Assembly (NCBI GenBank): GCA_024742405.1
Contig: JANSYP010000001.1
Location: forward strand, 558,001-622,000
Origin: Paracoccaceae bacterium
Lineage (GTDB): Bacteria > Pseudomonadota > Alphaproteobacteria > Rhodobacterales > Rhodobacteraceae
DNA length: 64,000 nt
Direction of reading: 5' to 3'
Each line of letters starts with the position of its first letter. The stretch's first letter is position 1. Below the pieces are notes generated by a model that was not told the origin of the DNA, did no database searches, and worked only from the letters and a program-made list of their open reading frames with translations. Both the position numbers and the translations under genes were made by a program. Of the stretch, positions 1 through 64,000 are shown one piece after another.

Positions 1-828
1 CCGTTCGGCCAGAACCTGCCGCTGGTGCCGAAATCCGAAGCGGTGGCCGGGTTCTTTGCCGCCTGGCACTGGGTCTTCACCAAGGTGCTCGCGGCGACGG
101 TGCTGCTGCATATCGCGGGGGCGCTGAAGCACCATTTCGTCGACCGCGATGACACGTTGCGTCGGATGCTGCCCGGGCGGACCGCGCCCGAGGTGCCGCC
201 GCAGCACCATAGCGCGGCGCCGGTGTTTGCGGCCGGGGCGATCTATGCCGTCGCCATCACCATCGGGACCGTGCTGGGGCTGTCGAGCAGCCATGGCGGC
301 GTGGTGCCCGAGCCGGCGGCGCTGGCCGCGAAGCCGACCGGCTGGGTCGTGCAGGAGGGCACGCTGGGGATCACTGCGACACAGCTGGGCAGCGACCTGG
401 GCGGCCAGTTCGCCGACTGGCAGGCCGCCATCGATTACGACCCGGATGCCGAGGGCCCGGTGGTGGGCACCGTCGAGGTGGATATCGCCATTGCGTCCCT
501 GACGCTGGGCGGTGTGACCGACGAGGCCCTGAGCCCGGAGTTTCTGGATGCTGCGGACTATCCCGTGGCGCGTTTCGCCGGGGAGTTGCGCCGTACGGAC
601 ACGGACGGCGCGCTGGAGGCGGTCGGCACGCTGTCTATGAAGGGCGCCGAGGTTCCCACGGTGCTGCCGTTCACCCTCACGCTGGAGGGCGACACCGCGC
701 GCGCCGAAGGGGAACTTGTGCTCGACCGCCGCGACTTCGGCGTCGGCACGACGAGTTATAATGACGAGGCCTCAGTGGGCTTTTCTGTGGCCGTCGCCGT
801 GGTCCTGACCGCGACCCGCGCCGAGTAG
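1..828 (+). CDS. Cytochrome b561 domain fused to YceI domain (5' partial)
   Basis: The reading frame is open from the first base, so the true start lies upstream; the GTG at 25 is only an internal codon. The visible N-terminal part has the last helices of a di-haem cytochrome b561, with histidines in AWHWV and LLHIAGALKHHF that are plausible haem ligands. A short linker and a further hydrophobic helix (about residues 75-95) follow. The C-terminal ~175 residues form a YceI-like lipid-binding beta-barrel (DYPVARFAG, LSMKG, LDRRDFGVG are typical). The b561 part should sit in the inner membrane and pass electrons, with the YceI domain in the periplasm, perhaps handling an isoprenoid quinone. That role is inferred from the families. 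Confidence 0.85.
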   Translation, partial: PFGQNLPLVPKSEAVAGFFAAWHWVFTKVLAATVLLHIAGALKHHFVDRDDTLRRMLPGRTAPEVPPQHHSAAPVFAAGAIYAVAITIGTVLGLSSSHGGVVPEPAALAAKPTGWVVQEGTLGITATQLGSDLGGQFADWQAAIDYDPDAEGPVVGTVEVDIAIASLTLGGVTDEALSPEFLDAADYPVARFAGELRRTDTDGALEAVGTLSMKGAEVPTVLPFTLTLEGDTARAEGELVLDRRDFGVGTTSYNDEASVGFSVAVAVVLTATRAE

Positions 829-907
829 GCGGGGCCGGAGCGGCAATGCCGGGCGTCGCGCCGGAGCCGATGGTCCGGGCCTGATGCGGAAGCCCGTGGC
901 TAGGGGG

Positions 908-929
908 AGGGCGGCGCCGGGTCCGCCCT
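908..929. terminator. GC-rich hairpin between convergent genes
   Basis: AGGGCGG and CCGCCCT are perfect 7-bp arms around an 8-nt loop, located between the end of the b561-YceI gene and the end of znuB. It has no T-tract, so intrinsic termination is only possible. It overlaps the znuB stop codon. Confidence 0.35.
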
Positions 930-1734
930 AACGCGGTGGCGCGCGGCTCAGCAGGGCCGCGGCACTGTTGGAGAGCACAAAGACCAGCGCCGCGGCACAG
1001 ACGATGGTCGGCCCGGTGGGCGTGTCGGCGGCAAAGGACAGCGCGATCCCGGCCAGAACCGACGCGGCGGCCAGCGCCGTGGCAATCGCGGCCATCCCCT
1101 CTGGCGTGCGCGCCATGGGCCGGGCCGCGGCCGCAGGGATGATCAGCAGCGCCGCGATCAGCAGCACGCCCACCACCTTGATCGCCAGAGCCACCACCAG
1201 CGCCAGGGCGACCGTCAGGATCAGCCGCTCGCGCTCCGGCCGGATGCCGCTGGCCTGGGCCAGCTCCGGCGAAAGCGTCGCGGTCAGCAGCGCCGACCAG
1301 CGCCAGGCGACAAGTGCGCTCACGGATGCGGCGCCGAGCCAGATCAGCGCCACATCCACCCAGCGTACGGCAAGGATGTCGCCGAAGAGATAGGCGGACA
1401 GATCGAGCCGTACGCCGGGCACAAAGGCGATGGCGACGATGCCGAAGGCCAGCGCGGAGTGGGACATCACGCCCAGAAGCGTATCGACCGCGATGCCGCG
1501 ACCCGACAACCGGCTGACCGCGAGCGCCATGGTGAGCGCGACGGCGAGCGTGCCGGCCAAAAGCGGTACCGACAGCGCCAGCGACAGCGCGATGCCCAGC
1601 ATCGCGGCATGCGCCGTGGCATCGCCGAAATAGGCCATGCGCCGCCAGACCACGAAACAGCCCAGAGGGGCCGCGGCCAGCGCCACGCCGAGCCCGGCGA
1701 GGATCGCGCGCATCAGGAACGGATCGAGCGTCAT
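928..1734 (-). CDS. znuB: Zinc ABC transporter permease ZnuB
   Basis: Inner-membrane permease of the high-affinity zinc importer, ABC-3 family, about 268 residues with 7-8 hydrophobic segments. I chose the start at MTLDPFLM (1734). The longer open frame to 1893 runs into znuC and reads as low-complexity arginine/alanine sequence. The motif FGDATAHAAMLGIALS near residue 35 is the conserved coupling and early-membrane region of ZnuB/MntB permeases, and the late stretch KVVGVLLIAALLIIPAAAAR is equally typical. The gene starts a few bases after znuC ends, forming zur-znuC-znuB on the minus strand. ZnuA is encoded divergently. It is likely repressed by Zur when zinc is sufficient. Confidence 0.93.
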   Translation of the reverse strand: MTLDPFLMRAILAGLGVALAAAPLGCFVVWRRMAYFGDATAHAAMLGIALSLALSVPLLAGTLAVALTMALAVSRLSGRGIAVDTLLGVMSHSALAFGIVAIAFVPGVRLDLSAYLFGDILAVRWVDVALIWLGAASVSALVAWRWSALLTATLSPELAQASGIRPERERLILTVALALVVALAIKVVGVLLIAALLIIPAAAARPMARTPEGMAAIATALAAASVLAGIALSFAADTPTGPTIVCAAALVFVLSNSAAALLSRAPPR

Positions 1735-1741
1735 GGCCGCC

Positions 1742-2491
1742 TCATTCCGCGGCCGGACGATCGATGTCGTCATGGCTGTGGCCGTGGTGCTCGTGGCGGT
1801 AGAGCGCCAGCGCGCCCTGCGTGCCGGTGCCGAAGAGCGCCTGATAGGCCGGTGCGGCGGAGACGGTTTCCGGCGTGCCCTCGCAGCAGACATGGCCGTT
1901 CAGGCAGATCACCCTGTCGGAGGCGCTCATCACCACATGGAGCTCGTGGCTGACCATCAGCACCGCGCAGCCCAGATCGTCGCGCAAGCCTTCGATCTGG
2001 CGGTAGAAGGCGGCCGAGCCCGGCTGGTCGAGCCCCTGGGTCGCCTCGTCGAGGATCAGAAGGTCGGGATCGCTCAGCAACGCGCGGGCGAGCAGCACGC
2101 GCTGGAATTGCCCTCCCGAGAGCGCTGCCATCTGGCGGTGACTGAGGTCCGGCACACCCGCAGTGTCCAGCGCGGACGCGATGCGCGCGCGCGGCACCGC
2201 GTCGGGCAGGCAGAGAAACCGTGCCACGGTGATCGGCAGCGTGGGATCGATCTGAAGCCGCTGGGGAACATAGCCGATGCGCAGGCCGGGGGCGTGCCGG
2301 ATCTCGCCGCCGCTCAGCGGCACCGCGCCGATGAGCGCGCGCAGGAAGGTCGATTTGCCCGACCCGTTGGGACCGACGATGGTGACGATCTCGCCCCGGT
2401 CGATATGGAAGTCGATGCCATGCAGCGCCCGGGTCCCGCCATAGCGGACGTCGAGCCCGTGGCAGTCGATCAGCGGTGTGTCCGGACTCAT
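1742..2491 (-). CDS. znuC: Zinc ABC transporter ATP-binding protein ZnuC
   Basis: ATPase of the zinc importer, 249 residues. Walker A is GPNGSGKST (about residue 41), the signature is LSGGQFQRVLLARAL, Walker B is LLILDEATQGLD, and the switch histidine is in MVSHELH. The ATG at 2491 overlaps the zur stop codon in an ATGA arrangement, which decides the start over the longer open frame reaching 3214. The extreme C-terminus is His-rich (HEHHGHSHDD), as often seen in ZnuC, and may sense or buffer zinc. It works with ZnuB and the periplasmic ZnuA. Confidence 0.95.
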   Translation of the reverse strand: MSPDTPLIDCHGLDVRYGGTRALHGIDFHIDRGEIVTIVGPNGSGKSTFLRALIGAVPLSGGEIRHAPGLRIGYVPQRLQIDPTLPITVARFLCLPDAVPRARIASALDTAGVPDLSHRQMAALSGGQFQRVLLARALLSDPDLLILDEATQGLDQPGSAAFYRQIEGLRDDLGCAVLMVSHELHVVMSASDRVICLNGHVCCEGTPETVSAAPAYQALFGTGTQGALALYRHEHHGHSHDDIDRPAAE

Positions 2492-2973
2492 GTCGCCGCG
2501 GCACCGTTGGCACAGCGCGGGCAGGTGCCTTCGGCTTCGATCACGGTACGGGCGATGGCAAAGCCGCTGGCCTTGGCCGCGCGCCCCAGCGCACCCGCAG
2601 CCGGCGCGGTGTCGGTTTCCGCGACCGTGCCACAGTCCGAGCAGATCAGGAAGGCCGGCTGATGGGTCTGACCCGGCAGGCCGCAGGCGATGAAGGCGTT
2701 GAGTTTTTCGATCCGGTGCGCGAAGCCGTGGGAGACCAGAAACTCCAGCGCGCGGTACGCCACCGGAGGCTGCTTGCCCAGCCCGTCGGCGCGCAACCGG
2801 TCGAGGATCTCGTAGGCGCCGAGCGCGCGGTGCTCGCCCAGAAGATATTCGAGAACGCGCCGCCGCACCGGCGTCAACTGCAGCCCGCGTTCCGCGCAGG
2901 CACGGTCGGCCGCGGCCAGCCCGTCGGCGATACAGGCGGCGTGGTCGTGGCGTTCGAATCCTTGGCCACTCAT
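2488..2973 (-). CDS. zur: Fur-family zinc uptake regulator Zur
   Basis: 161 residues, the usual size for Fur-family repressors. The N-terminal winged helix contains LTPVRRRVLEYLLGEHRALGAYEILDRL. The dimerisation part has the structural zinc-binding CxxC pairs CSDC and CPRC and a cysteine in FIACGL. The cysteine pattern and its place as first gene of zur-znuC-znuB support zinc (Zur) rather than iron (Fur). With zinc bound it should repress both the znu operon and the divergent znuA. Two dyads in the 111-bp divergent gap are candidate binding sites. Confidence 0.93.
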   Translation of the reverse strand: MSGQGFERHDHAACIADGLAAADRACAERGLQLTPVRRRVLEYLLGEHRALGAYEILDRLRADGLGKQPPVAYRALEFLVSHGFAHRIEKLNAFIACGLPGQTHQPAFLICSDCGTVAETDTAPAAGALGRAAKASGFAIARTVIEAEGTCPRCANGAAAT

Positions 2974-3022
2974 CGGGACGTCCGGCGCAGGCGCATGGCT
3001 GCGGCTCCTCTTTTCGGGACTT

Positions 3023-3040
3023 GCTATGATATATTATAGC
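3023..3040. promoter_or_regulatory. AT-rich 18-bp near-palindrome between zur and znuA
   Basis: GCTATGATATATTATAGC is symmetrical except for one base pair on each side of the centre. It lies 50 bp upstream of the zur start and 45 bp upstream of znuA, so it could overlap the -10 region of either promoter. It is a candidate Zur operator; assignment rests on position and symmetry. Confidence 0.6.
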
Positions 3041-3060
3041 CTGTAGGTGTCCATGCCTGA

Positions 3061-3075
3061 TGTTATAAGGTAACA
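3061..3075. promoter_or_regulatory. Candidate Zur box in front of znuA
   Basis: TGTTATAAGGTAACA consists of perfect TGTTA/TAACA arms around five bases, ending 9 bp before the znuA start. AT-rich TGTTA-type dyads resemble published Zur boxes, which contain GTTATA(A)-like halves. Binding here would block znuA transcription or elongation. Confidence 0.6.
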
Positions 3076-3084
3076 GGTGGGGCC

Positions 3085-4341
3085 ATGGGGCGGACCAAGA
3101 ATATTGTGACAGGGCTGGGGGTCGGCCTGGTGTTGACGGCGGCAGGACCTGCGGTGAAGGCCGACGTGCCCAGTGTTGCCGTGGACATCGCGCCGCTGCA
3201 CGGGCTGGTGGCACAGGTGATGGGCGATCTGGGCACGCCGTCGCTGATTCTGCCGCAGGGCGCCTCGCCCCATGACCATACGCTGCGGCCGAGCGAAGCG
3301 CGCGCGCTGCACAATGCCGACATGCTGTTCTGGACCTCGGACGGTCTGACGCCCTGGCTCGTGCGGACCCTCGAGACGCGCCCGGCAGATGAGGTGCTGG
3401 CGCCCATGATGGCGCGCGATGGCACGGTCACCCACGGGTTCCGCGAGGTGGCCATCTTTGGCGATGGCGACGGCGGGCATGACCATGCACATGGTGGCCA
3501 TGACGACCACGGGCATGAGGAACATGCCGAAGACGATCACGATGCGCATGGGCACGAGGAGCATGCCGGGGACGACGAGGGGCATGAAGACCACGCGCAC
3601 GGTGATGAGCATGCGCACAAGGATGATCATGGGCATGAGGCAGCCCATGGGGACGAACACGCCCATGAAGACCATGCGCATGAGGACGAACACGCGCATG
3701 AGGAGCGCGCGGACGCTCATGCCCATGGGGACGACCACGGGCATGAGGAAGACCATGGGCACAAGGAGGCGGATGCCCAGGGACATGATCACGGCCACGA
3801 CCATCCTCATGACCATGGTGACGGCACCGATCCCCATGGCTGGCTCGATCCGCAGAACGCGAGCCTATGGCTGGACATGATTGCCGAGGACCTTGCCGCG
3901 GCCGACCCCGACAATGCGGAAACCTATCGGGCGAACGCCGCAGCGGGTCAGGCGGACATCGCGGCCGCGACGGCGCAGGTCCAAGACGCGTTGAGCGGGG
4001 CGGGCGACGTCGAATTCGTCGTCTTCCACGATGCCTACCAGTATTTCGAGAATCGCTTCGGCCTCGCGCCGCTCGGAGCCATCAGCCTCTCGGACGCCTC
4101 CGCACCGGGTCCCGCGCATCTGCAGGAGCTGCGCGCCGAAGTTGCCAAGCATGGCACGGTCTGCATCTTTGCAGAGCCGCAGTTCGACCCGGCGCTGGCC
4201 GCGACGGTTGCCGAAGGCAGTGGCGGGACGGTGGCCGTGCTCGACCCGCTGGGGCAGGGGATCGAGCCTGGTCCAGGGTTCTATCCGGCGCTGCTGGTCT
4301 CTCTGGGCGACGCTATCGCAGGCTGCGCGGAGACGTCGTGA
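3085..4341 (+). CDS. znuA: Zinc-binding periplasmic protein ZnuA with very long His-rich loop
   Basis: Solute-binding protein of the zinc importer, cluster A-I family, 418 residues against the usual ~310. Residues 1-27 form a signal peptide ending near AVKADV. The first lobe carries the conserved metal-ligand region ASPHDHTLRPSEARAL. Residues about 130-252 form a His/Asp/Glu-rich insert of repeated DHGHEE, HAHED and HGDEHAH units. The family metal sites resume at DPHGWLDPQNASLW, then VVFHDAYQYFENRFGL and FAEPQFDPALA. His-rich loops in ZnuA proteins are known to capture or buffer zinc; this one is several times longer than most. It is divergent from zur-znuCB with two dyads in the gap. The start has a good purine-rich ribosome site (AGGTGGGG). 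Confidence 0.95.
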   Translation: MGRTKNIVTGLGVGLVLTAAGPAVKADVPSVAVDIAPLHGLVAQVMGDLGTPSLILPQGASPHDHTLRPSEARALHNADMLFWTSDGLTPWLVRTLETRPADEVLAPMMARDGTVTHGFREVAIFGDGDGGHDHAHGGHDDHGHEEHAEDDHDAHGHEEHAGDDEGHEDHAHGDEHAHKDDHGHEAAHGDEHAHEDHAHEDEHAHEERADAHAHGDDHGHEEDHGHKEADAQGHDHGHDHPHDHGDGTDPHGWLDPQNASLWLDMIAEDLAAADPDNAETYRANAAAGQADIAAATAQVQDALSGAGDVEFVVFHDAYQYFENRFGLAPLGAISLSDASAPGPAHLQELRAEVAKHGTVCIFAEPQFDPALAATVAEGSGGTVAVLDPLGQGIEPGPGFYPALLVSLGDAIAGCAETS

Positions 4342-4362
4342 CCGCGGAGGGCGGGCCCGGCC

Positions 4363-5886
4363 TCATAGGCCGAGCTTCGCCGCGACGATCTGATTGACGG
4401 CCTTCGGGTTGGCCTTGCCACCGGTGGCCTTCATCACCTGACCGACGAACCATCCCGCGAGCTTCGGATTCTGCTTGGCCTTTTCGACCTGTGCGGGATT
4501 GTCGGCGATCACCTTGTCCACAGCGGCCTCGATCGCGCCGGTGTCGGTGACTTGGCGCATGCCACGGGCCTCCACGATCTCGGCCGGGTCGCCACCCTCG
4601 GTAAAGACGATCTCGAAGAGCTCCTTGGCGATCTTGCCCGAAATGTCGCCCTTGGTGATCAGATCGACGATCCCGCCGAGCTGGTCTGCCGAGACGGGCG
4701 TCTCGGTGATCGTGTGATCCTCTTTCTTCAGCCGTCCGAAGAGCTCGTTGATCACCCAGTTGGCGGCGAGCTTGCCATCGCGGCCGTCCGACCCTCCACC
4801 GACAACCGCCTCGAAATAGGCGGCATTGTCCACATCTGCGGTCAATACGCTGGCATCATAGTCCGTCAAGCCGAATTCCGACATAAAGCGCGCCTTCTTG
4901 GCGTCGGGCAGTTCGGGCAGCGCGGCGGCGATATCGTCGACCCACGCCTGTTCGATCTCCAGCGGCAGCAGATCAGGGCAGGGGAAATAGCGATAGTCAT
5001 GCGCCTCTTCCTTGGACCGCATGGACCGCGTCTCGCCCTTGTCGGGATCGTAGAGCCGGGTTTCCTGCACGATGGTGCCGCCGTCCTCGAGGATGCCGAT
5101 CTGGCGGCGCGCCTCATACTCGATGGCGGCCTGGATAAAGCGCATGGAGTTCATGTTCTTGATCTCGCAGCGCGTGCCGAGATGGGAGAAATCCTGGCTC
5201 TCCTGATAGCGCTCGTAGTCGCCGGGGCGGCAGACCGACACGTTCACGTCGGCGCGCAGGTTGCCGTTTTGCATGTTGCCGTCGCAGGTGCCGAGATAGC
5301 GCATGATCTGGCGCAGCTTCACGACATACGCCGCGGCCTCTTCGGGTCCGCGGATATCGGGGCGGGAGACGATTTCCATCAGCGCCACACCGGTGCGGTT
5401 GAGATCGACGAAGGACATGTGCGGGTCCATGTCGTGGATCGATTTGCCCGCGTCCTGTTCGAGGTGGATGCGCTCGATGCGGACGCGGCGCGCGATGCCT
5501 TCGCCCATCTCCACGATCACCTCGCCCTCGCCGACGATCGGGTGGTAGAGCTGGCTGATCTGATAGCCCTGGGGCAGGTCGGGGTAGAAATAGTTCTTGC
5601 GGTCGAAGGCGCTGGTCAGGTTGATCCCGGCCTTGAGCCCCAGCCCGGTGCGCACGGCCTGGGCGACGCAGAACTCGTTGATCACCGGCAGCATGCCCGG
5701 CATCGCGGCATCGACGAAAGCGACGTTGGAGTTGGGCTCCGCGCCGAACGTGGTGGAGGCGCCTGAAAAGAGCTTGGCGTTGGACGAAACCTGGGCGTGG
5801 ACCTCCAGCCCGATCACGAGTTCCCAGTCCTGCTTGGCCCCGGCGATGACCTTGGGGGCAGGGGGCGTATGGGCGATGTCCAGCAT
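4363..5886 (-). CDS. gatB: Asp-tRNA(Asn)/Glu-tRNA(Gln) amidotransferase subunit B
   Basis: 507 residues, close to the family norm. GatB is the tRNA-binding, kinase-like subunit of GatCAB, which converts mischarged Glu-tRNA(Gln) or Asp-tRNA(Asn) to the correct amide form. The GatB signature is clear near the N-terminus ([20 protein letters not shown]), then [28 protein letters not shown]-like text, and the helical C-terminal YqeY-like domain ending [15 protein letters not shown]. gatA and gatC are not next to it, which is common in this group. It is convergent with znuA with only about 20 bp between stop codons, and stands as a single gene. Confidence 0.97.
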
Positions 5887-6051
5887 GGGCGGCCTCCGTC
5901 AGCAACAGCCGGGGGTTTAGGCGCGGGCGCGGGCGACGGCAAGGGTGCATGGGCGGGATACCGGCGGTCCAGGAGCGTTCCGCCGGAGAATATTGCAGTG
6001 CAGCACTGTTTGGGGCATCAGATGCAGATCAAAAATCAGCGGGACGGGACG

Positions 6052-6720
6052 ATGGGACTTTTCGGGGGCAAGTTTGGCATTGCGATGGCATGCGCGGCGG
6101 CAGGTTTTCTGAGCGCCTGTGCCGTCGGGGACGTGAGCCGCGGCACCGCGGCCGAAGCAGAACTGCCGGTGCTGCGCTGGGATCATGTCGATCAGGGCGA
6201 TGCCTGGACCGAGACGACGCTTGAAGCGCTCCGTACCCACGGTGCGCCGCTGCTGATCGAGGAGCCGCGGGACATTGCGGCCTACTGCCCGGCCTATCCC
6301 GAGGCCAGCGAAGAGGATCGCGCGGCCTTCTGGGCCGGGCTGCTGTCGGCGCTGGCCAAACATGAGAGCACCTGGCGCCAGACCGCCGTGGGCGGCGGCG
6401 GTCGCTGGTTCGGGCTCACGCAGATCTCGCCCGGGACCGCGCGCGGCTATGGCTGCGAGGCCCGGTCGGGTCAGGCGCTTCTGGACGGGGAAAAGAACCT
6501 GTCCTGCGCGGTGCGGATCATGGCCGAAACCGTTCCGCGCGACGGCGTGGTGAGCCACGGGATGCGCGGCGTCGCCGCGGACTGGGGCCCGTTCCATTCG
6601 ACGCGCAAGCGCGAGGACATGAAGGCCTGGACCAGCGCGCAACCCTATTGCACGGCGAGCGCGGAGAGTGGCTCCGGTGTCGGTGCGCGCTGGTTCGGAG
6701 CCCGCGCGGCAGCGGAGTGA
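6052..6720 (+). CDS. Lipoprotein with lysozyme-like (SLT) transglycosylase fold
   Basis: 222 residues from the ATG at 6052, preceded by a GGGACGGGA ribosome site; an ATG at 6022 is also in frame. The N-terminus is a lipoprotein signal with lipobox LSAC (Cys about residue 24), so the protein is probably membrane-anchored. The core matches transglycosylase SLT proteins: LLSALAKHESTWRQTAVGGGGRWFGLTQISPGTARGYGC, with a catalytic-type glutamate in KHEST and the conserved FGLTQIS strand. It should cleave or bind peptidoglycan strands. The last third (ADWGPFHSTRKREDM) is typical of a Rhodobacteraceae subfamily. It is a single gene with about 165 bp of non-coding sequence upstream. Confidence 0.8.
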   Translation: MGLFGGKFGIAMACAAAGFLSACAVGDVSRGTAAEAELPVLRWDHVDQGDAWTETTLEALRTHGAPLLIEEPRDIAAYCPAYPEASEEDRAAFWAGLLSALAKHESTWRQTAVGGGGRWFGLTQISPGTARGYGCEARSGQALLDGEKNLSCAVRIMAETVPRDGVVSHGMRGVAADWGPFHSTRKREDMKAWTSAQPYCTASAESGSGVGARWFGARAAAE

Positions 6721-6765
6721 TGCCGCGCGGTTTGGCGGTTTGCGGACCCATTGGTCGGGATTCCG

Positions 6766-7386
6766 TCAGGCGCTCACCGGATCGGTGACGAATGCCGCGG
6801 CCAGGGCGGTGAGTTCCTCCTGACGGATCTCGTGCCCGCCCGGATGGATAGCTGTGGTGACCTCGGCGCCCTCCCTCTCAAAAAGCCCGATCAGCGCCTC
6901 GGTCATCGGCCAGGGGCAGATCGGATCGTGGCGCCCGGCGGTGATCAGCACATGCTTGCCTGCCAGACCCGGCGGAGGCGCCGGTGTCCAGGGGATGAGC
7001 GGGTGCAGCAGTGCCGCCCGGTCGAAGAGATCGGGCGCGTCAAACATCACCGAAGCGAGGATGTTGGCCCCGTTCGAATAGCCGAGCCCAAAGACCGGCG
7101 CGTCGGGATGCGCCGCCTTATGGGTCCGGACGAAACCCGCCATCTTTTCCGTGCCCCGGGCGAGATCGTCCATATCGTAGACGCCCTCGCCCGTGCGGCG
7201 GAAAAACCGCGCCGCGCCCCGTTCTGAGACATCGCCGCGCGGTGCGACCAGTCCCGCGCCGGGCAGGATCTGGTCGACCAGACCGGTGAACTGATGCTCA
7301 TCCCCGCCGGTGCCGTGGAAGGCAAAGACCAGGGGCGCGCCCGGCGCGGGTGGCCGGGCGATGTGGTGATAGCTGTCACGTGCCAT
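6766..7386 (-). CDS. Alpha/beta hydrolase, phospholipase/carboxylesterase (MhqD-like)
   Basis: 206 residues with the compact carboxylesterase fold. FAFHGTGGDEHQF supplies the oxyanion-hole loop, GLGYSNGANI the nucleophile elbow (Ser), GRHDPICP the acid, and PGGHEI the catalytic histidine. It is encoded 14 bp downstream of a VOC ring-cleavage dioxygenase gene on the same strand. This matches the Bacillus mhqD/mhqO arrangement, whose products help detoxify hydroquinones and quinones. The physiological substrate here is unknown; a role in hydrolysing a ring-cleavage product or quinone adduct is inferred from that pairing. Confidence 0.85.
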   Translation of the reverse strand: MARDSYHHIARPPAPGAPLVFAFHGTGGDEHQFTGLVDQILPGAGLVAPRGDVSERGAARFFRRTGEGVYDMDDLARGTEKMAGFVRTHKAAHPDAPVFGLGYSNGANILASVMFDAPDLFDRAALLHPLIPWTPAPPPGLAGKHVLITAGRHDPICPWPMTEALIGLFEREGAEVTTAIHPGGHEIRQEELTALAAAFVTDPVSA

Positions 7387-7400
7387 ACCGTTTCTCCTTC

Positions 7401-8330
7401 TCAGTCTGCGATGGGCACAAGCTGCGCCTCGAGCTGAGGCCGCAGATGTTCGTGCTGGACCGGCAGGCGCAGGGCCTCGCCCAGATGCGCCGTGTCCTCG
7501 TCCTGGTCGAAGCCGGGCTCGTTGGTTGCAATCTCGAACAGAACATTGCCGGGCGTCCGGAAGTAGATCGCCCAGAAATAGTCCCGGTCGATTACGGGCG
7601 TGACGGCATAGCCGGTGTCCACGAGCGCCTTGCGCACGTCCAGCTGGGCCGCGCGGTCGGGCACGGCAAAGGCGATATGGTGCACCGATCCCGCCCCGGG
7701 CCGCGAGAAGTTCGCACCCGCATGCACCTCCAGGTCGATGCTGTCGGCGCCGTTGCCGCCGGGCAGCTGAAAGCGCTGGACGCCGTCTGTGCTGTCCGTG
7801 GCCTCGTAGCCCATGAACTTCAGCAGCTCACCCGTGGCGTCCGCATCGCGCAGGCGCAGACGGGCGCCGGAAAAGCCCTTGATCGCGGCCTCTTCGGGCA
7901 CGTCCGAGCCGGTCCAGGGGGCGCGGGTATCTTCGGTCTCGACCAGGGCGAACCCGTCGCCATCGGGCCCGTCAAAGCGCAGCCGCGCCTGCCCGAAATC
8001 GCTGTCCATGGCCAGCCCGGTCACGCTGAGACGCTCCAGCCGCTCCTGCCAATAGGGCAGCGCGCCCTTGGGCACGGCAAAGCCGGTCTCGCCAACCTCG
8101 CCGATCCCCGGCCTGCCGCGGGCGGCATTGGGGAAGGGAAAGTAGGTCATGACCGAGCCGGGCGTGCCGACCTCGTCGCCATAATAGAGGTGATAGACGT
8201 CGGGCGCGTCGAAATTCACCGTTTTCTTCACGCGGCGCAGTCCGAGCGTCTTGGTGAAGAACGCGTTGTTTTGCTGAGCGTCTGCGGCCAGCGATGTGAC
8301 GTGGTGCAGTCCTTTGATTTGAGTGAGCAT
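7401..8330 (-). CDS. VOC-family ring-cleaving dioxygenase (MhqO-like)
   Basis: 309 residues starting at MLTQIKGLHHVTSLA (8330), the standard start for this family; upstream open sequence to 8579 is not coding-like. It contains two VOC modules: GLHHVTSLAADAQQNNAFF near the N-terminus and SVHHIAFAVPDRAAQLDV near residue 210, with a late glutamate in GNVLFEIATNEPGFD. The two histidines and the glutamate are the expected metal ligands of extradiol-type dioxygenases. MhqO-type proteins are linked to hydroquinone/quinone resistance. It is the first gene of a two-gene operon with the downstream esterase, and is divergent from an MBL-fold hydrolase across about 220 bp. Confidence 0.88.
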   Translation of the reverse strand: MLTQIKGLHHVTSLAADAQQNNAFFTKTLGLRRVKKTVNFDAPDVYHLYYGDEVGTPGSVMTYFPFPNAARGRPGIGEVGETGFAVPKGALPYWQERLERLSVTGLAMDSDFGQARLRFDGPDGDGFALVETEDTRAPWTGSDVPEEAAIKGFSGARLRLRDADATGELLKFMGYEATDSTDGVQRFQLPGGNGADSIDLEVHAGANFSRPGAGSVHHIAFAVPDRAAQLDVRKALVDTGYAVTPVIDRDYFWAIYFRTPGNVLFEIATNEPGFDQDEDTAHLGEALRLPVQHEHLRPQLEAQLVPIAD

Positions 8331-8554
8331 GTCTGTCTCTCCTGGCGGGCGTCGACGGACACCCGTGCTTGTCCCCGATATGGGGTGGTGCATCACAGAA
8401 CGGAGAGCAGGATCCGCACAGGACTTGCGCGTTGCGGAACAGTGGCCCGCGGTGGGGCGTGGTGCTTGCCGAGCGGGCGGCTCTGGTGCTTTCTGGGGGC
8501 CATGGGGACGCATTGGCAGATGAACGGGTCTTCGGGCGCGTGGGGCGATCGCCT

Positions 8555-9307
8555 GTGAGCACCGCGCCCTCGTCCGCACGGCGCCGCGCTGCGCCTGCCG
8601 GCTGGTGGCGGGTCACGTCGATGGGCGACGGGATCAGCCGGATCGACGAACCCCATATCCTGGAGTTTTACCGCTGCAATTGCTGGCACATCGGCGGGCC
8701 GGACAGCGATCTGCTGATCGACAGTGGCATGGGGGTCGTATCGCTGCGGGACTGGGTGCCGCTGGTCAGCGAGCGGCCGCTGCTGGCTGTGGCGAGCCAT
8801 ACGCATTTCGACCATATCGGCTGCCATCACGAGTTTGCCGACCGCGCCGTGCACCGGGCCGAGGCGGCGCTTCTGGCGGATCCGGAGCGGCGCGCGGTGC
8901 TGGCCGATCCGTACGTGACCGACGAAATTTTCGAGACCTTGCCGCCCGAGCCCTATCGGTCGGATCGCTATGCGGTCACGCCGGCCCCGGCGACGCAGAT
9001 CCTGGAGGATGGCGATGTGCTGCCCCTGGGCCTGCGGCGGTTCGAGGTCATCCACACGCCCGGCCACAGCCCCGGCGGGATCGCGCTCTGGGAGGCGGCG
9101 ACCGGGACGCTCTTTGCCGGCGACATCGTCTATAACGGGCCGCTTGTGGAGGATCTCTATCATAGCGACGCGGCGGACTATGTCGCCTCAATGCGCCGTC
9201 TGCGGGCTCTGCCGGCCCGGGTCGTCCATGGCGGACATTTCCCGAGCTATTCCGGCGAAGCGCTGCACGCCCAGATCGAGGCGTGGTTGCGTGACAAGGG
9301 TGTCTGA
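8555..9307 (+). CDS. MBL-fold metallo-hydrolase
   Basis: 250 residues from a GTG at 8555; an ATG at 8621 is also possible, but the upstream tryptophan-containing text (GWWRVTSMGDGISRIDEPH) looks like the start of the conserved first strand. The zinc-binding motif is SHTHFDHIGCHHEF, followed by VIHTPGHSPGGIALW, LFAGDIVYNG and a final histidine in VVHGGHF. This is the complete metallo-beta-lactamase ligand set. It probably hydrolyses a thioester or ester; the substrate cannot be told. It is divergent from the MhqO-like gene and upstream of a small conserved-looking gene on the same strand. Confidence 0.85.
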   Translation: MSTAPSSARRRAAPAGWWRVTSMGDGISRIDEPHILEFYRCNCWHIGGPDSDLLIDSGMGVVSLRDWVPLVSERPLLAVASHTHFDHIGCHHEFADRAVHRAEAALLADPERRAVLADPYVTDEIFETLPPEPYRSDRYAVTPAPATQILEDGDVLPLGLRRFEVIHTPGHSPGGIALWEAATGTLFAGDIVYNGPLVEDLYHSDAADYVASMRRLRALPARVVHGGHFPSYSGEALHAQIEAWLRDKGV

Positions 9308-9370
9308 GAGGCGGGCCCTTCCAGCGGCAGAGCGTGCTAGGCTGGTTCGAAACGTGACCGGAGCGCCCCG

Positions 9371-9730
9371 ATGTATGCCGCCATCCTGATCCGACGTCTG
9401 AAGCCGGGAAAGACCTATGCCGATTTCGTCGCTGCCTGGTATCCGGACGAGGGGTTCGGCGTGCCGGTGCAGGGGCCCGATCTGGGGGTCAGCCTGACGG
9501 ACGACCGCGAGATCGCGGCGATCGCCTATGTCGATCTGCCGGACGGTACCAGCGTGGAAGACGTGATGGCGCGGGTCGCGGCGCAGGAGGCGTTACGCCA
9601 TGACCGGATCGCCGAGGTCATCGAGGAGACCGTCGTGCGCGGTCTGTACGAGATCCGCGACCGGTTCGATTTCTCGACCGATGAGAGCGTGGAAGCCACC
9701 GCGCCACCCGGTCTGAACCGGGGCAAGTAA
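9371..9730 (+). CDS. Hypothetical protein, 119 aa
   Basis: A good ATG start, 63 bp after the MBL gene on the same strand. I do not recognise the family. The sequence is soluble, acidic and has a beta-alpha pattern (MYAAILIRRLKPGKTYADFVAAW, then EIAAIAYVDLPDGTSVEDVMARVAAQE). A dimeric alpha/beta-barrel (ABM-like) fold is possible from this pattern but is only a guess. There are no cysteines or obvious catalytic motifs. Codon use matches the neighbours. Confidence 0.7.
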   Translation: MYAAILIRRLKPGKTYADFVAAWYPDEGFGVPVQGPDLGVSLTDDREIAAIAYVDLPDGTSVEDVMARVAAQEALRHDRIAEVIEETVVRGLYEIRDRFDFSTDESVEATAPPGLNRGK

Positions 9731-9758
9731 CCGGCTTGTGCAGTGGGGCTCTGCCGTA

Positions 9759-9778
9759 GTAACCAGATGGTGCATTAA
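9759..9778 (+). promoter_or_regulatory. 20-bp shared element, copy 1 (upstream of aldehyde dehydrogenase)
   Basis: GTAACCAGATGGTGCATTAA lies 75 bp before the aldehyde dehydrogenase start. The identical 20 bases occur at 15076-15095, upstream of the aldo/keto reductase. It contains the dyad ACCA-GA-TGGT. Exact conservation in two otherwise unrelated promoter regions suggests a common regulator. Confidence 0.65.
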
Positions 9779-9852
9779 GCCGGGCGGAGCGACTCGCCGC
9801 AGCACTTAAGTCGAGGTACAGGCGGGATCGGCCCAGGGGGAGGAGAACGGCC

Positions 9853-11352
9853 ATGGATACGACCAGCAGGGTGCTGAAGCTGCCCGAGGCTCCGCGCGAG
9901 TTCGCGCTCTGGATCGATGGACGGCCGGTGGCGGCGGAAGACCGTGAGATTTACACACGCCATTCACCGGCCCATGACGTGCCGGTCACGCGCATTCCCA
10001 TGGGCACGGCCGAGGACCTCGATACTGCCGTTGCCGCGGCCCGCCGGGCGTTCGACGACCGGCGCTGGTCGGGGCTCTCGGGCGCGGACCGGGCGGCGGT
10101 GCTGCTGCGCGCGGCCGATGGCATCCGGGCCCGGGCGGAAGAACTCGCCTATTGGGAAACGCTGGAAAACGGCAAGCCGATTGCCCAGGCACGGGCCGAA
10201 GTGGGCGGCTGTCCCGGGATGTACGAGTACGCTGCCGGTGTGGCGCGCAGCCTGCATGGTGACAGTTTCAACAATCTCGGCGACGGGATGATGGGGCTGG
10301 TGACGCGCGAGCCCATCGGGGTCGTGGGCATCATCACGCCCTGGAACTTCCCGTTTCTGATCCTGAACGAGCGGGTGCCCTATATCCTCGCCGCGGGCTG
10401 CACGATGGTGGCGAAACCCTCGGAGTTCACCTCCGCAACATCGCTGATCCTGGGCGAGGTCCTGGCCGAGGCCGGGGTGCCGGAGGGCGTCTTCAACGTG
10501 GTGCCCGGACTTGGCCCAGTGGTCGGGCAGGCGATGGCGGAGCACACCGATATCGACATGCTGTCCTTCACCGGCTCAACGCGCACCGGGAGGGGGTTGC
10601 TGAGCGCGGCGGGATCCAACTTCAAGAAGCTCGGGCTGGAGCTGGGGGGCAAGAACCCGCAGATCGTCTTTGCCGATGCCGATCTGGAGGATGCCGCGGA
10701 CGGGGTGGCCTTTGGCATCGGGTTTAATGCCGGGCAATGCTGCGTGTCGGGCTCCCGCCTGATCGTGGAGCGTTCGGTTGCAGCGGAGTTCGCCGACATG
10801 GTGGCCGCGAAACTCGCGCGCGTCCGGGTGGGCGATCCGCTCGACGAGACGACGCAGGTGGGCGCGGTGACGACCGAGGCCCAGAACGACACGATCCTGC
10901 GCTATATCGCGCAAGGTCGGGACGAGGGCGCGGAGCTGGTTGCCGGCGGCGCGCCGGTGGATCTGGGCCGGGGCCAGTTCATCGCGCCGACGATCTTTGC
11001 AGGCGTCACCCGCGAGATGGCCATCGCGCGCGAGGAGATCTTTGGCCCCGTGCTGACGGTGATGCCGTTCGACAGTCTGGACGAGGCGATCGCGATTGCC
11101 AATGACACCGACTACGGGCTCGCGGCCAGCGTCTGGACCAAGAACCTCGACACCGCGCTGACGGTCACGCGCCGCGTGCAGGCGGGGCGGTTCTGGGTCA
11201 ACACCACGCTCGCGGGCGGCCCGGAATTGCCCATCGGCGGGTTCAAGCAGTCGGGCTGGGGCCGCGAGGCCGGGGTCTATGGCGTGGAAGAATACACGCA
11301 GGTGAAGTCGGTCCATATCGAGCTGGACAAACGCGATCCTTGGATCTCCTGA
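9853..11352 (+). CDS. NAD(P)-dependent aldehyde dehydrogenase
   Basis: 499 residues, full length for the ALDH superfamily. Landmarks are the N-terminal WIDGRPV, the cofactor-binding ITPWNFPFLI, FTGSTRTG, the general-base region LGLELGGKNPQIVF and the catalytic-cysteine region FNAGQCCVSGSRL. The late EEIFGPVLTVMPF is also standard. It oxidises an aldehyde to the acid in the cytosol. It resembles betaine-aldehyde and related dehydrogenases, but substrate cannot be read from sequence. The stop is followed one base later by the GMC oxidoreductase start, so alcohol to aldehyde to acid oxidation by this pair is a reasonable inference. The promoter region contains the 20-bp shared element. Confidence 0.9.
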   Translation: MDTTSRVLKLPEAPREFALWIDGRPVAAEDREIYTRHSPAHDVPVTRIPMGTAEDLDTAVAAARRAFDDRRWSGLSGADRAAVLLRAADGIRARAEELAYWETLENGKPIAQARAEVGGCPGMYEYAAGVARSLHGDSFNNLGDGMMGLVTREPIGVVGIITPWNFPFLILNERVPYILAAGCTMVAKPSEFTSATSLILGEVLAEAGVPEGVFNVVPGLGPVVGQAMAEHTDIDMLSFTGSTRTGRGLLSAAGSNFKKLGLELGGKNPQIVFADADLEDAADGVAFGIGFNAGQCCVSGSRLIVERSVAAEFADMVAAKLARVRVGDPLDETTQVGAVTTEAQNDTILRYIAQGRDEGAELVAGGAPVDLGRGQFIAPTIFAGVTREMAIAREEIFGPVLTVMPFDSLDEAIAIANDTDYGLAASVWTKNLDTALTVTRRVQAGRFWVNTTLAGGPELPIGGFKQSGWGREAGVYGVEEYTQVKSVHIELDKRDPWIS

Positions 11353-11353
11353 C

Positions 11354-12955
11354 ATGGAGGAGCGCGGCTATGATTACGTCATTGTCGGCGGCGGCTCGGC
11401 GGGCTGCGTGCTGGCCCACCGTCTGAGCGAGACGCCCGAGGCGCGGGTGCTGCTGCTGGAGGCCGGTGGGCCGGACCGGCATCCGCTGATCCACATGCCG
11501 GTGGGCTTCGCCAAGATGACCGACGGGCCCCACACCTGGGGGCTGAAGACCGAGCCGCAGCGCCACGCCAACAATCGCGAGATCCCCTATGCCCAGGCCC
11601 GCGTGATCGGCGGCGGCAGCTCGATCAATGCCGAGATCTACACCCGCGGCCACCCGTCGGACTATGACCGCTGGGCGGCGGAGGAGGGCTGCGACGGCTG
11701 GGCGTTCGAGGATGTGCGGAAGTATTTCCTGCGGGCCGAAGGGAACACGATTCTTGCGGGCGACTGGCACGGCACCGACGGGCCCCACGCCGTGTCGGAC
11801 ATTCCCGATCCGCAGCCGGTGACGCGGGCCTTCGTCCAGTCCTGCCAGGAACTGGGCATGCCGCTCAATCCCGATTTCAACGGGCCCGAGCAGGCGGGCT
11901 GCGGCCCCTACCAGATCAACTCGCGGGACGGGCGGCGCTGTTCGGCGGCGGTGGGGTATCTGAAGCCTGCGCGCAAGCGGCCCAACCTGACGGTGGAGAC
12001 GGGCTGCGCGGTGCGGCGCATCCTGTTCGAGGGCACGCGCGCCACCGGTGTGGAGTACTTTACCGGCAAGGAGCGCCGCGTTGCGCGGGCGGCATCGGAG
12101 GTGCTGGTGACCTCCGGCGCTATCGGCACGCCGAAGCTGATGATGTTGTCGGGCGTCGGGCCCGCCGATCATCTGCGCGGGCACGGGATCGAGGTGGTCC
12201 AGGACCTGCCGGGCGTCGGCGAGAACCTGACCGATCATTTCGGCATCGACATCGTTGCCGAGTTGAAACACCACGACAGTCTCGACAAATACAACCGACC
12301 GCACTGGGCGCTCTGGGCCGGTCTGCAATATCTACTGTTCCGAAGCGGGCCCATCACCTCCAACGTGGTCGAAGGCGGGGCCTTCTGGTTTGCCGACGGG
12401 GCAGGAACGCGGCCCGATCTCCAGTTCCATTTCCTTGCGGGCGCCGGAGCCGAGGCGGGGGTGCCGAGCGTGCCCAAGGGCGCGTCGGGGATCACGCTGA
12501 ACTCCTACACCCTGCGGCCCAAGAGCCGTGGCACGGTGCGCCTGCGCTCTGCCAACCCGGGGGACGCGCCGCGCGTCGACCCGAATTTCCTGGCCGAACC
12601 GGACGATCTGAAATGCTCCATCGAAGGGGTGCGGATCAGCCGGGAGATCTTTGCCCAGCCGAGTTTGCAGAAATACATCAAGATGATACGCTTTCCGGAT
12701 GATAGCGTCCGCACGCAACAGGATCTGGAGGCGTACGCGCGACGGAACGGGCGGACGTCGTACCATCCGACCGGCACCTGCAAGATGGGCGTGGACGAGA
12801 TGGCGGTGGTCGACCCAAGCCTGCGCGTTCACGGGCTCGACGGGCTCAGGATCTGCGACAGCTCCGCGATGCCGAGCCTCATCGGGTCCAACACAAATGC
12901 GCCGACCATCATGATTGCCGAGAAAGCCAGCGATCTGATCCGGGGGAACCAGTGA
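11354..12955 (+). CDS. GMC-family FAD-dependent alcohol oxidoreductase
   Basis: 533 residues. It opens with the FAD-binding Rossmann motif DYVIVGGGSAGCVLAHRLSE, then LLLEAGG, and contains the GMC signature regions RVIGGGSSINAEIYTRG and VLVTSGAIGTPKLMMLSGVG. The active-site histidine is in RTSYHPTGTCKMG and the C-terminal asparagine region is GSNTNAPTIMIAEKASDLI. It is related to choline dehydrogenase and AlkJ-type alcohol dehydrogenases. It lies directly downstream of the aldehyde dehydrogenase and upstream of an MFS gene in the same direction, so the three probably form a catabolic operon for an alcohol. Confidence 0.92.
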   Translation: MEERGYDYVIVGGGSAGCVLAHRLSETPEARVLLLEAGGPDRHPLIHMPVGFAKMTDGPHTWGLKTEPQRHANNREIPYAQARVIGGGSSINAEIYTRGHPSDYDRWAAEEGCDGWAFEDVRKYFLRAEGNTILAGDWHGTDGPHAVSDIPDPQPVTRAFVQSCQELGMPLNPDFNGPEQAGCGPYQINSRDGRRCSAAVGYLKPARKRPNLTVETGCAVRRILFEGTRATGVEYFTGKERRVARAASEVLVTSGAIGTPKLMMLSGVGPADHLRGHGIEVVQDLPGVGENLTDHFGIDIVAELKHHDSLDKYNRPHWALWAGLQYLLFRSGPITSNVVEGGAFWFADGAGTRPDLQFHFLAGAGAEAGVPSVPKGASGITLNSYTLRPKSRGTVRLRSANPGDAPRVDPNFLAEPDDLKCSIEGVRISREIFAQPSLQKYIKMIRFPDDSVRTQQDLEAYARRNGRTSYHPTGTCKMGVDEMAVVDPSLRVHGLDGLRICDSSAMPSLIGSNTNAPTIMIAEKASDLIRGNQ

Positions 12956-13022
12956 GACCACGGGCCCTCGCCATCCGTGGTGCCCACCTCCACACCCGCG
13001 GCTAAGCGGGGGAGCCGGGGCG

Positions 13023-14183
13023 GTGCCGGAGCGTTGGTGGGTACTCGCCGTTCTGTTCTTCGCGCGGCTGACCATGGCGTTTCAGTTCCAGTCTGTGGCC
13101 GCGCTATCGCCGGTGATCGCGGACTCCTACGGCGTCGGTCTGGCTGATATCGGGCTGCTGATCGGGCTTTATCTTGCTCCGGGCGTCATCATCGCCATCC
13201 CCGGCGGCGCGATTGCCGCGCGCTTCGGCGAAAAACGCATCGTCGCACTGTCGATGGGGCTGATGCTGCTCGGCGGGCTGCTAGCCGCGACGAGCGACAG
13301 CTGGTCCGCGCTGGTCGCCGGCCGTCTCCTGGCCGGGGCGGGAGGCGTGATCATCAACATCGTGATGACGAAAATGCTGGTGGACTGGTTCGTCGGGCGA
13401 GAGTTGTCGACCGCGATGGGCATCTTCATCAATTCCTGGCCGCTGGGCATTGCGCTGGCGCTGCTCACTCTTCCCTTTGCCGCGGCGGGTGGAGGGCTGG
13501 GACTTGCCCGCGTCGTTGTGCTGGTCCCGATCGGTGTGGGGCTGGTTCTGTTCTGGAGGGTCTACCGCCCGCCGCCCCAGGCCGACGCGGCACCGGCGAG
13601 CCTGACCGTCGCGCGTTTGCCGATCACGCCGCTGATCCTCGCGGCGTTGATCTGGGCGCTCTACAATACTGCACTGGCCATGGTCTTTGGCTTCGGTCCG
13701 GCGCTGCTGAGCGCCCGGGGCTGGAGCCTTGAGAGCGCCGGATCCGCAACAAGCCTGTTCATGATCGTGCTGTCGCTGGCATTGCCGCTGGGTGGGGTGA
13801 TCGCGGACCGTACGGGACGGCGCGACGGGGTGATCCTCCTCGGCCTCGTGAGTTACGCGGTCCTGATGCCGCTGATCCCCTTTGTCCCGTCCTGGGCCGT
13901 GGCCGGGATCTTTCTGGTCTCCGGTGCGCTCTTCGGGCTCGCCGCCGGTCCGATCATGACGCTGCCATCGCAGGTGTTGTCGCCGGCGGCCCGCACGTTT
14001 GGAATGGGCGTCTTCTTCGCGCTCTACTATGGCGTGATGATGATCGCGCCGGGCATCGCGGGCGGGTTGGCCGAGCGGACCCAGAACACCGCCGTGGCCT
14101 TTTACTTGGGGGCAGCGGTCCTGCTAGTCTGCATCCCGGCGCTATTGGCGTTCCGCCGTGCCAGTGCCGTGGTCCGGGCGTGA
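13023..14183 (+). CDS. MFS transporter
   Basis: 386 residues with 12 predicted hydrophobic segments; GTG start at 13023. It has the MFS loop motif variants GAIAARFGEKRIV between helices 2 and 3 and GGVIADRTGRRDGVI between helices 8 and 9. It sits about 68 bp after the GMC oxidoreductase gene on the same strand. It may import the substrate of, or export a product from, the dehydrogenase pair. The direction and substrate cannot be determined. Closest in character to CynX/NimT-like or nitrate-type MFS proteins, but this is uncertain. Confidence 0.85.
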   Translation: MPERWWVLAVLFFARLTMAFQFQSVAALSPVIADSYGVGLADIGLLIGLYLAPGVIIAIPGGAIAARFGEKRIVALSMGLMLLGGLLAATSDSWSALVAGRLLAGAGGVIINIVMTKMLVDWFVGRELSTAMGIFINSWPLGIALALLTLPFAAAGGGLGLARVVVLVPIGVGLVLFWRVYRPPPQADAAPASLTVARLPITPLILAALIWALYNTALAMVFGFGPALLSARGWSLESAGSATSLFMIVLSLALPLGGVIADRTGRRDGVILLGLVSYAVLMPLIPFVPSWAVAGIFLVSGALFGLAAGPIMTLPSQVLSPAARTFGMGVFFALYYGVMMIAPGIAGGLAERTQNTAVAFYLGAAVLLVCIPALLAFRRASAVVRA

Positions 14184-14228
14184 CCGGGAACGTGGGCGCT
14201 ACGGGCTGGGGCCCTGCGCCGCACAGCG

Positions 14229-15047
14229 TCAGTCCCAGTCAGGGGCCCAGGGTGAGATCTCGCGCGTGACCAACCGGTAGCCGGTCCCGGTGAGCGTTTC
14301 GATCCGGGCCATGTCGACGCTGGACAACGTGAAATCCATGACCTCGAAGTTCGCGCGGATGTTCTTGGGGTTTGCCGACATGGTGTTCACGCTGACGCCC
14401 TTTTGCAGGATCCAGCGCAGCACGACCTGGCCCGCGCTCTTGCCGTAGCCTGCGCCGATCTCGGCAAACTCGGGATGCTTGAAGACCTCGCCGCGTGCGA
14501 CCGACGAATAGGCCGAGAGCGGGATGCCGAGCGCGTTGGCGCCGTCCATCAGCCGGGTCTGGTCGAGCAGCGGGTGAAACTCGACCTGATTGGTGACGAT
14601 GGGGGCGTCGAGGATCGACGCCGCGTCGCGCAGCATCGCGACCGTATAGTTCGACACGCCGATATTTCTCGCCAGCCCGCGGTCATGGGCCTGCTGCAGC
14701 AGCTTCAGCGAAGGGGCGTTTTCGCCGCCCATGGCGGGCCAGTGGAGCAGCAGCACGTCGACATGGTCAACCTGCAGATCCTTCAGGCTCTGCTCGACCG
14801 AGGGCATGAACAGCGCTTCGGTGAAATTGTCGGGATGCACCTTGGTCGTGATGCAGAGCTCCTCGCGCGGCAGGTCGGAGGCGGCGAGCGCGGCGCCGGT
14901 TTCGGCCTCGTTGCCATACATCTGCGCGGTGTCGATGGAGCGGTAGCCAACATCCAACGCGGCCTGGATCGCCTCGAGTGCCGCGTCGCCGGTCAGCGGA
15001 TACGTTCCGAAGGCGCGCTGGTGGGTTTTCTGAAAGTAGATGTTCAT
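14229..15047 (-). CDS. Aldo/keto reductase
   Basis: 272 residues, the typical AKR size. The catalytic tetrad is visible: Asp and Tyr in SIDTAQMYGNEAETG, Lys in CITTKVHPDNF, His in VLLLHWPAMGG. The NADPH-binding strand region includes NIRANFEVMDF near the end. It reduces aldehydes or ketones with NADPH. It is convergent with the MFS gene and divergent from the AcoR-like regulator gene. The 20-bp element shared with the aldehyde dehydrogenase promoter lies 29 bp upstream of the start, which places this gene in the same likely regulon. Confidence 0.9.
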   Translation of the reverse strand: MNIYFQKTHQRAFGTYPLTGDAALEAIQAALDVGYRSIDTAQMYGNEAETGAALAASDLPREELCITTKVHPDNFTEALFMPSVEQSLKDLQVDHVDVLLLHWPAMGGENAPSLKLLQQAHDRGLARNIGVSNYTVAMLRDAASILDAPIVTNQVEFHPLLDQTRLMDGANALGIPLSAYSSVARGEVFKHPEFAEIGAGYGKSAGQVVLRWILQKGVSVNTMSANPKNIRANFEVMDFTLSSVDMARIETLTGTGYRLVTREISPWAPDWD

Positions 15048-15075
15048 CGCTGTCTCCCTGACCGTGCGGGGCTAT

Positions 15076-15095
15076 GTAACCAGATGGTGCATTAA
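15076..15095 (+). promoter_or_regulatory. 20-bp shared element, copy 2 (upstream of aldo/keto reductase)
   Basis: Identical over 20 bases to 9759-9778. It lies 29 bp upstream of the aldo/keto reductase start and 119 bp upstream of the AcoR-like gene start on the other strand, so it may act on either. Confidence 0.65.
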
Positions 15096-15213
15096 TGGAA
15101 AGGGCAGAATTTGCACCCGGGCGATTTCGGCCCGCGGAAGCCGGCCGGGTGTTTGGCATTCCCGATCCGGCGGTGTCGCAGTATGCTGCCCGGAACGGCG
15201 GAGGGAGGACGGC

Positions 15214-16959
15214 GTGGGAGACCTGGCTCATGTGAGCGAAATCGCCCGCGTGCTCGAAGGGCACGAGACGGGGCGCGACGGGCTTGTGGCGGAGAGCTGG
15301 CGGCGCTGTGTCGAGACCTACGGCATGGATCCGACCCGCGCCGATCCGGCCCATGTCGTGCCCGAGGCGCAGCTGCGCGAACACCGAGAACAGTCCGAGC
15401 GGCTGATCGCGACGGCCCGGTCGGGGCTGCAGGCGCTCTTCCGGCAGGTCGCCGGACAGAACTACGTTTTGCTGCTGGCGGATGCCAAGGGGGTCTGTGT
15501 CGACAGCTTTGGGGATCGGCGGTTCGAGGACGAGCTGCGCCGTGCCGGGCTGCATCTGGGCTCCGACTGGCTGGAGGATCGCGCAGGCACCTGCGGGGTC
15601 GGTTCCTGCATTGTGACCGGTGAGGCGGTGACGATCCACCAGGGCGACCATTTCGGCCTGACCCATACGCCGCTCTCCTGCACCTCCGCGCCGATCTACG
15701 ACACTTGCGGAAAACTTGCCGCGGTGCTGGACATCTCGCTGCTGCGCTCGCCCTCTCCGAAATCAAGTCAGAACCTCGCGATGAACCTGGTCAAGGCGTC
15801 GGTCCGGCGCGTGGAGATGGCGAACCTGATGGCAATGACGCGGCGCGACTGGGTGCTGCGCTTTTCCACCTCGCCGGAATTTCTGGAGGTCGATCCGGAG
15901 GCGGCGGTCGCGCTCGACGGGTCCGGCCGGATCGTTGGCATGACCCGGGGGGCCACGGCCTGTCTGGCGTCGGACGACGGGGAAAGCCTGATCGGCCGTC
16001 ACATCGAATCGCTGGTCGATTTCTCGCTCGACGATCTGCCCGATCTGATGCGCGGGCGTCCGACGGAGGAGCGTGTGTTACGGCTCAAGGACGGGCGCGG
16101 GCTCTTCGGACACGCGATTGCACCACAGACCGCACCTGTGCCGCAGCGCAGCAGCGCGCGGGCGCGTCTGGGGGCGTTCGCGGGCGTGGCAGGACCCGAC
16201 CCCGCGCTGGAGACGTTGATCGGGCGGGCGGCGCGCCTGGCGCCCACGCAGATCCCGTTGCTGCTGACCGGCGAGACCGGCACCGGCAAGGAGTATCTGG
16301 CCCGCGCCATTCATGTCTCCGGGGCCACGCCGCGGGCCTTTCACGCGGTGCGCTGTGCAAGTCTGACGCCTGAAGCTGTGCTGGCGTTGGGCGATGCCGC
16401 GGCCGGCACGCTGTTCCTGCGCGGCGTCGAGGATCTGGACCCCGCAGCGCAGGCCGCCCTGCTGTCACTGCTGGATGCGCGCAACGATCTGCGTGTCGTG
16501 GCCTCGGCCCAGCGGGACATCGCAGCGGAAACGGGCGCTCTGCGCGCCGACCTGATGTTCCGTCTGGCAGGGGCAAAGCTGGAGATCCCGCCACTTCGGT
16601 TGCGGGGCGATTTCGACTGGCTGCTCGACCGGCTCGTGCGGCGCCGGTTGGCCGACGGGTGCCGCCTGTCGCCCGCCGCCTGGATCGAGCTGAGCGGCCG
16701 CGCCTGGCCCGGCAATATCCGCGAGCTGGCCCGCACGCTCGATGTGGCCGTGGCGCTGGCCGAAGGGCCGGTCATCGATCTGCCGGACCTGCCGCCGCCT
16801 GCGACGGGTCCCGGACCCGAGAGTGCGCCGGAGGAGAGCCTCGAGCAGCTGCTCACCGCCTGCGGGTGGAACATGGCCCAGGCGGCCCGCCGGTTGGGGG
16901 TGAACCGTTCAACGGTGATGCGCCGCGTGCGCCGGGCGGGATTGCAGCCGCCGGCCTAG
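15214..16959 (+). CDS. AcoR-like bacterial enhancer-binding-type regulator lacking GAFTGA
   Basis: 581 residues; GTG start at 15214 with GGAGGGAGGA upstream. The order is an N-terminal GAF-type sensor (SWRRCVETYGMDP, then CGVGSCIVTGEAVTIHQGDHF), a linker, an AAA+ domain with Walker A LTGETGTGKE (about residue 351), and a Fis-type HTH at about 553-578 (AQAARRLGVNRSTVMRRVRRAG). In the AAA+ domain the sequence jumps from RCASLTPEAV to GTLFLRGVEDLD. The loop that would carry GAFTGA, which contacts sigma-54, is absent, and Walker B is altered from LDE to LRG. It therefore probably activates or represses with sigma-70 polymerase. It is followed by the flavoprotein gene, with a perfect dyad between them. 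Confidence 0.85.
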   Translation: MGDLAHVSEIARVLEGHETGRDGLVAESWRRCVETYGMDPTRADPAHVVPEAQLREHREQSERLIATARSGLQALFRQVAGQNYVLLLADAKGVCVDSFGDRRFEDELRRAGLHLGSDWLEDRAGTCGVGSCIVTGEAVTIHQGDHFGLTHTPLSCTSAPIYDTCGKLAAVLDISLLRSPSPKSSQNLAMNLVKASVRRVEMANLMAMTRRDWVLRFSTSPEFLEVDPEAAVALDGSGRIVGMTRGATACLASDDGESLIGRHIESLVDFSLDDLPDLMRGRPTEERVLRLKDGRGLFGHAIAPQTAPVPQRSSARARLGAFAGVAGPDPALETLIGRAARLAPTQIPLLLTGETGTGKEYLARAIHVSGATPRAFHAVRCASLTPEAVLALGDAAAGTLFLRGVEDLDPAAQAALLSLLDARNDLRVVASAQRDIAAETGALRADLMFRLAGAKLEIPPLRLRGDFDWLLDRLVRRRLADGCRLSPAAWIELSGRAWPGNIRELARTLDVAVALAEGPVIDLPDLPPPATGPGPESAPEESLEQLLTACGWNMAQAARRLGVNRSTVMRRVRRAGLQPPA

Positions 16960-16995
16960 CGGCGCGGCCGGCAGGCTGGTGCGTCTGTTGCGCGG

Positions 16996-17011
16996 CGTTG
17001 CGCACGCAACG
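16996..17011. promoter_or_regulatory. Perfect inverted repeat between regulator and flavoprotein genes
   Basis: CGTTGCG-CA-CGCAACG, 7-bp arms with a 2-bp centre, about 113 bp upstream of the flavoprotein start and 37 bp after the regulator stop. Position and symmetry make it the likely binding site of the adjacent Fis-type HTH regulator. Confidence 0.6.
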
Positions 17012-17123
17012 GTGCGGTCGGAATTGTCGCCGTTTTCCTCCCAGCGGGCGGTTTTTCGTGGCGCACGGTAGTTCCATGGGCAAACCTTCTGCGCAGATGC
17101 AAAAAGCACGCCAGGAGGAAACC

Positions 17124-18923
17124 ATGCTCGACACGACCCTTACAGATCAGACCGAGGCTTTCATCGAGAGCTTCGGGCGCGCCCTGGAGGAAGGCGATAT
17201 CGCTGCGGCCAAGGAGATGTTTCTGGACGAGTGCTACTGGCGCGACCTCGTGACATTCACTTGGAACATCAAGACCGTGGAGGGCAAGGACCAGGTCGAG
17301 GACATGTTGCGTCACCAGCTGGCCACGACCAGGCCGAGGGGCTGGGCGCTGGCCGAGGGCGAGCTGCCCACTGAAGAGGATGGCGTCACCACCGCCTGGA
17401 TCCGGTTCGAAACCGACGTCGCGCGCGGCTACGGGCTGATGCGCCTGAAGGATGGCAAGATCTGGACCCTGCTCACCACGATGGTCGAGTTGAAGGGCCA
17501 TGAGGAACACAAGGGGTTCGCCCGCCCGCTCGGCGCCAAGCATGGCGCGGGCCGCAACCGGGAGACCTGGAAAGAGGAGCGCGAGCGCGAGGCGGCGGAG
17601 CTGGGCTACAGCACCCAGCCCTATTGCCTGATCATCGGCGGCGGACAGGGCGGCATTGCGCTCGGCGCGCGTCTGCGCCAGCTCGGCGTGCCGACGATCA
17701 TCGTGGAGCGCAACGAACGCCCCGGCGACAGCTGGCGCAACCGCTACAAGTCGCTCTGCCTGCATGACCCGGTCTGGTACGACCACCTGCCCTACATCAA
17801 GTTTCCCGAGAACTGGCCGATCTTCAGCCCCAAGGACAAGATCGGCGACTGGCTGGAAATGTACACCAAGGTGATGGAGCTGAACTACTGGACCCGCACC
17901 ACGGCGAAATCCGCGACTTACGACGAGGACGCCAAGGAATGGACCGTGGTGGTGGACCGCGACGGCGAAGAGGTCGTTCTGAAGCCCAAGCAGCTGGTCA
18001 TGGCCACGGGCATGTCCGGCAAGGCGCGGATGCCCGAGTTCCCCGGTATGGAGAGTTTCAAGGGCGACCAGCAGCATTCGTCGAAGCACCCCGGCCCGGA
18101 CGCCTATCGCGGCAAGAAGGCCGTGGTCGTGGGCTCCAACAACTCCGCCCATGACATCTGTGCAGCCCTTTGGGAGGGTGAGGTCGATGTGACGATGGTC
18201 CAGCGGTCCTCCACCCATATCGTACGCTCCGACACGCTGATGGATGTGGGGCTCGGCGCGCTCTACTCCGAAGAGGCGGTGGCGGCGGGCGTCACCACCG
18301 AAAAGGCGGACCTGATCTTTGCCTCGCTGCCCTATGCGATCCTCGCCGGGTTCCAGGTCCCGGCCTATGCCGAGATGAAGAAGCGCGATGCTGACTTCTA
18401 CGCGGGGCTCGAAAAGGCGGGCTTCTGGCTGGATTGGGGCGACGACGACAGCGGGCTATTCATGAAGTACCTCCGCCGGGGGTCGGGCTATTACATCGAT
18501 ATCGGAGCCAGCCAGCTCATCATCGATGGCGAGATCAAGCTCAAGCGCGGGCAGGTCACCGAGGTCGTCGAGGACGGGGTGATCCTGGACGACGGCAGCA
18601 AGCTGGAGGCCGACCTGATCGTCTATGCCACGGGCTACAACTCCATGAACGGCTGGGTCGCGGACCTGATGGGCCAGGAGATGGCCGACAAGGTCGGCAA
18701 GGTCTGGGGGCTTGGCTCGGACACCACCAAGGACCCGGGCCCCTGGGAGGGCGAGGAGCGCAACATGTGGAAACCGACCCAGCAGGAGGCGCTCTGGTTC
18801 CACGGCGGCAACCTGCACCAGTCGCGCCACTACTCGCAATTCCTCAGCCTGCAGATCAAGGCGCGCATGGAGGGCATCGACACCCCCGTTTACGGACTCC
18901 AGGAGGTCTATCACCTGAGCTAA
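17124..18923 (+). CDS. FAD/NAD(P)-dependent monooxygenase (FMO/BVMO type) with N-terminal NTF2-like domain
   Basis: 599 residues; ATG at 17124 with CCAGGAGG upstream. Residues 1 to ~120 are an NTF2/SnoaL-like fold (FIESFGRALEEGDIAAAKEMFLDECYWRDLVTF). The flavoprotein part begins with the FAD motif IIGGGQGGIALGARL (~171) and has a second, NAD(P)-binding motif VVGSNNSAHDICAAL (~336). The FMO/BVMO fingerprint region reads FKGDQQHSSKHP (~311), with a histidine where BVMOs have tryptophan and FMOs tyrosine or phenylalanine. The late LIVYATGYNSM motif is typical of FMOs. It may oxygenate a ketone, aldehyde or N/S compound in the same pathway as the upstream dehydrogenases. The regulator next door probably controls it. 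Confidence 0.85.
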   Translation: MLDTTLTDQTEAFIESFGRALEEGDIAAAKEMFLDECYWRDLVTFTWNIKTVEGKDQVEDMLRHQLATTRPRGWALAEGELPTEEDGVTTAWIRFETDVARGYGLMRLKDGKIWTLLTTMVELKGHEEHKGFARPLGAKHGAGRNRETWKEEREREAAELGYSTQPYCLIIGGGQGGIALGARLRQLGVPTIIVERNERPGDSWRNRYKSLCLHDPVWYDHLPYIKFPENWPIFSPKDKIGDWLEMYTKVMELNYWTRTTAKSATYDEDAKEWTVVVDRDGEEVVLKPKQLVMATGMSGKARMPEFPGMESFKGDQQHSSKHPGPDAYRGKKAVVVGSNNSAHDICAALWEGEVDVTMVQRSSTHIVRSDTLMDVGLGALYSEEAVAAGVTTEKADLIFASLPYAILAGFQVPAYAEMKKRDADFYAGLEKAGFWLDWGDDDSGLFMKYLRRGSGYYIDIGASQLIIDGEIKLKRGQVTEVVEDGVILDDGSKLEADLIVYATGYNSMNGWVADLMGQEMADKVGKVWGLGSDTTKDPGPWEGEERNMWKPTQQEALWFHGGNLHQSRHYSQFLSLQIKARMEGIDTPVYGLQEVYHLS

Positions 18924-19019
18924 GCCAGACGTCGCGGGCGGCGGTTATTGCGCCGCCCGACACCGCACGTCGATTTGGAGAGCGAAGGGCAATCGGGTGT
19001 TCTCACTTCTTTTGCCGGC

Positions 19020-19293
19020 CAAGGAGCCGTAAAGCAACGGCATCACGGTGAATGCGATCGGTTCGGGGATCATGGGAACCCAAGCGTGGACCGGGCCGGA
19101 CGGTCCGTCCAACAGGTGGACAAACGAGGGCGAAACAGCAGAGGAGTCCAGGAAACGACACCAAGACCTTTCCATTCGGCAGGATGAGGCACAGGCCTCG
19201 GATGACATGGGCAGTCTTGCCGTACAGCTGGCCGCCTCGCCGCACGTGACTGCACAGGCCATCAATGAAGATGGCGCGTCCACCTCGCACTGA
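19020..19293 (+). pseudogene. Remnant of a short-chain dehydrogenase/reductase (C-terminal part)
   Basis: Only the last ~90 residues can be recognised: SNGITVNAIGSGIMGTQAW matches the SDR strand following the catalytic helix, and MGSLAVQLAASPHVTAQAIN matches the late FLAS...TGQ.INVDGG region. A stop codon interrupts the frame just before SNGITVNA, and no catalytic YxxxK part is present upstream. The 96 bp from 18924 to 19019 contain nothing I recognise. Adjacent to a broken 2,3-butanediol-type dehydrogenase, so the two may have been one pathway. Confidence 0.6.
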
Positions 19294-19383
19294 GGGGCGC
19301 CCTCGGGGGGAACGCGCAGTTCATCGGCGGCCTGTCTCTTGGGGGGCGGCGGCGCGACACAGCATGAAACAAGAGACCCGACT

Positions 19384-20090
19384 GAAGCAGCATGGTGGCA
19401 TCCCGCCAAGGACATTCGCGTCGAGGATGTGGACGAACCTGCGCCCGGATCGGGGCAGGTCGAGTTCATGGGGCGTGGACGGGGATCTGCGGCAGCTATC
19501 GGCATGGATAGCTCGCCGGGCCGATCTTTGTGCCGGTCGCGGACAGGCATCCGCTGAGCGGCGGCAAGGCGCCTAGCGTGGTGGGGCACGAATACTGCGG
19601 CGAGATCACGGAACTCGGCCAAGGGTTGGAGAACCTGTCGGTCGGCGATCGGACCGTGAGCGAGCCGATCTTTGCCTGCGGCGCCTACCCGCGCTACGGG
19701 GACGGCAGATACAACCTGTTCGAAAAGCTCGGACCAGTCGGCCTTTCCGGCGGCTGGGGCGGGGTCGCGGCCTATTCAGTGGTGCCCGCACGCAGGGCCC
19801 ACAAGATGCCCGAAAATCTGTCGATGGAACAAGGCGTGCGGGTGGAACCCACCGCGGTCGCGCTGCACGCGGTGCGCACGAGCAAGATCCGGGTGGGAAC
19901 GCGAGATCAAGGGCACAATCGCCTTTCGCAATGTCTGTCCGGCGGTGGTGGCGCTGATGCGGCAGGGTCTTTTCCGGGCCGAGAACCTGGGGACCAACCG
20001 CATTTCGATCAAGGAGATCATAGTGCAGGGATTGAGGTACTCGCGCCGGAGAAATCGCAGATCAAGGTGCTGGTGAAGGCGTCGAACCGA
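19384..20090 (+). pseudogene. Broken zinc-dependent alcohol (2,3-butanediol-type) dehydrogenase
   Basis: Fragments of one MDR/zinc-alcohol dehydrogenase lie in three frames. Frame one gives HPAKDIRVEDVDEPAPGSGQVEF (N-terminus). The frame from about 19530 gives PVADRHPLSGGKAPSVVGHEYCGEI, then VGDRTVSEPIFACGAYPRYGDGRYNLFEKLG and ENLSMEQGVRVEPTAVALHAVRTSKIRVG. Most of the following Rossmann domain is missing. A third frame gives EIKGTIAFRNVCPAVVALMRQG and AENLGTNRISIKEIIVQG, and the tail VLAPEKSQIKVLV returns to the second frame. Two of the structural-zinc cysteines have also been lost (ACGAYPRYGDGRYNLFE). The start codon appears mutated. Homology to butanediol/acetoin dehydrogenases is from recalled family patterns. 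Confidence 0.8.
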
Positions 20091-20201
20091 GCCGCTGTGC
20101 CACGCGCAGGGCGGCGCAGCGCGCAGACCCTTGGCGTCCGCCGCGCCGCCGGCCCGGTGCGGCCGCTCTCTAGGCGCAATTGGCCTTTACCGTTACGGCT
20201 G

Positions 20202-20217
20202 TGCAAAATACATTTCA
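20202..20217. promoter_or_regulatory. Candidate RpiR operator at the rpiR-type gene start
   Basis: TGCAAAATACATTTCA is an imperfect dyad of the TGAAA...TTTCA type found for several RpiR/SIS regulators. It ends five bases before the ATG at 20222, suggesting autoregulation. Confidence 0.4.
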
Positions 20218-20221
20218 TGGC

Positions 20222-21067
20222 ATGTCGAGCGTTTCGCGTCTCTCCCTCGTTGCCCGGATCCGTGAGGCGCTCCCTGATCTTCATGCGAGCGAGCGTCGCC
20301 TGGCTGACGTCGTGCTCAACTTTCCAGGCGACCTGGCGAGCTATACCGCAACCGAGCTTGCGCAGCTCGCCAATGTCTCCAACGCCACGGTTTCGCGCTT
20401 CGTGCGCAAGCTCGGCTACGGGTCGTTCGAGGAAGCGCGGCAGGCCGTCCGTGCCGAACAGCAGACCGGCGCGCCGCTCTTTCGCTTCGGTTCCGGCAAT
20501 GCGCCGACCGACGGGATCGTGGCCGCGCATCTCGAACAGTCCCGGCTAAACCTCGAACGGACCTATTCGATCTTTGATGATGGCGCGCTGGACGCCATTG
20601 CGATGGCAATCCTTGCCGCGCCGCGCGTGCGGGTGATCGGATTTCGGGCTGGCCAGTCCTTTGCCCGATATCTCGGCTGGCAGTTGTCACAGATCTGTCG
20701 GGAAATCAGTGTTTTACCGAGGGACGGAGAAACGCTGGCCGAAAGCCTCCCGGGGCTTGGCCGCGGCGATTGCGTGATCGTCATTGCGCTGCGCCGCGCG
20801 CCTGCGGCCCTCACGGGGGTTGTCGAGGCGCTGTCCGAGACCAACGCCGACGTCGCGCTGATCGGGGATCTGCCGCGGCTCGATGCGCTGCCTGCACGCT
20901 GGCGCGTGTCCTGTGCCACGAGCGCGCCGGGGCCGCTGCTGAACCACATTTCGGTCATGGCCATGTGCAATCTTATCGCCGCGCGGGTGATCGACCTGTC
21001 GGGACCGGCGGGCCGCCAGAGGATGCGGGCGATCGAAGACGCCCATACCCGGCTGGGCGAACTCTGA
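20222..21067 (+). CDS. RpiR-family transcriptional regulator (HTH + SIS)
   Basis: 281 residues. The N-terminal HTH_6 domain reads IREALPDLHASERRLADVVLNFPGDLASYTATELAQLANVSNATVSRFVRKLGYGSFEEAR. The C-terminal half is a SIS sugar-phosphate-isomerase fold (RVRVIGFRAGQSFARYLGWQL, then GDCVIVIALRRAP). SIS domains usually bind phosphosugars, but RpiR members also control amino-acid and nucleoside transport. I use ATG 20222; GTG 20201 is in frame too. There is no clear ribosome site. It sits upstream of a TRAP operon on the same strand; a GAAAA/TTTTC dyad before that operon makes it the likely regulator. Confidence 0.88.
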   Translation: MSSVSRLSLVARIREALPDLHASERRLADVVLNFPGDLASYTATELAQLANVSNATVSRFVRKLGYGSFEEARQAVRAEQQTGAPLFRFGSGNAPTDGIVAAHLEQSRLNLERTYSIFDDGALDAIAMAILAAPRVRVIGFRAGQSFARYLGWQLSQICREISVLPRDGETLAESLPGLGRGDCVIVIALRRAPAALTGVVEALSETNADVALIGDLPRLDALPARWRVSCATSAPGPLLNHISVMAMCNLIAARVIDLSGPAGRQRMRAIEDAHTRLGEL

Positions 21068-21156
21068 ACCTTCGCGAACTGCCCGATTGTACGGCAATTT
21101 GAGGCACGATTGCCGCGTGTGGCAGCATCAGGGACGATTTATGGTGACGAGGTTAT

Positions 21157-21170
21157 GAAAAAATCTTTTC
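21157..21170. promoter_or_regulatory. Candidate RpiR operator before the TRAP operon
   Basis: GAAAA-AATC-TTTTC, perfect 5-bp arms, 83 bp upstream of the dctP-type start. The pattern is similar to the dyad at 20202-20217 and to known RpiR-family sites. Confidence 0.5.
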
Positions 21171-21252
21171 TTGTTCGCCATCTGCGAAAGAGTGTTTTCC
21201 CAAGGTCCGTGTTGATTCCGGACTGGTGCTTGGACAGGAAAGGACATCGCCG

Positions 21253-22233
21253 ATGACTCTCTCACGAAAGACGCTTTTCGCGACCGCCGCCGCGCTGACG
21301 CTGCCGTTGTCCGCGGCCGCCGAGACGGTGCTTCAGATCAACTCCTCGCTGCCCGAGGGGTCCTTTGCCCATGTCTTCCTGCAGGAATACGAGAAGCAGC
21401 TCGAAGCCGCCGCACCGGGCGAGATCGACGTCCAGATCTTCATGTCGAACACGTTGGGCTCCGAAGAGGACGTACTCCAGGGCCTGACGCTGGGCACCCA
21501 CAACGCGTCGCTGTCCGCATCGGCCGTGTCCCAGATCAACCCGCGCACCTCGATCTTCGATCTGCCCTATCTCTTCGAGGACCGCGCCGCCGTTCAGACC
21601 TTTGCCGAGAGCCCGGCAGGGGAGATGCTGGCCGAAGGCTTCGACGGGACCGGCATGGTTCTGGCCGCGATGTGGGACAACGGGTTCCGGCAGATCACAA
21701 ACAAGGTGCGGCCCATCGTGGTGCCCGCCGATCTGGACGGGCTCAAGATCCGGACCCCGACCAACCGCCAGCGCGTGGAGATGTTCAACACGCTCGGTGC
21801 GAACGCCACGCCGCTGTCGTTCGGCGAGGTTTATTCCGCGCTCGACCAAGGCACCATCGATGGGCAGGAAAACCCCGCCCAGGTGGTCGACAGCGCCAAG
21901 CTCTTCGAGGTGCAGGACTACATGTCGCTCTCCAACCATGTCTATCTGCCGACCTTCCTGGTGTTCGGCGAACCCTATCTGAACGGGCTCGATCCCGAGC
22001 TGCGGGAGACGATACTGCGTGTGGCGGCCGAGGTCGCGCCCTGGACCTTTGAATGGGGCGAAACAACGGATGCCGAGACCATTGCCGCCCTGTCCGAAAA
22101 GCTCGAGGTCAACGAGGTCGATTTTCCGGCATTCCAGGCCGCGGCAGCTCCGCTCTATGACAGCCCGACATTTGTCGAGGTGATCGGTTCGGACATGATC
22201 GACGCCACGCGCTCTGCACTCGGGATCCAGTGA
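21253..22233 (+). CDS. dctP: TRAP transporter solute-binding protein, DctP family
   Basis: 326 residues with a signal peptide (cleavage near AAAETVL). The start at 21253 has AGGAAAGGA upstream. DctP features are LQINSSLPEGSFAHVFLQEYEKQLE, SNTLGSEEDVLQGLTLGT and the arginine-containing substrate region GLKIRTPTNRQRVEMFNTLGANATPLSFGEVYSALDQGTIDGQENP. In this family the arginine in LKIRTP binds a carboxylate, so the substrate is probably an organic acid. It is first in a four-gene run dctP-dctQ-dctM-racemase-like. Confidence 0.93.
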   Translation: MTLSRKTLFATAAALTLPLSAAAETVLQINSSLPEGSFAHVFLQEYEKQLEAAAPGEIDVQIFMSNTLGSEEDVLQGLTLGTHNASLSASAVSQINPRTSIFDLPYLFEDRAAVQTFAESPAGEMLAEGFDGTGMVLAAMWDNGFRQITNKVRPIVVPADLDGLKIRTPTNRQRVEMFNTLGANATPLSFGEVYSALDQGTIDGQENPAQVVDSAKLFEVQDYMSLSNHVYLPTFLVFGEPYLNGLDPELRETILRVAAEVAPWTFEWGETTDAETIAALSEKLEVNEVDFPAFQAAAAPLYDSPTFVEVIGSDMIDATRSALGIQ

Positions 22234-22237
22234 TCTG

Positions 22238-22777
22238 ATGCAGGAGCCTGCTGCAATGGACCGTCTGGGCGATGCACTGACCCGGCTCGACCGCTGGGTC
22301 GGTGCGGTGCTCGACGCCATGGTGATCGCCCTGGCCGGGCTCCTGCTGGTGCTGCTGAACTGGGCGGTCTTCGCCCGGTTCGTCCTGAACGACAGCGTGT
22401 CCTGGGGCGAGGAGCTGCCCGCCCATCTGCTGGCCGTGCTGACCTTCATCGGCGCGGCCTACCTCACGCGCACGAATGAGCATCTGGGCTTCGATGCGGT
22501 GCTGCGGATCCTGCCGGCCCGCGCGATGCGGTGGGTCATGGCCGCAAACCTTGCGCTCATGGCCGGGTTCGGCGCGTTGCTGGCCTGGTATGGCGGGATC
22601 GCGGCGATGAGTTTTGCCGGGCGCTCGCTGATTTCCGTGGATCTGAGCATGGCGATGTTCCGCGCCGCGATGCCGGTGGGCGGTGCCCTGATCACGGCCT
22701 TCTGCACGGTGCGGCTGGTGGGCGTTCTGACCGGCCGGATCGACCCAGAGGCCCTCTTGCCCGAAAGCGACGCGTGA
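22238..22777 (+). CDS. dctQ: TRAP transporter small permease, DctQ family
   Basis: 179 residues with four hydrophobic segments, the normal DctQ topology. The conserved NWAVFARFVLNDSVSWGEELPAHLLAVLTFIGAAYLTRTNEHLGFD region fits the family. The start lies 4 bp after dctP; an alternative ATG is at 22256. The stop codon overlaps the dctM start. It pairs with DctM in the sodium-driven uptake complex. Confidence 0.9.
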   Translation: MQEPAAMDRLGDALTRLDRWVGAVLDAMVIALAGLLLVLLNWAVFARFVLNDSVSWGEELPAHLLAVLTFIGAAYLTRTNEHLGFDAVLRILPARAMRWVMAANLALMAGFGALLAWYGGIAAMSFAGRSLISVDLSMAMFRAAMPVGGALITAFCTVRLVGVLTGRIDPEALLPESDA

Positions 22778-24063
22778 TGCTGCTTGACCCCGGCTGGACC
22801 ATTCTGATTCTTCTCCTCATTCTGCTGATCGCGGGGCTGCCCATCGCCTTCGTGCTCGGCGTGACGGCGGCGACCATGATCCTGCTCGACCCGTCCGTGG
22901 TGCCGCAGATCATCGGGCTCATTCCGTTCGGCGGGGCCAACAACTATCTGCTGGTCGCGGCACTGCTCTTCATGATCGCGGGCGAGATCATGAACCAAGG
23001 GCGCATTGCAGAGAAGCTCATCGCTTTTGCCTCGTCGCTGGTGGGCCATATCCGCGGTGGGCTGGCCCATGTCAACATTCTGACATCGCTGTTCTTTTCC
23101 GAGATTTCGGGCACTGCCACCTCGGATGCGGCCGCGATCGGTTCGGTGATGATCCCGCAGATGCGCAAGCGTGGCTATCCGGCGGCCTTTGCGGCGGCTG
23201 TGACCTCGACCTCGGCCACGATGGCGATCATCGTGCCGCCGTCGCTGAACCTGATCCTCTATGCCTATGTTGCCAACGCCTCGATTGCGGAGCTTTTCGC
23301 GGCAGGTATTCTGCCCGGCATCATGGTCTGCGCGCTGCTGATGGGGACCGCCTATCTGATCTCGGTGCGGCGGGGTTATCCGACCGAAGGCGCGTTTTCC
23401 TGGAAGCGCGTAGGCGAGACCGGCAAGGACGCGGCAATCCCGCTGACCCTGCCGATCCTCGTGCTGGTGGGCATTCTGGGCGGTGTGTTCACCGCGACGG
23501 AGGCCGGGGCCATCGCGGCCTTCTGGTCGATCGTGCTGGCGGCGTTCGTCTATCGCACGGTCAAGCTGGGCACCCTGATCGACACTCTCCGCGTTGCCGG
23601 CAAGCGATCGGCGATGCTGATGTTCATCGTGGCGACCTCGACGCTCTTGGGCTGGTATCTGACCAACCAGCGCATTCCGCAGGACATCGCCGAAGCGATC
23701 CTCGGCATCTCGGAGAGCTACTGGGTTGTTCTGCTGGCCATCAATGTCTTCTTCCTGCTCGCGGGTACGATCATTCACGGCACACCGGCCATTCTGATGC
23801 TGGTGCCGATCTTTCTGCCGCTGGCCGACCAGCTGGGTATCGACCGGGTGCATTTCGGGCTGATCCTCACGATCAACCTGGGCATCGGGCAGCAGACCCC
23901 GCCCGTGGCGTCGGTCGTGCTCATCACCTGCGCCATCGCCAAGATCTCCATCGCCAAGATCATTCCTTCGATGCTGTGGTTCATCGGCGCGATGCTGGTC
24001 GCGCTGCTGATCATCAATGTCTTTCCGGCCGTCTCGCTCTGGTTGCCGTCCGTGATCCTCTGA
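22777..24063 (+). CDS. dctM: TRAP transporter large permease, DctM family
   Basis: 428 residues, about 12 membrane segments. DctM signatures include GLPIAFVLGVTAATMILLD, FFSEISGTATSDAAAIGSVMIPQMRKRGYP and the second-half repeat GTIIHGTPAILMLVPIFLPLADQLGIDRVHFGLI. The ATG at 22777 overlaps the dctQ stop (TGATG), and its own stop overlaps the next gene in the same way. This is the ion-coupled transport subunit of the TRAP system. Confidence 0.93.
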   Translation: MLLDPGWTILILLLILLIAGLPIAFVLGVTAATMILLDPSVVPQIIGLIPFGGANNYLLVAALLFMIAGEIMNQGRIAEKLIAFASSLVGHIRGGLAHVNILTSLFFSEISGTATSDAAAIGSVMIPQMRKRGYPAAFAAAVTSTSATMAIIVPPSLNLILYAYVANASIAELFAAGILPGIMVCALLMGTAYLISVRRGYPTEGAFSWKRVGETGKDAAIPLTLPILVLVGILGGVFTATEAGAIAAFWSIVLAAFVYRTVKLGTLIDTLRVAGKRSAMLMFIVATSTLLGWYLTNQRIPQDIAEAILGISESYWVVLLAINVFFLLAGTIIHGTPAILMLVPIFLPLADQLGIDRVHFGLILTINLGIGQQTPPVASVVLITCAIAKISIAKIIPSMLWFIGAMLVALLIINVFPAVSLWLPSVIL

Positions 24064-24758
24064 TGCGCCTGCTGATCGTGAACCCCAACACGTCCTCGGG
24101 CGTGACGGCGCGCATCCGCGAGGCCGCCGAGGCCGTCGCCCATCCCGGCGACATCTTCACCGTCTGCTCGGCCGCCTTCGGGCCGGAACTGATCGTGACG
24201 GCCGAGGACACCAGGCTTGCTGTGGAGGGCGTGCTCGCCGCGGTCGCGGCGCACCGCGCGCCGGTGGATGGGATTGTGTTGGCGTCCTTTGGTGATACCG
24301 GCGCCGACGAGGTGCGGGCGTTGCGGCCCGGGCTGCCGGTGGTGGGGATCGCGGCGGCGGCTTATGCCGCGGCGCGCACGCTGGGCGGGCCGTTCGGAAT
24401 TGTGACCTTCGGGACGCGACTCGCGCCGGCCCTGCGCCAGAGCGCCGAACGCCATGGCCACGGCGATCTGCTGCTCGGCGTGGAGGCCCTGGATGATGTC
24501 GATATTGGGGACCCGGGCAGCGTGCAGGCGCGCTGTGCCGGGGGCCTTGCCGATCTTGCCCGAGGCATGGCCGCGCAGGGGGCCGCATCGGTCGTGCTCG
24601 GCGGCGGGCCGCTGGCAGGCCTTGCCGGAAAGATCGACGCGGGCCTCCCGGTCATCGATGGCACGCAGGCCGCGGTGGGGCTCTTGCGCGGATTGACCCG
24701 GCCGCAGGATGGTGGGCCGCCCGCACAAACCGATCTGCCGGTCGATCAGGCGGTCTGA
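24063..24758 (+). CDS. Asp/Glu/hydantoin racemase-superfamily protein lacking catalytic cysteines
   Basis: 231 residues, translationally coupled to dctM (TGATG at 24061-24065). The fold is clear: MRLLIVNPNTSSGVTARI at the N-terminus and the internal pseudo-symmetry of hydantoin/Asp-Glu racemases. Hydantoin racemase uses two cysteines near positions 76 and 181. Here the first position reads VLASFGDTG with serine and the second VLGGGPLAG with glycine. The two cysteines that remain (about residue 35 and in QARCAGG) are elsewhere. It is therefore probably not a two-base racemase. It may be a lyase, isomerase or binding protein acting on the TRAP substrate. Confidence 0.85.
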   Translation: MRLLIVNPNTSSGVTARIREAAEAVAHPGDIFTVCSAAFGPELIVTAEDTRLAVEGVLAAVAAHRAPVDGIVLASFGDTGADEVRALRPGLPVVGIAAAAYAAARTLGGPFGIVTFGTRLAPALRQSAERHGHGDLLLGVEALDDVDIGDPGSVQARCAGGLADLARGMAAQGAASVVLGGGPLAGLAGKIDAGLPVIDGTQAAVGLLRGLTRPQDGGPPAQTDLPVDQAV

Positions 24759-24805
24759 AGAGCCCGCGCCGGGCATTCGCGAGGGTCGCTGCCGCGGCGC
24801 CGTTC

Positions 24806-26704
24806 ATGTCACAAGGTGAGGGCCAGTCTGGAAATCCGTGCGCCGAACGGGATAGTTGGGCCATGGCCGATGGCGCGCGCGACAGCTTTCGACGTTTTTC
24901 CGGCGCTTGGGCGGCACTCGCCGCCCTAGTGGTGGCCTTGGCGTTGAGTATTGCGATGCTGCCCCATCTGGAGCGGCTATTTGTCGACGAGGTGCGCGAA
25001 CGCAACGAGGCTGCCTTGCGTCTGGCCGTCGAAGGGCTGTCCGGAACGCTGTCTCGTTTCGAGGCTTTTCCCGCACTGATCGCCGAACGCCCGGCGCTCG
25101 CAGAGTTGCTGGAGGCGCCGGAGGATGAAGCGCTGCGGGTCCGAGTCAGCGCGCAGTTTTCCGAGGACACGCGCGCCCTGGGGGCGTCGGACGTCTATCT
25201 GATGGATCGGACCGGGCTGACCATCGCGGCAAGTTCCTACCTCAAGGACCGCTCCTTCGTCGGGCGCAGCTTCGATTACCGCCCCTATTTCGCCGATGCG
25301 GTCAAAGGCGGGCTGGGACGGTTCTTTGCCCTGGGCACAACCTCCCGCGAACGCGGGTACTATTACGCGGCGCCGGTGCTGCGCGGAGACGAGGTTCTGG
25401 GCGTCGTCGCGGTGAAATTCACCGTCGAGGAATTCGAAGCCGCCTGGCAGGGCGGGGAGAACGATCTGCTTGTCTCCGATCTGGACAATATCGTCTTCAT
25501 GTCCAACCGCCCCGACTGGCATTTCCGCACGCTGCAGCCGCTCGATCGCGAGGCCCGCGCGCGCATCGAACGGGACCGGCAGTATCCGCTGGAGCGTCTG
25601 GAGCCACTGGACCATGTGACCTCGTTTCGCTGGGGCGGCGAGGTGATCGACATCGCGGGGGCACCCTCGCCCTTTCTGGTCAGCCGGCTGCCCATCCCCG
25701 AGGCCGGCTGGCAGGTCCATGTCCTGACCCCGGTGGCGCCCGCCCTGGCGCAGGCGCGCGTGGCGCTTGTGGCGGTGCTTCTGGCGCTGCTGGTGCTGGC
25801 CATGGTCGGTCTGGTGATCCGCCAGCGCCGGCTGCGGCTTCTCGACCGGATCGAGACCCAGCGGACGCAGCAGGATGTACTGGAACGGCGCGTAGCCGAA
25901 CGGACCGGCGATCTCAACGAGGCCAACCAGCAGCTTACACTGGAGGTGCAGGAACGGCGCGCCACGGAAACCCGCCTCAAGACGACGCAGCAGGAGCTGA
26001 TCCAGGCCGGAAAGCTCGCCGCGCTGGGTCAGATGTCGGCGGCGCTCAGCCACGAGTTCAACCAGCCGCTCGCCGCTATCAAATCCTATTCCGACAATGC
26101 CGCGACTTTTCTGGAGCGCGGCAGACTGCCAGAAACGGGTGAGAACCTGCAGCGCATCTCTCGTCTGGTCGACCGGATGGCGGAGATCTCGCAACATCTG
26201 CGCAGCTTTGCGCGGCGTCCCAAGGATCAGACCGGCCCGGTGCCGCTCGCGGCCGCGCTCGACGACGCGCTTGCACTGGTGGACATGCGCCTGCGCCAGC
26301 AGAACGCCGTGGTCGCAAGGGACATCCCGGAGGGCGAGGTCTGGGTCACCGGCGGGCGGGTGCGGCTGGTACAGGTGATCGTCAATCTGCTCACCAACGC
26401 CCTGGATGCGATGACCGGCATGACGGACCCGCGGATCGAGATCTCGCTGAGCCAGGATGCGTCGGACGCCGTGCTGCGCGTGCGCGACCATGGACCCGGC
26501 CTCGCGGGGGACGCGATGGGACAGGCCTTCGATCCGTTCTTCACCACCAAGGATCCCGGCAAGGGATTGGGATTGGGGCTCTCCATTTCCTACAATATCG
26601 TGCGCGATTTCGACGGGCGTCTGGAGGTCGCCAACCACCCGGAGGGCGGCGCGGTCTTCACGCTCAGCCTGCCGCGGGCGCAATCCGTGCAGGAGGCCGT
26701 GTGA
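24806..26704 (+). CDS. dctB: Sensor histidine kinase, DctB type
   Basis: 632 residues from ATG 24806; an ATG at 24863 would also work and loses only a short tail. It has an N-terminal membrane helix, a periplasmic double-Cache/PDC-like sensor (VYLMDRTGLTIAASSYLKDRSFVGRSFDYRPYFADAV is diagnostic of DctB), a second helix at about 310-335, a coiled-coil, then HisKA (GQMSAALSHEFNQPLAAIKSY) and HATPase_c with N box NLLTNALDAM, G1 DHGPGLAG and G2 KGLGLGLSIS. DctB kinases sense extracytoplasmic dicarboxylates. The stop overlaps the dctD-type ATG. The pair probably controls the TAXI-TRAP genes downstream. Confidence 0.92.
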   Translation: MSQGEGQSGNPCAERDSWAMADGARDSFRRFSGAWAALAALVVALALSIAMLPHLERLFVDEVRERNEAALRLAVEGLSGTLSRFEAFPALIAERPALAELLEAPEDEALRVRVSAQFSEDTRALGASDVYLMDRTGLTIAASSYLKDRSFVGRSFDYRPYFADAVKGGLGRFFALGTTSRERGYYYAAPVLRGDEVLGVVAVKFTVEEFEAAWQGGENDLLVSDLDNIVFMSNRPDWHFRTLQPLDREARARIERDRQYPLERLEPLDHVTSFRWGGEVIDIAGAPSPFLVSRLPIPEAGWQVHVLTPVAPALAQARVALVAVLLALLVLAMVGLVIRQRRLRLLDRIETQRTQQDVLERRVAERTGDLNEANQQLTLEVQERRATETRLKTTQQELIQAGKLAALGQMSAALSHEFNQPLAAIKSYSDNAATFLERGRLPETGENLQRISRLVDRMAEISQHLRSFARRPKDQTGPVPLAAALDDALALVDMRLRQQNAVVARDIPEGEVWVTGGRVRLVQVIVNLLTNALDAMTGMTDPRIEISLSQDASDAVLRVRDHGPGLAGDAMGQAFDPFFTTKDPGKGLGLGLSISYNIVRDFDGRLEVANHPEGGAVFTLSLPRAQSVQEAV

Positions 26705-28044
26705 TGCCCGCACCTATCCTGTTTGTCGACGATGAAGAGGATTTGCGTCTGGCAGCCGAACAGAGCTTTCAGCTTGCTGACCTGCCCGTCGAGGTCTTTG
26801 GCGCCGCCGACGAGGCTCTGGCCCGGATCAGTCGCGAATACCAAGGGATTCTCGTCACCGACATCCGCATGTCGCCGATGGACGGGCTGGCGCTGATGGC
26901 GCGCGCGCTGGAGATCGATGCCGAGTTTCCGGTGATCCTGGTTACGGGACATGGGGATCTGGATCTCGCGGTCCGTTCGATGCGCGACGGGGCTTATGAT
27001 TTCATCGAAAAACCCTTCGCACCAGAGCGTCTGGTCGAAACCGCGAAACGCGCGCTCGACAAGCGCCGTCTCACCCTGGAGAACCGCGCGCTACGCGCCG
27101 AGATCAGCGAAGGCCGCAATGCGGAGGCCCGGCTGAGCGGGCGCAGCGCGGTGATGCAGGCGCTGCGCGCACAATTGCGGGCCGTGGCGCAGACCGACGC
27201 CGATGCGCTCATCGTCGGCGAGACGGGCACCGGCAAGGAGCTCGCCGCCCGGGCCATCCATGGCATGAGCGCGCGCTGCGACCGTCCGTTCGTGCAGATC
27301 AACTGCGCCGCGCTGCCCGCCGATCTGATCGAAAGCGAACTGTTCGGGCACGAAGCCGGCGCGTTCCCCAACGCGATCCGTACGCGGTTCGGCAAGTTCG
27401 AACATGCCCGTGGCGGCACGCTGTTTCTCGATGAAATCGACACGCTGCCGCAACCCTTGCAGGCCAAGCTGCTGCAAGTGGTCGAGCACCGGATCGTCAC
27501 GCGACTGGGCTCGAACGAGGTGGTGCCCCTGGACATCCGCGTTCTGGCGGCCAGCAAGCGCGATCTGGAGCATGCGGCCGGGGCAGGGGAGTTTCGGGCC
27601 GACCTGCTCTATCGGCTGAATGTGGTCACCCTGCGCCTGCCGCCGCTGGCCGAGCGGCGCGAGGACATCCCGCAGCTCTTTGCGCAGTTTCTGGAGGACG
27701 TGGCAGCCCGGGCGCAGCGCGACGTCGCTCCACCCCCCGGAGCGGTCCTGAGGGCGCTCGCGGGGCGCGACTGGCCCGGCAATGTGCGCGAGTTGCGCAA
27801 CGTCGCCGAACGCTATGCGTTGGGACTGGACCCGGAGCTCACGCGCATCGCGACGGCCGACGGCGCGGGCAGTCTGGCCGATCACATGGCGCAGCATGAA
27901 CGCGCACTGATCGTGGCGACCCTGACCGCCCATGCCGGAAGCATCAAGGCGAGCTACGAATCGCTCGGTCTGTCGCGCAAGGCGTTCTATGAGAAAATGC
28001 GCAAACATGGTCTCGACCGATCAACATTCCGCGACGAGGCGTGA
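26704..28044 (+). CDS. dctD: DctD-type response regulator with GAFPNA in place of GAFTGA
   Basis: 446 residues. The receiver domain has the acidic pair in FVDDEED, the phospho-Asp in VTDIRMSPMDG and the Lys in DFIEKPF. The AAA+ domain has Walker A GETGTGKEL, Walker B GGTLFLDEIDTLP and DLLYRLNVVTLRLPPLAERREDIP. A Fis HTH closes it (GSIKASYESLGLSRKAFYEKMRKHG). The sigma-54 contact loop reads GAFPNA (about residues 219-224) instead of GAFTGA. The loop is present, but the usual Thr and second Gly are replaced, so sigma-54 coupling may be weak or lost. The gene is coupled to dctB by a TGATG overlap. Confidence 0.9.
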   Translation: MPAPILFVDDEEDLRLAAEQSFQLADLPVEVFGAADEALARISREYQGILVTDIRMSPMDGLALMARALEIDAEFPVILVTGHGDLDLAVRSMRDGAYDFIEKPFAPERLVETAKRALDKRRLTLENRALRAEISEGRNAEARLSGRSAVMQALRAQLRAVAQTDADALIVGETGTGKELAARAIHGMSARCDRPFVQINCAALPADLIESELFGHEAGAFPNAIRTRFGKFEHARGGTLFLDEIDTLPQPLQAKLLQVVEHRIVTRLGSNEVVPLDIRVLAASKRDLEHAAGAGEFRADLLYRLNVVTLRLPPLAERREDIPQLFAQFLEDVAARAQRDVAPPPGAVLRALAGRDWPGNVRELRNVAERYALGLDPELTRIATADGAGSLADHMAQHERALIVATLTAHAGSIKASYESLGLSRKAFYEKMRKHGLDRSTFRDEA

Positions 28045-28059
28045 GACCTTAGGCGCGAT

Positions 28060-28079
28060 GGGTGGGTTTTGACCCACCC
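28060..28079. promoter_or_regulatory. Perfect 8-bp inverted repeat between dctD and the TAXI gene
   Basis: GGGTGGGT-TTTG-ACCCACCC starts 15 bp after the dctD stop and ends 178 bp before the TAXI gene. It has no T-tract. Its distance from the next gene fits an enhancer-binding site for the DctD-type protein; a terminator role is the alternative. Confidence 0.5.
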
Positions 28080-28257
28080 GGATCGTGGTTTTGTCTCCGA
28101 ACCCGCCCATTTGGCCGAGAAACTTCCAAAGCTCAGAAGAAACCGGGTATGCAGCCATTGCATATCGAGCTGCGCATCCAGATTGCAAAGGGCAGTGGAA
28201 GCTGGCTCGCTGCCTCAGGGAACTCAACATCCCGCAAACCATACTGGGAGGTATGAC

Positions 28258-29250
28258 ATGAAAAGAACTCTTCTGACCGCATCGACCGCAATGGCGATGC
28301 TCTTCGTTGGCGTTGCCCATGCCGAAGAGATCGACCGGACCGGTTGGCCGGACAGCTTTACCGTCGGCACGGCGTCGCAAGGCGGCACCTTTTTCGCCTA
28401 TGGCTCCGGCTGGGCGAACCTGGTGGCCGACGAACTGGGCGTCTCCGGCGGCGGCGAAGTGTCCGGCGGACCGTGGCAGAACCTCGCCAATGTGCACACC
28501 GGAAACAACGCATTTGCCATGACGACCATGGGGCCCGCGGCTGCGGCGATGCAGGGCGAAAACCCGCTCGCGCCAGGTCTGGTGATGGACAAGGCCTGCG
28601 CCATGTTCCCGATGTACCAGACGCCGTTTTCGATCACGGCACTCGCGTCTTCGGGGATCGAGTCGATCTCCGACATTCCGCCGGGCACCCGCATCGGCTT
28701 TGGCCCAGCGGGCTCGACCTCGGACACCTATTTCCCTGTGATCATGGAAGACCTCGGCGTCGAGTTCGAGAAGCGCAACGGCGGCTGGTCCGATCTGGGC
28801 GGCCAGATGCAGGACGGTCTGATCGACGTGATCGCCTTTGCCGCGGGTGTTCCGGTCCCGGCGGTGAGCCAGCTCGAGGTCCAGAACGACATCAACATCA
28901 TCCAGTTCACCGAAGAAGAGCAGGCCAAGGTCCTCGCGGACTTCCCCGTCGCGCCCTTCGATATCCCTGCGGAAACCTACAGCACGCTGACGGAACCGGC
29001 GCGTGCCGTGTCGATGTGGAACTTCGCGATCGCCAATTGCGACCTGCCCGAAAGCTTCGTGAAGGCGGCTGTCGACACGGTGATGTCGGACAATGACCGG
29101 ATGGTGAGCATCCACCGCGCGGCGGCCTCCACGCTGCCGGAGAACTGGGACAAGAACCAGGTGCTGATGTGGCATCCCGGTGCGGCGGCCTGGTTCAACG
29201 AAAACGGCGGATCCATTCCGCCCGAGATGATCTACGGCGGCGGCTCCTGA
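28258..29250 (+). CDS. TRAP transporter solute receptor, TAXI family
   Basis: 330 residues with a signal peptide (cleavage after VAHA). ATG 28258 has a GGGAGGT ribosome site. TAXI features are FTVGTASQGGTFFAYGSGWANLVADEL and NLANVHTGNNAFAMTTMGPAAAAM, with a late VLMWHPGAAAWFNENG. TAXI receptors bind carboxylates and partner with fused permeases. The next gene is such a permease, so these two form a complete uptake system. The preceding dctBD pair and the palindrome upstream suggest induction by the transported acid. Confidence 0.92.
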   Translation: MKRTLLTASTAMAMLFVGVAHAEEIDRTGWPDSFTVGTASQGGTFFAYGSGWANLVADELGVSGGGEVSGGPWQNLANVHTGNNAFAMTTMGPAAAAMQGENPLAPGLVMDKACAMFPMYQTPFSITALASSGIESISDIPPGTRIGFGPAGSTSDTYFPVIMEDLGVEFEKRNGGWSDLGGQMQDGLIDVIAFAAGVPVPAVSQLEVQNDINIIQFTEEEQAKVLADFPVAPFDIPAETYSTLTEPARAVSMWNFAIANCDLPESFVKAAVDTVMSDNDRMVSIHRAAASTLPENWDKNQVLMWHPGAAAWFNENGGSIPPEMIYGGGS

Positions 29251-29386
29251 AGGGACCGCCGCCCAACCTGACGACCACGTAGGTCCACGTGATCGGTCAG
29301 GCTCCGTTTCCGACCCCGCGCGCTGCCGGCAATCGTCGACCGCGCGGGGGAGGTGCGGATCGCCTTACGACAGAACTGGAGACGCC

Positions 29387-31636
29387 ATGACCGACACGCG
29401 TGCAGACGACGACCACCTCATTGCCCATGACGTGGACGCAGAACCGGTCGAATCCAACCGACGGCTTTTGGTGGGATGGCGTGGTATCTTTCTGGCCGCT
29501 TTTGCAGCCCTTTACGCAGCCTTGCATATGGCGGCCCTGAACGGACTGTCGATCTCGGGGCTCACGGGGGTTTCGTTGCCTCTGCTGCCGCAGTTCCCGG
29601 TGGAAACCTGGAATTTCCGCATCGTCCATGTGGCCGGCGCACTGATGCTGGGGTTCCTTCTCTACAATGCGTACTCCTTTTCGAACACTGTCGTGTCAGA
29701 GACCGAGGCGCGCTCCGAACGAAAACTGACCGGCTGGATCGCCCTGGCGCTCTTCGTGCCGGCGCTGCTTTCGCTTGGCGCTGCGTTCTGGTTTTCGGTT
29801 CAGATCCAGGGCGGCGCGATGTGGAACGGCATCGACCCGGCCGTGCGCTTTCGCGAAGTCTGGCTCTTTGGCATGCCGCTCTTTCTTGCTACCGCAGGCG
29901 GGATCGCACTCTCCTGGATCCACAGCGCGGAACGAGACCGCTTCGCCATGCCGGACCTGGTGCTCTGTGTCTGTGCGGTCGCGGTCGCGGTCTATCTGAT
30001 TGCGATCTATGGCACGTCGATGCGGATGTCGACGGGCTCCGATTTCGCGCCGATCGGCATCTCCTTTGCCGCCACTGCCGGTGTCGCGCTGATCATGGAG
30101 ATGACGCGCCGCGTGGCCGGATTGGCCCTCGTCGTGATCTCGCTGGTGTTTCTGTCCTACGTCTTTCTCGGTCACACGCTGCCGGGGTTCCTGAACGCAC
30201 CACCGTTTTCCTGGCAGCGGTTCTTCAGCCAGGTCTACACCGATGCCGGTATCCTCGGCCCGACAACGGCGGTGTCATCTACCTACATCATCCTTTTCAT
30301 CATCTTCGCGGCCTTCCTGCAGGCCTCCAAGGTGGGCGACTATTTTGTCAATTTCGCCTTCGCCCTTGCCGGCCGCTCGCGTGGCGGACCGGCCAAGGTC
30401 GCGATCTTTGCCTCGGGCCTCATGGGCATGATCAACGGCACTTCGGCGGGCAACGTGGTGGCGACCGGTTCGCTCACCATCCCGCTGATGAAGAAGGTGG
30501 GCTACGACAAGCGCACCGCCGGCGCCGTGGAGGCCGCGGCCTCCACCGGCGGACAGATTATGCCGCCGATCATGGGCGCGGGCGCCTTCATCATGGCCGA
30601 GATCACAGGCATTCCCTACACCGAGATCGCCATTGCGGCGGTGATCCCGGCGATCCTCTATTTCGTTTCGATCTACTTCATGGTCGATTTCGAAGCGGCC
30701 AAGCTGGGTATGCGCGGTATGCGCCAGGATGAGCTGCCGCGCTTCAAGGCGATGGCGCGCCAGGCCTATCTGTTCCTGCCGATCCTGATCCTGATCGTGG
30801 CCCTGTTCCTGGGCTATTCGGTGATCCGGGCTGGCACCTATGCGACCGCCGCAGCCGCGGTGGTGAGTTGGCTGACGCCGTACCGCATGGGGCTGAAATC
30901 GATCACGAAGGCCTTCGAGACGGCCGGGATCATGTCGATCCAGATCACCGCGGTTTGTGCCTGCGCGGGCATCATCGTCGGGGTGATCTCCCTGACCGGT
31001 GTGGGCGCGCGCTTCTCCAACCTGCTGCTGGGCCTTGCGGGGGTCAGCCAGCTGCTCGCGCTGATCTTTGCCATGATGATCTCTATCCTGCTGGGCATGG
31101 GGATGCCGACGACCGCGGCCTATGCCGTTGCGGCGAGCGTCGTGGCACCGGGTCTGGTGAACCTCGGGATCGACCAGCTGACGGCGCATTTCTTCGTGTT
31201 CTACTTTGCCGTCGTCTCGGCGATCACGCCACCTGTGGCCCTGGCGAGCTATGCCGCCGCGGGCGTGTCCGGCGCCAACCCGATGGAGACGTCCGTCGCA
31301 TCCTTCAAGATCGGTATCGCTGCCTTCATCGTGCCGTTCATGTTCTTCTACAACAGCGCGCTTTTGATGGATGGCGGCTTCTTTGAGATCGCCCGGGCGC
31401 TGCTGACCGCGACCGTCGGTGTCTTCCTGCTGTCGTCGGGCGTTCAGGGCTGGCTCGCCGGTGAGCGTGCGACCTGGTGGCTCCGTGTGTTGCTGGTCAT
31501 CGCCGCGCTCTTCATGATCGCGGGCGGATTTGTCAGTGATCTGATCGGCCTGGTTCTGGTCGGGGTGATTTACGGCATCCTCAAGCTGCTGCATCCCAAG
31601 CCCGGCACCACCATTCCGGTGCGCGGGATGGACTGA
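29387..31636 (+). CDS. TRAP transporter fused permease (4TM + 12TM)
   Basis: 749 residues, the expected size of the fused DctQ-DctM permease that goes with TAXI receptors. An acidic N-terminal tail precedes the hydrophobic core. The DctM-like half begins near residue 290 (ILFIIFAAFLQASKVGDYFVNFAFALAGRSRGGPAKVAIFASGLMGMINGTSAGNVVATGSLTIPLMKK). A second repeat contains GMGMPTTAAYAVAASVVAPGL. A strong terminator follows 36 bp after the stop. Confidence 0.93.
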   Translation: MTDTRADDDHLIAHDVDAEPVESNRRLLVGWRGIFLAAFAALYAALHMAALNGLSISGLTGVSLPLLPQFPVETWNFRIVHVAGALMLGFLLYNAYSFSNTVVSETEARSERKLTGWIALALFVPALLSLGAAFWFSVQIQGGAMWNGIDPAVRFREVWLFGMPLFLATAGGIALSWIHSAERDRFAMPDLVLCVCAVAVAVYLIAIYGTSMRMSTGSDFAPIGISFAATAGVALIMEMTRRVAGLALVVISLVFLSYVFLGHTLPGFLNAPPFSWQRFFSQVYTDAGILGPTTAVSSTYIILFIIFAAFLQASKVGDYFVNFAFALAGRSRGGPAKVAIFASGLMGMINGTSAGNVVATGSLTIPLMKKVGYDKRTAGAVEAAASTGGQIMPPIMGAGAFIMAEITGIPYTEIAIAAVIPAILYFVSIYFMVDFEAAKLGMRGMRQDELPRFKAMARQAYLFLPILILIVALFLGYSVIRAGTYATAAAAVVSWLTPYRMGLKSITKAFETAGIMSIQITAVCACAGIIVGVISLTGVGARFSNLLLGLAGVSQLLALIFAMMISILLGMGMPTTAAYAVAASVVAPGLVNLGIDQLTAHFFVFYFAVVSAITPPVALASYAAAGVSGANPMETSVASFKIGIAAFIVPFMFFYNSALLMDGGFFEIARALLTATVGVFLLSSGVQGWLAGERATWWLRVLLVIAALFMIAGGFVSDLIGLVLVGVIYGILKLLHPKPGTTIPVRGMD

Positions 31637-31671
31637 CGACCCGCAGGATACCGGTCCTTGTACCAACCACG

Positions 31672-31709
31672 AAAAAGGCCGCCCCAGCGATCTCTGGGGC
31701 GGCCTTTTT
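31672..31709. terminator. Strong bidirectional intrinsic terminator
   Basis: GGCCGCCCCAG and its exact complement flank a 6-nt loop (CGATCT), with A5 before and T5 after the stem. It terminates the TAXI-TRAP operon on the plus strand and can terminate the convergent PQQ dehydrogenase gene on the minus strand. Confidence 0.93.
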
Positions 31710-31753
31710 CTTGACGTGACCTGTCATCGCCGCGCCCGGTCAGCGCGCCTCGG

Positions 31754-33691
31754 CTAGTTCTGGGGCAGACGGTAGGCCACGATCTCGTCGCTTACGGTGG
31801 GTGAGAGGATCGAGTTCCCGCCAACGGTGAAAACCACATACTGCGTGCCGTCATACATATACGTCGCGGGCGTCGCGACGGCCGGCGCCGAGACATCGGC
31901 CTTCCACAGCACGCTGCCATCGGCGACATTGAGCGCTCTGACGCGGTTGTCCATTGAGGCGCCGATGAATATCACGCCTCCCGCGGTGATGACCGGTCCG
32001 CCAAGGGTGATCGTGCCCCAGTCTTCGGGCATGTAGAAGCCGTCGCGCTTGATCTGGCCGAAAGGCACCTGCCACAGACGCTCGCCCGTATCGAGATTGT
32101 AGGCCGAGATTTGCCCGTAGGGCGGTTTCCAGCAAGGCATTCCGAGTGGATTCATGAAGAGCTGCAGGTCGAGCCCGTAGGGCACGCCGCGCATCGGCAC
32201 ATAACCGGTGTGGGCACTGGCCTTGTTCTCCAGCTCCTCGTCGTAGTCCGCGCGCGGGATCAGTTTCGCGATCTGCGCCGTGACGGAGTTGTTGACCACG
32301 TAGGTTCGGGTAGTGGGGTCCACGGCCCCGCCGCCCCACTCGATGCCGCCCACGGTGCTGGGCCATTGCAGGGTGCCTTGCAGGCTCGGGGGGGTGAAAC
32401 GGCCTTCGTCGCGCAGTCCTTCGGCCGTTCGGCTGCAATAGCCGAAGCTTGCGATATCGGCGAGCTCGAACACCCCGGGCCATGTGTCCCCGACCACCGG
32501 GGCCGGCAGGGTCGGGATCGGCTGGGTCGGCGAGGCCTGTTCACCCGGCACATCCGAGGCCGGCACAGGACGCTCGAGGATCGGAAAGATCGGCTCCCCG
32601 GTTTCGCGATTGAGCACGTAGAGGAACCCCTGCTTGCCGGTCTGCACCAGGGCCGGGACGGTCTCGCCATTGTGCTGCAGATCGACCAGCGTTGGCGCGG
32701 CATTGGTATCGTAGTCCCAAAGGTCGTGGTGGACGAGCTGGTAGCTCCAGGCGACATCTCCGGTATTCACATCGAGGGCCGTGACGGAGGTCGCGAGCGG
32801 GATCGGGTCGAGCCTGTTGCCGCCGTAGAAATTCGGGCTGGGCGAAGCCACGGGCACATAGACCAGCCCACGCTCGATATCCGCCGACATGCTGGCCCAG
32901 GTGTTTGCGGTGCCGGTCTTGGTGAACATCTCCTCGGGGATCGAGCGGAATGTCCATTTCAGATCTCCCGTTCGCGCGTCGATGCCGAACACGGATCCCG
33001 GCGGCGTCACCGTGTCCTGCCAGTCATTGCCCGACCAGCCGAGCACCAGAGTATCGCCCACCACCAGCGGTGCCTGGAAGAGCGCCAGCGGCCAGATGGC
33101 GTTGGTCGTGTTCCATGCATTGACCGACAGGATGCCGTTATCGCCGAAATCTGGGCAGATGACGCCGGTATCGGCATCCACGGCGTGAAGCGTGGCCTCC
33201 ATCGTGCCGATATAGACCATTTTCTGGCAGCTGACGCCCTCCTCGGGGCTCTCGGCCTGCCAATAGGCCATGCCGCGGTTCTTCAACTCGTTCTGTACCG
33301 GCGCCTCCCGGTCGGCGGTGGTGTCATGCACCCATTTGATACCGCCGGTGTCCGGGCGCAGGGCGAAGATGCGGTAGAAGGGCGTGCTGAGATAGACCGT
33401 ATCGTTGACCACCAGCGGCGTCGCGGACCAGACGGTGGCGGGTGTGCCGTCCTTGCCGTCTGACACATCGCCGGTGTTGACCTTCCAGGCCATCTCCAGC
33501 GTCCCGACATTGTCGCGGTTGATCTGGTCGTTGGGCGAGTATTTCTGCGCCATCAGATTGCCGTTGAAGGTCGGCCAGGTCGTGCCGTCGGCCAGCGCCG
33601 TCTGGGACATTCCGACAAGAGCGACGGCGCTGAAAAGCGCCGAACCACAGACCAGAGAGTTTCGCAAAAGAGCTTGGGTGAATGGCGGCAT
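31754..33691 (-). CDS. PQQ-dependent dehydrogenase, GDH/quinate type, without membrane anchor domain
   Basis: 645 residues starting at MPPFTQALL (33691); the open frame upstream of that is not coding-like. An N-terminal signal peptide (VALVGMSQTALA) exports it to the periplasm. The eight-bladed quinoprotein propeller follows: WPTFNGNLMAQKYSPNDQIN, then WSYQLVHHDLWDYDTNAAPTL and LNRETGEPIFPI, ending TYMYDGTQYVVF. These match the membrane glucose/quinate/glycerol dehydrogenase class, which usually has about five N-terminal membrane helices (~790 residues). Those helices are absent, so quinone coupling must go through another subunit or a soluble carrier. No PQQ synthesis genes are seen in the window. 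Confidence 0.88.
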   Translation of the reverse strand: MPPFTQALLRNSLVCGSALFSAVALVGMSQTALADGTTWPTFNGNLMAQKYSPNDQINRDNVGTLEMAWKVNTGDVSDGKDGTPATVWSATPLVVNDTVYLSTPFYRIFALRPDTGGIKWVHDTTADREAPVQNELKNRGMAYWQAESPEEGVSCQKMVYIGTMEATLHAVDADTGVICPDFGDNGILSVNAWNTTNAIWPLALFQAPLVVGDTLVLGWSGNDWQDTVTPPGSVFGIDARTGDLKWTFRSIPEEMFTKTGTANTWASMSADIERGLVYVPVASPSPNFYGGNRLDPIPLATSVTALDVNTGDVAWSYQLVHHDLWDYDTNAAPTLVDLQHNGETVPALVQTGKQGFLYVLNRETGEPIFPILERPVPASDVPGEQASPTQPIPTLPAPVVGDTWPGVFELADIASFGYCSRTAEGLRDEGRFTPPSLQGTLQWPSTVGGIEWGGGAVDPTTRTYVVNNSVTAQIAKLIPRADYDEELENKASAHTGYVPMRGVPYGLDLQLFMNPLGMPCWKPPYGQISAYNLDTGERLWQVPFGQIKRDGFYMPEDWGTITLGGPVITAGGVIFIGASMDNRVRALNVADGSVLWKADVSAPAVATPATYMYDGTQYVVFTVGGNSILSPTVSDEIVAYRLPQN

Positions 33692-33777
33692 GACGACCCC
33701 GTTGGATGAATCCGGTTCAGTGTGTCTTTCGGCGATGGCGTGCGTGGAGCGAGCGACGGCACATGTTAGGGTTGAAG

Positions 33778-33831
33778 ATGTCCGAATGTCTGCAACTCTA
33801 CAACACCGAGCGCCCGCATTCGGTACTCTGA
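33778..33831 (+). mobile_element. Tiny remnant of an IS3-family transposase C-terminus
   Basis: The codons read SECLQLYNTERPHSVL and then stop. YNTERPHS near the C-terminus is the characteristic end of IS3-family OrfB integrase domains. Nothing upstream continues the integrase, and no terminal inverted repeats were found, so this is a scar only. Confidence 0.5.
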
Positions 33832-34822
33832 ATCCAGGCCCGCAAGAAGTTCCTGACGAAAACCAGCGCACCTGGGCCCAAGTCCCTTGCGGGCTTCACG
33901 TTGCCGCCCAGTGCCGCAAGTAATCTGGACGCTCGCAGTCCACATCGGTCCGGTTGGAAGGCGAAAGGGCAGTACGACGTGGCGAAACTGGGCAGGTGTT
34001 TCAGGTCGGAATGCCAACAAAACCTGGATGCTGAGTTTGACTGAACCGTCGTTCCAAACCATCTCAACGGCAGTTTTTTCGATGCTCGAACAAGAGACGT
34101 ACTGCACCAGCGCGCTAAAGCGTTCACTGACTGGGGCTAAATTTACAAGCCCAAAACCGGGAGTTTTCGTAGGGGGATATGGGTCGTGATGCTCGGGATG
34201 CTGCTCCGAGAAATCAGGGAACGCTATCTTACAGGGAGTTTGCCAGACCTTTGGCTGTCCGGGGCTTTGGTGCACAGATCAGTTCACGGAACTCCCTGCC
34301 AGAATCCAGCGTGATAACCGGGAGGCAAAAGTGTTTGTGCCCCACGAAGAACAACGTCAGACGACTTTGGTTGCTAACCTTGGATTGCTGCGCGTCGTTG
34401 AGACATCCCATGACCTGAGACCCTTCCCACCGCAGTTCGAAGTGAAACGCGTCTCTGACGAGGTGACGCGGAGCGACCACGGCTCACCGGTGCGCAAGCC
34501 CGCGCGATCCTGAAGCGCCTTGGGAGCGGCGTGGCGGGCGGCGAGGTGCCCTTGCGACAGGCCGGCCGATGCTCTGGTGCAGGACAGACCCAATGATCGT
34601 CAGCGCTCGGGTTTTGTCTCGGATGCCTTCACAAATGGTCTCGCGTGCTGGCCAAGCGCCGGAAGACCCTTTCGAGCAACACGTTGACTACGGCGCCTTT
34701 CAGGGTAATGCCGTCCGCAGCCTGTACATTTTCGTTTCGAGAGGATCGTGCGGTCTATCCCGGGCCCGAGATGCGAGTGTTCGCAGTTAAAACGCCCCAA
34801 GGTTTTGGAAAGTGAACAGCAC
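33832..34822. other. Gene-poor ~1 kb stretch upstream of the helicase gene
   Basis: Several short open frames exist on both strands, but none has a recognisable family, a good ribosome site or convincing codon use. The sequence between about 34000 and 34400 looks less GC-rich than its surroundings. Together with the transposase scar at its left edge this suggests an old insertion. The last ~100 bp must contain the helicase promoter. Confidence 0.5.
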
Positions 34823-36856
34823 GTGAAACAGGCTCTCGCAAAAGCGCTCGATGACAAAGGGTACACCCAGCTGACGTCCGTGCAGCAGGCCGTCACGGAC
34901 CCTGCATTGACCGGAAAGGATCTCCTCGTGTCGGCGCAGACGGGCTCGGGCAAGACGCTTGGGTTCGGGCTGGCGATTGCACCGGGGCTATTCGGCGCGG
35001 CAGAGAGTTTTGAGCCGGCATCGGCACCGCTGGGACTGGTGATCGCGCCGACCAGAGAGTTGGCGATGCAGGTCAAAAGGGAGCTGACTTGGCTGTTTGA
35101 GCGCGCCGGTGCCGTGCTCGCATCGACCGTGGGCGGGATGGACATGCGCGACGAACGTCGGGCGCTGGGACGGGGGGCCCATATCGTCGTGGCCACACCG
35201 GGCCGCCTGCGCGATCACATTATGCGCGGGTCCATCGATCTGAGCGCACTCAAGGCGGTGGTTCTGGACGAAGCGGACGAGATGCTGGATCTGGGTTTTC
35301 GCGAGGATCTGGAGTTCATTCTGGAGCAGGCTCCGGCAGAACGGCAGACGCTTCTGTTCTCGGCCACGGTCCCGGCCGCCATCGCAAAGCTTGCCCAGAA
35401 CTATCAGAGAGAGGCTGTGCGCATTGCCACGGCCACCGGCTCCACCCAACATGCCGACATCGACTATCGGGCGCTGAACGTGTCGGCTCGCGATGGGGAA
35501 AACGCCATCATCAACGTTTTGCGCTACTACGAGGCGCCCAATGCCATCGTGTTCTGCAACACACGTGCCATGGTGAACCGGTTGACCACCCGTTTGTCCA
35601 ATCGCGGCTTTTCGGTCGTCGCCCTGTCGGGGGAGCTTTCGCAGAACGAACGCACCCACGCGCTGCAGGCAATGCGCGACGGGCGGGCTCGGGTCTGTGT
35701 CGCAACGGACGTGGCGGCCCGGGGCATCGATCTGCCCAACCTCGAATTGGTCGTCCACGCGGAGCTGCCGACCAACCAGGACATCCTTCTGCATCGCTCC
35801 GGGCGCACGGGGCGCGCCGGGCGCAAGGGGGTGAGCGTGCTGATCGTGCCCCCCGCCGCGCGCAAAAAGGCGCAACGGCTGTTGGGCTGGGCCAAACTGA
35901 AAGCGGAGTGGGCCAAGGCGCCATCGGCAGACGAGGTCACGGCAAAGGACGATGAGCGTATGCTGGAGAGCTCGGACTGGGCCGCGGAGGTCGAAACGTC
36001 GAACCGGACTGCCGTGGACCAGTTGGCCAGCCGTTTCTCCGCCGAGCAGCTGGCGGCGGCTTATGTCAGACTGTATCGCGAGCGTCGCTCGGCCCCCGAG
36101 GAGCTGTCCGAGATTTCCGCAGCGCCTGAGCCCCGTGCTCCATTTGGGCCAAGTGTCTGGTTCTCGCTGGACGGCGGGCGGGCCGCGGGAGACGATCCGC
36201 GCAGGCTCCTTCCCATGCTGTGCAAGATCGGGAACCTCTCGCGCGAAGATGTCGGCGCGATCCGTATTCAACCGGACGTCTCGCTGGTGGAGATCCGCCA
36301 GGGCTCCGTCCAGAGGTTTCTGGACGCCGTCGGACCGGAGATGGTGCTCGAGCGTAACGCGGCCCTGAAACAGCTGGCGACAGCGCCGAGCTTTGAACGC
36401 GCGCCGCGCCACGGCAAACCGGTGGCGTCGCAAGGCCAGAGGGCGCGGCCTGAGGACGCCGTCAAGGCTCCGCGCCCGGCGGAGCCAGCGAAGCCTCTGC
36501 GCCCGGCAGCGTCGGGCCCGTCCGAAAAGGCAGCTCCGACCGACCGGAACGACGATCCGAAACCACGTCCCAGGAAACCCAAGCGGGATGCAAAGCAGGC
36601 CGGCCCGTCACAAGCGAAGCGCGACGACGGCGAGGCGGCAGAGGTGCCAAAGGCCACGCCCTGGAAGCCCCACAAATCCAAACCGAAATCACTGGGCAAC
36701 CCGAACGATCCGGCAAGCTCTGCCCGAGGGCCCAAGCCTCCCGCAGGAAAGGCGTCCAGCAAGAAGAACCGTGCCAGACGGGCGGCTGCAGGCGGCGACG
36801 CCCCACCACGGCGACCGCGGACAGCCAAGCCCCGAAAGCCGCGAGGACCGTCCTAG
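34823..36856 (+). CDS. DEAD-box RNA helicase with DbpA-like C-terminal domain and long basic tail
   Basis: 677 residues from GTG 34823 (GGAAAG upstream); the frame is open to 34748, but that part is not conserved-looking. The Q-motif region YTQLTSVQ, motif I AQTGSGKT, Ia PTRELAMQV, II LDEADEMLDLGF, III SAT and VI HRSGRTGRAG are all present. A DbpA-type RNA-binding domain follows at about 440-530 (LPMLCKIGNLSREDVGAIRIQPDVSLVEI). The last ~150 residues are Lys/Arg/Pro/Ala-rich and probably disordered, giving non-specific RNA binding. It probably acts in ribosome assembly or mRNA turnover. It is a lone gene between two gene-poor stretches. Confidence 0.92.
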   Translation: MKQALAKALDDKGYTQLTSVQQAVTDPALTGKDLLVSAQTGSGKTLGFGLAIAPGLFGAAESFEPASAPLGLVIAPTRELAMQVKRELTWLFERAGAVLASTVGGMDMRDERRALGRGAHIVVATPGRLRDHIMRGSIDLSALKAVVLDEADEMLDLGFREDLEFILEQAPAERQTLLFSATVPAAIAKLAQNYQREAVRIATATGSTQHADIDYRALNVSARDGENAIINVLRYYEAPNAIVFCNTRAMVNRLTTRLSNRGFSVVALSGELSQNERTHALQAMRDGRARVCVATDVAARGIDLPNLELVVHAELPTNQDILLHRSGRTGRAGRKGVSVLIVPPAARKKAQRLLGWAKLKAEWAKAPSADEVTAKDDERMLESSDWAAEVETSNRTAVDQLASRFSAEQLAAAYVRLYRERRSAPEELSEISAAPEPRAPFGPSVWFSLDGGRAAGDDPRRLLPMLCKIGNLSREDVGAIRIQPDVSLVEIRQGSVQRFLDAVGPEMVLERNAALKQLATAPSFERAPRHGKPVASQGQRARPEDAVKAPRPAEPAKPLRPAASGPSEKAAPTDRNDDPKPRPRKPKRDAKQAGPSQAKRDDGEAAEVPKATPWKPHKSKPKSLGNPNDPASSARGPKPPAGKASSKKNRARRAAAGGDAPPRRPRTAKPRKPRGPS

Positions 36857-37522
36857 GCTCAGCACCCACTGGTTGGGGTGCGGTCTCCGGGTGCGACTGG
36901 TTCAGGCTCTTGAGCCTCTGGGGGCGCGCCGGACAAGCTTTTCCGACAGAGCGACCCGCACAGGGCGCGGTGCCGGCCCGCTTTCCCGAGCGCCATGACC
37001 GCCCTCGCGGTGAGGACGGGCCTGTCCCGCGCGGGACCATGATGCCGGTCGGGTCAGCGATGCTTGGAAAGACAGAAGGAAACGGGTCTTCGCCTCTGGC
37101 CGGAAATCTCTCGGCAAACCCGTCAGATGCGACAAGTGGTGCTTGAACCGCCGAATCTGGATCGAAACCATGCGTGGCCGACCAAAGGACCGAAGCTGCA
37201 CCGCAACCTGTCATGCCAGATGTCCGAACGTGTCCATATCAGCCATTGCAGCGCTGTCGGTTTCGGCCCCGAAATTCAAGGAGGCGGGCGGCCGATGCGC
37301 GGCGCACGACGACAGAACCAGCCTCGTTAGGGCGTTCTTCTCAACCGCCTGATGCACGCCATGTCCGAGTGCCGGGCATGCAAGCCGATAGGCGGTGCGG
37401 TTTCTGACGAACGGCCGTGGACACCACCACTCGTACGAAACACTTGCCAACCATGAACCGCCAGTCAGAAGGCGCCAATCGGATTGCGATGCTCTGCGGG
37501 TCGGGATCCCTGCCACTTCTTG
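36857..37522. other. Gene-free stretch after the helicase gene
   Basis: No open frame here has a recognisable product on either strand. It borders the cluster of broken genes to its right and is probably further decayed coding sequence. Confidence 0.5.
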
Positions 37523-37944
37523 CTACTGCCAGGGATGGCAGGGACGAGCACACGTCTGTTCAGGGGCGGAGCCGCCGAGAAGAAACGAGCCATGCGCGGC
37601 GGCGATGCGCCAGCCTTCGGGCATACGCACCCACGTCTGGGTCGAGCGGCCAAGACGGGTTTTGCCGACATGCACGAACTCGGTGTTCGCGGTGACGACG
37701 TCTGTCCCATTGGTCATGATGGTGGTGTTGCGCAGGGTGCGCTGAGGCAGTGATGTGAGCGTGCGACGGAACGCGGCGATGGCCAAATGACCATAGAGGC
37801 ACTCGCCTTTCCACAGCGTATCACGTTGTGATCGTTTCAGAAATGTCTGTCCAGTGCATCCGGATCGCAACTGCCCAAGGCGGACTTGTAATAATCGAAG
37901 CAGGCTTGGATCTCGGCGACGCTGGCGCAGGCGTTGATCAGCAT
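37523..37944 (-). pseudogene. Broken AtzH-like (DUF3225, NTF2 fold) gene
   Basis: Reading the minus strand from ATG 37944: LINACASVAEIQACFDYYKSALGSCDPDALDRHF is followed by an in-frame stop. The homology continues in another frame as NDHNVIRCGKAS, then in a third frame as GECLYGHLAIAAFRRTL and on to VVTANTEFVHVGKTRLGRSTQTWVRMPEGWRIAAAH. These match the AtzH-like family end to end (about 130 residues), so the gene is nearly full length with two frameshifts. AtzH-like proteins accompany amidases of the triazine/urea-derivative pathways. No amidase gene remains here. Confidence 0.75.
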
Positions 37945-38009
37945 GAGGAGCCAGATCCGGATAGAGCCACCGGCAATGCCGATGGCGGTGCTGCGCCATG
38001 CGCCGGCGC

Positions 38010-38250
38010 CCTATCTTGGCGCTGACACTTGGCGCGCAGGGTACGGCGCTGTTCTTGGGCGGGACACTGACGGTGCGGCGGACCGCTCCGCAGGTGCAGG
38101 TCTGGGACGAAACGGGTGCGTGAGAAGCGTTTACCGGTGCTTTGATCACAGCTTGGTTGCATGGGGCAGCCCTCGAAGCGGCGATGGTCGCGGGCTCTCG
38201 AGCGGTGACACGGCTTGGTGCACTGGCCCATGATCTGCGCCCCTCCGAGC
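38010..38250 (+). pseudogene. C-terminal fragment of a PfkB-family sugar kinase
   Basis: The plus-strand frame reads ILALTLGAQGTALFLGG, then QVQVWDETGA, a TGA stop, and EAFTGALITAWLHGAALEAAMVAG. This is the PfkB/ribokinase C-terminus whose active-site motif is DTTGAGDAF. Here the second glycine codon has become a stop and Asp is Glu. The ATP-binding N-terminal two thirds are missing. It lies on the opposite strand to the flanking broken genes, so it arrived or was rearranged separately. Confidence 0.65.
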
Positions 38251-38384
38251 GGTCGGGCGTGTGGGCTCCAGACGGGTTGGACCGGACGCCGGTCTGGGCG
38301 CTTGAAGCGCGCCCGCAAGTGGCGCTCGCTCTGATCTCAGTGAAATACGACCTGTGCGAGAGATGAGCCACGCCGGTGACGGGC

Positions 38385-39068
38385 CAGCGGTCGTCCGTCA
38401 ACCAGCGCAGGCAGGTCTGAAACAGCGGGACATAGCCCGGCCATTCGAGAAGCTCCGTCCGCGCCCAGTGGGCCCAATGTCGGACGTCTTGGCCCATGAC
38501 TTGCCATTGCCATAGCGCCCGGCAACAAGCAGAGGGTGACCCCCGCCGTTCTCGGGCAATCGGGCCACGACTTCGGCACCGTCGCGCGCAACGACCTCAT
38601 TCGCGCCGAGAAGCAGCGGCCAGTCCGTGCCGACACCAGCCATCACCGGTGATCGGGCAGCGCGACCTAGGCGCTGAACCCTTCCGGCACCTTGATGCCC
38701 TGAAAGGTCAGGTGGTCGCCCACCATCATCAGCCCGCAGCCATTGACGTAATAGTCGCGCATCGGTTTCAGCCGGTTCGGAACCGGTTTGCCGCGCAGCC
38801 TGACGTCCGGGCAACGCAGCAGCGAGTTGGCGTCGATGTCGGCGATGAAAATCGCGTCAAAGACTGCAAGGCCCTTGTCCGTGAAGGGAAGCGAATCCAC
38901 CACAACCTGGCGCGGCATGTATTCAACTCTGAACTCGGCATCGGACACAGCTTCGACAAATGGCTCGGCGCCGAGATGAAAGTGGACGCGGCCAAAGGCG
39001 TCGACGCCCCGTAAGTGGGTTTCCGAGGCGGTCCAGCTTTCGCCGTTGAGGAGGATCTTCTTGGTCAA
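38385..39068 (-). pseudogene. Broken PF07090-type glutamine-amidotransferase-like gene
   Basis: The frame from 39068 reads KILLNGESWTASETHLRGVDAFG, then LAVFDAIFIADIDANSLL and MVGDHLTFQGIKVPEGFSA before a stop at 38667. In intact homologues TFQGI is followed by ~25 residues leading to a VPEGF-like stretch, so a deletion has joined these parts. The rest continues in other frames: VGTDWPLLLGANEVVARDGAEVVARLPENGGGHPLLVAGRYGNGK with TSDIGP, then WPGYVPLFQTCLRWLTDD. It therefore has one deletion and at least two frameshifts. The intact family is a class-I glutamine-amidotransferase-like cytosolic protein of unknown role. Confidence 0.75.
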
Positions 39069-39532
39069 GTAACGTCGCTTGTCGTGTCAAACGGCCGATG
39101 GAGTCAGGCGCCCGTTTTAGGGATTGGCATGCTCCGCGCCAGCGCCCCGTTCTGACGCATCAAGGGCAGGTCAGAGTGTTGACCGACGCGCCGGTCCGGA
39201 CGCCAGCCCTTGCGAGGGGCTATGCAACCGCGGGTCAGCCAAGTGAGCCGGGAAAAGAATAGGCCACCGCGTAAAGACCTCAAGTGATTGGAGAATTTTT
39301 CAGACGACTTCTCAGCAGGGAACGGCTGACCGGGTAGCAAGGGAGAAGGAGTGCGTCCGCTCAACACCTTCCCGATAGTTTGCCGAAGGGCTTCTTTTCC
39401 GCCGTTTTAGCGACCACCGCTCTTCGGGAGCCCGGACCGAGAAAGATCGAGACCAGGGGACATGAGGTCGACCCAATTCCGCCATGTCCGGTCTCGTCCA
39501 ACGGGGCAGCGCAGTGTCTCCGCAGCGGCGAC
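39069..39532. other. Gene-free stretch between the broken amidotransferase-like gene and the YafY gene
   Basis: No recognisable product or RNA was found on either strand. Some sequence just right of 39069 must once have been the promoter of the broken minus-strand gene. Confidence 0.5.
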
Positions 39533-40252
39533 TCATACAGCGCCCCGCGGACCAGTAAGGTGGCGCATATCCTCGCAATCGACCTCGCGCGCGTAGAAGG
39601 CCGCGAGCGTCTGGTGCTTGGCGAGGCTGATGGGTCCTTCGGCAATGGCGCTGGTGATACGATCCACGCGGAACATCCTGAAATCGTCGCGCAGGTCGCA
39701 CCACGCGATGAGGGTCCAGACCTTGCCCCAGAAGACGAGGCCAAGGGGGCGCACATGGCGGGCGGTCTCGGCGCCCGCCTCGTCGGTGTAGCGCAGGCTC
39801 AGGCCGGTCCTGTCGTGGATGGCAGCGTCTAGAAGATCGAGCTGTTCGCGGTCCGCGGCCACAAGGTCGGGTGTCCGGAAGGCCTGAATGGCGGTGCTGT
39901 CGGCGGCGCGCGCGATATCCTCGGGGACCACCGCGGCGATTTTCAAGAGCGCTTCCGACGCCGCGCGCGCCATCGCGGCACCGCCCCAGGCCTCGACCAG
40001 GCGCGCGCCGGTGACCAGCGCCGCGACCTCGCTGCGGTCGAACATCAGGGGTGGGACGTTAAAGCCGGGCTGCATCACGTAGCCGACCCCCGCCTCGCCC
40101 TCAATGGGAACGCCCGACGCCATGAGGTCGGCGATGTCGCGGTAGATCGTCCGCTCCGAGACCTCGAGCCGGTCGGCAAGGCGGCGCGCCGTGGTCAGCT
40201 TCCCTCCGCGCAGGAGGTCCGTCAGTCGGTAGAGCCGGTCGGCGCGCCGCAT
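39533..40252 (-). CDS. YafY-family regulator (HTH_11 + WYL domain)
   Basis: 239 residues, start MRRADRLYRLTDLLRGG at 40252. The N-terminal winged helix reads LTTARRLADRLEVSERTIYRDIADLMASGVPIEGEAGVGYVM. The WYL domain follows (LRYTDEAGAETARHVRPLGLVFWGKVWTLIAWCDLRDDFRMFRVDRI). WYL domains bind small ligands or oligonucleotides. It is second in a two-gene unit, 4 bp after a VOC protein gene; this YafY+VOC pairing is common in Proteobacteria. A perfect inverted repeat upstream of the pair is its likely operator. Confidence 0.9.
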   Translation of the reverse strand: MRRADRLYRLTDLLRGGKLTTARRLADRLEVSERTIYRDIADLMASGVPIEGEAGVGYVMQPGFNVPPLMFDRSEVAALVTGARLVEAWGGAAMARAASEALLKIAAVVPEDIARAADSTAIQAFRTPDLVAADREQLDLLDAAIHDRTGLSLRYTDEAGAETARHVRPLGLVFWGKVWTLIAWCDLRDDFRMFRVDRITSAIAEGPISLAKHQTLAAFYAREVDCEDMRHLTGPRGAV

Positions 40253-40256
40253 CGGG

Positions 40257-40619
40257 TCAACTCGCGAAGAAGCCGATCGAGTTGCCGTCGGGATCGGTCG
40301 CGTAGAAGAACGCCCCCGACGGGATCTCGATAGGCTCCGACACGACTTCTCCGCCTGCCTCGCGCACCCGCGCGGCAACTGCGTCGAGGCCGTCCGGCGC
40401 CGCGAAATGGATCGTCGAGCCGGCGCCCGCCGCCGCGGGCGTGCCGGGATAAAGATGACCGCTGACGCCCGCATCGGACATCTCGGTGAAGGCCACCATC
40501 GGGTTGGGGCCGTCATCCATCCGGCTCAGCTCGCGCCGCAGCACCGCGCTATAGAATGCGCGCGCGCGATCGAGATCGGTGACCGGGATCTCGAACCAGA
40601 CGCAGGTATTGGTGGACAT
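40257..40619 (-). CDS. VOC-family (glyoxalase/bleomycin-resistance-like) protein
   Basis: 120 residues, a single VOC module pair: CVWFEIPVTDLDRARAFYSAVL at the N-terminus, SGHLYPG in the middle and SGAFFYATDPDGNSIGFFAS at the end. The acidic metal-ligand positions of glyoxalase I are only partly kept, so enzyme activity is uncertain. It is co-transcribed with the YafY regulator. Confidence 0.88.
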   Translation of the reverse strand: MSTNTCVWFEIPVTDLDRARAFYSAVLRRELSRMDDGPNPMVAFTEMSDAGVSGHLYPGTPAAAGAGSTIHFAAPDGLDAVAARVREAGGEVVSEPIEIPSGAFFYATDPDGNSIGFFAS

Positions 40620-40669
40620 GGCGTTTTCCTCTTTGCTTGTTCGGGCAGTGAGTCACCGATAGCCGAGGG

Positions 40670-40693
40670 CTCCTGACAGCATCCTGTCAGGAG
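40670..40693. promoter_or_regulatory. Perfect 10-bp inverted repeat upstream of the VOC-YafY operon
   Basis: CTCCTGACAG and CTGTCAGGAG flank a 4-bp spacer, 51 bp upstream of the VOC start. TGACA/TGTCA dyads are plausible operators for the YafY regulator encoded in the operon. Confidence 0.7.
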
Positions 40694-41240
40694 TATCGCG
40701 GCCCGGCAACTCCGTGAGACAAACTGGTGCGATTTGGCGTTCAAAACGGACGTCATGATCGGCCCATAGCCGAGGAGGTGCATAGCGCCTGCTCCACCGG
40801 CATCGAACCTGCGAAGGTGCAGCGGTTGCCGACTGGCAGGAAAGACTCCACCCGCCGAGGGTTGGCCTGTGGGTCTCGGTCCTGCCAAGGAGATTTTCCA
40901 GGAGCACTGCGCCTGGGAAACTGGATGCCGGGTCATCAACGAGATGTTCAAGTGCGAGGTGCGGCTCGCAGTTCTCGCAAGCTTGCCCTGATGCGGTGCC
41001 CGTGTGGACGCATGAGGTTCAGCCCATCGTTGGAGTCGCGCGCTGCGCAGGTTTGGTCGCGATCTGCACCCCATGCCAGCGGTCTGAGCGAACCCGATTT
41101 GGAAAGCGCCAACGCGGATGCCGTATCGCTTCGGCATCCGCGTTGACGCGTTTCTGTTGCGCGGAGTGGTCGTGGGGGGGCACCTGCTGGTAGACAGCAA
41201 GACGCCGGTGTACCCGCAGGAGCCGACCCCGAGCCGTCGT
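40694..41240. other. Gene-free stretch containing one strong hairpin
   Basis: No coding region is recognised. At 41110-41145 there is a perfect 14-bp inverted repeat, CAACGCGGATGCCG and its complement, around an 8-nt loop. Only short T-runs follow on either side. It lies downstream of the stop of the small secreted-protein gene (minus strand), where it could act as a terminator. Confidence 0.6.
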
Positions 41241-41624
41241 TCAAGTTCCGGGGGCCTCGTTGCGGGCGAGCACAGGCGCGACCGGCGCGGCGCTCACGGT
41301 CACTTCCGCCCCGTCTCGCGCAAAGGCAAAGCGCGTCTCCGTGTGACCCGGCAGGCCGAAGCGGACGGCATCCCCGTCACGCAGAGCCATGATCAGCCGC
41401 TGCGGATCCGCCGCACCAACCCGGCCGAGATAGGTCGCAACGACCTCATAGGCGCCATCCTCCAGTGCCAGATAGTAGACGCTCATATCGACCTCGGCGC
41501 TTTGCAGGCTGTCGCCGGCCATCGGCGCGTCCAGGGTGATGCTATCTGCGCCGGCAGCGCCGGGAACCAGAGTTGCGGGAGCCAGTGTGGCGGCGAGGGC
41601 GGTTGCTTTCAGAAACTGTGTCAT
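41241..41624 (-). CDS. Small secreted hypothetical protein
   Basis: 127 residues with a signal peptide (TQFLKATALAATLAPATLVPGAAGA). The mature part is beta-rich and shows no motif that I can name (MSVYYLALEDGAYEVVATYLG, then RFAFARDGAEVTVSAAPVAP). It is divergent from the LysR gene across 93 bp of AT-rich sequence, so it is probably the LysR target. Function unknown. Confidence 0.7.
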   Translation of the reverse strand: MTQFLKATALAATLAPATLVPGAAGADSITLDAPMAGDSLQSAEVDMSVYYLALEDGAYEVVATYLGRVGAADPQRLIMALRDGDAVRFGLPGHTETRFAFARDGAEVTVSAAPVAPVLARNEAPGT

Positions 41625-41672
41625 TGTCCGTCTCCAACTTCGTGTTTCGATGACTGGACATTGCCGGATCCA

Positions 41673-41699
41673 ATTGAATAAATTAAATAGATACTCAAT
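41673..41699. promoter_or_regulatory. AT-rich divergent promoter region with ATTGA/TCAAT dyad
   Basis: ATTGA and TCAAT are 17 bp apart in a markedly AT-rich stretch between the secreted-protein gene and the LysR gene. The position fits a LysR-type binding site overlapping both promoters. Confidence 0.4.
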
Positions 41700-41717
41700 A
41701 TTATTAGGATAATCATA

Positions 41718-42614
41718 ATGGATCTACACCGGTCCGATCTGGGCTTGCTGGTCTCCCTCGATGCGCTGCTGTCCGAGCGCGGCGTGACGGCGGCCGCAAA
41801 GCGGCTCGGGATCAGCCAGCCCGCGCTCTCCGCACAACTGGCGCGCCTGCGCCATCTGTTCGGGGACGAGCTGCTGGTGGGCAATGCCCATGGCATGGTG
41901 CTGACCCCCCGGGCCGAGGAGCTGCGCGCGCCGCTCCACGCCCTGCTGGGGGATCTCAGAACCCTGGTCTCCACCGAAACCTCGTTCGATCCGGCCCAGA
42001 GCACGCAGGTCTTTCGCATCGGCGGCACCGATCTTGCCCATGCGATCCTGATGCCGGCGCTGCTGAACACGGTCCGGGCCCAGGCCCCCGGCGCGCGCCT
42101 CGCCGCCCTGCCGCTCGTGGCCGGAGAGGTCGCGCGTCGGATGGACCGGGACGAGCTTGATTTCGCCGTGGTCACCATAGCCAGCGCGCCCGAGGGGTTT
42201 CCTGCGCTCAAGCTTCTGGACGAGGATTTCTGCGTCATCTGGCGCGAAGGTCACCCCGAGATCGGTGCCCACCTGACGCTCGACAGTTTCTGCGCGCAGC
42301 CGCAGCTGCTCGTCTCCCCCGACGGCGGCGGCTTTCACGGTGTCACGGACGACGCGCTGAAAAAGATGGGACGCGCGCGCCGTGTGGTCGGCTCCCTGCC
42401 GAGCTTCCTGCTCGCCCCCGCCGCGGTTCGAAGCTCCGATTGCCTGGCCGTAATCCCCTCGCGGCTCGCGCAACTGGACGAAACTGGGCTCCGCAGCGCA
42501 CCTGTCCCGGTCGAAACCCAGGGCTTCACCCTCTATCTCAGCTGGCATCCACGCATGAAAAACGCCCCGGCCCACCGCTGGATGCGCGAGCTGATCCGCA
42601 ATCAGTGCCGCTAG
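41718..42614 (+). CDS. LysR-family transcriptional regulator
   Basis: 298 residues. The N-terminal HTH reads LGLLVSLDALLSERGVTAAAKRLGISQPALSAQLARLRHLFGDELLV, with a NodD/PcpR-like character. The substrate-binding domain follows (FRIGGTDLAHAILMPALLNTVRAQAPGARL). It probably regulates itself and the divergent small secreted-protein gene. The inducer is unknown. The following 211 bp (42615-42825) hold no gene and should contain the Mla operon promoter. Confidence 0.9.
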   Translation: MDLHRSDLGLLVSLDALLSERGVTAAAKRLGISQPALSAQLARLRHLFGDELLVGNAHGMVLTPRAEELRAPLHALLGDLRTLVSTETSFDPAQSTQVFRIGGTDLAHAILMPALLNTVRAQAPGARLAALPLVAGEVARRMDRDELDFAVVTIASAPEGFPALKLLDEDFCVIWREGHPEIGAHLTLDSFCAQPQLLVSPDGGGFHGVTDDALKKMGRARRVVGSLPSFLLAPAAVRSSDCLAVIPSRLAQLDETGLRSAPVPVETQGFTLYLSWHPRMKNAPAHRWMRELIRNQCR

Positions 42615-42825
42615 CGGGTGACAGGCGGTATTGCCGTTCAGACGGTTCCCGCTCAACCCACCCGGTCCGCAACACGCGCCCGGAGCCCGACGGGCCTTGC
42701 CGCCTCCGCGCAACAGCCCGCCCAGCGGGCCGGAAAAGCACCCTGTCCGGCGTGACTTCCGGGCCGGATTTCCCTAGCGTCCCGCGCAACCGACCGCCGA
42801 CCGACGGTCACGCAGGGAGAAGAGC

Positions 42826-44007
42826 TTGTCGGCATCGCAGGCATCAGGCGCCCGGAAGCCACATCTTCCGAACGAGGCGAGCTTGGCGGCGCCTCCGGGC
42901 ATCGAGATCACCGTCGGTGCCGGCGACAGCAGGGTCGCGCTGTCCGGCGATGTCACAATCTATACCGCGACCGGGCTGGAGGCGCCCCTCGACGGCATCG
43001 CCGCCGACCGCGCGGTCCGGCTCGATCTTTCCGGGGTCGGCCGGCTCGACACCGCCGGGGCCTGGATGATCGCAGCGTTGCAGCGGCGTATCGAGGCCGC
43101 GGGCCAGCCCTTCGAGATTGCCGGCGCCAGCGCCAAGGTCGAGAGCCTCCTAGCGACCGTCTCGGGCGCCCTGCCAAAGGCCGAGGACGACACGCCGCCG
43201 CCACCGACCCTGGCGGACCGCCTGGAACGGGTCGGGCGTTCGGTGGTGTCGGGGCTGAGCTTCCTGCTCGAACTCACCGCCTATCTCGGGGTGTTCCTGG
43301 CCCGCATGGGCCGCGCGCTGCGCCATCCGGGCGAATTCCGCTTCACCGCGCTGGTCCACCATTGCGACGAGGTGGGGGTCAAGGCCGTGCCGATCGTGGC
43401 GCTCATGGCCTTTCTGATCGGCGTGGTTCTGGCCTTCCAGGGCGCCACCCAGCTGCAGCAGTTCGGCGCCGAGGTCTTCGTGGTGGATCTGATCGCGATT
43501 TCCATCCTGCGCGAGCTGGGGATCCTGCTGACGTCGATCATCGTGGCGGGCCGGACGGCCTCGGCCTTCACCGCGGCCATCGGCTCGATGAAGATGCGCG
43601 AGGAGATCGACGCCATGCGCACGCTGGGGCTCGACCCGGCCATGGTGCTCTTCGTGCCGCGGATCCTGGCGCTCCTGCTGATGCTGCCGGTGCTGGGACT
43701 GATCGCCAATGTCGCGGGGCTGCTGGGCGGCGCGCTGATGGCCTGGATCGACCTCGGCATATCGCCGGCGATGTTCCGCACCCGCCTGATCGAGGGCACC
43801 GATGTCAGCAACGTGCTCGTCGGTCTGATCAAGGCGCCCTTCTTTGCGCTCATCATCGGGGTTGTCGGGTGCCACGCGGGGATGCAGGTGAAAAGCAACG
43901 CGGAATCGCTCGGCCAGATGACCTCCAGTGCCGTGGTCGTGTCGATCTTTGCCGTGATCATGGCCGACGCGATCTTTTCGGTCTTCTTTGCGCAGGTGGG
44001 CTGGTGA
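42826..44007 (+). CDS. mlaE: Mla-type lipid ABC transporter permease with N-terminal STAS domain
   Basis: 393 residues; TTG start at 42826 behind AGGGAGA. Residues 1 to ~115 are a STAS domain (VRLDLSGVGRLDTAGAWMIAALQRR), i.e. an MlaB-like module fused to the permease. The rest is MlaE: FRFTALVHHCDEVGVKAVPIVALMAFLIGVVLAFQGATQLQQFGAEVFVVDLIAISILRELGILLTSIIVAGRTASAFTAAIG. It sits in the inner membrane and moves phospholipid between membranes with MlaF and MlaD. The stop overlaps the mlaF GTG. Confidence 0.92.
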   Translation: MSASQASGARKPHLPNEASLAAPPGIEITVGAGDSRVALSGDVTIYTATGLEAPLDGIAADRAVRLDLSGVGRLDTAGAWMIAALQRRIEAAGQPFEIAGASAKVESLLATVSGALPKAEDDTPPPPTLADRLERVGRSVVSGLSFLLELTAYLGVFLARMGRALRHPGEFRFTALVHHCDEVGVKAVPIVALMAFLIGVVLAFQGATQLQQFGAEVFVVDLIAISILRELGILLTSIIVAGRTASAFTAAIGSMKMREEIDAMRTLGLDPAMVLFVPRILALLLMLPVLGLIANVAGLLGGALMAWIDLGISPAMFRTRLIEGTDVSNVLVGLIKAPFFALIIGVVGCHAGMQVKSNAESLGQMTSSAVVVSIFAVIMADAIFSVFFAQVGW

Positions 44008-44795
44008 AGGATACGACACCCCAGACCGAGACGGTCATCGAGGTCCGCGGACTGCGCAACCAGTTCGGGGCCAACGTCGTCCATGACAATCTCGATCTCG
44101 ATGTCTATCGCGGCGAGATCCTGGGCGTGGTCGGCGGCTCGGGCACGGGCAAGTCGGTCCTGCTGCGCACCATCGCCGGGCTGCAGCGGCCCGCCGCAGG
44201 GACCGTCAGGGTGCTGGGCATCGACGTGCTGAACGCCGACGAGGACACCCGGGCGGCGCTGGAGTCGCGCTGGGGCGTGATGTTCCAGGACGGGGCGCTC
44301 TTTTCCTCGCTCACCGTGCGCGAGAATGTCGAGGTTCCGATGCTCGGCATCGACGGGCTCGACCCCGACCTGCGGCGCCAGCTTGCCGATCTCAAGGTCT
44401 CGATGGTGGGCCTGCCCTATTCGGCGGGCGAAAAGTACCCCTCGCAACTCTCGGGCGGCATGCGCAAGCGGGCCGGGCTGGCCCGGGCGCTCGCGCTCGA
44501 TCCGGAGATCGTGTTTCTCGACGAGCCGACCGCAGGGCTTGACCCGATCGGGGCGTCGGAGTTCGATGCGCTGATCCGCGGGCTCAGCCATTCGCTCGGT
44601 CTGACGGTCTTTTTGGTCACCCATGACCTTGATACGCTCCACGCAGTCTGCGATCGCATCGCCGTGCTCGCCGAGCGAAAGGTGCTGGTGACCGGTACGA
44701 TGGAGGATATGCTGAAGGTCGATCATCCGTGGGTGCACGAGTATTTCCACGGGCCCAGAGCGCGCGCCGCCCAGGCGCAGGGCGCAGGCGACTGA
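44004..44795 (+). CDS. mlaF: Mla-type lipid ABC transporter ATP-binding protein
   Basis: 263 residues from GTG 44004, coupled to mlaE by a GTGA overlap. Walker A is GGSGTGKSVLLRTI, the signature LSGGMRKRAGLARAL, Walker B IVFLDEPTAGLDP, and the switch histidine VTHDLDTLH. The signature form with MRKR is typical of MlaF/Mkl ATPases. It energises lipid transfer through MlaE. Confidence 0.95.
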   Translation: MKDTTPQTETVIEVRGLRNQFGANVVHDNLDLDVYRGEILGVVGGSGTGKSVLLRTIAGLQRPAAGTVRVLGIDVLNADEDTRAALESRWGVMFQDGALFSSLTVRENVEVPMLGIDGLDPDLRRQLADLKVSMVGLPYSAGEKYPSQLSGGMRKRAGLARALALDPEIVFLDEPTAGLDPIGASEFDALIRGLSHSLGLTVFLVTHDLDTLHAVCDRIAVLAERKVLVTGTMEDMLKVDHPWVHEYFHGPRARAAQAQGAGD

Positions 44796-44808
44796 GGGCA
44801 GAGCAGGC

Positions 44809-46548
44809 ATGGAAACGCGCGCCAGGTACATCCTGATCGGGGCCTTTACGATCGCCGGGTTCATCGGAATCGTGGCGTTCATCCTGCTGTTTTCCCGGCT
44901 CCAGCTGGACCGGCAATACGACTATTACGACATCGACTTCACCTCCGTCTCCGGGCTGGGGAATGCGTCCGACGTGCGCTTCAACGGCCTGCCGGTGGGC
45001 CAAGTCGTGGATGTGCGCCTGTCGCCGGACCGGTCCGGGACGATCCAGGTCCGGATCGAGATCGATGCCGACACCCCCGTGCGCACCGACAGCGTCGCGA
45101 CCATCGAACCCCAGGGCGTGACCGGCGTGGCCTTCGTCGGCATCGCATCGGGCACGCCCAACGCGCCGCTGCTGGTGCCCGCCGCGCCGGGGGATATCCC
45201 CACGATAACCGCCGGCCGCTCCACCCTGCAGACCCTGACCGAGGACGCGCCGGAGCTGCTGGACGAGGCGCTGACCATCGCGCGGGAGATCGGCAGCCTG
45301 CTGGGGGGCGAGAACCAGGGGCGGATTCAGAACATCCTGATCAATGTCGAAAACGCGTCCGACGAGTTCGCCCAGACGCTCAACGACTTTTCCAATGTGG
45401 CCGAGACGGTGACCGAATTCGCCGAGCAGATCAGCCGGTTCAACACGACGCTTGAAAGCCTGACCGGTGACATCACGGGGGTGCTGGAGGCGGCCAAGAC
45501 GACGCTCGACTCGATCGGCGAGCTCTCCACCCAGGCGCAGACCTTTGTCTCCGACGGCTCGGATGCGCTGGTGAGCGTGCGCACCACCGTGGAGGACGCG
45601 GGCGACTATGTCACCGGAAGCCTGACCGAAACGACGCAGCAGCTCCAGCAGACCTTGGCGTCGGTGCGCGAACAGGCCGATGTGCTCAGCGCCGATGCCC
45701 AGGCGCTGATGCGCACCATCGACACCACCGGCACGACTGCGACCGCCGGCCTGCAGGAGGCGCGCGTGACCCTGCAGGCGGTCGACCGGCTCATTGCCCG
45801 CGTCGATGAAACCGCCGTGGTGGTCACCGATACGGTCGCGCGTGTCGATGCGCTCATCGAACGCGAGGGCGGGCCGCTTCTGGCCGAGACCCGCGTTATG
45901 GTGGCCGAGGCGACGCGCGCCGTCTCCTCCGTCAATGCCGCGGTCCAGACCGATCTGCCCGCTATCATCGCCGATATCCGCTCCGCGGCCGACACGGCCT
46001 CGACGGTGATCTCAGAGGTGGGCGAGAACCTGACCTCGGCGAGCGGGCGCATCGATGGGGTCGTGGACGAGGCCGAGAAGACGCTAAACGCTGCGACCAC
46101 GGCCTTTTCCAACGCCAACGAAACACTGAGCGCGATCAACGGCGCGATGGAGACCGGAGACCGGGCGCTCGCCGCGGCCGAAAGCGCCTTTTCCGGGGCC
46201 AGCCGGGTGATCAATGACGACCTCTCGGGCATCATCACCGGCCTGGAACAGACGCTCGCGACGCTTCGGCAGACCATCGGCCAGGTGTCCGACGATATCC
46301 CCGGCATCTCCGCCGATCTGCGCAACGCCAGCGCGTCGGCAGCCTCCGCCTTTGCCGAATTGCAGTCGATGGCGCAGTCCTCCGCGCCCGCTGTCGAGAC
46401 GTTCGCCACCACGGCGCTGCCCGCCTATACGCGGCTGGGGCAGGAGACCCGGGAGCTGGTCAACAATCTCGACCGCCTGACCCTGCAGATCGAACGCGAT
46501 CCGGCGCGCTTCTTTCTGAACAACGAAACGCCGGAGTTCAGAAGGTGA
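44809..46548 (+). CDS. mlaD: MlaD/MCE-family lipid-binding protein with long helical C-terminus
   Basis: 579 residues. One N-terminal membrane helix (ILIGAFTIAGFIGIVAFILLFS) anchors it to the inner membrane. One MCE domain follows at about 40-120 (YDIDFTSVSGLGNASDVRFNGLPVGQVVDVRLS). The remaining ~440 residues are heptad-like and rich in Ala, Thr and Ser, with few aromatics; these would form a long coiled helix bundle. E. coli MlaD is only ~180 residues, so this resembles the longer PqiB/YebT or alphaproteobacterial MCE forms that may build a periplasmic tube. Confidence 0.92.
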   Translation: METRARYILIGAFTIAGFIGIVAFILLFSRLQLDRQYDYYDIDFTSVSGLGNASDVRFNGLPVGQVVDVRLSPDRSGTIQVRIEIDADTPVRTDSVATIEPQGVTGVAFVGIASGTPNAPLLVPAAPGDIPTITAGRSTLQTLTEDAPELLDEALTIAREIGSLLGGENQGRIQNILINVENASDEFAQTLNDFSNVAETVTEFAEQISRFNTTLESLTGDITGVLEAAKTTLDSIGELSTQAQTFVSDGSDALVSVRTTVEDAGDYVTGSLTETTQQLQQTLASVREQADVLSADAQALMRTIDTTGTTATAGLQEARVTLQAVDRLIARVDETAVVVTDTVARVDALIEREGGPLLAETRVMVAEATRAVSSVNAAVQTDLPAIIADIRSAADTASTVISEVGENLTSASGRIDGVVDEAEKTLNAATTAFSNANETLSAINGAMETGDRALAAAESAFSGASRVINDDLSGIITGLEQTLATLRQTIGQVSDDIPGISADLRNASASAASAFAELQSMAQSSAPAVETFATTALPAYTRLGQETRELVNNLDRLTLQIERDPARFFLNNETPEFRR

Positions 46549-46550
46549 GC

Positions 46551-47186
46551 ATGGCAGTGACCCAGGCAGCGCTCGTTCGCACGATCGCCATGATCCTCGC
46601 CCTTTCGGCGCTGACCGGCTGTGGCGCGATTTCCGCGCTCACCAACGCGGCCACGCCACTCGAAGTGTTTGAGCTGCGGCCACCCGACACCATCCCCGCC
46701 GCACGCGGCCAGCTGGCCCGCGATCTCATCATCGAGGTGCCCACGACCAGCGGCGCGCTCGACACCGACCGGATCATGATCCGCCCCAATCCGCTCCAGG
46801 CGCAGTATCTGCCCGGTGTGCGCTGGAGTGGCCAGCTCCCGGTCATGGTCCAGACGCTCCTACTGCGTTCCATCGAAGAGACCGACGGGCTGCGCTATGT
46901 TGGCCGGCGGCCGCTGGGCGCGCGAGGAGACTACGCGCTCGTCACCGAGATCGTCGATTTTCAGGCCGAGGCCGTTCCGGGCGGCGACGGGGCAACCATC
47001 GATATCCGTCTGATTGCGCGCATCGTCCGGGAAAGCGACGCGCAGATCCTGGCCAGCAGAACCTTCGCGGCCAGCGCCGCCACAACGACGACGGCGACCG
47101 ACTCGCTGATCGTGGCCTTCGACGCCGCTACGGACCAGATCTTGCCCGACTTCGCCGCCTGGGTGCTCTCGGTAGTGCGCCGGTGA
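46551..47186 (+). CDS. ABC-type transport auxiliary lipoprotein (PqiC-like)
   Basis: 211 residues from ATG 46551, with AGAAGG seven bases upstream; GTG 46545 is too close to that site. It has a lipoprotein signal with lipobox LTGC. The core matches the ABC_trans_aux/PqiC family: FELRPP near the N-terminus, LIIEVPTTSGALDTDRIMIRPNPLQAQYLPGVRWSGQLPVMVQTLLLRSIEET in the middle. Such lipoproteins accompany MCE systems at the outer membrane. It is last in the mlaE-mlaF-mlaD operon. Confidence 0.88.
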   Translation: MAVTQAALVRTIAMILALSALTGCGAISALTNAATPLEVFELRPPDTIPAARGQLARDLIIEVPTTSGALDTDRIMIRPNPLQAQYLPGVRWSGQLPVMVQTLLLRSIEETDGLRYVGRRPLGARGDYALVTEIVDFQAEAVPGGDGATIDIRLIARIVRESDAQILASRTFAASAATTTTATDSLIVAFDAATDQILPDFAAWVLSVVRR

Positions 47187-47752
47187 GAACGGAGGGCTTG
47201 AGCCGCCCAAACCAAGGGTTCGAGTTCAGGTGCCAATGCTGGAGCTTTCGGTCGGCTGCGGCTGGCATCGGCGGGCGGTAGCAGGGCGGACAAGGGCCGC
47301 CATCAACTGGCACTGCGCCAGGCGCCCACATCGTGTGGCCTTGTTGTCGTTTCCGATCGACGAAACATTCGAGCCTGTGATGGCTGGAGTCAGGGCCAAG
47401 CAGTTGGCCTCGAACTCCTGGCAATGCACAGGCCAAAACCCGATCTGAACCGGCCGAAAAGCCCGCCTGCGGCAGGTCCGTGTCTGACGGATATGCAGCG
47501 GGCTCACCGTTGGCTCGAGACACCCCCTCACAGTAAACAGGCATGGAGAGCCGCCCCTTTGAGGCAGGCTGGACCGATGGTTTCTCGGGACTCTTGGACA
47601 AATACGGGCAAGAGACCGCTCTTGGTGTCGGGACACACCGGTTTTTGTGGGCCGGGACTGGAGCCCGAGCGCACGTGCCGGCGACCGGCGTCCGGTCGTC
47701 ATCGGGGGGCGGGCCCGAGGCTGTCCAAGGGGGGCACCCGGCCCCCTCGCGC
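47187..47752. other. Gene-free stretch between the convergent Mla and tct operons
   Basis: Two operons converge here. No coding region, structural RNA or clear intrinsic terminator was recognised in the 566 bp. Confidence 0.5.
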
Positions 47753-49708
47753 CTAGGGCAGCGGGACACCAAGGACGCGTCCAAAAAGCAGCGTGACCGA
47801 GAGGATCGTGACGATCACTCCCAACAGCAAATAGAACCAGCCGCGGGGGGTGAAGCTGTCATGCTGTGACGGGAAGACCAGCGCCACGCCGAGCAGTAGT
47901 GCCGAGATCTCGAACCCGAGGACAGGAATGAGTGCGACGGCCCCGAACATCAGCATCGGCACGGCGATCATCCTGAGGCGCGAGCCTTCGACCTGAAGCT
48001 CGGTGACGTGCCTGGTGAGGAAGAGCTTCACGATAGAGAGCACGACGAGGCACAGCATTCCGATGGCGATCGTTCTGGGAAAGACCGCGGCATCGGGGTT
48101 GAGGCCTGCCGACTGCGAGATCACGATCAGGGCAATGGCGCCGAAAATCACGAAGGCAGCCAGATCGCGGATGACCGCAGGGGTCGGCGCGGGATCGCGG
48201 TCGATCACTGTGTCGGTCGTTGAGCGGGAGACCAGACGCTTGATCTGGGGCCAGAACGGATAGAGGAAACTCAGCAGCGTCAGTGCAATGATCACCATCG
48301 AAATGGGTCGGCCGAAGAACTGACCCCAGAGGTTCCCGATCGCGTCGCCGATGGTCCAGGTCTGGACGAAGCCCTGTTCGGCGATACGCCCGAGGATCAG
48401 GCCGAGCACGATCGGCGAGGCCGAAAAGCCGCGCTTGGCAGCCACCCAGCCGATCACGCCAAGGGTGATCATGATTGCGATGTCGGAGACGCTGTTGCGG
48501 ATGGCGAAGGAGCCGATCACGGTCATGAAGGCGACGATCGGCACCAGTGCGGATTTCGGTGCGCGCACGATCGCACCATAGGCGAAGCGTCCGATCAGCA
48601 GCCCGACGGGAAGCATCAGTATGGTCGCCAGAAGCAGTCCGAAGATGAACGTATAGACGATGTCGGCGCCCTGGTCGAAGAGCGCGGGGCCGGTGCGCAC
48701 GCCCTGGACCAGCAGTGCGCCCAGGATCACCGCATCGGGGGGCGTGCCGGGAATGCCCAGCACCAGCGTCGGGATGAAGCCGCCGCCGACAGTGGCGTTG
48801 TTGGCCGATTCCGTGGCGATGATGCCGCCGGGGTTGCCCTTGCCGTATTCCGGTTCGCCCTTGTTGCCGCGGCGGGCCTCGGAATAGGCGACGAGGCCGG
48901 CGATGGACCCGCCGGCACCGGGAAGGGCGCCGACCATGGTGCCGATGACGGAGCTGCGAAGCACGTTGAACTTGTTGCGCAGCAGCATGCCGAAAGCCTC
49001 GGGCAGCCGGAAGCCGCGGGTCTGTTCGGGGGCGTCGAGATGGCGGTTCGGTGTCGCGACCAGGTCGATCAGGACCGGGATGCAGTAGAGCCCGATGAGC
49101 GCGGACACCGTTTCGATCCCGCCCAGCAGGACGGTGGAACCAAAGGTGAAGCGGACCTCGGCGCTGGTCTCGGACACGCCGATCATTGCGATCAGCAGGC
49201 CGAAACAGGCGCCGATCATGCCCTTGAGAAAATCGCCAGTCGAGAGCGCGGCGATGAGCGAGAGCCCGAAGATCGCCAGCCAGAAATACTCCACCGGCCC
49301 GAAGGCGAGGGCCGCTTGCGCCAGCGGCGGCGCGAGCAGGAGCAGGGCCAGGGCGCCGACCAATCCGCCGAAGACGGAGGCGAGGCACGCCACCGACACC
49401 GCCAGATCGCCATCGCCCCGCTTGGCCATGGGAAACCCGTCGAAGGTCGTTGCGATGGCCGAGGGCGTTCCGGGCGTGTTCAGCAGGATCGCGGCATAGG
49501 CGCCGCCATAGATCGCGCCGGTATAGATCGCCCCCATCAGGATCAGGGCGCTGTCGGGCGCCATGGTAAAGGTCAGCGGCACCAGAACCGCCACGGCCAT
49601 GGTCGCGGTGAGCCCCGGGATCGATCCGATAACCGTGCCCGCGGCGACGCCGAACACTGCCAGCATCACGTTCAGGGGCGTGAGCGCCGAGACGATGTAT
49701 TCGAACAT
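47753..49708 (-). CDS. tctA: Tripartite tricarboxylate transporter permease, TctA fused to TctB-like domain
   Basis: 651 residues from MFEYIVSAL (49708). Residues 1 to ~495 are TctA: GTVIGSIPGLTATMAVAVLVPLTF, then ILLNTPGTPSAIATTFDGFPMAKRG and PGAGGSIAGLVAYSEARRG. The usual TctA ends near 500. Here about 150 further residues contain four more membrane segments (AFVIFGAIALIVISQSAGLNPDAAVFPRTIAIGMLCLVVLSIVKLFL), which is the TctB small-permease pattern. No separate tctB is present. It is the last gene of the sulfolactate operon; with TctC it would form the uptake system (SlcHFG-like in role). Confidence 0.9.
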   Translation of the reverse strand: MFEYIVSALTPLNVMLAVFGVAAGTVIGSIPGLTATMAVAVLVPLTFTMAPDSALILMGAIYTGAIYGGAYAAILLNTPGTPSAIATTFDGFPMAKRGDGDLAVSVACLASVFGGLVGALALLLLAPPLAQAALAFGPVEYFWLAIFGLSLIAALSTGDFLKGMIGACFGLLIAMIGVSETSAEVRFTFGSTVLLGGIETVSALIGLYCIPVLIDLVATPNRHLDAPEQTRGFRLPEAFGMLLRNKFNVLRSSVIGTMVGALPGAGGSIAGLVAYSEARRGNKGEPEYGKGNPGGIIATESANNATVGGGFIPTLVLGIPGTPPDAVILGALLVQGVRTGPALFDQGADIVYTFIFGLLLATILMLPVGLLIGRFAYGAIVRAPKSALVPIVAFMTVIGSFAIRNSVSDIAIMITLGVIGWVAAKRGFSASPIVLGLILGRIAEQGFVQTWTIGDAIGNLWGQFFGRPISMVIIALTLLSFLYPFWPQIKRLVSRSTTDTVIDRDPAPTPAVIRDLAAFVIFGAIALIVISQSAGLNPDAAVFPRTIAIGMLCLVVLSIVKLFLTRHVTELQVEGSRLRMIAVPMLMFGAVALIPVLGFEISALLLGVALVFPSQHDSFTPRGWFYLLLGVIVTILSVTLLFGRVLGVPLP

Positions 49709-49809
49709 GGCCGACCTCCGGCACCGGCGCCACGAGAGGCTCGTGACGTCGGCGAACAACCTTTGCGGATTGGATCGGTGCGCCCCGCGACGGAGCGCAC
49801 CAGCCCGGA

Positions 49810-50760
49810 TCAGTCGATGATTTCAGCCGACCGGGCCGCGGCGATGTAGCCTTCGGCCTTTTCCGCCATGAAAGCATCCATGTCCGGGCCGTAGCCGACA
49901 TCGACAAGGGCGAAGCCGCCATCGATCATCTGCTGCTGGAAGGCCGCGTCCGCATTGATCGTCGCGATGGCATCTGCCACCTGCTGGCGGACCTCTTCGC
50001 TCGCGCTGTTGGGCACCGCGACGCCGCGGTAAGCACCCGAGACCATGTCGAAGCCCAGCTCCTTGAAGGTCGGCACGTCCGGGAAGGCCGGGTGACGCTC
50101 TTCCATGGCGACGGCCAGCATCCGGACAGCGTCGCCTTGCGCCGCACCGACGGTGGTGTAGCCCCATTCGGCGGTCACCTGATTGCCTAGCAGCGCGGTC
50201 ACAGCGGCCCCTGTGCCCTTGAAGGCGACATAGGTCGTCTCGATATCGGCCAGATCGTCGAACTGAACCTGGGCGAGGTGGTTCGCGGTCCCCTTGCCGG
50301 AGCCCGAAAAGATCACCTGGCGGGGGTTTTCCTTGGCGAAGTCGATGAGGTCCTGCAGCGTCTGGAAATCACTGTCGGCCTTCACCACGATCGCGTCGGG
50401 TGTGTAGTGAAACCAGTAGACGGCGGCGATGTCTTCCGTCGTGAAACCGACATCGCCCTGTTCTGGCTTGATCACGATATGAGGCAGGTTGATCCCCATG
50501 ATCTTGGTGCCGTCATCGGCCAGACCGTTCAGCTGGGACCAGCCGACCGCTCCGCCGCCGCCGGGCTGGTAGGAGACAACCAGTTGCTCACCGAAGAGAT
50601 CCTGGAAAAACGGCTGCTGAAAGCGGGCGGTGATGTCGGATTCTCCGCCCGGGCCGAACGGGATGATGTAGTCGACGCTTCCCGGCGGGAAGTCATTGGC
50701 CGATGCGCTGCCGGCCAACGCCGCCAGCGCCGCTGCAAGGATGGTCTTTCTAATGGTCAT
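49810..50760 (-). CDS. tctC: Tripartite tricarboxylate transporter solute-binding protein, TctC family
   Basis: 316 residues with a signal peptide (cleavage near GSASAND). BugT/TctC features are VDYIIPFGPGGESDITAR, VVSYQPGGGGAVGW and FKGTGAAVTALLGNQVTAEWGY, the usual carboxylate-cradling loops. It lies between the comC-type gene and the fused permease. The genetic context makes sulfolactate its most likely ligand, though TctC ligands cannot be read from sequence. Confidence 0.9.
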   Translation of the reverse strand: MTIRKTILAAALAALAGSASANDFPPGSVDYIIPFGPGGESDITARFQQPFFQDLFGEQLVVSYQPGGGGAVGWSQLNGLADDGTKIMGINLPHIVIKPEQGDVGFTTEDIAAVYWFHYTPDAIVVKADSDFQTLQDLIDFAKENPRQVIFSGSGKGTANHLAQVQFDDLADIETTYVAFKGTGAAVTALLGNQVTAEWGYTTVGAAQGDAVRMLAVAMEERHPAFPDVPTFKELGFDMVSGAYRGVAVPNSASEEVRQQVADAIATINADAAFQQQMIDGGFALVDVGYGPDMDAFMAEKAEGYIAAARSAEIID

Positions 50761-50839
50761 GTCAGTTTCCTCCTCATGTTGGGTCTTGTGTGGCAGCCGG
50801 CCTCTTTAGGACCTTTGGCCTGCCGTCGTCGTGTGTGTG

Positions 50840-51841
50840 TCAGCTGCGTGTCGCGGCCTCGATCTCTTCCATCAACCGGGCCGGAACGGCGACGCCCTCG
50901 GACTGCGCCTTGGCCCGCGCTGCGATCCGGCGGGTGCCCGGCAGACGTGCGCCGCTCTGCGCCTCGATCTCACCAATCAACGCCTCAAGGCGCAATCCGA
51001 AATCCGTGCTTCCGCCGCGTGCCGGATCAATGGCGATCAGGGTCTGGCCGACCTGTGGCGCCGGCCCGTCGCCGTCAAAGAAGGACGAGGCCTCGTAGCT
51101 GTAGTTCGCGCCCGTCAGGGAGGCAGCCAGAATCTCGACCATGAGCGCGAGCGCCGCGCCCTTGGCGTCGCCCATCGGGATCATCATGCCGCCGAGCGCG
51201 GCTTTCGCGTCGGTGGTCGGCTGCCCGTCATGGTCCAGGGCCCAGCCCTCGGGAATGGGCTCGCCGCGCTTGGACGCCGCCATGATCTTGCCGCGGGCCG
51301 CGCGAGACAGCGACAGGTCGATGACCAGCGGATCGTTCTGCCGCGGGGCCGCGAAGGCGATCGGGTTTGTCCCGAAAAGCGCCTTGTTGCCGCCCCAGGG
51401 CGCCATGGCCGCGGGGGTGTTGGCCAGCATCAGTGCGATCAGACCTTCGCGAGCGATCCGCTCGACATGGGCACCCATCTGGCCGGCATGGTGCGACGCG
51501 GAGATCGCAGCCGCCGCGATGCCGGTTTCGCGGGCGAGGGGCACGAGTTTGTCTATGGCCAGATCGAGTGCGGGATAGGCAAACCCAGTGCCGGCATCGA
51601 CATGGAGCATGGCGGGCCCACGCTGCGTGATGGTCGGTACGGCATGACCGGCGACCTTGCCGGACCGGGCCTGGGCACAGTAGCTCGACACCCGGGCGAA
51701 TCCATGACCGCCCTGACCGTCCACCTCTGCCGCGACCAGCGCGCGGGCGACCGAGGCGGCGTTGTCGTCCGACACCCCGCTGGCGGTTAGAGCGCTCGCG
51801 ACCAGCGCTTTGGCGTCTTCGATCGGAAGGCGAATGTCCAT
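50840..51841 (-). CDS. comC: Ldh2/malate dehydrogenase-family (R)-sulfolactate dehydrogenase
   Basis: 333 residues of the Ldh2/ComC family: EVDGQGGHGFARVSSY near the N-terminus, the catalytic-region SASHHAGQMGAHVERIAREGLIALMLANTPAAMAPWGG, and GDAKGAALALMVEILAASLTGANY. In sulfolactate degraders ComC reduces sulfopyruvate to (R)-sulfolactate with NADPH. The ATG is one base from the slcC stop, so the two are translated together. Other Ldh2 members act on malate, ureidoglycolate or lactate; it is the operon that points to ComC. Confidence 0.85.
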   Translation of the reverse strand: MDIRLPIEDAKALVASALTASGVSDDNAASVARALVAAEVDGQGGHGFARVSSYCAQARSGKVAGHAVPTITQRGPAMLHVDAGTGFAYPALDLAIDKLVPLARETGIAAAAISASHHAGQMGAHVERIAREGLIALMLANTPAAMAPWGGNKALFGTNPIAFAAPRQNDPLVIDLSLSRAARGKIMAASKRGEPIPEGWALDHDGQPTTDAKAALGGMMIPMGDAKGAALALMVEILAASLTGANYSYEASSFFDGDGPAPQVGQTLIAIDPARGGSTDFGLRLEALIGEIEAQSGARLPGTRRIAARAKAQSEGVAVPARLMEEIEAATRS

Positions 51842-51842
51842 A

Positions 51843-52772
51843 TCAGAGATCCTGCAACGCCCGGAGGACGTTTTCCACGGTCATGTGGCTCACGCGGCTG
51901 TTGGCGGGAGCTGTGACGCCCGCGATGTGTGGTGTGAGGATGAGGTTTGAAAGGCCGGCAAACTTGGCACCGGTCTCGGCGCTCAGCGGCTCTTCAGCGA
52001 AGACATCCAGTGCCGCGCCGGCCAGATGGCCCGACCGCAGTGCCGCGGCAACAGCCCCCTCGTCGACGATGCCGCCGCGTGCGGTATTGATCAGTATCGT
52101 GCCGGGTTTCATAGTGGCGATCGCTGCGCCGTCAATCAGGTTCGCGGTTTGCGGTGTCAGCGGGACATGCAAGCTGACGATGTCTGAGCCCGCCAGAAGC
52201 TCGTCAACTGAGCAGCGCTTTGTGTCCGCCCATGCCGGATCGTCGGCCTGTAGGTGCGGATCATGGGCTGCAACGCTCATGCCGAGGTTGCGGGCGAGCC
52301 CGGCCACCGCCCGGGCGATGCCGCCATAGCCGATCAGCCCCAGCCTGCGTCCCGCAATCTCGCCGCCCTGACCGAGCGCGCCTCGGGGCCAGTCCCCGGC
52401 GATCATCTGCGCTGTGGCGCCAAAGGCCCCTCGGGTGAGCGCCATCGCAGCGCCGATCACGTATTCGGCGACCGAGGCCGTGTTCGCGCCGGTGGCGGGA
52501 AAGACCGAGATCCCGCGACTCTCGCAAGCGTCGAGGTTGATATTATCGAGCCCGACCCCAAGCCGTCCGACGACCCTCAGATCCGGGGCGGCGTCCAGAA
52601 GATCGCGGTTCACCTGCGTTCTGTTGCGGACGATGATCGCCGCGGCGGATCCCACCGCGTCAAGGGTCCGGGCCCGGTCATCGACCAGCCCCGGATCGTA
52701 GGTCAGACGGATCTTGGGGCCGAACCGCTCGAGCGCGGCCTCGTCCATGAACTCCGTCACGACCACATGCAC
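51843..52772 (-). CDS. slcC: D-2-hydroxyacid-dehydrogenase-family (S)-sulfolactate dehydrogenase
   Basis: 309 residues from GTG 52772, two bases after the suyB stop. The NAD Rossmann motif is LGLIGYGGIARAVAGLA, and the catalytic residues are Arg in INTARGGIVDEG, Glu in DVFAEEPLS and His in LILTPHIAGVT. It is of 3-phosphoglycerate-dehydrogenase type. SlcC oxidises (S)-sulfolactate to sulfopyruvate with NAD+. Acting with ComC it turns the (S) form into the (R) form, which SuyAB can cleave. Confidence 0.87.
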   Translation of the reverse strand: MHVVVTEFMDEAALERFGPKIRLTYDPGLVDDRARTLDAVGSAAAIIVRNRTQVNRDLLDAAPDLRVVGRLGVGLDNINLDACESRGISVFPATGANTASVAEYVIGAAMALTRGAFGATAQMIAGDWPRGALGQGGEIAGRRLGLIGYGGIARAVAGLARNLGMSVAAHDPHLQADDPAWADTKRCSVDELLAGSDIVSLHVPLTPQTANLIDGAAIATMKPGTILINTARGGIVDEGAVAAALRSGHLAGAALDVFAEEPLSAETGAKFAGLSNLILTPHIAGVTAPANSRVSHMTVENVLRALQDL

Positions 52773-52774
52773 GG

Positions 52775-53956
52775 TCAGGCGGACCGGTAGAGCTTCGTCA
52801 TCGAGAACTCGCGGTGGCCGAGTGCCTCGGCGGCTGTGGCACGTCCGTTCGCGGTGCGCCGGATCATCTCGATCAGGCTGTCGCCGGCCTCGTCGATCGT
52901 CATCTCGCGGGTCAGAACGCCAGTCACGTCGACGTCGATATGCTCTGCCATCGTGCGCAAGGTGCGCGGGTTGCCCGAGATCTTGATCACCGGCACGATC
53001 GGGTTGCCGACCACATTGCCCTGTCCCGTCGGGAAGGTGTGAATGACATAGCCGCCCGCAGCCATCAGCGTCACGCATTCCGCCGCCGCCGAAGAGCTGT
53101 CCATGAAGTAGAGCCCCGGGCCCTTGGATGGTGTTTCCGCAGGTCCCATCGCGTCGATATACTGCGAGGTCCGGCCGATTTTCTCCAGATTGCCGAGGGC
53201 CTTTTCCTCGATCGTCGTCAGACCGCCCAGGATGTTGCCCTTGGTGGGCTGGCTGTCCGAGAGATCGTCGGTCTGGTGGGCAAAGATCACGTCGTCCGAG
53301 TAGGCCTGCCAGATCTGCTTGAACTTGGCTGCGGCCTCCGGGTTTGCGGCGCGCTTTTCGCAGATATGCTCCGCGCCGGTGATCTCCGAGGTCTCGCCGA
53401 AGCAGCCGTAAAGGCCGTGGGGCAGCAGCTTGTCATACATGTTGCCGACGGTCGGGCAGGAGGACAGGCCCGTGGTCGTGTCGCTCTCGCCGCACTTCGT
53501 GGAGACCCACAATTCGGACAGGCCGCAGTCTTCTTTCTGCAGTTCGGTCGCCCAGTGCACGAACTCCTTCGCCTTCCAGCCGGCCCGGCGGATGGTTTCG
53601 AAATCGCCGTTCTGCTCGATCGAGAAGCCCTCGACCGGCTTGCCGGTTTTGGCGATGCCGTCGACGATGATCTTGGTCCATTCCGGCTCGATACCGATCA
53701 CGACGACCGCTGCGACATTGGGGTTCGCCCCGGTGCCGATGATTGTGCGGAAGTGCAGGTCGAGGTCTTCGCCGAACTGCAAGCGGCCATAGGCGTGGGG
53801 CAGGGCCATCGTGCCCTTGACGTTGTTCGCCACCGCCTCGCAGGCGGCATTAGAAATGTCGTCCACAGGCAGGATCAGAACGTGATTGCGAACGCCGACA
53901 CGGCCATTTTCACGGCGCCATGCACGGACGGTTTGGTTCGAGAAATCCAGAGCCAT
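52775..53956 (-). CDS. suyB: (R)-sulfolactate sulfo-lyase large subunit
   Basis: 393 residues from [42 protein letters not shown] (53956). It belongs to the UxaA altronate/galactarate-dehydratase superfamily, with cysteines in [22 protein letters not shown] that probably bind an iron-sulfur cluster. SuyB plus SuyA splits (R)-sulfolactate to pyruvate and sulfite. A plain altronate dehydratase is the alternative, but the neighbours slcC and comC settle it. Nothing for sulfite oxidation or export was seen nearby. Confidence 0.92.
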
Positions 53957-53960
53957 TATC

Positions 53961-54248
53961 TTACCACCGCTTTGTTTTGCAATTGTGGGTGTGGACGTGG
54001 TCGCCGACATTCGCGTCCCCGACCATCTTTCCGATATCCTCGCCGTATTTGATGACCGTGTCGCCGGCCTTCAGCGGCTTCAGAGCGACCTTGTGGCCGA
54101 TCGGAATGTCGGCATTCGCCGTGAGCTTGAAGTCGGAATTGTCGTGGGTCACCACGCCGAGCATTTCGGTTCCTGCTGCCAAATCTTCGACAACGACGAC
54201 GCCGACATTGTCGGTGTGATCGTGCACGAGCAATTGGGGAATAGCCAT
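53961..54248 (-). CDS. suyA: (R)-sulfolactate sulfo-lyase small subunit
   Basis: 95 residues, a SAF-domain protein ([24 protein letters not shown], then [28 protein letters not shown], ending [15 protein letters not shown]). This is the small half that UxaA carries at its N-terminus. The separate suyA-suyB gene order is the usual one for the sulfo-lyase. It is the first gene of the operon; the start is followed upstream by a 135-bp gap holding the palindrome at 54304. Confidence 0.93.
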
Positions 54249-54303
54249 GACCGTGTTCCTTCCCGTATCGGTTCAGGGGGTAGTTTGGTGGCGATGTATC
54301 CGT

Positions 54304-54319
54304 ACTCTTATATAAGAGT
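54304..54319. promoter_or_regulatory. Perfect 16-bp palindrome between suyA and the GntR gene
   Basis: ACTCTTATATAAGAGT is perfectly symmetrical. It lies 56 bp upstream of the suyA start and 65 bp upstream of the GntR start, where it could overlap both promoters. It is the likely operator of the GntR protein. Confidence 0.8.
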
Positions 54320-54383
54320 CAATGTAGCATATTGAGCGGGTAGGGCTCTCCGTGCTAGACAAGCCGAAAGAGGAGTTCTCGCA

Positions 54384-55085
54384 GTGTCCGAGCCCTTGTA
54401 CCGATTTGTTTTCAATAAGATTGTTAGCCGCATTGCCGATGGAACCCATCCGCCGGGCTCCATGCTGCCCAGCGAGATCGACATTGGTCACGAGCTCAAG
54501 GTCAGCCAGGGAACGGCGCGCAAGGCGTTGATCGAACTGGAGCGCAAGGGGATCATCGAACGTCGTCAGGGACGGGGCACCTTCGTCACGCTGCGCACGC
54601 CCGAAAGCTCGCTCTTTCACTTCTTCCGCATGCGCGATGCCGATGGCAATCAGGTCGTGCCCGATCTCCACAGCGAGACCATTGTCCGGCGCAAGTCACG
54701 GGCAGAGGAATCCCGCGCCCTGTATGGCGACCCCGAGGAAGTCTACCAGATTTCCCGGATCAGGAATTTCGAAGGCAAAGCGCTGAGCCACGAAACGATC
54801 ATCGTGTCAGCGAAGCTTTTCCCCGGTTTGCAGGAACGCAGTCCGCTTCCCAATTCCCTCTATGTGCTGTTCCAGCACAGCTATTCCTGCATCATCATTT
54901 CCGCACGTGAAAGACTGAAGGCGTCTATCTTGGGAGAGGAATTGGCCGCCGCCATGAAAAGCGATCCGGCGACGCCGATCATAGAGGCCTTTCGGGAAAG
55001 CCTCGATCTGTTGGATCGGGTGGTCGAGTTGCGGACCAGTCTGATGATCACCGAGAACGTTTTCTATTCGATCACACTGGAATAG
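54384..55085 (+). CDS. GntR-family (HutC/UTRA) regulator of the sulfolactate operon
   Basis: 233 residues, GTG start with AGAGGAG upstream. The N-terminal wHTH reads LYRFVFNKIVSRIADGTHPPGSMLPSEIDIGHELKVSQGTARKALIELERKGIIERRQGRGTFV. The UTRA effector domain follows, ending RTSLMITENVFYSITLE. It is divergent from the suy operon, so by position it is the regulator, probably a repressor released by sulfolactate or sulfopyruvate. A SuyR/SlcR-type role is inference. Confidence 0.9.
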   Translation: MSEPLYRFVFNKIVSRIADGTHPPGSMLPSEIDIGHELKVSQGTARKALIELERKGIIERRQGRGTFVTLRTPESSLFHFFRMRDADGNQVVPDLHSETIVRRKSRAEESRALYGDPEEVYQISRIRNFEGKALSHETIIVSAKLFPGLQERSPLPNSLYVLFQHSYSCIIISARERLKASILGEELAAAMKSDPATPIIEAFRESLDLLDRVVELRTSLMITENVFYSITLE

Positions 55086-55127
55086 GTGCCACCGGACGCC
55101 CGGCTAAGCCGTGGAGCGGGCGACTGT

Positions 55128-55163
55128 CCGGCCTCTCCGGCCGGTGCGGGCCGCCGAGGCCGG
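55128..55163. terminator. GC-rich hairpin between convergent genes
   Basis: CCGGCCTC and GAGGCCGG are perfect 8-bp arms, with a further GC-rich pairing inside, between the GntR stop and the stop of the ABC-like gene. No T-run follows, so its strength is uncertain. Confidence 0.35.
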
Positions 55164-55169
55164 ATGACG

Positions 55170-56669
55170 TCAGGGTGTTCGATGGACGCTGTCTTCGAAG
55201 AGCTTCGTGGCCTCTTCCCAGAACACGCCTTCGGGGGGATGGGGTACCGGACAGGTCACAAGGATCAGGCCCGGCTTTTGCAGGCAGATCCGCAGCAGCG
55301 AGATCATCACACGATCCTCGAATGTCAGGTTGCGTCCGCGTTCAGCGATCCGCAGGTCGAGACCGCCGAGCGACTCGATCGCGCCGTTCAGGCCAGCGGT
55401 TTCCGCGGTGTGGTGGAGTTCCTCGTCCGTGGGCCGGCGCGACAGGCCAAGCGTCAGGGCGCGTCTCAAACTGCCTTTGAGCAGCAGCGGACTGTCCGTG
55501 ACAGTGCCGACCAGGCGCCGTAAGGTGCCGGGCGTCAGCGTGCAGGCATCTTCGCCATTCAGCCTGACCGCGTAGTCTGAGTTTGCAGACGTTCCCGTCA
55601 ACACGGCTGCGACGTCGTCGATCATGGCTTTGGGCAGGACCGCCGCGCCCCCGGGATCCACCCGAATTGCGGGTCCGGTCGGCGGTGCGATTTCGACCGA
55701 CAGGGGGCCTTTCTTAAGCCTGACGTGGCGTTGGCAGCCTTCGGCGGTCGGGCGTTGCAATGCGGCCTTGAGTTTGGAATGCGCCGCCGAAAAGCCCGCG
55801 GCGCGATTGCTCGATGACATGATGTTGCGCAAGGGGCGCGCTGTCAGCGCGAGGGCGGCCAGGGCCGCCGCAACGGTGGCGGCCGGCAGGCCCTCCAGAC
55901 TGCCGATCGCAATGATCAGGCTGGCGGCGATGGCCGTCGACACGTCCGGGATGGCGACAAGCAGTTCGGACACCTGCCGGCGCCGTTGCGCCGCCGCCGC
56001 CACGCGCGTGGCGCTGCGTTCCAACTGGCGCAGTTCGGTCCGACGGCGTCCCAGAGCCGCAAGCCGCGGGGCGATGGGCAAACGCTCAGTCATGTCCGCG
56101 GCGAGGTCTGCGCGCTTCCGGCGCAGGGTTCGATGCGCCTGGAACAGCGTGCCATGGGACAGGATCAGGCACAGCACCGAAGGCACCGTCATACCGAGGC
56201 CGACCCACCCGTAACTCGGGTTGAGATAGACCAGCACAGCCGTTGCCGCCGGCAGCAGGATCGCAGCCTGGACCAGAAGCGGGAGCCCAAGTCCTGGCCA
56301 GTCCTTGAGCGCGGCGAGGTCGCCGGTGAACCGCAGGATGTGAAACCCCTGTCTGCGCCGGTCGAGGTCGGATTGCGCGCTCCGGCTGGCATGTTCGAAA
56401 AGCTTCAGGCGGATATCCTTTGCATAATCCTGGCCGAGCTCTTCGGCGAGACTGCGAAAGCCGAACTGCGTTGCGGCTGCGGACAGCATGGCTACGCAAA
56501 GCACGCTGATCGGACCCGTTGGCAGGTCTGCGCCACTGTGCAGCGCGCCAAAAGCCGCCCGCGTTGCGATCGCCGCCGCCGCCAGCGCCGCCGCCTGCGC
56601 GACCGCCAGGGCGACGAGCGCCGCAAAGAGCGCGCGCCTCCGGCCATCAAAGAGCCCCGGAGGTGTCAT
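55170..56669 (-). CDS. ABC-exporter-like protein with completely degenerate ATPase domain
   Basis: 499 residues with an intact frame. Residues 1 to ~300 form a six-helix exporter domain (RRALFAALVALAVAQAAALAAAAIATRAAFG, then LVAIPDVSTAIAASLIIAIGSLEGLPAATVAAALAALALTARPL). The last ~180 residues align with a nucleotide-binding domain, but all motifs are gone. Walker A reads DPGGAAVLPKAM (~340-349), with no GKS/T; the signature region reads ERGRNLTFEDRVMISLLR in place of LSGGQ; Walker B reads LILVTCPVP without the Asp-Glu pair. ATP hydrolysis is therefore unlikely. The start overlaps the preceding gene by ATGA. Confidence 0.8.
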   Translation of the reverse strand: MTPPGLFDGRRRALFAALVALAVAQAAALAAAAIATRAAFGALHSGADLPTGPISVLCVAMLSAAATQFGFRSLAEELGQDYAKDIRLKLFEHASRSAQSDLDRRRQGFHILRFTGDLAALKDWPGLGLPLLVQAAILLPAATAVLVYLNPSYGWVGLGMTVPSVLCLILSHGTLFQAHRTLRRKRADLAADMTERLPIAPRLAALGRRRTELRQLERSATRVAAAAQRRRQVSELLVAIPDVSTAIAASLIIAIGSLEGLPAATVAAALAALALTARPLRNIMSSSNRAAGFSAAHSKLKAALQRPTAEGCQRHVRLKKGPLSVEIAPPTGPAIRVDPGGAAVLPKAMIDDVAAVLTGTSANSDYAVRLNGEDACTLTPGTLRRLVGTVTDSPLLLKGSLRRALTLGLSRRPTDEELHHTAETAGLNGAIESLGGLDLRIAERGRNLTFEDRVMISLLRICLQKPGLILVTCPVPHPPEGVFWEEATKLFEDSVHRTP

Positions 56670-57712
56670 GCCGCAACGACGACCCGTCGCACCGCGGCGC
56701 GGGCTGCAAGCTGGTTCGCTTCGGCCGGATCGAGGAGCTGCGTGCGGGTCATAACCTTTGTCGCGGTTGCGGCTTCCGCCTCTGAGACCGCCATGGGCGA
56801 GCAGGACAGCTTGCCCGTCAGCGCCATGGGCCGGATGCCGTTGCGGGCCAGTTCCGCGACCCCGCCCGCTGCGGCAAGAGGATCCCCGCAGGCAAACAGG
56901 TAACCCGAGAAACGTCTGCGAACGGTCGGATCGGCCAGAAGTGCTGCCGTCTCACGCTGGAAGATGCCGTCAGCCAGTTCCATCACGGCGATGTTGCAGC
57001 CGCGCGTCTCGGCCTCAGCGAGCAGCGCATCGATCCCGGAGACGATGCGCGGCAACGGCTCGAGATAGGTGGTTGCCATCCCGGCGTCGGTGAAATCGCC
57101 GACATAGCCTGCGCCTGCATCGCAATAGTCGTTATAGTCCCCGAATGCGCCGGTGCCCGTGCCCTTCAGCGCGGCGACCCGCCACCCGGCGGCCGTCAGG
57201 CCATGGGCGAGCGCCGCGGTCGCAGTCGTCTTGCCGGAGTTCATAGACGTGCCCAAGACGCAGATGACCGTCATGTCATCCCGCAGGATGCGGGTCGGCA
57301 GCGCGAAATCGGCCGTGTTCAGAACCCGCCCATCGCGGTCGAGGATGCGGCCCAGGGGCTGGACGCAGGTGGGCGGCTTGATCCGTTCGTTGCGGTGTAT
57401 CATGCGCCCCAGACAGCCGCCTCCGGCCAGCATGTCGCAACCGTTCGGGTCGATCTCGGCCAGGCCCTCGAACTGATCCGGCGCGTAGCGCGCGCCGCAG
57501 GGCAGAGCCACAAGGTCACCCGGGTAGAGCGTCGATGGCCGTCCCGTGGGCAACTGGATGCGCCGGTGGTTTCCGATCGAAACCACCCGGCCGAGGATCA
57601 TGTCCCCGGGCATCGCACTGGCCACGTCACGGTCGAGACCGCTGGCAAGGGTCGGATCGATGCGCCTGGAGGCAAAGCACCATTTCGTGGTTCTGAAATT
57701 CATGCGGGTCAT
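56666..57712 (-). CDS. P-loop protein with DUF1611-like C-terminal domain
   Basis: 348 residues; ATG 57712 with AAGGAG seven bases upstream. Residues 1 to ~150 have no family I recognise and include GDMILGRVVSIGNHRRIQLPTGR, LYPGDLVALPCGARYAPDQFEGLAEI and CDMLAGGGCLGRMIHRN. From ~155 the sequence is a P-loop NTPase: VICVLGTSMNSGKTTATAALAHGL, then VAALKGTGTGAFGDYNDYCDAGAGYVGDFTDAGMATTY and NIAVMELADGIFQRETAALL. This core resembles DUF1611 (DgcN-like) proteins, which phosphorylate or acylate small molecules. It may modify a compound handled by the neighbouring hydrolase. Overlaps both neighbours by 4 bp. Confidence 0.7.
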   Translation of the reverse strand: MTRMNFRTTKWCFASRRIDPTLASGLDRDVASAMPGDMILGRVVSIGNHRRIQLPTGRPSTLYPGDLVALPCGARYAPDQFEGLAEIDPNGCDMLAGGGCLGRMIHRNERIKPPTCVQPLGRILDRDGRVLNTADFALPTRILRDDMTVICVLGTSMNSGKTTATAALAHGLTAAGWRVAALKGTGTGAFGDYNDYCDAGAGYVGDFTDAGMATTYLEPLPRIVSGIDALLAEAETRGCNIAVMELADGIFQRETAALLADPTVRRRFSGYLFACGDPLAAAGGVAELARNGIRPMALTGKLSCSPMAVSEAEAATATKVMTRTQLLDPAEANQLAARAAVRRVVVAA

Positions 57713-58548
57713 TGCTGATCTCCTTTTGAGGGTAAATGGTTGCACACGCGCAGCGTGAGGCCGGCGCCTGCGCAGCCTGCAAAGCTGTGGCCGCAGCCCG
57801 GCAGCTCGGTGATGGAAAGGTCTGGGGTGATGCCGCGCGCCTCGCCCGCCGAACGGAAGGCGTCTGCGAAACTGTGCGCGCGGGCCAGCCTATGGAGGCC
57901 CTGTACGTCGTCGAGTTGCGCGTCCTTGCGCAGGGCGTCGTCTCTGAGCGTGTCGTCCGAGCCGACATAGACCCGCAGGGCCAGGCGCAGATAATCGGGC
58001 AGCTGAGCCTGGGCGAGCGCTGGCACGTCGACCTTCAAGGCCGTGTCGGCAGGGCCAATCCCCACCGGAAAGGGAATGCTCACATCCGGCAGGCAGTACC
58101 ATCCTGCGGCCGCGACGTGCAGCGCGTCGACGCGCTGGGGGTAGAGCATGGCGAACCGATGGGCGAGCTGCGCGCCACCGGAGTAGCCAAAGAGCACGAT
58201 CCGGTTCGTTTCGGCCAACCCCATGTCCTGAACGATGCTCAGCAAGGACAAGAGCGCCTGATCGGGTCGGACGCCTCCGATCCGCTGAAAGTGCGGCCAG
58301 TACCGGTTGGAAAACCTCGGCACGATCAGCGTCTGGCCTCGCGCGGCACAGGGACCGGAGAACTCGCGAGCGATGCCTTTTGCATCCCGTGAAATGCCGT
58401 GCAGGGCGAGCAAAGGGGGCAGCCCGTCGGTGACCATGGTCGGGCGGTGGATTTCGGCATTCAGATGGCGCGTGCCGATCCGGAGCGAAACGAAATGGAC
58501 GCTCATGGCCTGGCATGAGGTCTCTGTGGGGAGTGGCGCGCCGTACAT
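57709..58548 (-). CDS. Alpha/beta hydrolase (esterase-like)
   Basis: 279 residues from ATG 58548, seven bases after GGAG; an internal ATG at 58506 is possible. The fold shows LLALHGISRDAKG (oxyanion hole), LFGYSGGAQLAHRFAM (nucleophile Ser), VGSDDTLRDD (acid) and LPGCGHSFAGC (His). It is cytoplasmic (no signal peptide). It is first in a three-gene coupled operon with the P-loop protein and the degenerate ABC protein. The substrate is unknown. Confidence 0.85.
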   Translation of the reverse strand: MYGAPLPTETSCQAMSVHFVSLRIGTRHLNAEIHRPTMVTDGLPPLLALHGISRDAKGIAREFSGPCAARGQTLIVPRFSNRYWPHFQRIGGVRPDQALLSLLSIVQDMGLAETNRIVLFGYSGGAQLAHRFAMLYPQRVDALHVAAAGWYCLPDVSIPFPVGIGPADTALKVDVPALAQAQLPDYLRLALRVYVGSDDTLRDDALRKDAQLDDVQGLHRLARAHSFADAFRSAGEARGITPDLSITELPGCGHSFAGCAGAGLTLRVCNHLPSKGDQQ

Positions 58549-58689
58549 CTGCAAGCTCCGAGGTCTGGGTTCTGTTGCAGGGAGAACGGGCCAGCAGGCG
58601 CTTCATTCCAATTTGTTTCGAGGCGGCGGAACGGAATAGGCGGCGGCGGTTTTCGTTGTCTCCCCATGCGATTTTCAGAGGAGCCCGAG

Positions 58690-60429
58690 ATGTCCGCCTT
58701 TTCCCTACCCCGCGTGCGTTGGGGTGTTGCCGTTCCAACGCCCTCGGTTCAGCCCATGCTCGTTGCCGGTCTGCTGGCCGGCGTGATCTGGGCGATCTGG
58801 ACCATGCCCGAGACGCTCAGCCTGGAAGGCCGCAAGGTGCTGATCGTGACGCTTGCGGCGATCGTCGGATGGGTCGGTACGCGCCTGTCCGACAGTATCG
58901 TTGCGATCGGCGCCGCCCTGGCGCTCGTGCTGTGGGGCGCGATCCCAGAGGACAGGCTCTTTGCGACCCTCGGCTCCGAACTGGTCTGGCTGTTGCTCGC
59001 GGCCTTTGTCATTGCCGCCATTCTCAAGGAGAGCGGTCTGGTCGCGAGAGTGATGGCCCCCGTTCTGGGGCGGGGTCCTTGTGTGCTTTCGCTCTTTGCC
59101 TTCCTGACACTCGCGATTGCGGGCACGGCGTTCCTGCTGCCGTCCACTTCGGCGCGCGCGGCGCTGATGCTTCCGGTCTATGCAGCATTGCTGCCATTGC
59201 TTCCTGACCCGCGTATCGGGCGCGCACTGGCGCTTTTGTTTCCGTCGGTGATCCTGCTCTCGGCCGGAAGCTCGCTGATTGGGGCCGGCGCCCATGTCGT
59301 TGCGGTCGAGGCGGTGGACGGGGCCACGGGGCTTCGGCTCGGCTATATGGACTGGGTGCTCCTCGGCGCGCCGCTGGGCTTTTTGGCCTCTGCCGTGGCG
59401 GCCGGGTTGATCCTGTGGCTCTTTGTGCCCCGGGCGCTCTGGCGGGCGCGTCTCGGCGCCACCACGCTGTCCTCTGTTCGCGATCCCCGCCAAGGCCGGA
59501 TCCTGAGCGTTCTGATCTGCTTGATCGCGCTCTGGGTGAGCGAGCCATTGCACGGGCTCTCCATCGCGCTCGTCGCGTTGCTCGGTGCGCTGGTCCTTCT
59601 GACGCCGGCCTTTATCGACAAGAGGACCAAGGACGTCTTTCGCGCCGTCGACACCGAACTGCTCGTCTATCTCGCCGCGACCATGCTGATCGCGCAGGCG
59701 ATGACCGCCTCGGGCGCGGACCGGTGGATGGCCGCTGGGGCACTCGAGGTGCTGCCCGAGGCCGTGGCAACCAACGCGACGGGCATCGCCGTTGCCCTGT
59801 CGCTTGTGGCGGTCGGCGCACATCTGGCGATCACCTCGCGGTCGGCCCGGGCTGCCGTGCTGATCCCCGCAGTGGCTCTGCCGGTCGCGGGTCTGGGGCA
59901 CGACGCGGCGCTGACCGTCCTGATCGTCACTATGGGCACGGGGTTTTGCCAGACGATGATGGCCTCGGCCAAACCGGTCGCGATCTACGGCAACCATGAC
60001 GCGGGCGGGTTCACGCAGGCCGACCTCTTTCGTCTCGCGTTCTTTCTGGCCCCGATCAAGATCCTGCTGCTGATCGCATTTGCGTCCTGGATCTGGCCGG
60101 GCCAGCTGAACCAACTGCGAATGTCACCGGAGCCCGTGTTTTCCGCCCATGCCGCAGTCTCCGCGACAGCGTCAGCGACGATCGTGCCCGCCAGTGTGAC
60201 ATCGGAGTCGTCGAGAGCACTTGCGATCTCGCTGCGACCCAGTCCGCGCCCGGAACCAGCCATTGTTCCCGCCCGCGCGCGCGTGTCGGCAAATCCGCGC
60301 GGCCCCGAAAGAGCGACAACACAAAGACCCGCGTTCGAGCAAAAGCTGAGGCAAGCGCAGCGTCAGATCGCCCGCGATTTCAAGGCCGCGCGCACGCAGT
60401 TCCGGCGCGATTTCAAGAAGCTCTTCTGA
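58690..60429 (+). CDS. DASS (SLC13)-type anion transporter with basic C-terminal tail
   Basis: 579 residues; ATG 58690 with GAGGAG upstream. About 12 membrane segments with the DASS/ArsB pattern: FAFLTLAIAGTAFLLPSTSARAALMLPVYAALLPLL and the repeat LVAVGAHLAITSRSARAAVLIPAVALPVA, each with an SxSARA-type substrate loop. It imports a carboxylate or inorganic anion. The last ~100 residues are soluble: a Ser/Ala/Pro-rich linker and a strongly basic amphipathic helix (QRQIARDFKAARTQFRRDF). That extension is not part of the family. It is divergent from the hydrolase operon and upstream of glycerate kinase. Confidence 0.85.
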   Translation: MSAFSLPRVRWGVAVPTPSVQPMLVAGLLAGVIWAIWTMPETLSLEGRKVLIVTLAAIVGWVGTRLSDSIVAIGAALALVLWGAIPEDRLFATLGSELVWLLLAAFVIAAILKESGLVARVMAPVLGRGPCVLSLFAFLTLAIAGTAFLLPSTSARAALMLPVYAALLPLLPDPRIGRALALLFPSVILLSAGSSLIGAGAHVVAVEAVDGATGLRLGYMDWVLLGAPLGFLASAVAAGLILWLFVPRALWRARLGATTLSSVRDPRQGRILSVLICLIALWVSEPLHGLSIALVALLGALVLLTPAFIDKRTKDVFRAVDTELLVYLAATMLIAQAMTASGADRWMAAGALEVLPEAVATNATGIAVALSLVAVGAHLAITSRSARAAVLIPAVALPVAGLGHDAALTVLIVTMGTGFCQTMMASAKPVAIYGNHDAGGFTQADLFRLAFFLAPIKILLLIAFASWIWPGQLNQLRMSPEPVFSAHAAVSATASATIVPASVTSESSRALAISLRPSPRPEPAIVPARARVSANPRGPERATTQRPAFEQKLRQAQRQIARDFKAARTQFRRDFKKLF

Positions 60430-60535
60430 GTCCGCGACACGGACGAAAAGGCGCCGGTGGCGCGCCATTTCGAGGGAATAGCTCGCGGCTTCGGGCGTTC
60501 TCTTCACATCAATCCAGACCGCAAGGAGAGGACCA

Positions 60536-61711
60536 ATGTCCCTGAACATTCTCATCGCCCCGTCCGGTTTCAAGGAATCGCTTTCCGTCGATGCGGTCAT
60601 ACGCGCGATCGGGGACGGGGTTCGGCGCGCCATGCCCGAGGCTCGTATTCTTGCCGCCCCGATGGTCGATGGCGGTGAAGGCACGGTCGAGGCGCTGGTC
60701 CGCTCCACGTCGGGCCGGTTGATCCGCACCCGTGTGACAGGCCCCGTTGGACAACCCGTTGCCAGCTTCTGGGGGCTGTTGGGCGGAGCCGGTCCGCGCA
60801 CGGCCGTGATCGAAATGGCCGCAGCGGCCGGGCTGAGCCTTGTGCCGCGCGAGCAGCGCAACCCGATGCTGACGACAAGCTATGGCGTGGGCGAACTGAT
60901 CCTCGAGGCGCTCGATGCAGGCGCGGAGCGCATCCTGGTAGGTTGCGGCGACAGCGGTATCAATGACGGCGGCGCAGGGCTGGCGCGGGCGCTCGGGGCC
61001 CGGTTGCTGGACGAACACGGGGCCCCGATCGGTCCCGGCGGTGGCGAGCTTGCCTGGCTGCACCGGATCGACATGTCCGGGCTCGATCCGCGGCTGAAAT
61101 CGGTTCAGATCGATGCCGCCGTGAACTGGCACAACCAGCTGCTCGGCCCGCGCGGCGTGGCGCGGGTCTTTGGCCCGCAAAAGGGCGCAACGCCGAGCCA
61201 GGTCGACTATCTTGATGCGGCCCTGGCCCGCTGGGCTCTGGCGATCCGTGCCGAAACCGGGACTGATGTCGCGCGGATGTCCGGCGCCGGGGCGTCAGGC
61301 GGTCTGGGCGCGGGGCTGGCCGCCTTTGCAGGTGCGACGCTGCATCCGCGGTTCGAAATCGTTCTGGAGTATCTGGAGTTCGACCGGCTGCTGGGGCACG
61401 CCGACCTGGTGATCACGGCCGAAGGGTCGCTCGATGGCCAAAGCCCGTTCGGCAAGGTGCCCTGCGAAGTGGGCCGCCGGGCCGAAAGGCGCGGCATTCC
61501 GGCAATTGCGTTGGCCGGGACCATCGGCAAGGGCGCTGGCGAGACGTTCTCCCACGGGATCTCGGCCTTCGCATCGATCCTAAAGCGCCCCTGTTCCCTG
61601 GAAGAGGCTATCGAGAACGGCGAAAAGCTTCTACGCCGGGCTGCCGAGGACGCGGTGCGGATGCTGAGCGTCGGTGTTCGTCTCTCCGCTCGCGGGGCCA
61701 AGGCGGCCTGA
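60536..61711 (+). CDS. glxK: Glycerate kinase (GarK/GlxK family)
   Basis: 391 residues, full length for PF02595. It opens MSLNILIAPSGFKESLSV and contains PMVDGGEGTVEALV, VGCGDSGINDGGAGLARALGARLLD, VFGPQKGATPSQVDYLD, GASGGLGAGLAAF and the late VITAEGSLDGQSPFGK. It phosphorylates D-glycerate, usually to 2-phosphoglycerate, feeding glycolysis from glyoxylate, tartronate or glucarate breakdown. With the DASS gene 106 bp upstream it may serve uptake and use of an organic acid. A terminator follows at 61724. Confidence 0.92.
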   Translation: MSLNILIAPSGFKESLSVDAVIRAIGDGVRRAMPEARILAAPMVDGGEGTVEALVRSTSGRLIRTRVTGPVGQPVASFWGLLGGAGPRTAVIEMAAAAGLSLVPREQRNPMLTTSYGVGELILEALDAGAERILVGCGDSGINDGGAGLARALGARLLDEHGAPIGPGGGELAWLHRIDMSGLDPRLKSVQIDAAVNWHNQLLGPRGVARVFGPQKGATPSQVDYLDAALARWALAIRAETGTDVARMSGAGASGGLGAGLAAFAGATLHPRFEIVLEYLEFDRLLGHADLVITAEGSLDGQSPFGKVPCEVGRRAERRGIPAIALAGTIGKGAGETFSHGISAFASILKRPCSLEEAIENGEKLLRRAAEDAVRMLSVGVRLSARGAKAA

Positions 61712-61723
61712 ACGCACATCCCG

Positions 61724-61767
61724 ACACTCGGCCCGGACCGCCCAAGCTGGCCGGGCCAGTGTTTTTT
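61724..61767 (+). terminator. Intrinsic terminator after glycerate kinase
   Basis: ACACT-C-GGCCCGG pairs with CCGGGCC-AGTGT (one bulged C) around a 14-nt loop, followed by six T. Confidence 0.85.
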
Positions 61768-61778
61768 CTCCGAGTTTT

Positions 61779-61803
61779 GGAATAGATCCCGACACGGCCC
61801 GTT
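61779..61803 (+). promoter_or_regulatory. ECF-type promoter, GGAAT-N16-CGTT
   Basis: GGAAT (-35) and CGTT (-10) are separated by 16 bp, 34 bp upstream of the ECF sigma gene. This is close to the EcfG general-stress consensus GGAAC-N16/17-CGTT. It could be autoregulatory or place the gene under the general stress response. Confidence 0.6.
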
Positions 61804-61836
61804 GTCCGGTCAGGTGACACGAACAGGAGGGGTCAG

Positions 61837-62343
61837 ATGACGGACCGATTTCGACAGGATCTGGTGGCGACAGTGCCAAAGCTGCGCCGGTTTGCCCTGT
61901 CCTTGACCGGGAATGCCGCCGACGCGGACGATCTGGTCCAGTCCGCCTGCGTCAAGGCACTGAAAAACGCGGAACAGTTCCGGGAAGGCACCCGGATGGA
62001 CAGCTGGATGTACCGCATCATTCAGACATTGTGGATCGACGATCGCAGGCGCGCCAAGACGCGCGGCGCCGCCATAGACCCCGAAGACGCCGGTCTGAGC
62101 GACGGCGGCAAGTCCGCCCGCCTGCCCGAAGACCGCATGATGCTCGGGCTCGCGCGAAAGGCGATGGCGACGCTGCCGGAAAAGCAGCGCGCAGCGCTCT
62201 CGCTCGTCGCCATCGAGGGGCTGAGCTACAAGGAAACGGCTCAGGTCCTGGACGTGCCGGTCGGCACCGTCATGAGCCGCCTGGCCAGAGCGCGGGAAGC
62301 GTTGATGCCACAGCTTGGTCTGACGAAAGGAGCCCTGCAATGA
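61837..62343 (+). CDS. RNA polymerase ECF sigma factor
   Basis: 168 residues. Region 2 reads LRRFALSLTGNAADADDLVQSACVKALKN and WMYRIIQTLWIDDRRR; region 4 reads LPEKQRAALSLVAIEGLSYKETAQVLDVPVGTVMSRLARAREAL. GGAGGGG ribosome site. It overlaps its anti-sigma gene by ATGA. The promoter GGAAT/CGTT in front suggests autoregulation or EcfG control. Confidence 0.93.
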   Translation: MTDRFRQDLVATVPKLRRFALSLTGNAADADDLVQSACVKALKNAEQFREGTRMDSWMYRIIQTLWIDDRRRAKTRGAAIDPEDAGLSDGGKSARLPEDRMMLGLARKAMATLPEKQRAALSLVAIEGLSYKETAQVLDVPVGTVMSRLARAREALMPQLGLTKGALQ

Positions 62344-63086
62344 GTTTCGAGACAGTGATGAAAAAGACCCGCCTGGCGGCCTTTGCCGACGGAGAGCTGT
62401 CCCCCGAGGAGGCCGCCGAAGTCGTCATGCATCTTGCCGACCATCCGGAGGATCAAGCCTATGTCGACGCGCTGATGGTGGCCAGCGAGACGCTTGCCGA
62501 GGCATTTTCCGGACCGATGAATGAGCCGGTGCCAAAGGCCATCGAACAGGCCATTCTCGGCAACGGCCCCACCGCGCAGATCGTTCCCTTTCGCCGCCGG
62601 CCCGCGGTATGGGTCGGCACGGCCCTGGCCGCGTCGGTCGCGGCTGCGCTCGTTGCCGTGCCGCTCGCGTTTTCGCCGAATCCGTCCGGTGACGATCTTG
62701 CCGTGGGCTTAGTGAAGCCGGGCTCCTACCTTGCCAGAACGCTCGATACGCTGCCGTCGGGAACGCCGGAAACCGTCGGTGAAGGCAGAGAAGTGATGAT
62801 CCTGGCGACGTTGCCCGTCGACGGCGGATACTGCCGCGAGATCGAGGTGATCGACCAGACCGCGGACCGGATCGACCTGGGGGTCGCCTGCCGGCGGAAC
62901 GCGGGCTGGAATGTCGAGGTGACCCTGTCGGAGCCGTTGTCGGCCACGGGAACCGAAGACGGGTTCGTGGCGGCAAGCGGTGCGGAGGTTCAGGGCCTGC
63001 AACCCTTCCTCGACAGGCTCGGAACAGGGGTCGCTCTGGACCCGGTCAGCGAGGCGGATGCGATTGCGAAAGGCTGGTCCCGCTAG
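62340..63086 (+). CDS. Anti-sigma factor (membrane-anchored, non-zinc type)
   Basis: 248 residues. The N-terminal ~80 form the sigma-binding helices (LAAFADGELSPEEAAEVVMHLADHPEDQAYVDAL), without the HxxxCxxC zinc motif. One membrane helix follows near 97-117 (WVGTALAASVAAALVAVPLAF). The periplasmic ~130 residues are beta-rich, with a Cys pair (GGYCREI, GVACRRN) that could form a disulfide. It should hold the sigma factor inactive until an envelope signal. Coupled to the sigma gene by ATGA. Confidence 0.88.
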   Translation: MSFETVMKKTRLAAFADGELSPEEAAEVVMHLADHPEDQAYVDALMVASETLAEAFSGPMNEPVPKAIEQAILGNGPTAQIVPFRRRPAVWVGTALAASVAAALVAVPLAFSPNPSGDDLAVGLVKPGSYLARTLDTLPSGTPETVGEGREVMILATLPVDGGYCREIEVIDQTADRIDLGVACRRNAGWNVEVTLSEPLSATGTEDGFVAASGAEVQGLQPFLDRLGTGVALDPVSEADAIAKGWSR

Positions 63087-63151
63087 AGGAGCGCCCGAAG
63101 TCCGGCGGAGATCTCTGCCAAGGACACCTTGCGATCGCGGACCAGTTCAGG

Positions 63152-63180
63152 GGGCGGCTCTCAGCCGCCCTCGGTCTTTT
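63152..63180. terminator. Hairpin terminator between anti-sigma gene and protease gene
   Basis: GGGCGGCT-CTC-AGCCGCCC, perfect 8-bp stem, followed on the plus strand by TCGGTCTTTT. It overlaps the last codons of the convergent protease gene. Confidence 0.65.
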
Positions 63181-64000
63181 GGGGTCCGCAGAGCCCGCCC
63201 GGCGAGACCAGGCCGTATCCGAAGATTTCATCCTTGCCTTCGGCCCCGAGGTCGCGCGCGCCATTTCTGAGATGCTCGGCCACCTGCTGCACGCTCAGGG
63301 TATCGTCCCGGGACAGAAGGAGCGCCACCGTCGCCGTCACGAAGGGCACGGCAAAGGAGGTTCCGGTCTTCAGGCGGGCCCCGCGGATGGACGTGGCGGC
63401 GAGCATGTTGACCCCCGGGGCGGCCAGATCGATATGCGGCCCGCGTTGCGCCTGCCGGTAGACGCGCGCCCTTGCATCGACGGCGGTCACGGCGATCACT
63501 CCTTCGTAGGCCGCGGGGTAGGCCGGCAGACCTTTTGGTCCGGCATTGCCCGCGGCGGCGACGAGGACGATCTGCTCAGGTCCGACAATCTGCGCGATGG
63601 TTTGGGACAGAAGCACGTTGTCAGGCCCGGCCAGCGACAGCCCGACCACCCTGACATCGGTGCCCGCCAGTAGATCCAGACCGCGCAGCAGCGAAACGAG
63701 ATCGGCCCGTTCGTCTTCGCCCTGCCTGGAAAATGCATCGACGGCAGTCACCTCGGCGTCACTGATCAGCCCCGGCACGCGGGTGTCCTGGCCGCCGATC
63801 AGGAGGGACGCCACGGCGGTGCCGTGAATGGCCTTGGACGGCGGCAGCCGCGTGTCGGCGAGGGGAATGACCTCCAGCTGCGCGTCCTGGACGATCTCAT
63901 GGTCCGCGTTGATGCCGGTGTCGATCAGGCCGACCGCCACTGTGGTTTCGCACTGTCCCAGGGCCTGGCCCTCGCGCGGCCATCCAATCAGTTCCCAGGA
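63161..64000 (-). CDS. Subtilisin-like S8 serine peptidase (N-terminus beyond window)
   Basis: The frame is open to the last base of the window, so the N-terminus lies outside. The visible 279 residues include the catalytic triad of S8 peptidases: Asp in VGLIDTGIN, His in AIHGTAVASLLIGG, the oxyanion Asn in VAAAGNAGP and Ser in KTGTSFAVPFVTATVALLL. The end (DEIFGYGLVSPGG) is the normal C-terminus of the catalytic domain. It converges on an ECF sigma/anti-sigma operon, which may include it functionally if it cleaves the anti-sigma factor, but this is untested. Confidence 0.9.
   Translation of the reverse strand, partial: SWELIGWPREGQALGQCETTVAVGLIDTGINADHEIVQDAQLEVIPLADTRLPPSKAIHGTAVASLLIGGQDTRVPGLISDAEVTAVDAFSRQGEDERADLVSLLRGLDLLAGTDVRVVGLSLAGPDNVLLSQTIAQIVGPEQIVLVAAAGNAGPKGLPAYPAAYEGVIAVTAVDARARVYRQAQRGPHIDLAAPGVNMLAATSIRGARLKTGTSFAVPFVTATVALLLSRDDTLSVQQVAEHLRNGARDLGAEGKDEIFGYGLVSPGGLCGPQKTEGG

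Follow-up and report, generated by a model that had tools for sequence, protein, structure and literature searches.

A conserved cassette of a serine hydrolase, a P-loop protein and an ABC-exporter homologue that has lost its ATPase motifs in part of the family

We analyzed a stretch of 64,000 nucleotides from a Paracoccaceae bacterium (contig JANSYP010000001.1, positions 558,001 to 622,000; hereafter the window), in which the following genes are encoded on the minus strand:

55170..56669, minus strand: ABC-exporter-like protein, 499 aa; transmembrane domain kept, nucleotide-binding domain predicted to fold, motifs gone
56666..57712, minus strand: P-loop protein, 348 aa; beta-rich domain at the N terminus and DUF1611/dethiobiotin-synthetase-like P-loop domain
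57709..58548, minus strand: serine hydrolase of the alpha/beta type, 279 aa; related to LpqC and poly(Asp) hydrolase-1

A first-pass annotation had described these as three ATGA-coupled genes. Indeed, reading of the sequence confirmed an ATGA overlap at both junctions, i.e. at positions 57709-57712 between hydrolase and P-loop gene and at 56666-56669 between P-loop and ABC gene. The gene-neighbourhood search proposed along with this claim was carried out on 81 loci, comprising the window and 80 further loci that were retrieved by the P-loop family alone, and it revealed conserved co-occurrence. The ABC gene accompanies the P-loop gene at 75 of the 81 loci (71 at first count and four recovered later), and all three genes, hydrolase included, are consecutive at 37 of them. 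The P-loop gene directly adjoins the ABC gene in at least 59/81 loci, window included, which is a lower bound because the gene caller missed four ABC genes. Among 60 same-strand junctions between P-loop and ABC genes, 24 exhibit the -4 overlap, while larger overlaps in the junction list result from choosing the longest open reading frame as start. Hence, the three genes form a conserved cassette, beyond chance, which is probably mobile. The ABC gene is absent at five loci (L071, L074, L098, L099 and L120; L125 was not evaluable) and is therefore dispensable for the cassette.

The species collection contains at least 573 relatives of the P-loop family. In the plasmid records inspected, the annotation of such relatives ranges from hypothetical protein and DUF1611 to dethiobiotin synthase and even transposase. 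A literature search for the cassette, papers naming DUF1611 included, retrieved no description, and the gene set is apparently widespread yet undescribed.

The intact GTSMNSGKTT loop reported for the window's P-loop protein is present in the sequence, and its Lys and Thr are invariant in 40/40 aligned proteins, in which all states of the ABC partner are represented. Pfam DUF1611 scores 24.2 bits, slightly below the cut-off of 25. In structural comparison, the P-loop domain is matched best by the DUF1611 protein 2g0t (Z 16.8, 3.0 Å over 173 residues), with which CTP synthase and dethiobiotin synthetase tie (Z 16.1). Structure searches for the fold of the N-terminal domain yielded lists filled by P-loop-domain matches, and no fold was obtained for this part. 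Neither acyltransferase models nor the NCBIfam model of DgcN matched the window's P-loop protein at E≤1. DgcN is a D-glutamate N-acetyltransferase, and DUF1611/DgcN and the cassette protein have in common the related fold of the P-loop domain and, as predicted for the latter, an acidic amino acid as substrate. PMC12363236 describes DgcN as a key gene in a pathway for acidic D-amino acids. However, the N-terminal domain of the cassette protein differs and is beta-rich, and the comparison of the P-loop family profile with DgcN was not significant (2.2%, Walker A stretch alone). This profile comparison and the unmatched NCBIfam model led us to reject membership in DgcN.

Indications of function came from distant full-length relatives, which align with the P-loop family over 296 columns (hhalign 99.9%, E 1.3e-35) and adjoin argC/argB-like genes in six genomes from three families. 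ArgJ and full-length ArgA are absent from all six, the ArgA match being restricted to the kinase part. The ArgJ test covered 23 P-loop genomes, and in the other 17/17 ArgJ is present; the P-loop neighbourhoods of these 17 were viewed except for G519, G530 and G585. Several types of N-acetylglutamate synthase are listed in PMC4490483, namely ArgA, ArgJ, S-NAGS, ArgO/O-NAGS, H-NAGS and C-NAGS, and PMC7311316 adds a further one; the term P-loop is nowhere used in PMC4490483. In the six genomes, which were screened for ArgJ, ArgA and LysW, the arg-type P-loop relatives take the position of these synthases within the gene set. In contrast, the window's P-loop protein is not located beside arg genes, and its genome has ArgJ, so that the task of the cassette enzyme there should be other than arginine synthesis. 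Of the other P-loop relatives, those at L166 and L167 adjoin M20 peptidases and the one at L165 lies beside a beta-aspartyl-peptidase-like gene, the latter match being below the cut-off.

The arg-gene context of the relatives points to a predicted family of acidic-amino-acid N-acyltransferases, with which the DUF1611-like fold is compatible. If true, a function is suggested for the P-loop family, and the arg-type relative becomes a candidate for a first step that is missing from the arginine pathway of small-genome alphaproteobacteria. As an alternative, the P-loop protein could be an ATP-dependent ligase or kinase, and the arg-type relatives would protect glutamate by other chemistry. The tie with CTP synthase and dethiobiotin synthetase, both ATP-using enzymes, speaks for this possibility, which we nevertheless regard as rather unlikely: LysW is lacking in 6/6 arg-type genomes, the ArgB and ArgA-kinase models score above LysW-type ones for the neighbouring kinase, and the argC-like genes of L159 and L162 exceed the cut-off for N-acetyl-gamma-glutamyl-phosphate reductase.

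The hydrolase has only two strong matches in the PDB, LpqC and poly(Asp) hydrolase-1 (5e-32 to 2e-28; next match 5e-5), of which LpqC scores slightly higher. Ser123, Asp199 and His254 are invariant in 31/31 aligned hydrolases and represent a probable catalytic triad. The cassette hydrolase is thus homologous to these PHB-depolymerase kin (for poly(Asp) hydrolase-1 see PMC4456602) with Ser, Asp and His kept, but the likeness is at the level of the family.

The third protein had been claimed to be a full-length ABC-exporter homologue devoid of Walker A, signature and Walker B residues. The alignment bears this out: the respective columns read PK---AMIDDV, NLTFEDRV and LILVTCPV, and the H-loop, represented by gaps, is missing as well. 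The Pfam model ABC_membrane matches with 47.4 bits (cut-off 28). For the C-terminal half, the models of CydC, CydD and type I secretion ATPases produced matches, none of which reached its cut-off. The predicted structure is confident (pLDDT 92.8) and in Foldseek matches whole exporters over the full length with TMq up to 0.82. Whole-length fold and ABC_membrane domain are therefore common to the window protein and type IV ABC exporters such as CydDC, TmrAB and MsbA, whereas the window's clade lacks the motifs for binding or hydrolysing ATP.

We typed 80 ABC partners, of which 24 are intact, i.e. possess Walker A, signature and Walker B, 17 are partial and 39 dead. An unusual LSAGE-type signature is seen in the part of the family whose transporter looks like an ATP-driven exporter. 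Outside this set are the four genes missed by the gene caller (L096, intact; L102 and L104, partial; L057, dead), and loci typed later, among them L169 (dead) as well as L170-L172 and L176-L178 (intact, as judged by Walker A and DE); L093, on a cut contig, was removed before the count. The first-pass annotation had held that relatives with intact Walker motifs would refute its proposal. Such relatives exist, which refutes it in part: loss of the ATPase does not define the family but is a derived trait of some of its members. The selected dead form still stands (see below). If true, intact, partial, dead and absent copies make up a natural series of a primary transporter losing its motor while the partner enzyme is kept.

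Motif loss was recurrent, as the ABC trees, which are quick trees with SH-aLRT support only, require several losses. The tree of the transmembrane domain places the two large dead clades as sisters, albeit with weak support (80). A single loss of the catalytic Glu in their common ancestor, followed by several separate losses of Walker A, may therefore account for them. Residues 126 and 130 near the coupling helix are Ser and Ala in 24/24 intact copies; S126G is found in 33 and A130P in 34 of the 39 dead copies. If the two clades are indeed sisters, both substitutions may represent one event and not convergence.

Despite the lost motifs, the dead form is kept by purifying selection. In all 39 dead copies the reading frame stays open over 496 codons or more, and dN/dS of their nucleotide-binding domains, the check suggested for the degenerate domain, ranged from 0.05 to 0.37 in 11/12 pairs, one pair being not computable. 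Together with the confident fold of the window copy, these data reject random decay as the whole account of the gene and uphold the earlier claim of a selected non-ATPase protein. Constraint is somewhat relaxed, since in both domains dN/dS is on average about 1.5 times as high for dead as for intact copies (0.17 versus 0.11 and 0.10 versus 0.07; pairs are not independent). This faster evolution, the graded series of 24, 17 and 39 among 80 and the absence of the gene from 5 of 80 evaluable loci are what one would expect if the ABC gene was in slow decay and on its way to being lost, with P-loop enzyme and hydrolase as the working parts. We consider this improbable in view of the long open frames, dN/dS values well below 1, the predicted fold and the many genera that retain dead copies beside the P-loop gene. 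It is equally improbable that the dead protein pairs, in a heterodimeric exporter, with an intact half that is encoded elsewhere and hydrolyses ATP: heterodimeric exporters with one degenerate site exist, and TM287/288, TmrAB and CydDC are among the Foldseek matches, but degenerate halves usually contribute to one working composite site, whereas the window protein is devoid of any nucleotide-binding or signature elements, the cassette of the window has no second ABC gene next to it, and the ABC match ranking next in its own genome is generic (29%, E 5.6e-11).

The computations showed that the cassette is conserved, that motifs were lost recurrently and that dead copies are under purifying selection, and they supplied predicted folds and the arg context of relatives. 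From these we tentatively infer that an acidic amino acid or peptide is acylated, trimmed and moved by the cassette, with a transporter that is ATP-free in the window's clade. The P-loop protein would most likely use acyl-CoA to cap such a substrate, of the Glu or Asp type, at its amino group, and the hydrolase would remove or trim a group on the same substrate. It had been guessed earlier that a small acid is modified by the P-loop enzyme and that the hydrolase removes a group; the arg-operon relatives and the kinship with poly(Asp) hydrolase-1 lend this guess indirect support. The ABC-type protein would carry substrate or product across the inner membrane. In part of the family it looks like an ordinary ATP-driven exporter, while the protein of the window's clade is probably a nucleotide-independent (secondary or facilitated) carrier: the residues for binding and hydrolysing ATP are gone, but its transmembrane domain is retained, as are some conserved loops in the nucleotide-binding domain. 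A precedent for an ABC-exporter transmembrane fold working without ATP is provided by SbmA-like peptide transporters (PMC13316013). These are defined by an ABC transmembrane domain without nucleotide-binding domain, whereas the window protein, a putative transporter, retains a degenerate one that is predicted to fold. A bolder version, to which we attach little probability, is vectorial acylation: the dead exporter fold would import the acidic amino acid or peptide, or merely let it through, and the co-translated P-loop acyltransferase would trap it by N-acylation. If so, acyl-CoA energy would replace ATP hydrolysis as driving force, which would explain repeated loss of the motor alongside an intact P-loop in the aligned relatives.

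A further module is encoded near the end of the window and is often, but not always, found with the cassette:

61837..62343, plus strand: ECF sigma factor
62340..63086, plus strand: anti-sigma factor (zf-HC2)
63161..64000, minus strand: S8 subtilase, extending past the window end (L131:3162-4670, 502 aa)

Close kin of the subtilase (E≤1e-60, a threshold picked after the list was seen) occur in 14/295 genomes, five of which are among the 20 with the P-loop gene (Fisher p 0.0012); at the search's own threshold of 1e-40, there are 25 genomes, eight of them with the P-loop gene. The sigma/subtilase module stands alone at seven loci from genomes without a P-loop match. Since these genes occur without the cassette, they were demoted as parts of it and the acidic clue they offer is weak. 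When read by eye, the subtilase exhibits a poly-Asp run behind a signal-like segment, and Asp beta-hydroxylase and Asp-rich proteins recur near the cassette.

Hydrolase, P-loop and ABC-exporter-like genes form a conserved cassette, which in the window comprises the following features.

57709-58548, minus strand: hydrolase, of the alpha/beta serine hydrolase type
56666-57712, minus strand: P-loop protein
55170-56669, minus strand: ABC-exporter-like protein

Inspection of the sequence confirmed these positions, the two ATGA overlaps and the intact P-loop reported in the first-pass annotation. Alignment likewise showed an ABC protein of full length in which Walker A, signature and Walker B are absent at the aligned positions, as is the H-loop. 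The proposal that the three genes belong together found support in a gene-neighbourhood survey of 81 loci, i.e. the window and the 80 top-ranking of at least 573 P-loop relatives from a species-collection scan, the 80 ranging from Ruegeria and Paracoccus to Sinorhizobium, Brenneria, Nitrosomonas MAGs, Thauera MAGs and Halomonas. The ABC gene is present in 75 of these 81 loci, missing in five and not evaluable in one; it adjoins the P-loop gene in at least 59, and all three genes follow in succession in 37. A hydrolase is found somewhere in the locus in 49/81. The P-loop protein was detected in 20 of 295 genomes sampled from the window's family (the window's own counted), and its gene adjoins the ABC gene on plasmids from Tritonibacter, Sulfitobacter and two Paracoccus species.

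At L048 (genome G010) the P-loop gene breaks off after ~170 residues and is followed by IS21-like transposase genes, as judged by eye; no ABC gene was found at that locus. Loci L059, L092 and L093 bear unfitting record names (an 'Enemella evansiae' contig, 'Anaerolineae' and 'Phycisphaeraceae' MAG rows) and are probably mislabelled or contaminated; both MAG rows are near-copies of proteobacterial rows in the P-loop tree. On a Priestia megaterium plasmid (L031), a 20%-identical P-loop relative clusters with ATP-grasp and TPP enzymes, an M20 peptidase and a PEP-mutase-family gene, which looks like a biosynthetic cluster.

Typing of the nucleotide-binding motifs in 80 ABC partners (71 from the above loci plus 10 from further genomes and a plasmid, minus the cut L093) yielded 39 dead, 17 partial and 24 intact proteins. 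The first-pass annotation had regarded intact Walker motifs in relatives as an argument against its reading; such relatives do exist, and ATPase loss thus characterises only part of the family. Intact partners have Walker A and DE at Walker B; their signature is mostly LSAGE or LSSGE, and most also show a THN-like H-loop. The dead state requires 7 changes on the P-loop tree, at least 4 of them forced by well supported branches, and 6 changes on the transmembrane-domain tree (at least 5 forced). Since the ABC proteins of L070, L039 and L119 keep Walker A without the catalytic Glu and are placed among or beside dead copies, Glu seems to have been lost first. The dead state also extends to another class of the phylum, with the ABC protein of L169.

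Pairwise dN/dS of dead copies (n=12, 11 computable per domain) was 0.05-0.37 in the nucleotide-binding and 0.07-0.20 in the transmembrane domain, as compared to 0.07-0.19 and 0.04-0.11 for intact pairs (n=9), the pairs having species in common and several being close to saturation at silent sites. Evolution is thus ~1.5-fold faster in dead copies, for both domains, yet remains far below the neutral level, in agreement with purifying selection. The structure model of the window's ABC protein (pLDDT 92.8) matched whole exporters. Residues kept in intact and dead proteins include a GS(L)RR stretch, E76, R87, R113, D117, E195 and R196; in exporters, both domains meet at sites such as these.

The model of the P-loop protein (pLDDT 94) shows a beta-rich N-terminal domain, which relatives in small genomes also carry and which is thus a family trait, and a C-terminal P-loop domain. 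The Pfam score for DUF1611 is slightly below cut-off. In structure comparison the P-loop domain matched 2g0t, a DUF1611 protein, best (Z 16.8), with CTP synthase and dethiobiotin synthetase on a par. The DUF1611 family also includes DgcN, a D-glutamate N-acetyltransferase. Its gene is described as key to a pathway racemizing acidic D-amino acids (PMC12363236).

In six genomes (G323, G550, G627, G610, G529, G910), the P-loop relative adjoins argC- and argB-like genes; G323, G550 and G627, with 1.4 Mb and 31% GC, appear SAR11-like. ArgC scored above cut-off in L159 and L162, and ArgB above it in L162 only and below it in L159; L168 has Pfam domains of ArgC, amino acid kinase and ArgR, and in L160, L161 and L163 argC and an aminotransferase were named from sequence starts and the kinase from a similarity match. 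ArgJ and LysW were absent from all six genomes, and matches to ArgA were restricted to the kinase domain; ArgJ is present in the other 17 of 23 P-loop genomes tested. Together with the DUF1611-like fold and the activity of DgcN, this context leads us to predict that the P-loop protein is an acidic-amino-acid N-acyltransferase, the relatives in L159, L160, L161, L162, L163 and L168 being candidates for a new N-acetylglutamate synthase. Known synthase types are given in PMC4490483, whose main text lacks the term 'P-loop', and no description of a P-loop-type enzyme was recognised in literature searches. Further relatives adjoin M20 peptidases or a beta-aspartyl-peptidase-like gene. As the window's genome owns ArgJ and, elsewhere, a true DgcN, the cassette enzyme probably does something else.

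An acidic theme recurs in the hydrolase, whose profile gave E-values of 5e-32 to 2e-28 for LpqC and poly(Asp) hydrolase-1, all later matches being no better than 5e-5, and in the Asp beta-hydroxylase and Asp-rich ORFs described below. Most likely, the cassette acylates, trims and moves an acidic amino acid or peptide: the P-loop enzyme would acylate the substrate, which would also be trimmed, and movement would depend on ATP in intact lineages and need no nucleotide in the lineage of the window. SbmA provides a precedent for an ABC-exporter fold transporting without ATP (PMC13316013), a mode of transport here proposed for the window's protein. Vectorial acylation, trapping the substrate through its acylation, is our boldest reading and an improbable one.

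Further features of the window surround the cassette.

61837-64000, continuing as L131:3162-4670: ECF sigma (61837-62343, plus strand), anti-sigma (62340-63086, plus strand) and S8 subtilase (63161-64000, minus strand) with a long poly-Asp run behind a signal-like segment
58666-61711: DASS-type symporter (below cut-off) and glycerate kinase, adjoining the cassette
49810-55085: cluster for acid utilisation, perhaps of sulfolactate, with GntR regulator, altronate/galactarate dehydratase-type enzyme, sulfolactate-dehydrogenase-like enzyme (below cut-off) and TctC-like receptor (by eye)

Symporter and glycerate kinase each recur in 7 of the 81 loci (best 80 relatives plus window). At any position in the same loci, with names assigned by Pfam on representatives, we found a histidine kinase in 45, a response regulator in 41, S8 subtilase in 26, anti-sigma in 25, and ECF sigma and Asp/Asn beta-hydroxylase in 23 each. 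The cassette therefore tends to be accompanied by a two-component pair or an ECF sigma module, at times both, which may control it. Because the subtilase-sigma module also occurs alone, it is a frequent companion and no part of the cassette. Asp-rich ORFs (at least 13 Asp per 30 residues), chiefly subtilase and an EF-hand protein, occur in 38/106 loci, a count in which some ORFs may be chance and some loci represent the same organism twice; the window is not included, as the poly-Asp run of its subtilase is located just past the window's end.

VTC (polyphosphate polymerase-like) and DUF4956 genes lie close to the cassette in L130 (Pfam-confirmed) and, by similarity or eye, in L037, L107, L110, L122 and L129. 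Several of these or related loci also encode, directly upstream of the P-loop gene, an EF-hand protein that ends in a poly-Asp tail. HTTM and DUF393 genes adjoin EF-hand poly-Asp proteins in L025 (annotated) and L223 (look-alikes by eye), and the L025 record tags its HTTM protein with peptidyl-glutamic acid carboxylation.
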